Below are positions 1 through 11,570 of a DNA stretch of 11,570 nt, piece by piece. Location of the stretch: assembly GCA_009778295.1 (NCBI GenBank), contig WRKB01000288.1, positions 1-11,570 of the forward strand, given 5' to 3'. The DNA is from Betaproteobacteria bacterium (GTDB lineage: Bacteria; Desulfobacterota; Desulfovibrionia; Desulfovibrionales; Desulfovibrionaceae). The notes beneath the pieces were generated by a model. That model was not told where the DNA came from, searched no databases, and saw nothing but the letters and a program-made list of their open reading frames with translations. Every line of letters starts with the position of its first letter. Positions within the stretch are counted from its first letter, which is position 1. The position numbers and the translations under genes were made by a program.

Positions 1-6
1 GCAGGA

Positions 7-996
7 TTATTCCCGCCGTCTGTTCTGCTCCAATTGATGGCGCAACACCCACGATGCGAGGGGAGATACTTCTCCCGATTTGCCGGCAGGGAACCAGAAA
101 ATATTGCTGTTGCCCGTTTCCGAAAGCGCCCAAGCTTTAAATTTTGTTCCAATAATCACTTCGAATGTGTCTTCGTCTTCCACTAGGCTGACGATGGCAC
201 AGGCAAGCCAGAAAGGCATAGGGTGGCCGCTGTTGGGCGAGCGTAACAGAAGCAGGCAGAGCAACTGCGAGTGAAGGGTAAGGCTCAGGGGAAGTTGTTG
301 TAATAGTGCCTGGGGGACCCCCAAGCGCATGCCGCCTGCAGAGAGGTTGATCAGGGAACACTGAGTCAGCTTGCCGGGGCGGTGACTCAAGGCCGCATTG
401 CCAAGGTTTGTGGAATCCAACGGCAGAGGTTGCGTAGGTTCGAGTGACCACAGTCCCATGCCCAGGATATGGCTGGGCAGAGGATTGATGCGTACATAAT
501 GACGCTTTTGCATGGGGTGGACATGAGGCGGTAGGGAGAGTTCTATGGATACCGCCCGAGGACCGGCACGCATGCCGATTATCTGAGAAAAGAAACGATA
601 ATAGGTAGTTGTACTTTTATAGTCAAGCTTAAAAGATACTTCTACGGGTTCTCCAATCCAGGTCTGGAGACTGTGTTCAATTCCCACGTCTACAGTCACC
701 ACATCATTTTCAATTGAAGAACAGGCGCCTGACAACACACGGCCATGCATATCTTCGGAACTGAATTCGAGTTCCATCGTGCTGCGTTGCCCAATGGCGT
801 TGAGGAACAACTCTTGAACGATCCGTTTCCTTTGTAGGGCATGGCGCAGGGTTAGGTTGCGTTTTCGCAAAAATGCGGCAAGAAAGCCCGCGATCAATAC
901 TAAAACAAAGGCGGCGAATAAAAGCTCCAGGCTGACCGTAAACCCGAGCATGGCGGAAAGGCTATCCAGCAGTTGGTTTAGTGACGTGTCATACAT
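7..996 (-). CDS. Membrane-anchored PilZ-domain protein (putative c-di-GMP receptor)
   Basis: The product has 329 residues. One hydrophobic segment (about residues 22-43) is followed by a basic stretch (RKRNLTLRHALQRKR), so it should be an inner-membrane protein with a cytoplasmic body. Residues ~70-160 resemble the YcgR-type N-terminal beta domain. The PilZ signature follows: R165 and R169 in QKRHYVRI (RxxxR), then N217-L-S219-A-G-G222 (NxSxxG). In PilZ proteins these residues bind cyclic di-GMP, so a role in motility, adhesion or exopolysaccharide control is likely, but the output is unknown. The ATG at 994-996 has no clear Shine-Dalgarno sequence. The stop TAA is at 7-9, so the gene is complete. 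It lies 162 bases downstream of mnmG on the same strand with no obvious terminator between. The family call is fairly firm; the pathway is not known. Confidence 0.8.
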   Translation of the reverse strand: MYDTSLNQLLDSLSAMLGFTVSLELLFAAFVLVLIAGFLAAFLRKRNLTLRHALQRKRIVQELFLNAIGQRSTMELEFSSEDMHGRVLSGACSSIENDVVTVDVGIEHSLQTWIGEPVEVSFKLDYKSTTTYYRFFSQIIGMRAGPRAVSIELSLPPHVHPMQKRHYVRINPLPSHILGMGLWSLEPTQPLPLDSTNLGNAALSHRPGKLTQCSLINLSAGGMRLGVPQALLQQLPLSLTLHSQLLCLLLLRSPNSGHPMPFWLACAIVSLVEDEDTFEVIIGTKFKAWALSETGNSNIFWFPAGKSGEVSPLASWVLRHQLEQNRRRE

Positions 997-1158
997 AGTG
1001 TGGCCCAGAGCTTCAGCTTCTTATCTTCGGAACATTCGCGAAGCATGTCGAACGATACGGCATTTAATGGAAGCAAACAAGGATAATATGCGTTATTGCC
1101 TGAAGTTGCGGCTGCATTTACTGTGCGGTGTTCTTTAAACATTGGAACATAGGGTATA

Positions 1159-3021
1159 TCAGGCACCGTGCTTGCGCAAGTAGATGGCGAGGCAGGAGAG
1201 CGCAGCCGGGGTGATGCCTGAAATGCGGCCTGCCTGGCCGAAATTTACTGGTCGGACTTGCTGGAGCTTTTCCTGGATTTCCTTGGACAGGCCGAACACC
1301 TGCGCATAATCAAGATTCGGCGGCAAGAGACGTTCTTCTGCCTCTCTCGTCCGGTCGACAAGTTCTTTCTGGCGAGTAAGGTATCCGGCGTATTTTGTCA
1401 GAATTTCCGCCTGTCGTCTGATTTCAGGAGAGAAGGTTTCCAAGGCCGGGCACAGGGGCTGAAGAAGCGTCAAATCAAGGGCAGGGCGGCGCAGAAGCTC
1501 CGCCAAGCTGCTTGCCTGCCCTGGCGGATTTTCCCCTAGGGAATCCAACAGGCAGCATGTAGCTTCGCGCGATGGACGAGTTTCCTTAAGGAAGCACATA
1601 AGTTTTTGTATCAAATTATATTTTTCTTGAAAAAGCTGCCATTGTACATCGCCTACCAGTCCAATCTCTCGGCCCAGCTGAGTCAGACGGGCATCTGCGT
1701 TGTCTTCTCGCAGCAACAGGCGGTATTCTGCCCTTGAGGTGAACATACGGTAAGGTTCAAGGGTACCTTTGGTCACCAGATCATCAATTAGCACGGATAA
1801 ATAGGCAGCGTCACGACCAGGCAGGAAGGGGGAGAGTTTTTTGAGCGCACGGTCAATATTCAAGGCGGCCCATAAGCCTTGGGCAGCTGCTTCTTCGTAA
1901 CCGGAGGTGCCGTTTATCTGTCCGGCCATCCAGAGTCCTGGGAGGCGCATTGTTTCCAAAGTTGGGGAAAGCTGGATGGGATTTACGTAATCATATTCGA
2001 TTGCATAGCCTGGGCGCACCATGACGGCTTTCTCCAGACCAGGAATGCTGGCAATCATGGCGTACTGCACATCCAGTGGCAGGCTTGTGGGAATGCCGTT
2101 GGGGTACACTTCCGGATGTTCGATGCCTTCTGGCTCGATGAAAATCTGATGGCGTTCCCTGTCTGGAAAGCGAGCTACCTTGTCTTCTATAGACGGGCAA
2201 TAGCGCGCACCCGTTCCTTGGATTTTTCCAGTAAACAAGGGGGAGCGGGTAAAGCCGGAGCGGATGATTTCATGCGTATCCGGGGTGGTCCAGGTGATAT
2301 GGCAGGGAAGTTGGGGCAGTTCAAAACCCGGGCCGTGAAAGCTGAACGCCGGGGGTGGAACGTCGCCGAACTGAACATTCATCTTGCTAACGTCAATGGA
2401 GCTTTTAAGAAGACGGGGCGTGGTGCCGGTTTTTAGACGCCCAAGTTCAAAGCCGAGTTCTCGCAGAGAGGCGGAAAGGCCGCAGGAAGGTGCATCACCC
2501 AAACGACCACCCGGCACGCTGGTCAGCCCGATATGGATAAGGCCGTTCAAAAAAGTGCCCGTTGTCAGCAGAACATGGTACGCCCGCAGGATTAGCCCTT
2601 GCGCACTTCTGATTCCGGCTGCCCGGTCGTTTTCCACCACCAGCTTTTCGACGCTGTCCTGCCAGACCCGCAGATTGGGCTGGGAGAAAACGCTACTGCG
2701 CACCGCCCGGCGGTAGGCGTCGCGATCCATCTGGGCACGTGTGGCGCGCACCGCCGGACCTTTGCTGGTATTGAGCGTACGAAACTGTATGCCTGCCGCA
2801 TCGGCCCACAAGCCCATCATGCCGCCCAGCGCATCAATCTCCCGTACCATGTGTCCTTTGCCCAGCCCTCCGATGGCCGGGTTGCAGGAAAGATATCCCA
2901 TATGATCCACGTTGCTGCTTATCAGCAGTGTGGAATTCCCCAAACGGGCAAGGGCCATGGCGGCTTCACAGCCGGCATGGCCCGCGCCCACGACAATGCA
3001 ATCAAAAAAGTCTTGCGGCAA
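1159..3021 (-). CDS. mnmG: tRNA uridine-5-carboxymethylaminomethyl modification enzyme MnmG (GidA)
   Basis: This FAD-dependent enzyme works with the GTPase MnmE to place cmnm5/nm5 groups on the wobble uridine of several tRNAs. The 620 residues match the usual full length (~620-630). The FAD Rossmann motif [10 protein letters not shown] is at 12-21, C46 lies in [14 protein letters not shown]275 in [11 protein letters not shown], and [16 protein letters not shown] at 367-382. C46 and C275 correspond to the two redox-active cysteines of E. coli MnmG. The C-terminal helical domain used for MnmE and tRNA contact is complete. The start is TTG (3019-3021): no other start lies upstream of the FAD motif, and AAAGGA at about 3031-3036 lies in the last codons of the preceding gene. 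The stop of the PxxKW gene is 6 bases upstream, so the two are probably translationally coupled. Confidence 0.97.
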
Positions 3022-3027
3022 TCGGAA

Positions 3028-3291
3028 TCAGCGTCCTTTGGCAGCACGCTTGGAAGCTTTGAGCGGGTTGACCTTGGCGGCCGTTTTGGTATCGATTTTC
3101 ACATGGGTGGCAAAATTACAGCGACCTTCAGCCCATTTGCGTTCCGGGACAGGATAACTGGAACAAAACTTTTCTTCCTCAAACTCACGCACCCGATCAC
3201 AGCCTTCGCACTTATCAATAACAGGCGTCAGGACAAAACCGTTTACGGTCACACCGTTATGGGTGCGGACAGCATTTTGCAAAGCGCTCAT
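3028..3291 (-). CDS. PxxKW family cysteine-rich small protein
   Basis: The product has 87 residues. Start ATG (3289-3291) was chosen because AGGAGG lies 4 bases before it; the in-frame ATG 11 codons upstream lacks such a site. Four cysteines (C28, C31, C43, C58) form a CxxC plus two single cysteines, and PERKW at 49-53 fits the PxxKW motif that names a small family known from deltaproteobacteria. The C-terminus is rich in Lys, Arg and Ala (KASKRAAKGR), which could contact nucleic acid. The four cysteines could bind zinc or an Fe-S cluster, but this is inference. No signal peptide or membrane segment is visible. It sits directly before mnmG with a 6-base gap, which suggests shared expression. 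I know of no established biochemical function for this family. Confidence 0.8.
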   Translation of the reverse strand: MSALQNAVRTHNGVTVNGFVLTPVIDKCEGCDRVREFEEEKFCSSYPVPERKWAEGRCNFATHVKIDTKTAAKVNPLKASKRAAKGR

Positions 3292-3545
3292 AATTCCTCC
3301 TGAACACGGTAGGCGTTCTCTCATTTAATTTCTCAATCAAAATCGCGTCCTGCTATTTTGATTTTTCGACTGCGATGGAATCGTTGTTCAACTTTATCTA
3401 TCGAAATACTTCGTATTTTTGCACGGTATCCTGCTGTACATTCCAATACCAAATCAAACAGAAAGGCATATCTTGAGCCAGCATGCAAATAAAAACATAT
3501 ATACAATATAGTAGCCCATAATTTTTACCTAAAAACTGGCGGGTG
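3292..3545. other. AT-rich spacer between mtaD and the PxxKW-mnmG unit
   Basis: This 254-base spacer is AT-rich and holds no convincing gene. It must carry the end of the mtaD transcript and probably the promoter of the PxxKW-mnmG unit, both on the minus strand. I found no clean -35/-10 pair and no T-tailed GC hairpin. The one clear structure is a 15-base perfect inverted repeat, AAATAC-TTC-GTATTT, at 3404-3418, 113 bases before the PxxKW start. It could be an operator half-site pair. Confidence 0.5.
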
Positions 3546-4895
3546 TCAAGTAGAAGGAGATATTCTAAGAAGGCTGTGAATTTTGCTTACTTCTTTCCTA
3601 ACTTCCTGTATCTCCATCAGCAGATCCTGGTAGTTAAAGCGGGTGAAGCACCCATCCAGGTACAAAATTTCGCCGTCCACCATATTCATGCGTACTTCCA
3701 TTCCTGTGGCCGCATACACTACATGAGATACAGGCGCATACAGCGGCTGCAGGTTGGGGCAATTCAGATCAAGGGCGATAATATCCGCTGGGCGTCCTAC
3801 TGCCAGTACGCCGAGCCGGGTGTCGCCCAAGGCTTTTGCACCGCCGATGGTGGCCGCCTCAAAGATTTTTCCGGCGGGACACAGGGAAGGATCTTTTCCT
3901 GCCACCTTGTGCAACAGAGCGGCCCTTCCCATTTCCGCGAACATGTTCAACATGTTATTGGCTGCTGCGCCGTCCGTACCCAGGGCAAGACGCATGTTCC
4001 GCTCCAACATGACGGGCACGTTCGCCACACCTGAAGCGAGTTTCATGTTGGAAGAGGGATTGTGAACAACGCACACGCCACTCCGGGCCAAAGTATCCAT
4101 TTCTTCTTCCGAGACGTCCACCATATGGGCAAGGCTGGCGCGGGGAGTAAGCAGACCGAGATCGTGGCAGTAGGGGATGGGACGTTTGCCGTGCATTTCC
4201 AGACAAGTTGCGCTTTCCGAGGGGCTTTCCGCCAGATGCATGTGCAAGGGGGTCTCAAGTTCTTCAGCAAGTGCGATGCAAGTGCGCAGGATTTCGGGAT
4301 TGGTGGTGTAAACCGCATGAGGCATGACGGCAATGCGGACGCGGGGATGCCGTTGCCAGCGGGCGGCCTGTTCCCGGATCATATCCGGTGCCGTTTCCGG
4401 TACCGGAATGTTCAATGTCGGAAAGGCGAATATCGCTTCGCCCGCCAAGCAGCGCAGTCCTGCTATGTCGGCCGCGCGGCAAACCTCATCTTCCATAAGA
4501 TACATATCTTGAAAAGCGCTTGTACCTGTGCGGATCATTTCCGCGCATCCCAATAATGCTCCCAGGTGGACAAAGCGTCTGGTCAGCTGGCGTTCCAGCG
4601 GAAAAATATGGTTACCAAGCCATTCCATGAGCGGGAGGTCGTCGGCGATTCCCCGAAAAATAGTCATGGAAGCATGGGTATGTGCATTGATCAGTCCTGG
4701 CAGGAGCAGGGCATTGCCAAGATTCAGTTCCCGTTGAGCCTGCCATTGCGGAGTCAGTTCAGTTTTGGAACCCAGGGCTCTTATGATGCCGCTTGTGATG
4801 GCAATGGTGCCATCTGAGAGTGTATGAAGAGCATCGTCCTGTACCTGGCAGAGGATATGGGCGGCATGCAGTAAAAGATCGCAGGGGGTTGGCAT
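3546..4895 (-). CDS. mtaD: 5-methylthioadenosine / S-adenosylhomocysteine deaminase (amidohydrolase family)
   Basis: The product is a 449-residue cytosolic amidohydrolase of the MtaD group, which deaminates methylthioadenosine and S-adenosylhomocysteine to their inosine forms in methionine/SAM recycling. The metal site is intact: H72 and H74 in NAHTHAS, H220 in HMHLAES and D308 in LGTDGAAANN. Catalytic E223 and H257 (LAHMVDVSEEE) have the spacing seen in the characterised Thermotoga MTA/SAH deaminase. The stretch VVHNPSSNMKLASG (277-290) and the C-terminal beta part (GRPADIIALDLN) are also typical. ATG 4893-4895 has GGAGA six bases upstream. The gene diverges from the dnaA-like gene. The exact substrate is less certain: related deaminases act on guanine, chlorohydrolase substrates or other adenosines. 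Confidence 0.88.
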   Translation of the reverse strand: MPTPCDLLLHAAHILCQVQDDALHTLSDGTIAITSGIIRALGSKTELTPQWQAQRELNLGNALLLPGLINAHTHASMTIFRGIADDLPLMEWLGNHIFPLERQLTRRFVHLGALLGCAEMIRTGTSAFQDMYLMEDEVCRAADIAGLRCLAGEAIFAFPTLNIPVPETAPDMIREQAARWQRHPRVRIAVMPHAVYTTNPEILRTCIALAEELETPLHMHLAESPSESATCLEMHGKRPIPYCHDLGLLTPRASLAHMVDVSEEEMDTLARSGVCVVHNPSSNMKLASGVANVPVMLERNMRLALGTDGAAANNMLNMFAEMGRAALLHKVAGKDPSLCPAGKIFEAATIGGAKALGDTRLGVLAVGRPADIIALDLNCPNLQPLYAPVSHVVYAATGMEVRMNMVDGEILYLDGCFTRFNYQDLLMEIQEVRKEVSKIHSLLRISPST

Positions 4896-5039
4896 GAATA
4901 TTCTCCAGATATAAAAAAATATTTGTCACTTCAAATAGATAGCATAGATACTACATGTTGTGCAAGGAAAAGAAAAGCTTGTCGTTTTCTTCAGTCAACA
5001 TGCCGTAACTTCTGGCGTGTTCAGGAGATATTTTTTTTA

Positions 5040-5067
5040 CAAAAAAGCTTATCTCAATATGAAATAG
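5040..5067 (+). repeat. Iteron-like repeat, copy 1
   Basis: The copy has CAAAAAAGCT at 5040-5049, a 4-base gap, then TCAATATG at 5054-5061 followed by AAATAG. It shares both halves with copies 2 and 3. It lies upstream of the promoter, about 265 bases before the dnaA-like start codon. Confidence 0.55.
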
Positions 5068-5098
5068 TACGATTTTACGAGATTTTCAAAAAATACTA

Positions 5099-5107
5099 TG
5101 TGGAAAA
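5099..5107 (-). promoter_or_regulatory. DnaA-box-like site 1
   Basis: TGTGGAAAA is the reverse complement of TTTTCCACA, which fits the relaxed DnaA-box consensus TTWTNCACA completely. It lies 25 bases upstream of the proposed -35 element of the dnaA-like gene, where bound DnaA could modulate transcription. Confidence 0.5.
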
Positions 5108-5121
5108 CTCGCGCATAGATC

Positions 5122-5130
5122 TGTGGATTT
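5122..5130 (-). promoter_or_regulatory. DnaA-box-like site 2
   Basis: TGTGGATTT is the reverse complement of AAATCCACA, which differs from TTATCCACA at two positions. It is in the same orientation as site 1, 23 bases away (about two helical turns), and ends one base before the proposed -35. Weaker alone, but its spacing with site 1 and its position support it. Confidence 0.4.
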
Positions 5131-5131
5131 T

Positions 5132-5159
5132 TTGTCTGGCGGAATAGAAATTCTATACT
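5132..5159 (+). promoter_or_regulatory. Sigma70-type promoter for the dnaA-like gene
   Basis: The -35 is TTGTCT (5132-5137, four of six matches to TTGACA) and the -10 is TATACT (5154-5159, five of six to TATAAT), separated by 16 bases. Transcription should begin near 5166, giving a leader of about 160 bases that contains repeat copies 2 and 3. CTGACA-N17-TAATAA (5158-5186) is a weaker alternative. Confidence 0.5.
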
Positions 5160-5171
5160 GACAAGGGACTG

Positions 5172-5195
5172 CAAAAAAGCTAATAAGTCAATATG
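5172..5195 (+). repeat. Iteron-like repeat, copy 2
   Basis: The copy has CAAAAAAGCT at 5172-5181, a 6-base gap, then TCAATATG at 5188-5195. Both blocks are identical to copy 1, 132-134 bases away. The copy lies just downstream of the proposed transcription start, in the untranslated leader. Confidence 0.55.
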
Positions 5196-5252
5196 TACCA
5201 AAAAATACCTTATATTAAAGCATATTATAAAAGAATACCGCTGCAGGTAGTC

Positions 5253-5277
5253 CAAAAAGCTCTCTCGTATGAAACAG
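5253..5277 (+). repeat. Iteron-like repeat, copy 3 (degenerate)
   Basis: The copy has CAAAAAGCT (one A fewer) at 5253-5261, a 3-base gap, TCGTATG at 5265-5271, then AAACAG. The AAACAG tail matches AAATAG after copy 1. Its end overlaps the GGGA that could serve as Shine-Dalgarno for the TTG at 5291, so a protein bound here or RNA folding could affect translation. Confidence 0.4.
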
Positions 5278-5326
5278 GGAATTTCTGCTCTTGGCTGAAA
5301 AAAAAATTAGGGGTATTAGTTCATTC

Positions 5327-6682
5327 ATGAATGCTGACTGGCCTGCAATAGCAGAAAATCTTCAAAAAACGCTTGAACCTGGCGATTTCAAGGTCTGGAT
5401 TTCCCCGTTAGATGGAAAAGTCCAGGACGCTTGCGTATGTTTGTATGCGCCGAACGCTTTTGCGGCGAACTGGGTTCGTGAACATTTTTCCTGTGCTATT
5501 CGCGAAGCGGCGGCTGGAGCTCTGGGGCTTTCGTCTGATGCGATATCCCTGGTCGTTCGTTCGGAAAATATACAACCCGCAAGGCGTATCGTAAACCCCG
5601 ACGCTCCCGTTGCGCGTCCCCGTACCGAACAGGGAGTGTTGGCCGGGCTTGAGCCCCTTGAGCCTAGCTGGCGATTTTCATTTGAAGATTTTGTTGTCGG
5701 GCCGAGTAATGAGATGGCCTACGCGGCGGCCAAAGGACTGTGCGCCGATCTGGCCAGCGCGGGAACGCTTTTTGTCAGTGCCGCTTCCGGACTCGGTAAA
5801 ACCCACCTTGTCCAGGCAGTGGGAAAATGTCTGAGCGAAGAGAACATCCGCACGCGGTGCAAGATATGTTACCTCACTGCGGAAGAGTTCGCCTCCTGTT
5901 TCGTGACAGCGCTCAAGGCGCGCGATGTGGAAGGCTTTAAGACCCGATTGAGAAAGAGCGATGTGCTGTTGCTGGAGGATGTGCATTTTTTGCAACATAA
6001 GGGAAAAATGCAGGAAGAAGCCTTGGCGCTGATCAAAAGCCTACAGTCCAGGGGCAGCAGGTTGGTATTGACAAGTTCTTTCGCGCCGCGCGATCTGCGT
6101 CATATGGACTGTCAGCTTGTCTCGCTGTTTTGTGCGGGTTTGCTGGCGCACATGGCCAGTCCCACGCTGGAAACCCGGCGCTGCATTCTCCGGGAGAAGG
6201 CGCGCATACATCAGGTGATGCTGCCAGAACCCGTTTCCGAACTGCTTGCGACACGCATAACCAGTGATGTGCGTCAATTGGAAAGTTGTCTGAATAATCT
6301 GATTTTTAAGGCGCGTCTGCTCAACCGCCAAATCAGCCTGGATATGGCTTTGGAAGTGATTGACCAGTATGTGGAAACACGGTGTGAACTGGATATGGCC
6401 GCCATCGTCCGTCTGGTCTGTGACAGTTTCAAACTTTCCGAAATCCAGCTCACCTCGCGCAGCCGCAAGGGTGTGCACGTGCAGGCCAGAAGTACTATCT
6501 ATTACTTGGCCCGTAAACATACGCGGCTTTCTTTGCAGGAAATAGGAGATTGTTTTCATCGCCGTCATTCCAGCGTAATCAAGGGGATCAGCTTCTTTGA
6601 GCGGGAAATGCAGCGTGAATCGGCACTTGGGCGCCAACTGGCCCATGCCGTGGCGCTTGTTGAACGCAACGCCGGGGTATAA
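5327..6682 (+). CDS. Divergent DnaA-family protein (second-type DnaA with degenerate AAA+ site)
   Basis: The product is a DnaA-like protein of 451 residues from ATG 5327, with the expected order. Domain I (1-~75) contains MNADW, FKVWI and LYAPNAFAANWVREHF. A short linker leads to the AAA+ domain (~118-335) and domain IV (~355-451). Against E. coli DnaA, Walker A is AASGLGKT (152-159) instead of GGTGLGKT, Walker B is LLLEDVHF instead of LLIDDIQF, and sensor 1 is TSS instead of TSD. Box VII QLVSLF (263-268) lacks both arginines of RLKSRF, including the arginine finger. Sensor-2 Arg (VRQLE) is kept. The DNA-binding signature GGRDHTTV appears as HRRHSSV, one residue shorter. TTG 5291 would add 12 residues; ATG was chosen because the family normally begins about five residues before the Trp. 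No dnaN follows. It is probably a regulatory or specialised DnaA, not the main initiator. Confidence 0.85.
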   Translation: MNADWPAIAENLQKTLEPGDFKVWISPLDGKVQDACVCLYAPNAFAANWVREHFSCAIREAAAGALGLSSDAISLVVRSENIQPARRIVNPDAPVARPRTEQGVLAGLEPLEPSWRFSFEDFVVGPSNEMAYAAAKGLCADLASAGTLFVSAASGLGKTHLVQAVGKCLSEENIRTRCKICYLTAEEFASCFVTALKARDVEGFKTRLRKSDVLLLEDVHFLQHKGKMQEEALALIKSLQSRGSRLVLTSSFAPRDLRHMDCQLVSLFCAGLLAHMASPTLETRRCILREKARIHQVMLPEPVSELLATRITSDVRQLESCLNNLIFKARLLNRQISLDMALEVIDQYVETRCELDMAAIVRLVCDSFKLSEIQLTSRSRKGVHVQARSTIYYLARKHTRLSLQEIGDCFHRRHSSVIKGISFFEREMQRESALGRQLAHAVALVERNAGV

Positions 6683-6976
6683 GCTTTTGCCTTGATAAGG
6701 TGTCTGTCTGTTTGTCCTGATGCCTTACCAGCGCTGCTGTCGCCGTCCGTACGACTCTAACCCTCGCCTATAGCTGCCGCCCGGGGTCGTTTTTTTCTCC
6801 GCTCATCGAAGAGTACACTCTCCCGTCGTAAAAAAACCACCTTTCTCGCCAGAGTGCGAACTGGTGGCGATTCCTGGGGCCTTGCCCAAATGATAGTACA
6901 CTACTTGCTTTAAAACTTCTATCTTTGAAAGTTCTTGACGGGTCTTTTGGGAGAGTATACATATATTTTTTACTGT
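6683..6976. other. 294-base spacer between the dnaA-like gene and tRNA-Val
   Basis: No supported protein gene lies here. It holds the tRNA promoter at its right end. An inverted repeat TCGCCA ... TGGCGA (6846-6851 and 6865-6870, 13-base loop) has no T tract, so it is not a standard terminator. A run of seven T follows CCCGGGGTCG near 6787-6796, but I could not draw a good stem before it, so how the dnaA-like transcript ends is open. Confidence 0.4.
6935..6963 (+). promoter_or_regulatory. Promoter of tRNA-Val
   Basis: TTGACG (6935-6940, five of six matches) is followed after 17 bases by TACATA (6958-6963); TATACA at 6956-6961 is an alternative -10 with 15-base spacing. Transcription would begin near 6970, only a few bases before the mature tRNA 5' end at 6977, as is common for tRNA genes. 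Confidence 0.5.
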
Positions 6977-7053
6977 AGGAGCGTAGCTCAGGTGGCTAGA
7001 GCACTTCCTTGACACGGAAGGGGTCAGCAGTTCAAGTCTGCTCGTTCCTACCA
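6977..7053 (+). tRNA. tRNA-Val (anticodon GAC)
   Basis: The 77-base tRNA has an encoded CCA (7051-7053). The acceptor arm AGGAGCG pairs with CGTTCCT (one G-T wobble). The D arm begins TAGCTCAGG. The anticodon stem CTTCC/GGAAG encloses TTGACAC, giving anticodon GAC at 7011-7013, which reads GUC and GUU valine codons. The T arm AGCAG-TTCAAGT-CTGCT is perfect. Its proximity to thrS appears to be a neighbour relation only, because it is not a threonine tRNA. Confidence 0.97.
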
Positions 7054-7093
7054 GAAATTTTGGGTTCGCCGGACGCGCGGCGGTACTGATCTA

Positions 7094-7119
7094 GGGGAGC
7101 CCTTGCTCCCCCTTTTCTT
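7094..7119 (+). terminator. Hairpin terminator after tRNA-Val, or attenuator before thrS
   Basis: A perfect 7-bp stem GGGGAGC (7094-7100) / GCTCCCC (7105-7111) encloses the loop CCTT and is followed by CTTTTCTT. It lies 41 bases after the tRNA and 89 bases before the thrS start. It should end the tRNA transcript. I saw no good separate promoter between it and thrS, so partial read-through into the thrS operon is possible. Confidence 0.65.
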
Positions 7120-7200
7120 GCCGGGAGCCATGTCCGCAATGTCAGGAGTTTCTGAACGTTTGCGCTCTGAACCGGCTACGTATTGCAACAGGAGGCGTCT

Positions 7201-9165
7201 GTGCGGGTACTGGTGGAAGGAAAGGAACAGCAGGTCGCGGAAGGGGCAAGCTGCGCGGAAACGTTGAAAACAGCACTCAGCGGCAAGAAATTTAAATCTG
7301 TGCTGGCTTGCAGAATAGACGGACGGCTTGTGGATTTATCGTTGCCCTTGGAGCCGGGTGTACGGGAACTTAAGGCCGTGGACGCCGACAGCCCGGAAGG
7401 TCTGGATATTTTGCGCCATTCCGCAGCGCACCTCATGGCTGCAGCCGTCAAGGAGCTCTTTCCTGAAGCCAGGGTTGCTATAGGTCCGTCTATAGAAAAC
7501 GGATTTTATTACGATTTTGACTACATCCGTCCCTTTTCTACGGAAGACTTCGCCGCCATTGAAGAACGCATGCATACTCTTGCCGCCGGGGCGCTGCCTT
7601 TTATACGCGGCGATTTTTCCAAGGCTGAGGCCGTAGCGCGCTTTTCAGAAAAAAAAGAAACGTATAAGTGTGAACTGCTAGATAATATCGTGGAAGAACG
7701 GGTTTCGCTGTATCAGCTTGGAGAATTTGTGGACTTGTGTCGCGGCCCACATGTGCCGCATACGGGATTTTTGTCAGCCTTCAAGCTGCTTTCAGTGGCA
7801 GGCGCGTATTGGCGTGGTGATGAAAATAATGTTATGCTTTCGAGGATTTATGCTACGGCATTCCGCGACGAAAAAGCGCTCAAGGACTACCTGCACCGCC
7901 TGGAGGAGGCCAAGCGGCGTGACCATCGTAGACTCGGCAAGGAATTGGATTTCTTTTCCTTCCACGAAGAAGTGGCACCAGGTATGGTTTTCTGGCATCC
8001 AAAGGGCATGCTGGTACGCACGATTCTTGAAGATTTTTGGCGCAAGGAACATTTGCGACGCGGCTATGACATGGTGCAGGGGCCGCAGTTATTGCGCAGG
8101 GATCTTTGGGAGCGTTCCGGACATTATGAGAACTACCGGGAAAATATGTATTTTACCGCGATCAAACAGGATGACGAAGCGAAGAATGTGGAAATGCACG
8201 GCATCAAGCCCATGAACTGTCTGGCGCATATGCTGATCTACGGGAGCCGTCTGCGTAGCTACCGGGAATTGCCGCAGCGCTATTTTGAGATGGGCGTGGT
8301 GCATCGCCATGAAAAATCCGGCGTCCTGCATGGTCTGCTGAGAGTGCGTCAGTTTACCCAGGACGACGCGCACGTTATTTGCATGCCGGAACAATTGGAA
8401 GATGAAATTATCGGAGTGATCACCCTGGTGCGCGACCTCATGCAGTTGTTTGGCTTTTCCTATAAGGTGGCTGTTGCCACCCGTCCGGAGAAGAGCATCG
8501 GTAGCGATGAGGATTGGGAACGCGCAACAAGGGCGCTTATCCGGGCTGTGGAGCGCGCGGGCATTTCTCACACAATTAATGAAGGGGATGGTGCGTTCTA
8601 TGGTCCGAAAATTGACGTCCGCCTTCTGGACTGTTTGGATCGTGAATGGCAATGTTCCACGATCCAGTGTGATTTTACCTTGCCGGAGCGTTTCGATTTG
8701 GTGTATGTGGGCGCGGATGGAGGACGTTACCGACCTGTGATGGTACATCGGGCTATCATGGGGTCTTTGGAACGATTCATCGGCGTGCTGATAGAACAGT
8801 ATGCCGGCGCATTGCCTACGTGGCTGCATCCTGTGCAGGCGCGCCTACTCAACGTGACGGATGCCCAGCTTCCTTTTGTGCAGGAGGCTAAGAAGCGCCT
8901 TACGGAGGCGGGTTTTCGGACAGAGGCAGACTTGCGCAACGAAAAATTGGGGTTCAAAGTCCGTGAGGCTCAACTACAAAAAATTCCCTATATCCTCATT
9001 GTCGGAGATAAGGAAGTGGAAGCTGAGGGTATAAATGTGCGCCTGCGTTCAGGCGAAAATATCGGCCTGCGCTCATTGGCTGAATTGATTGCAATGATGC
9101 ACGCAGACTGTCAGGAACCCTTTAAACGAGGAGGTATGCGTTATAATTTCGCCTACAGTGAATAA
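7201..9165 (+). CDS. thrS: Threonine--tRNA ligase (ThrRS)
   Basis: The enzyme charges tRNA-Thr in the cytoplasm. Start GTG 7201 was chosen because AGGAGG (7190-7195) lies five bases before it; an in-frame TTG at 7183 lies upstream of that site. The 654 residues are close to the family's ~640. Domains: TGS (1-~60), editing domain with H73xxxH77 and C180/H184, class II catalytic core, and the anticodon-binding domain (~545-640). Zinc ligands C340, H391 and H516 match E. coli Cys334, His385 and His511. Motif 2 is visible as [21 protein letters not shown] and motif 3 as [19 protein letters not shown]. One oddity is MNCLAH at the first zinc ligand where MNCPGH is usual. It is the first gene of a translation operon. 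The Shine-Dalgarno sequence for infC lies within its last codons. Confidence 0.97.
9129..9148 (+). promoter_or_regulatory. Shine-Dalgarno and non-canonical AUU start of infC
   Basis: AGGAGG (9129-9134) lies inside thrS. In the IF3 frame the codons after it are ATA (9143) and ATT (9146), and the first conventional start is GTG at 9158, 23 bases from the Shine-Dalgarno. ATT is 11 bases away. AUU starts are well known for infC in E. coli, where IF3 discriminates against its own start codon and so limits its own synthesis. The same control is likely here. Confidence 0.6.
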
Positions 9166-9691
9166 ACCCCGGCGAGAGATGCCGCAGGATCTTGTGCGCC
9201 GGAATGAGCAGATTCGTGCGCGTGAACTGCGGGTCATCGGCCCCGAGGGCGAACAATTGGGGATTTTGTCCCGTATGGATGCTATCCTGCAGGCCAAGGA
9301 ATTGGGGCTGGATCTCGTCGAGGTAGCCGCTACCGCTGAACCTCCCGTATGCCGTATTATGGACTACGGGAAATTCAAATACGAGATACAGAAAAAGAAA
9401 CAGGAAGCGAAAAAACGCCAGACTGTGGTGCAAGTCAAGGAAATTAAAGTTCGCCCCAAAACGGATGACCACGATTATGAAACCAAGGTCAGGCATATAC
9501 GGCGTTTTATCGAGGCGGGTGACCGCTGCAAGGTGACGGTGTTCTTCCGCGGCCGTGAAATTATCCATAAGGACCGGGGGATAATTATTCTTGATCGTGT
9601 CGTGGAAGATACCAGGGATATTGCCAAGGTTGAGCAGGAACCGCGCGCGGAAGGGCGTACCCTGCAAATGCTCCTGGTACCGAAAAAATAA
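9146..9691 (+). CDS. infC: Translation initiation factor IF-3
   Basis: IF3 binds the 30S subunit, prevents premature 50S joining and checks the start codon and initiator tRNA. From ATT 9146 the product is 181 residues; from GTG 9158 it is 177 (E. coli IF3 is 180). The N-terminal domain contains [18 protein letters not shown] and [14 protein letters not shown]. The basic linker ([20 protein letters not shown]) leads to the C-terminal domain with [13 protein letters not shown] and ends in LVPKK. The start overlaps thrS by 20 bases (8 from the GTG), so the two are translationally linked. The ATT start was preferred because it alone sits near the strong Shine-Dalgarno sequence, though annotators may choose the GTG. 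The family call is certain; the start is moderately certain. Confidence 0.95.
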
Positions 9692-9819
9692 GGTAGTTGT
9701 ATTACGATGATTTTGCTTGATTTTAGAGGCGAAGTGAGGCACTAACTCCCTTTGCCGTTTGTTCGGCGGGCTATACACGGTTCTGGTTCGAGATTACGGA
9801 TGCGTTAAAGGAGAAGACC
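9692..9819. other. Spacer between infC and rpmI
   Basis: These 128 bases hold no gene. A small hairpin GCCG-TTTGTT-CGGC lies at 9754-9767 without a T tail. TATACA at 9772-9777 resembles a -10 element but has no good -35. In other bacteria ribosomal-protein L20 control acts upstream of rpmI, so this leader could contribute. Nothing here is decisive. Confidence 0.35.
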
Positions 9820-10017
9820 ATGCCGAAGATGAAAACGAAAAGATCCGCTGCCAAGCGTTTTGACGTCACCGGTAGCGGCAAGTTCCGGCGTCGCCGCCAG
9901 AACCTGCGCCATATTCTGACGAAAAAAAATGCCAAGCGCAAAATGCGCCTGGGTAAAGGCACAAGCGTTGACAGCGCAAATGCAGGTGCTGTCAAGCGCA
10001 TGCTTCCCTATGCCTAG
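9820..10017 (+). CDS. rpmI: 50S ribosomal protein L35
   Basis: The 65-residue, strongly basic L35 of the large ribosomal subunit has the standard start MPKMKTKRSAAKRF, the stretch GSGKFRRRRQNLRHILTKK, and the C-terminal part AVKRMLPYA. This is the usual length (64-66). AAAGGAG at 9808-9814 gives a good ribosome-binding site for ATG 9820. It lies in the conserved infC-rpmI-rplT order but is followed by an unusually long spacer before rplT. Confidence 0.98.
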   Translation: MPKMKTKRSAAKRFDVTGSGKFRRRRQNLRHILTKKNAKRKMRLGKGTSVDSANAGAVKRMLPYA

Positions 10018-10098
10018 AGCTGTTCAGCTCTGGAAATAAAAATTGCGCTGCAAGGATTCATCCGAAATTCTTGCCGTCAAGCGATAATTTCAAGCGCA
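10016..10098 (+). promoter_or_regulatory. Structured rpmI-rplT spacer, candidate ribosomal-protein leader
   Basis: Hairpin 1 (AGAGCT-GTTC-AGCTCT, 10016-10031) begins on the rpmI stop codon. A nested structure follows. TGCGC (10044-10048) pairs with GCGCA (10094-10098). Inside it GAAATT (10064-10069) pairs with AATTTC (10086-10091), and innermost CTTG-CCGT-CAAG (10070-10081) closes a tetraloop. No T run follows, so it is not a terminator. It may stabilise the message, process it, or bind L20, which represses its own operon in other bacteria. The remaining spacer to rplT (10099-10237) shows only the ribosome-binding site. Confidence 0.4.
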
Positions 10099-10237
10099 GA
10101 ATGATCCGGAGTGGATTTGTATTGAAAAATTGGTTCTTCCGGGCAGGGAATTGCAAGCAAATCCTGCTCAGGTTTTGGAGCCCAAGCCCTGGCTGGCTCG
10201 ATCTCCGCCTCGCCGGGAACTTAAGGAGGATACGCCT

Positions 10238-10591
10238 ATGCGTGTGAAGAGAGGTCTTGTCGGCCATCGTAGGCACAAAAAATATCTGGCTCTGGCCAAA
10301 GGTTACCGTAGCGGCCGCAGCCGCCTATACCGCACCGCTCGTGAGGCTGCGGAACGCGCCATGGCCTATGCTACGCGTGACCGTAAAGTTAAAAAGCGCG
10401 AGTTCCGCAAACTTTGGATTTTACGTATCAACGCCGGCGCACGTGAATGCGGTCTGTCCTACAGCCGTTTCATGCACGGTTTACAGGCAGCCGGCGTGGA
10501 GCTGAACCGCAAGATTCTGGCCGATATGGCTGTGAGCGCCAAGGACGATTTCGCCAAGCTGGTGGACTTGGCGAAAAGCAAACTTGCCTGA
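10238..10591 (+). CDS. rplT: 50S ribosomal protein L20
   Basis: The 117-residue L20 is an early assembly protein that binds 23S rRNA (E. coli L20 is 118 residues in its gene). The N-terminal tail [23 protein letters not shown] is basic and disordered-type, followed by the globular part with [36 protein letters not shown] 10238 was chosen because TAAGGAGGA (10222-10230) ends seven bases before it and because the family begins with M-R-V-K-R. Reading back in frame to a GTG at 10130 would add a non-homologous extension. L20 is a known autogenous repressor in other bacteria, which makes the structured upstream spacer interesting. Confidence 0.98.
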
Positions 10592-10601
10592 GAGTCTCGC
10601 A

Positions 10602-10622
10602 ATGTTCTTATTCCAATTCTAA
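10602..10622 (+). CDS. Candidate Phe-rich leader peptide of pheS
   Basis: A six-codon open frame, M-F-L-F-Q-F then TAA, starts 10 bases after the rplT stop. Half of its codons are phenylalanine (all TTC), and two Phe codons lie in the last three positions. GAGAG seven bases before the ATG may serve as a weak ribosome-binding site, or ribosomes leaving rplT may re-initiate. In E. coli, pheST is controlled by ribosome stalling on a Phe-rich leader peptide. Here the frame is followed by a hairpin-rich leader and a terminator-like stem before pheS. It is short enough that chance cannot be excluded. Confidence 0.45.
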   Translation: MFLFQF

Positions 10623-10786
10623 AATCAACCATGCCTGTTGCCTGACTGAAAACTTGGAATGCACGGCAGGATAGGATGACGTGCCTACATGCGAAGCATT
10701 TCGGCAGGCAGGGGGGGACCGCGCTCCCGTAGCGGCCGGAACATAGACATTGCAGGACGCGATGTTGATGTAGAAAATGAACAAAA

Positions 10787-10831
10787 AATATTTTGGCGGG
10801 GGATGCGGGAGGCGTCTTCCGCCAAAATTTT
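10787..10831 (+). terminator. Strong hairpin with T tail ahead of pheS (terminator or attenuator)
   Basis: A continuous stem of 17 pairs joins 10790-10806 to 10812-10828 around the loop GGGAG. Three of the pairs are G-U. The lower ten pairs are ATTTTGGCGG with CCGCCAAAAT. TTTT (10828-10831) closes the 3' side, partly within the stem. It lies 196 bases after rplT and 56 bases before pheS. It could end the ribosomal-protein transcript, or act as the switchable terminator of an attenuator. The long upstream leader has several alternative pairings that I could not resolve by eye. Confidence 0.55.
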
Positions 10832-10835
10832 ATGC

Positions 10836-10859
10836 TGTTGAAACGCCTCAAGCGCAACA
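10836..10859 (+). promoter_or_regulatory. Second small hairpin in the pheS leader
   Basis: TGTTG (10836-10840) pairs with CAACA (10855-10859), and CGC (10844-10846) with GCG (10852-10854) after an AAA bulge. It follows the 17-bp hairpin directly and ends 18 bases before the pheS ribosome-binding site. It is of marginal stability and could be incidental. Confidence 0.25.
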
Positions 10860-10887
10860 TCCTGTTATATTCTATTGAGGATACTTT

Positions 10888-11570
10888 ATGTCGCTGAGCA
10901 CGGAATTGGAAAATCTGATCCCAAGTCTCCAAGCAGAGCTTGTTCGAGCTTTTTCCTTGCAGGAACTGGAACAGGCACGGGTAGCCTATTTAGGCCGCAA
11001 GGGAAGCCTTGCCCGGATTATGGCGCGTCTTCCTGAACTGGCACCTGCTGAACGGCCTATAGTCGGCCAGAAGGCCAATGAGGTTAAAACACGTCTGACA
11101 GATCTCATGGAACAGCGGAAAGCCGCATTGGAAGTGATTGAAGAAGCCAAGCGTCTATCCAGCTTTGATCCCTCCTTGCCGGGACGTTTGCCCTGGCAAG
11201 GCTCCAAACACCCCACTACGCTGGTTGTCGAAGAGATCTGCGGCATTTTTCGGGGACTTGGGTATGAAGTAGCTTCCGGCCCTGAAGTAGAAGCTGATTA
11301 TTACAATTTTGAAGCGCTCAACATGCCGCCCGAGCATCCGGCGCGTGATATGCAGGATACGCTGTATATCACGGAGCGTGTCCTCATGCGTACGCATACT
11401 TCACCGGTACAAGTGCGCACCATGAAAAACCGCAAGCCGCCGCTTGCCGTCATTGTGCCGGGCAAGGTGTATCGCCGTGACTCCGATCTGACCCATACGC
11501 CCATGTTTCACCAGATTGAGGGGCTGCTGGTCGGGAAAGATGTGAGCATGGCCGGACTGCGCGGCACGCT
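10888..11570 (+). CDS. pheS: Phenylalanine--tRNA ligase alpha subunit, 5' part
   Basis: The window holds the first 227 codons of PheS and ends inside the gene; the family length is about 340. With PheT it forms the alpha2-beta2 enzyme that charges tRNA-Phe, and the alpha subunit carries the catalytic site. Residues 1-~95 form the N-terminal helical, coiled-coil region that contacts tRNA. The class II core then begins with [22 protein letters not shown] (136-157), RTHTSPVQ (168-175) and motif 2, [21 protein letters not shown] (192-212). ATG 10888 has GAGGA (10877-10881) six bases upstream. pheT is expected to follow outside the window. The 296-base leader holds a candidate Phe-rich leader peptide and a terminator-like hairpin. 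Confidence 0.96.

Follow-up and report, generated by a model that had tools for sequence, protein, structure and literature searches.

A DnaA encoded away from dnaN, with altered nucleotide-sensing motifs, is the most widely kept DnaA among sampled Desulfovibrionales

The DNA analysed here, henceforth the window, is a contig of 11,570 nucleotides (C288) from a genome assembly (G000) of 1.48 Mb in 298 contigs that is 65% complete. It carries a dnaA gene without linkage to dnaN, one of a class that we call W; dnaN-linked copies are called N. Window neighbours with a Pfam match encode MnmG, an amidohydrolase, a DUF6811 protein, a class II tRNA synthetase, IF-3 and L20, and a tRNA gene (Rfam) lies at 6977-7050, between dnaA and thrS-infC-rplT. 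The mnmG, thrS, infC and rplT genes were unmatched at all ten other W loci compared, and in the comparison of neighbours across ten W loci an mtaD-like gene was common only to the window and its sister species G001 (the G001 contig ends shortly past W, and the clustering of gene neighbours was muddied by antisense frames). The gene and the parts of its product are:

5327..6682, + strand: dnaA of the dnaN-unlinked class W, 451 aa (open reading frame, profile matches, class alignment)
5339..5512, + strand: domain I (DnaA_N), residues 5-62, equivalents of Trp6 and Phe46 retained (Pfam)
5672..6145, + strand: AAA+ core (Bac_DnaA), residues 116-273 (Pfam, predicted fold)
5780..5803, + strand: Walker A AASGLGKT, residues 152-159, Lys158 and Thr159 retained (alignment)
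5975..5980, + strand: Walker B Glu217-Asp218, corresponding to E. coli Asp235-Asp236; Glu-Asp in 41/41 W proteins (alignment)
6071..6079, + strand: sensor 1 TSS, residues 249-251, with Ser at E. coli Asp269 (alignment)
6113..6130, + strand: box VII QLVSLF, residues 263-268, with Gln263 at Arg281 and Leu267 at Arg285, the arginine finger
6272..6274, + strand: sensor 2 Arg316, corresponding to E. coli Arg334; retained in 41/41 W proteins (alignment)
6401..6589, + strand: domain IV (Bac_DnaA_C), residues 359-421 (Pfam, alignment)

An alternative in-frame TTG start at 5291 is possible, while the ATG at 5327 fits the class alignment.

A preliminary description of this gene had recognised all DnaA domains together with changes in the nucleotide-binding motifs, and both observations held. 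Pfam matched DnaA_N, Bac_DnaA and Bac_DnaA_C in that order, as it did all three families in 37/37 members of one DnaA alignment, and alignment to E. coli DnaA confirmed Walker A AASGLGKT for GGTGLGKT (both first glycines replaced by Ala; in G001 the first glycine alone is lost), Walker B LED for IDD, sensor 1 TSS for TSD and box VII QLVSLF for RLKSRF. Domain IV differs from that of E. coli by a one-residue gap, RRH for RDH and Lys for His439. The Walker A Lys and Thr, the second Walker B Asp and the sensor 2 Arg are retained. Both box VII arginines are absent, as had been claimed; since the box VII alignment to the solved DnaA structures of B. subtilis (8btg) and T. maritima (2z4r) is gapless, no small shift brings them back, and a displaced arginine is thereby ruled out.

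The window protein thus resembles E. coli and B. subtilis DnaA in domain layout, AAA+ fold, Walker A Lys, sensor 2, H-motif, AID Arg227 and HTH, and its AlphaFold2 model (mean pLDDT 88.7) has 8btg, 8bv3 and 2z4r among its best structural matches (rmsd 1.4 to 8bv3_A and 1.8 to 2z4r_A). It differs from them in Glu235, Ser269, the missing Arg281 and Arg285, Lys439, the lack of dnaN linkage and a score below the cut-off of the DnaA model TIGR00362 (311.3 against 343.9 bits). Hda chains are also among its PDB matches, so that Hda/HdaA share the DnaA-like AAA+ fold; Hda, however, lacks domains I and IV, both of which are present in W, and the window protein scores 73.9 bits with the Hda model TIGR03420 (cut-off 194.8).

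We compared the classes in an alignment of 137 rows, comprising 41 W, 24 W-like, 32 N and 38 proteins called canonical, E. coli DnaA and one fragment that was left out. Asp235 is found in 37/38 canonical, 30/32 N and 7/24 W-like proteins and in none of the 41 W proteins, all of which have Glu. Asp269 is present in 38/38 canonical proteins and 4/32 N and absent from all 41 W and 24 W-like proteins; Arg281 occurs in 36/38 canonical proteins, 3/32 N, 2/24 W-like and a single W of 41 (G005). The finger, Arg285, is kept more broadly (canonical 38/38, W-like 24/24, N 31/32, W 26/41). Glu235 and the loss of Asp269 (41/41 W each), together with the loss of Arg281 (40/41), are thus traits of a class and not decay, which speaks against their having been described as the disarming of one copy.

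According to an excerpt of PMC5742627, E. coli DnaA-DnaA contacts involve Arg227, Leu290, Arg281, Lys243 and Arg285, single-stranded DNA is bound by Val211 and Arg245, Arg334 has a part in ATPase activity, and the very tight binding of nucleotide is owed in part to sensor 1. Many of these positions, and Trp6 with them, separate the two classes: Arg227 is found in 38/41 W versus 2/32 N, Lys243 in 40/41 versus 0/32, Val or Ile at 211 in 37/41 versus 5/32, Lys or Arg at 245 in 37/41 versus 5/32, Trp6 of domain I in 40/41 versus 0/32 and sensor 2 Arg334 in 41/41 versus 26/32. His434 is universal (41/41 W, 32/32 N), as are the Walker A Lys and Thr in W (41/41) and the Walker A Lys in N (32/32). At AID2 Leu290, W has Phe in 30/41 and Leu in 5/41 (including the window) and N retains Leu in 27/32, and W domain IV has Lys at His439 in 41/41 and Arg or Lys at Asp433 in 35/41. 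Taken with the E. coli residue roles, these counts suggest a DnaA that melts DNA but handles nucleotide differently in the case of W, and a nucleotide-binding DnaA without most of the melting residues in that of N.

The preliminary description had expected a canonical dnaA beside dnaN elsewhere in the genome. A second dnaA does adjoin dnaN, at the start of contig C91 where the contig end cuts it, but this copy is far from canonical. It retains Walker A and B, the sensor 1 Asp and the finger, gives a partial Bac_DnaA match (49.5 bits) and carries Ala at Val211, Ile at Arg227, Cys at Lys243 and Asp at Arg245. The finger motif of N reads LRSRL in G000 and LRARL in G001, and Pfam recognised DnaA_N in 8/29 N proteins. 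N therefore belongs to the same family and genomes as W and retains Walker A/B and the finger, but unlike W it has mostly or wholly lost the H-motif, AID1, Lys243 and domain I Trp signatures and is fast-evolving. We take DVU0001 to be the dnaN-linked dnaA of D. vulgaris. This gene is among those with mutations rising in an evolution experiment, as described in an excerpt of PMC8319347.

A Bac_DnaA search of 39 genomes including G000 found W in 37 (G004 has a truncated piece and G012 none) and N in 31, with dnaN adjoining in every N locus read (the gap is 0.86 kb in G010). A larger order set comprised G000 and 90 genomes of 90% completeness or more; W scored above 540 bits in 89 of these 91, the misses being G137 (N only) and G153 (neither), and N-type matches, set apart from W here by score alone, were found with the N profile in 74, both types co-occurring in 73. 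W was the only match in 16 of the 89 W-bearing genomes (G007, G026, G029, G031, G032, G035, G100, G102, G104, G106, G108, G110, G112, G114, G120 and G123), including G031, a single-contig genome that is 99% complete. The N-only genomes are G012 (98% complete) and G137 (93%), in which assembly gaps are possible. Within 13.5-15 kb around dnaN in G007, G019 (74% complete and outside the 91-genome set), G026, G031, G032 and G035, neither the W nor the N profile matched any frame at E<=1, and gyrase genes, as we read them, lie downstream of dnaN in the five N-less loci whose gene listing was read. In G029 and G037 dnaN itself was not found, so the absence of N there says little. Among the N matches, that of G099 scores low (234 bits), and those of G134, G145, G152 and G154 (252-257 bits) are partial: in these four the frames are much longer (563-696 aa) and the profile covers just their second half, a hint that N is decaying or being remodelled further. 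The first contig starts at W in G107, G118, G136, G151 and G158 and at N in G097, G122 and G139, so assembly start points may sit on different paralogues.

Related proteins occur in the wider phylum, which from the order should be Desulfobacterota. A Bac_DnaA match was found in 56 of 59 sampled phylum genomes (including G000 and G078), and 17 of these 56 yielded a W-like protein and no other full-length DnaA (G043, G044, G052, G055, G058, G066, G067, G070, G074, G075, G076, G080, G082, G085, G090, G093 and G096), with additional weak matches in some of them, to frames of 165-314 aa. A W-like protein is accompanied by another DnaA in six genomes (G039, G053, G061, G071, G079 and G091) and by fragments in G042. 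In a tree from a quick search of 81 of the 137 rows, with long branches flagged, W forms one clade (support 100) inside a clade of W and W-like proteins (SH-aLRT 99). W-like proteins resemble W in lacking the first Walker A Gly (23/24), the sensor 1 Asp (24/24) and Arg281 (22/24) and in the one-residue domain IV gap (in the rows shown), and they differ from the window protein in keeping Arg285 (24/24), in a Walker B Glu in 17/24 and in His or Tyr at 439 (21/24). In the 12 of 17 W-like-only genomes checked, dnaN scored over the cut-off in all 12, was never within 48 kb of the W-like gene on the same contig and was thus not adjacent in 12/12 (G067 has a further dnaN match, below the cut-off, 34 kb from it). 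A strongly altered ATPase signature thus does not preclude a protein from being the sole DnaA found in its genome.

W is also the slower-changing copy. Across 435 pairs of 30 genomes with both copies, median identity was 49% for W, 36% for N and 52% for DnaN, and W identity exceeded N identity in 431 pairs. Within the window's genus the values were 80% for W, 35% for N (294 aligned residues of the cut copy) and 59% for DnaN (277 aligned residues). Comparison of the G000 and G001 W genes gave dN of 0.11, dS of 0.65-0.74 and dN/dS of 0.15-0.17, and the W gene is under purifying selection. A decayed pseudogene is thereby rejected, also on account of Glu235 in 41/41 and of the matches of the first order search, which have no stop inside the Bac_DnaA stretch. 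The W profile match spans one stop in 11/89 W genes, whose listed frames are about full length; this may be the end stop.

Since the sampled relatives retain W more faithfully than the dnaN-linked copy, W is probably a working initiator and not a disabled spare. We consider it somewhat probable that this initiator has weakened ATP coupling and acts in trans, with N as an accessory. We count in its favour the presence of W in 89/91 genomes, the 16/89 in which N was not found, the dnaN neighbourhoods free of DnaA-like frames, the joint W and W-like clade, the W-like-only genomes, the TTAYGCACA sites of G007 (see below), the retained melting residues, the identities and dN/dS; against it count published finger-mutant results, the Phe mostly found at Leu290, the N-only genomes, a skew-based origin nearer N or dnaN than W and the lack of a TTAYGCACA excess in G001 and G019. 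The preliminary interpretation, of a disarmed extra beside a normal main DnaA, finds no support in this distribution or in the non-canonical partner, and is partly supported as a whole; in the window's genus, whose W has lost the finger, W may still have a tuning role.

Under the favoured reading, W would be the resident Desulfovibrionales initiator, encoded away from dnaN and acting in trans at an origin that appears to lie near dnaN in three of four genomes checked. For DNA opening and helicase recruitment it would use the parts it keeps, namely domain I, the H-motif Val, the basic B-motif residue, Arg227, Lys243, sensor 2 and the DNA-binding domain. With its rebuilt nucleotide sensing (Glu in Walker B, the sensor 1 Asp and Arg281 both gone), assembly should be gated more loosely by ATP, and nucleotide exchanged faster, than in E. 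coli DnaA. The distribution of the classes in the sampled genomes, the residue conservation, the box element and the purifying selection are observations; the initiator role, the ATP behaviour and the autoregulation (see below) of W we infer. The standard model of origin opening has a DnaA filament assembled via ATP and the arginine finger, which an excerpt of PMC8287927 terms 'invariant'. The most widely kept DnaA of the order, which lacks Asp235, Asp269, Arg281 (40/41) and in several lineages the finger, is a set of natural mutants with which one can ask which parts of that model are needed, and a warning that a dnaN-adjacent dnaA is not always the main one. Among the matches listed, a literature search that covered subscription journals thinly found no paper on class W, which leaves novelty unproven.

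The position of the origin bears on a different assignment of roles, along the lines of the preliminary description: N would be the main initiator, and W, bound to origin boxes but unable to form an ATP filament, would act as a regulator that tunes or blocks initiation. The sign change of GC skew lies within about 85 kb of N in G016, within about 35 kb of it in G027, 0.25 Mb or more from N in G030 and between 2.90 and 3.38 Mb in G031, where dnaN is at 2.90; W is outside the skew change in all four, and these estimates are coarse (10-12 stretches of 20 kb per genome plus the dnaA and dnaN loci). The skew of G052 was noisy and gave no origin. The W gene itself, with its box element and AT-rich flank, was considered as the chromosomal origin and rejected for want of GC-skew support in the same four genomes. 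In G007 (W only), 4 of 20 TTAYGCACA sites fall within 0.95 kb upstream of dnaN, in a stretch of 31% GC, and in G020, 7 of 102 fall within 390 bases near N and dnaN (L054, G020:C8:53284-53672), a likely origin. The pattern was taken from these two stretches after seeing them, and forward versus reversed-control counts were 22/9 in G000, 20/11 in G007 and 102/36 in G020, with no excess over the control in G001 (11/13) and G019 (17/23). Clusters of TTATNCACA were rejected as a general mark of dnaN loci, being in clear excess in few of 37, foremost G007 and G020. Together, the skew and site data indicate that the origin tends to stay by dnaN and the better-kept dnaA lies elsewhere. An initiating N would fit its place next to dnaN and near the skew origin of G016 and G027, its Walker A Lys, Asp235, finger and Leu290, and the 15/41 W proteins without a finger; yet N was not found in 16/89 W genomes, has mostly lost the melting residues and diverges fast, W stands alone in G031, and W-like proteins are the sole full-length DnaA found in 17/56 genomes. 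We regard this assignment as unlikely.

Arg285 has been replaced in 15/41 W proteins, by Cys in five, Tyr in four, Leu in three (at the finger position of both the window and G001 proteins) and Gln in three. About six changes are placed on a W tree built with that column removed, of which the starred branches alone force three; from the alignment and tree, the loss is lineage-specific and later than the other W changes. Among the 16 N-less order genomes, eight have a W with Arg285 and eight a W without, with Gln in G026, G031, G035, G100, G104, G108 and G112 and Tyr in G029. The seven Gln genomes are all seven sampled members of genus g26, in which no second DnaA was found, and the eight finger-less, N-less W proteins have no arginine in the stretch aligned to E. 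coli 275-292. Finger loss in the window's genus is separate from that in g26. In the part of PMC8287927 drawn on here, strand separation was impaired when the finger was mutated in B. subtilis DnaA or in three Gram-negative DnaAs, and the wild-type Gram-negative proteins worked in ADP as well as in ATP. Because such mutants fail in strand separation, W of the window's genus may not unwind DNA alone, and this is the strongest result against its doing so. Its ATP-bridged self-assembly would have to be weak or to borrow the finger of N. We propose, tentatively and with less confidence than the favoured reading, that in g26 the chromosome is started by a DnaA without finger and sensor 1 Asp, and that in the window's genus N supplies the finger in trans, forming a two-subunit DnaA.

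A general division of labour, with mixed filaments in which N gives the ATP site and the finger and W the single-stranded DNA contacts and helicase recruitment, is to our minds a poor bet for the order as a whole. The losses of W and N are complementary, both copies occur in 73/91 genomes, and in the window's genus W lacks the finger that N has; W has nonetheless lost the finger without N in eight of the 16 N-less genomes, and N diverges quickly for an obligate partner.

N might instead be an Hda-like brake, a clamp-adjacent, finger-bearing and non-melting protein that drives ATP hydrolysis by W after initiation. Its location next to dnaN and its mostly retained finger, Walker motifs and sensor 2 (26/32), with the melting motifs lost, would suit such a role, but N keeps its DNA-binding domain (His434 32/32), a simple pattern scan of the N proteins gave no consistent clamp motif, and the altered Walker B of W may hydrolyse ATP poorly, so we rate this below the preceding alternatives. 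That W serves a separate replicon or regulon and not the chromosome origin is highly improbable: its domain IV does differ at contact residues (Lys at 439, Arg or Lys at 433), but none of the neighbours in the window that have a Pfam match is of plasmid or phage type, and W is nearly universal in the order and the only DnaA found in several genomes.

Returning to W as the probable initiator, the region ahead of the gene suggests how its expression may be set. It contains:

5099..5107, - strand: DnaA-box-like site TTTTCCACA, 228 bp upstream of the start codon, a position common to many W genes
5122..5130, - strand: second box-like site AAATCCACA, 23 bp from the first in the same orientation, with two mismatches to TTATNCACA
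5132..5159, + strand: promoter-like TTGTCT-16-TATACT, directly past the second site (consensus match only)

Of 40 W upstream regions, 23 have a minus-strand site with at most one mismatch to TTATNCACA that begins 219-232 bases ahead of the start codon (17 of these sites, including that of the window, are TTTTCCACA), and 17 have none there; the range was chosen after seeing the matches, starts were set by alignment to the window, and the G019 region is shorter. A strict pattern of paired sites 21-23 bases apart, searched in 12 whole genomes of which eight were preselected for an apparent upstream pair, gave seven matches in seven genomes, all directly upstream of W and none elsewhere, with zero in the reversed control and no match in the whole genomes of G000, G001, G022, G027 and G030. 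Single box sites also precede some W-like genes. Promoter-like matches numbered 5 in the scanned window stretch versus 2.1 in shuffles; past the box in 31 regions the mean best match was 7.6/12 against 7.5 in shuffles, which is weak overall, and an exact TTGACA stood 28-30 bases past the box in 7 of them. The simplest reading of the box element is a DnaA-controlled promoter, by which W is probably autoregulated. An AT-rich element near ATTTCAANANGTTA, presumably akin to the IHF site consensus, lies about 100-115 bases before many W starts, its window copy being a poor match at 5186-5197.
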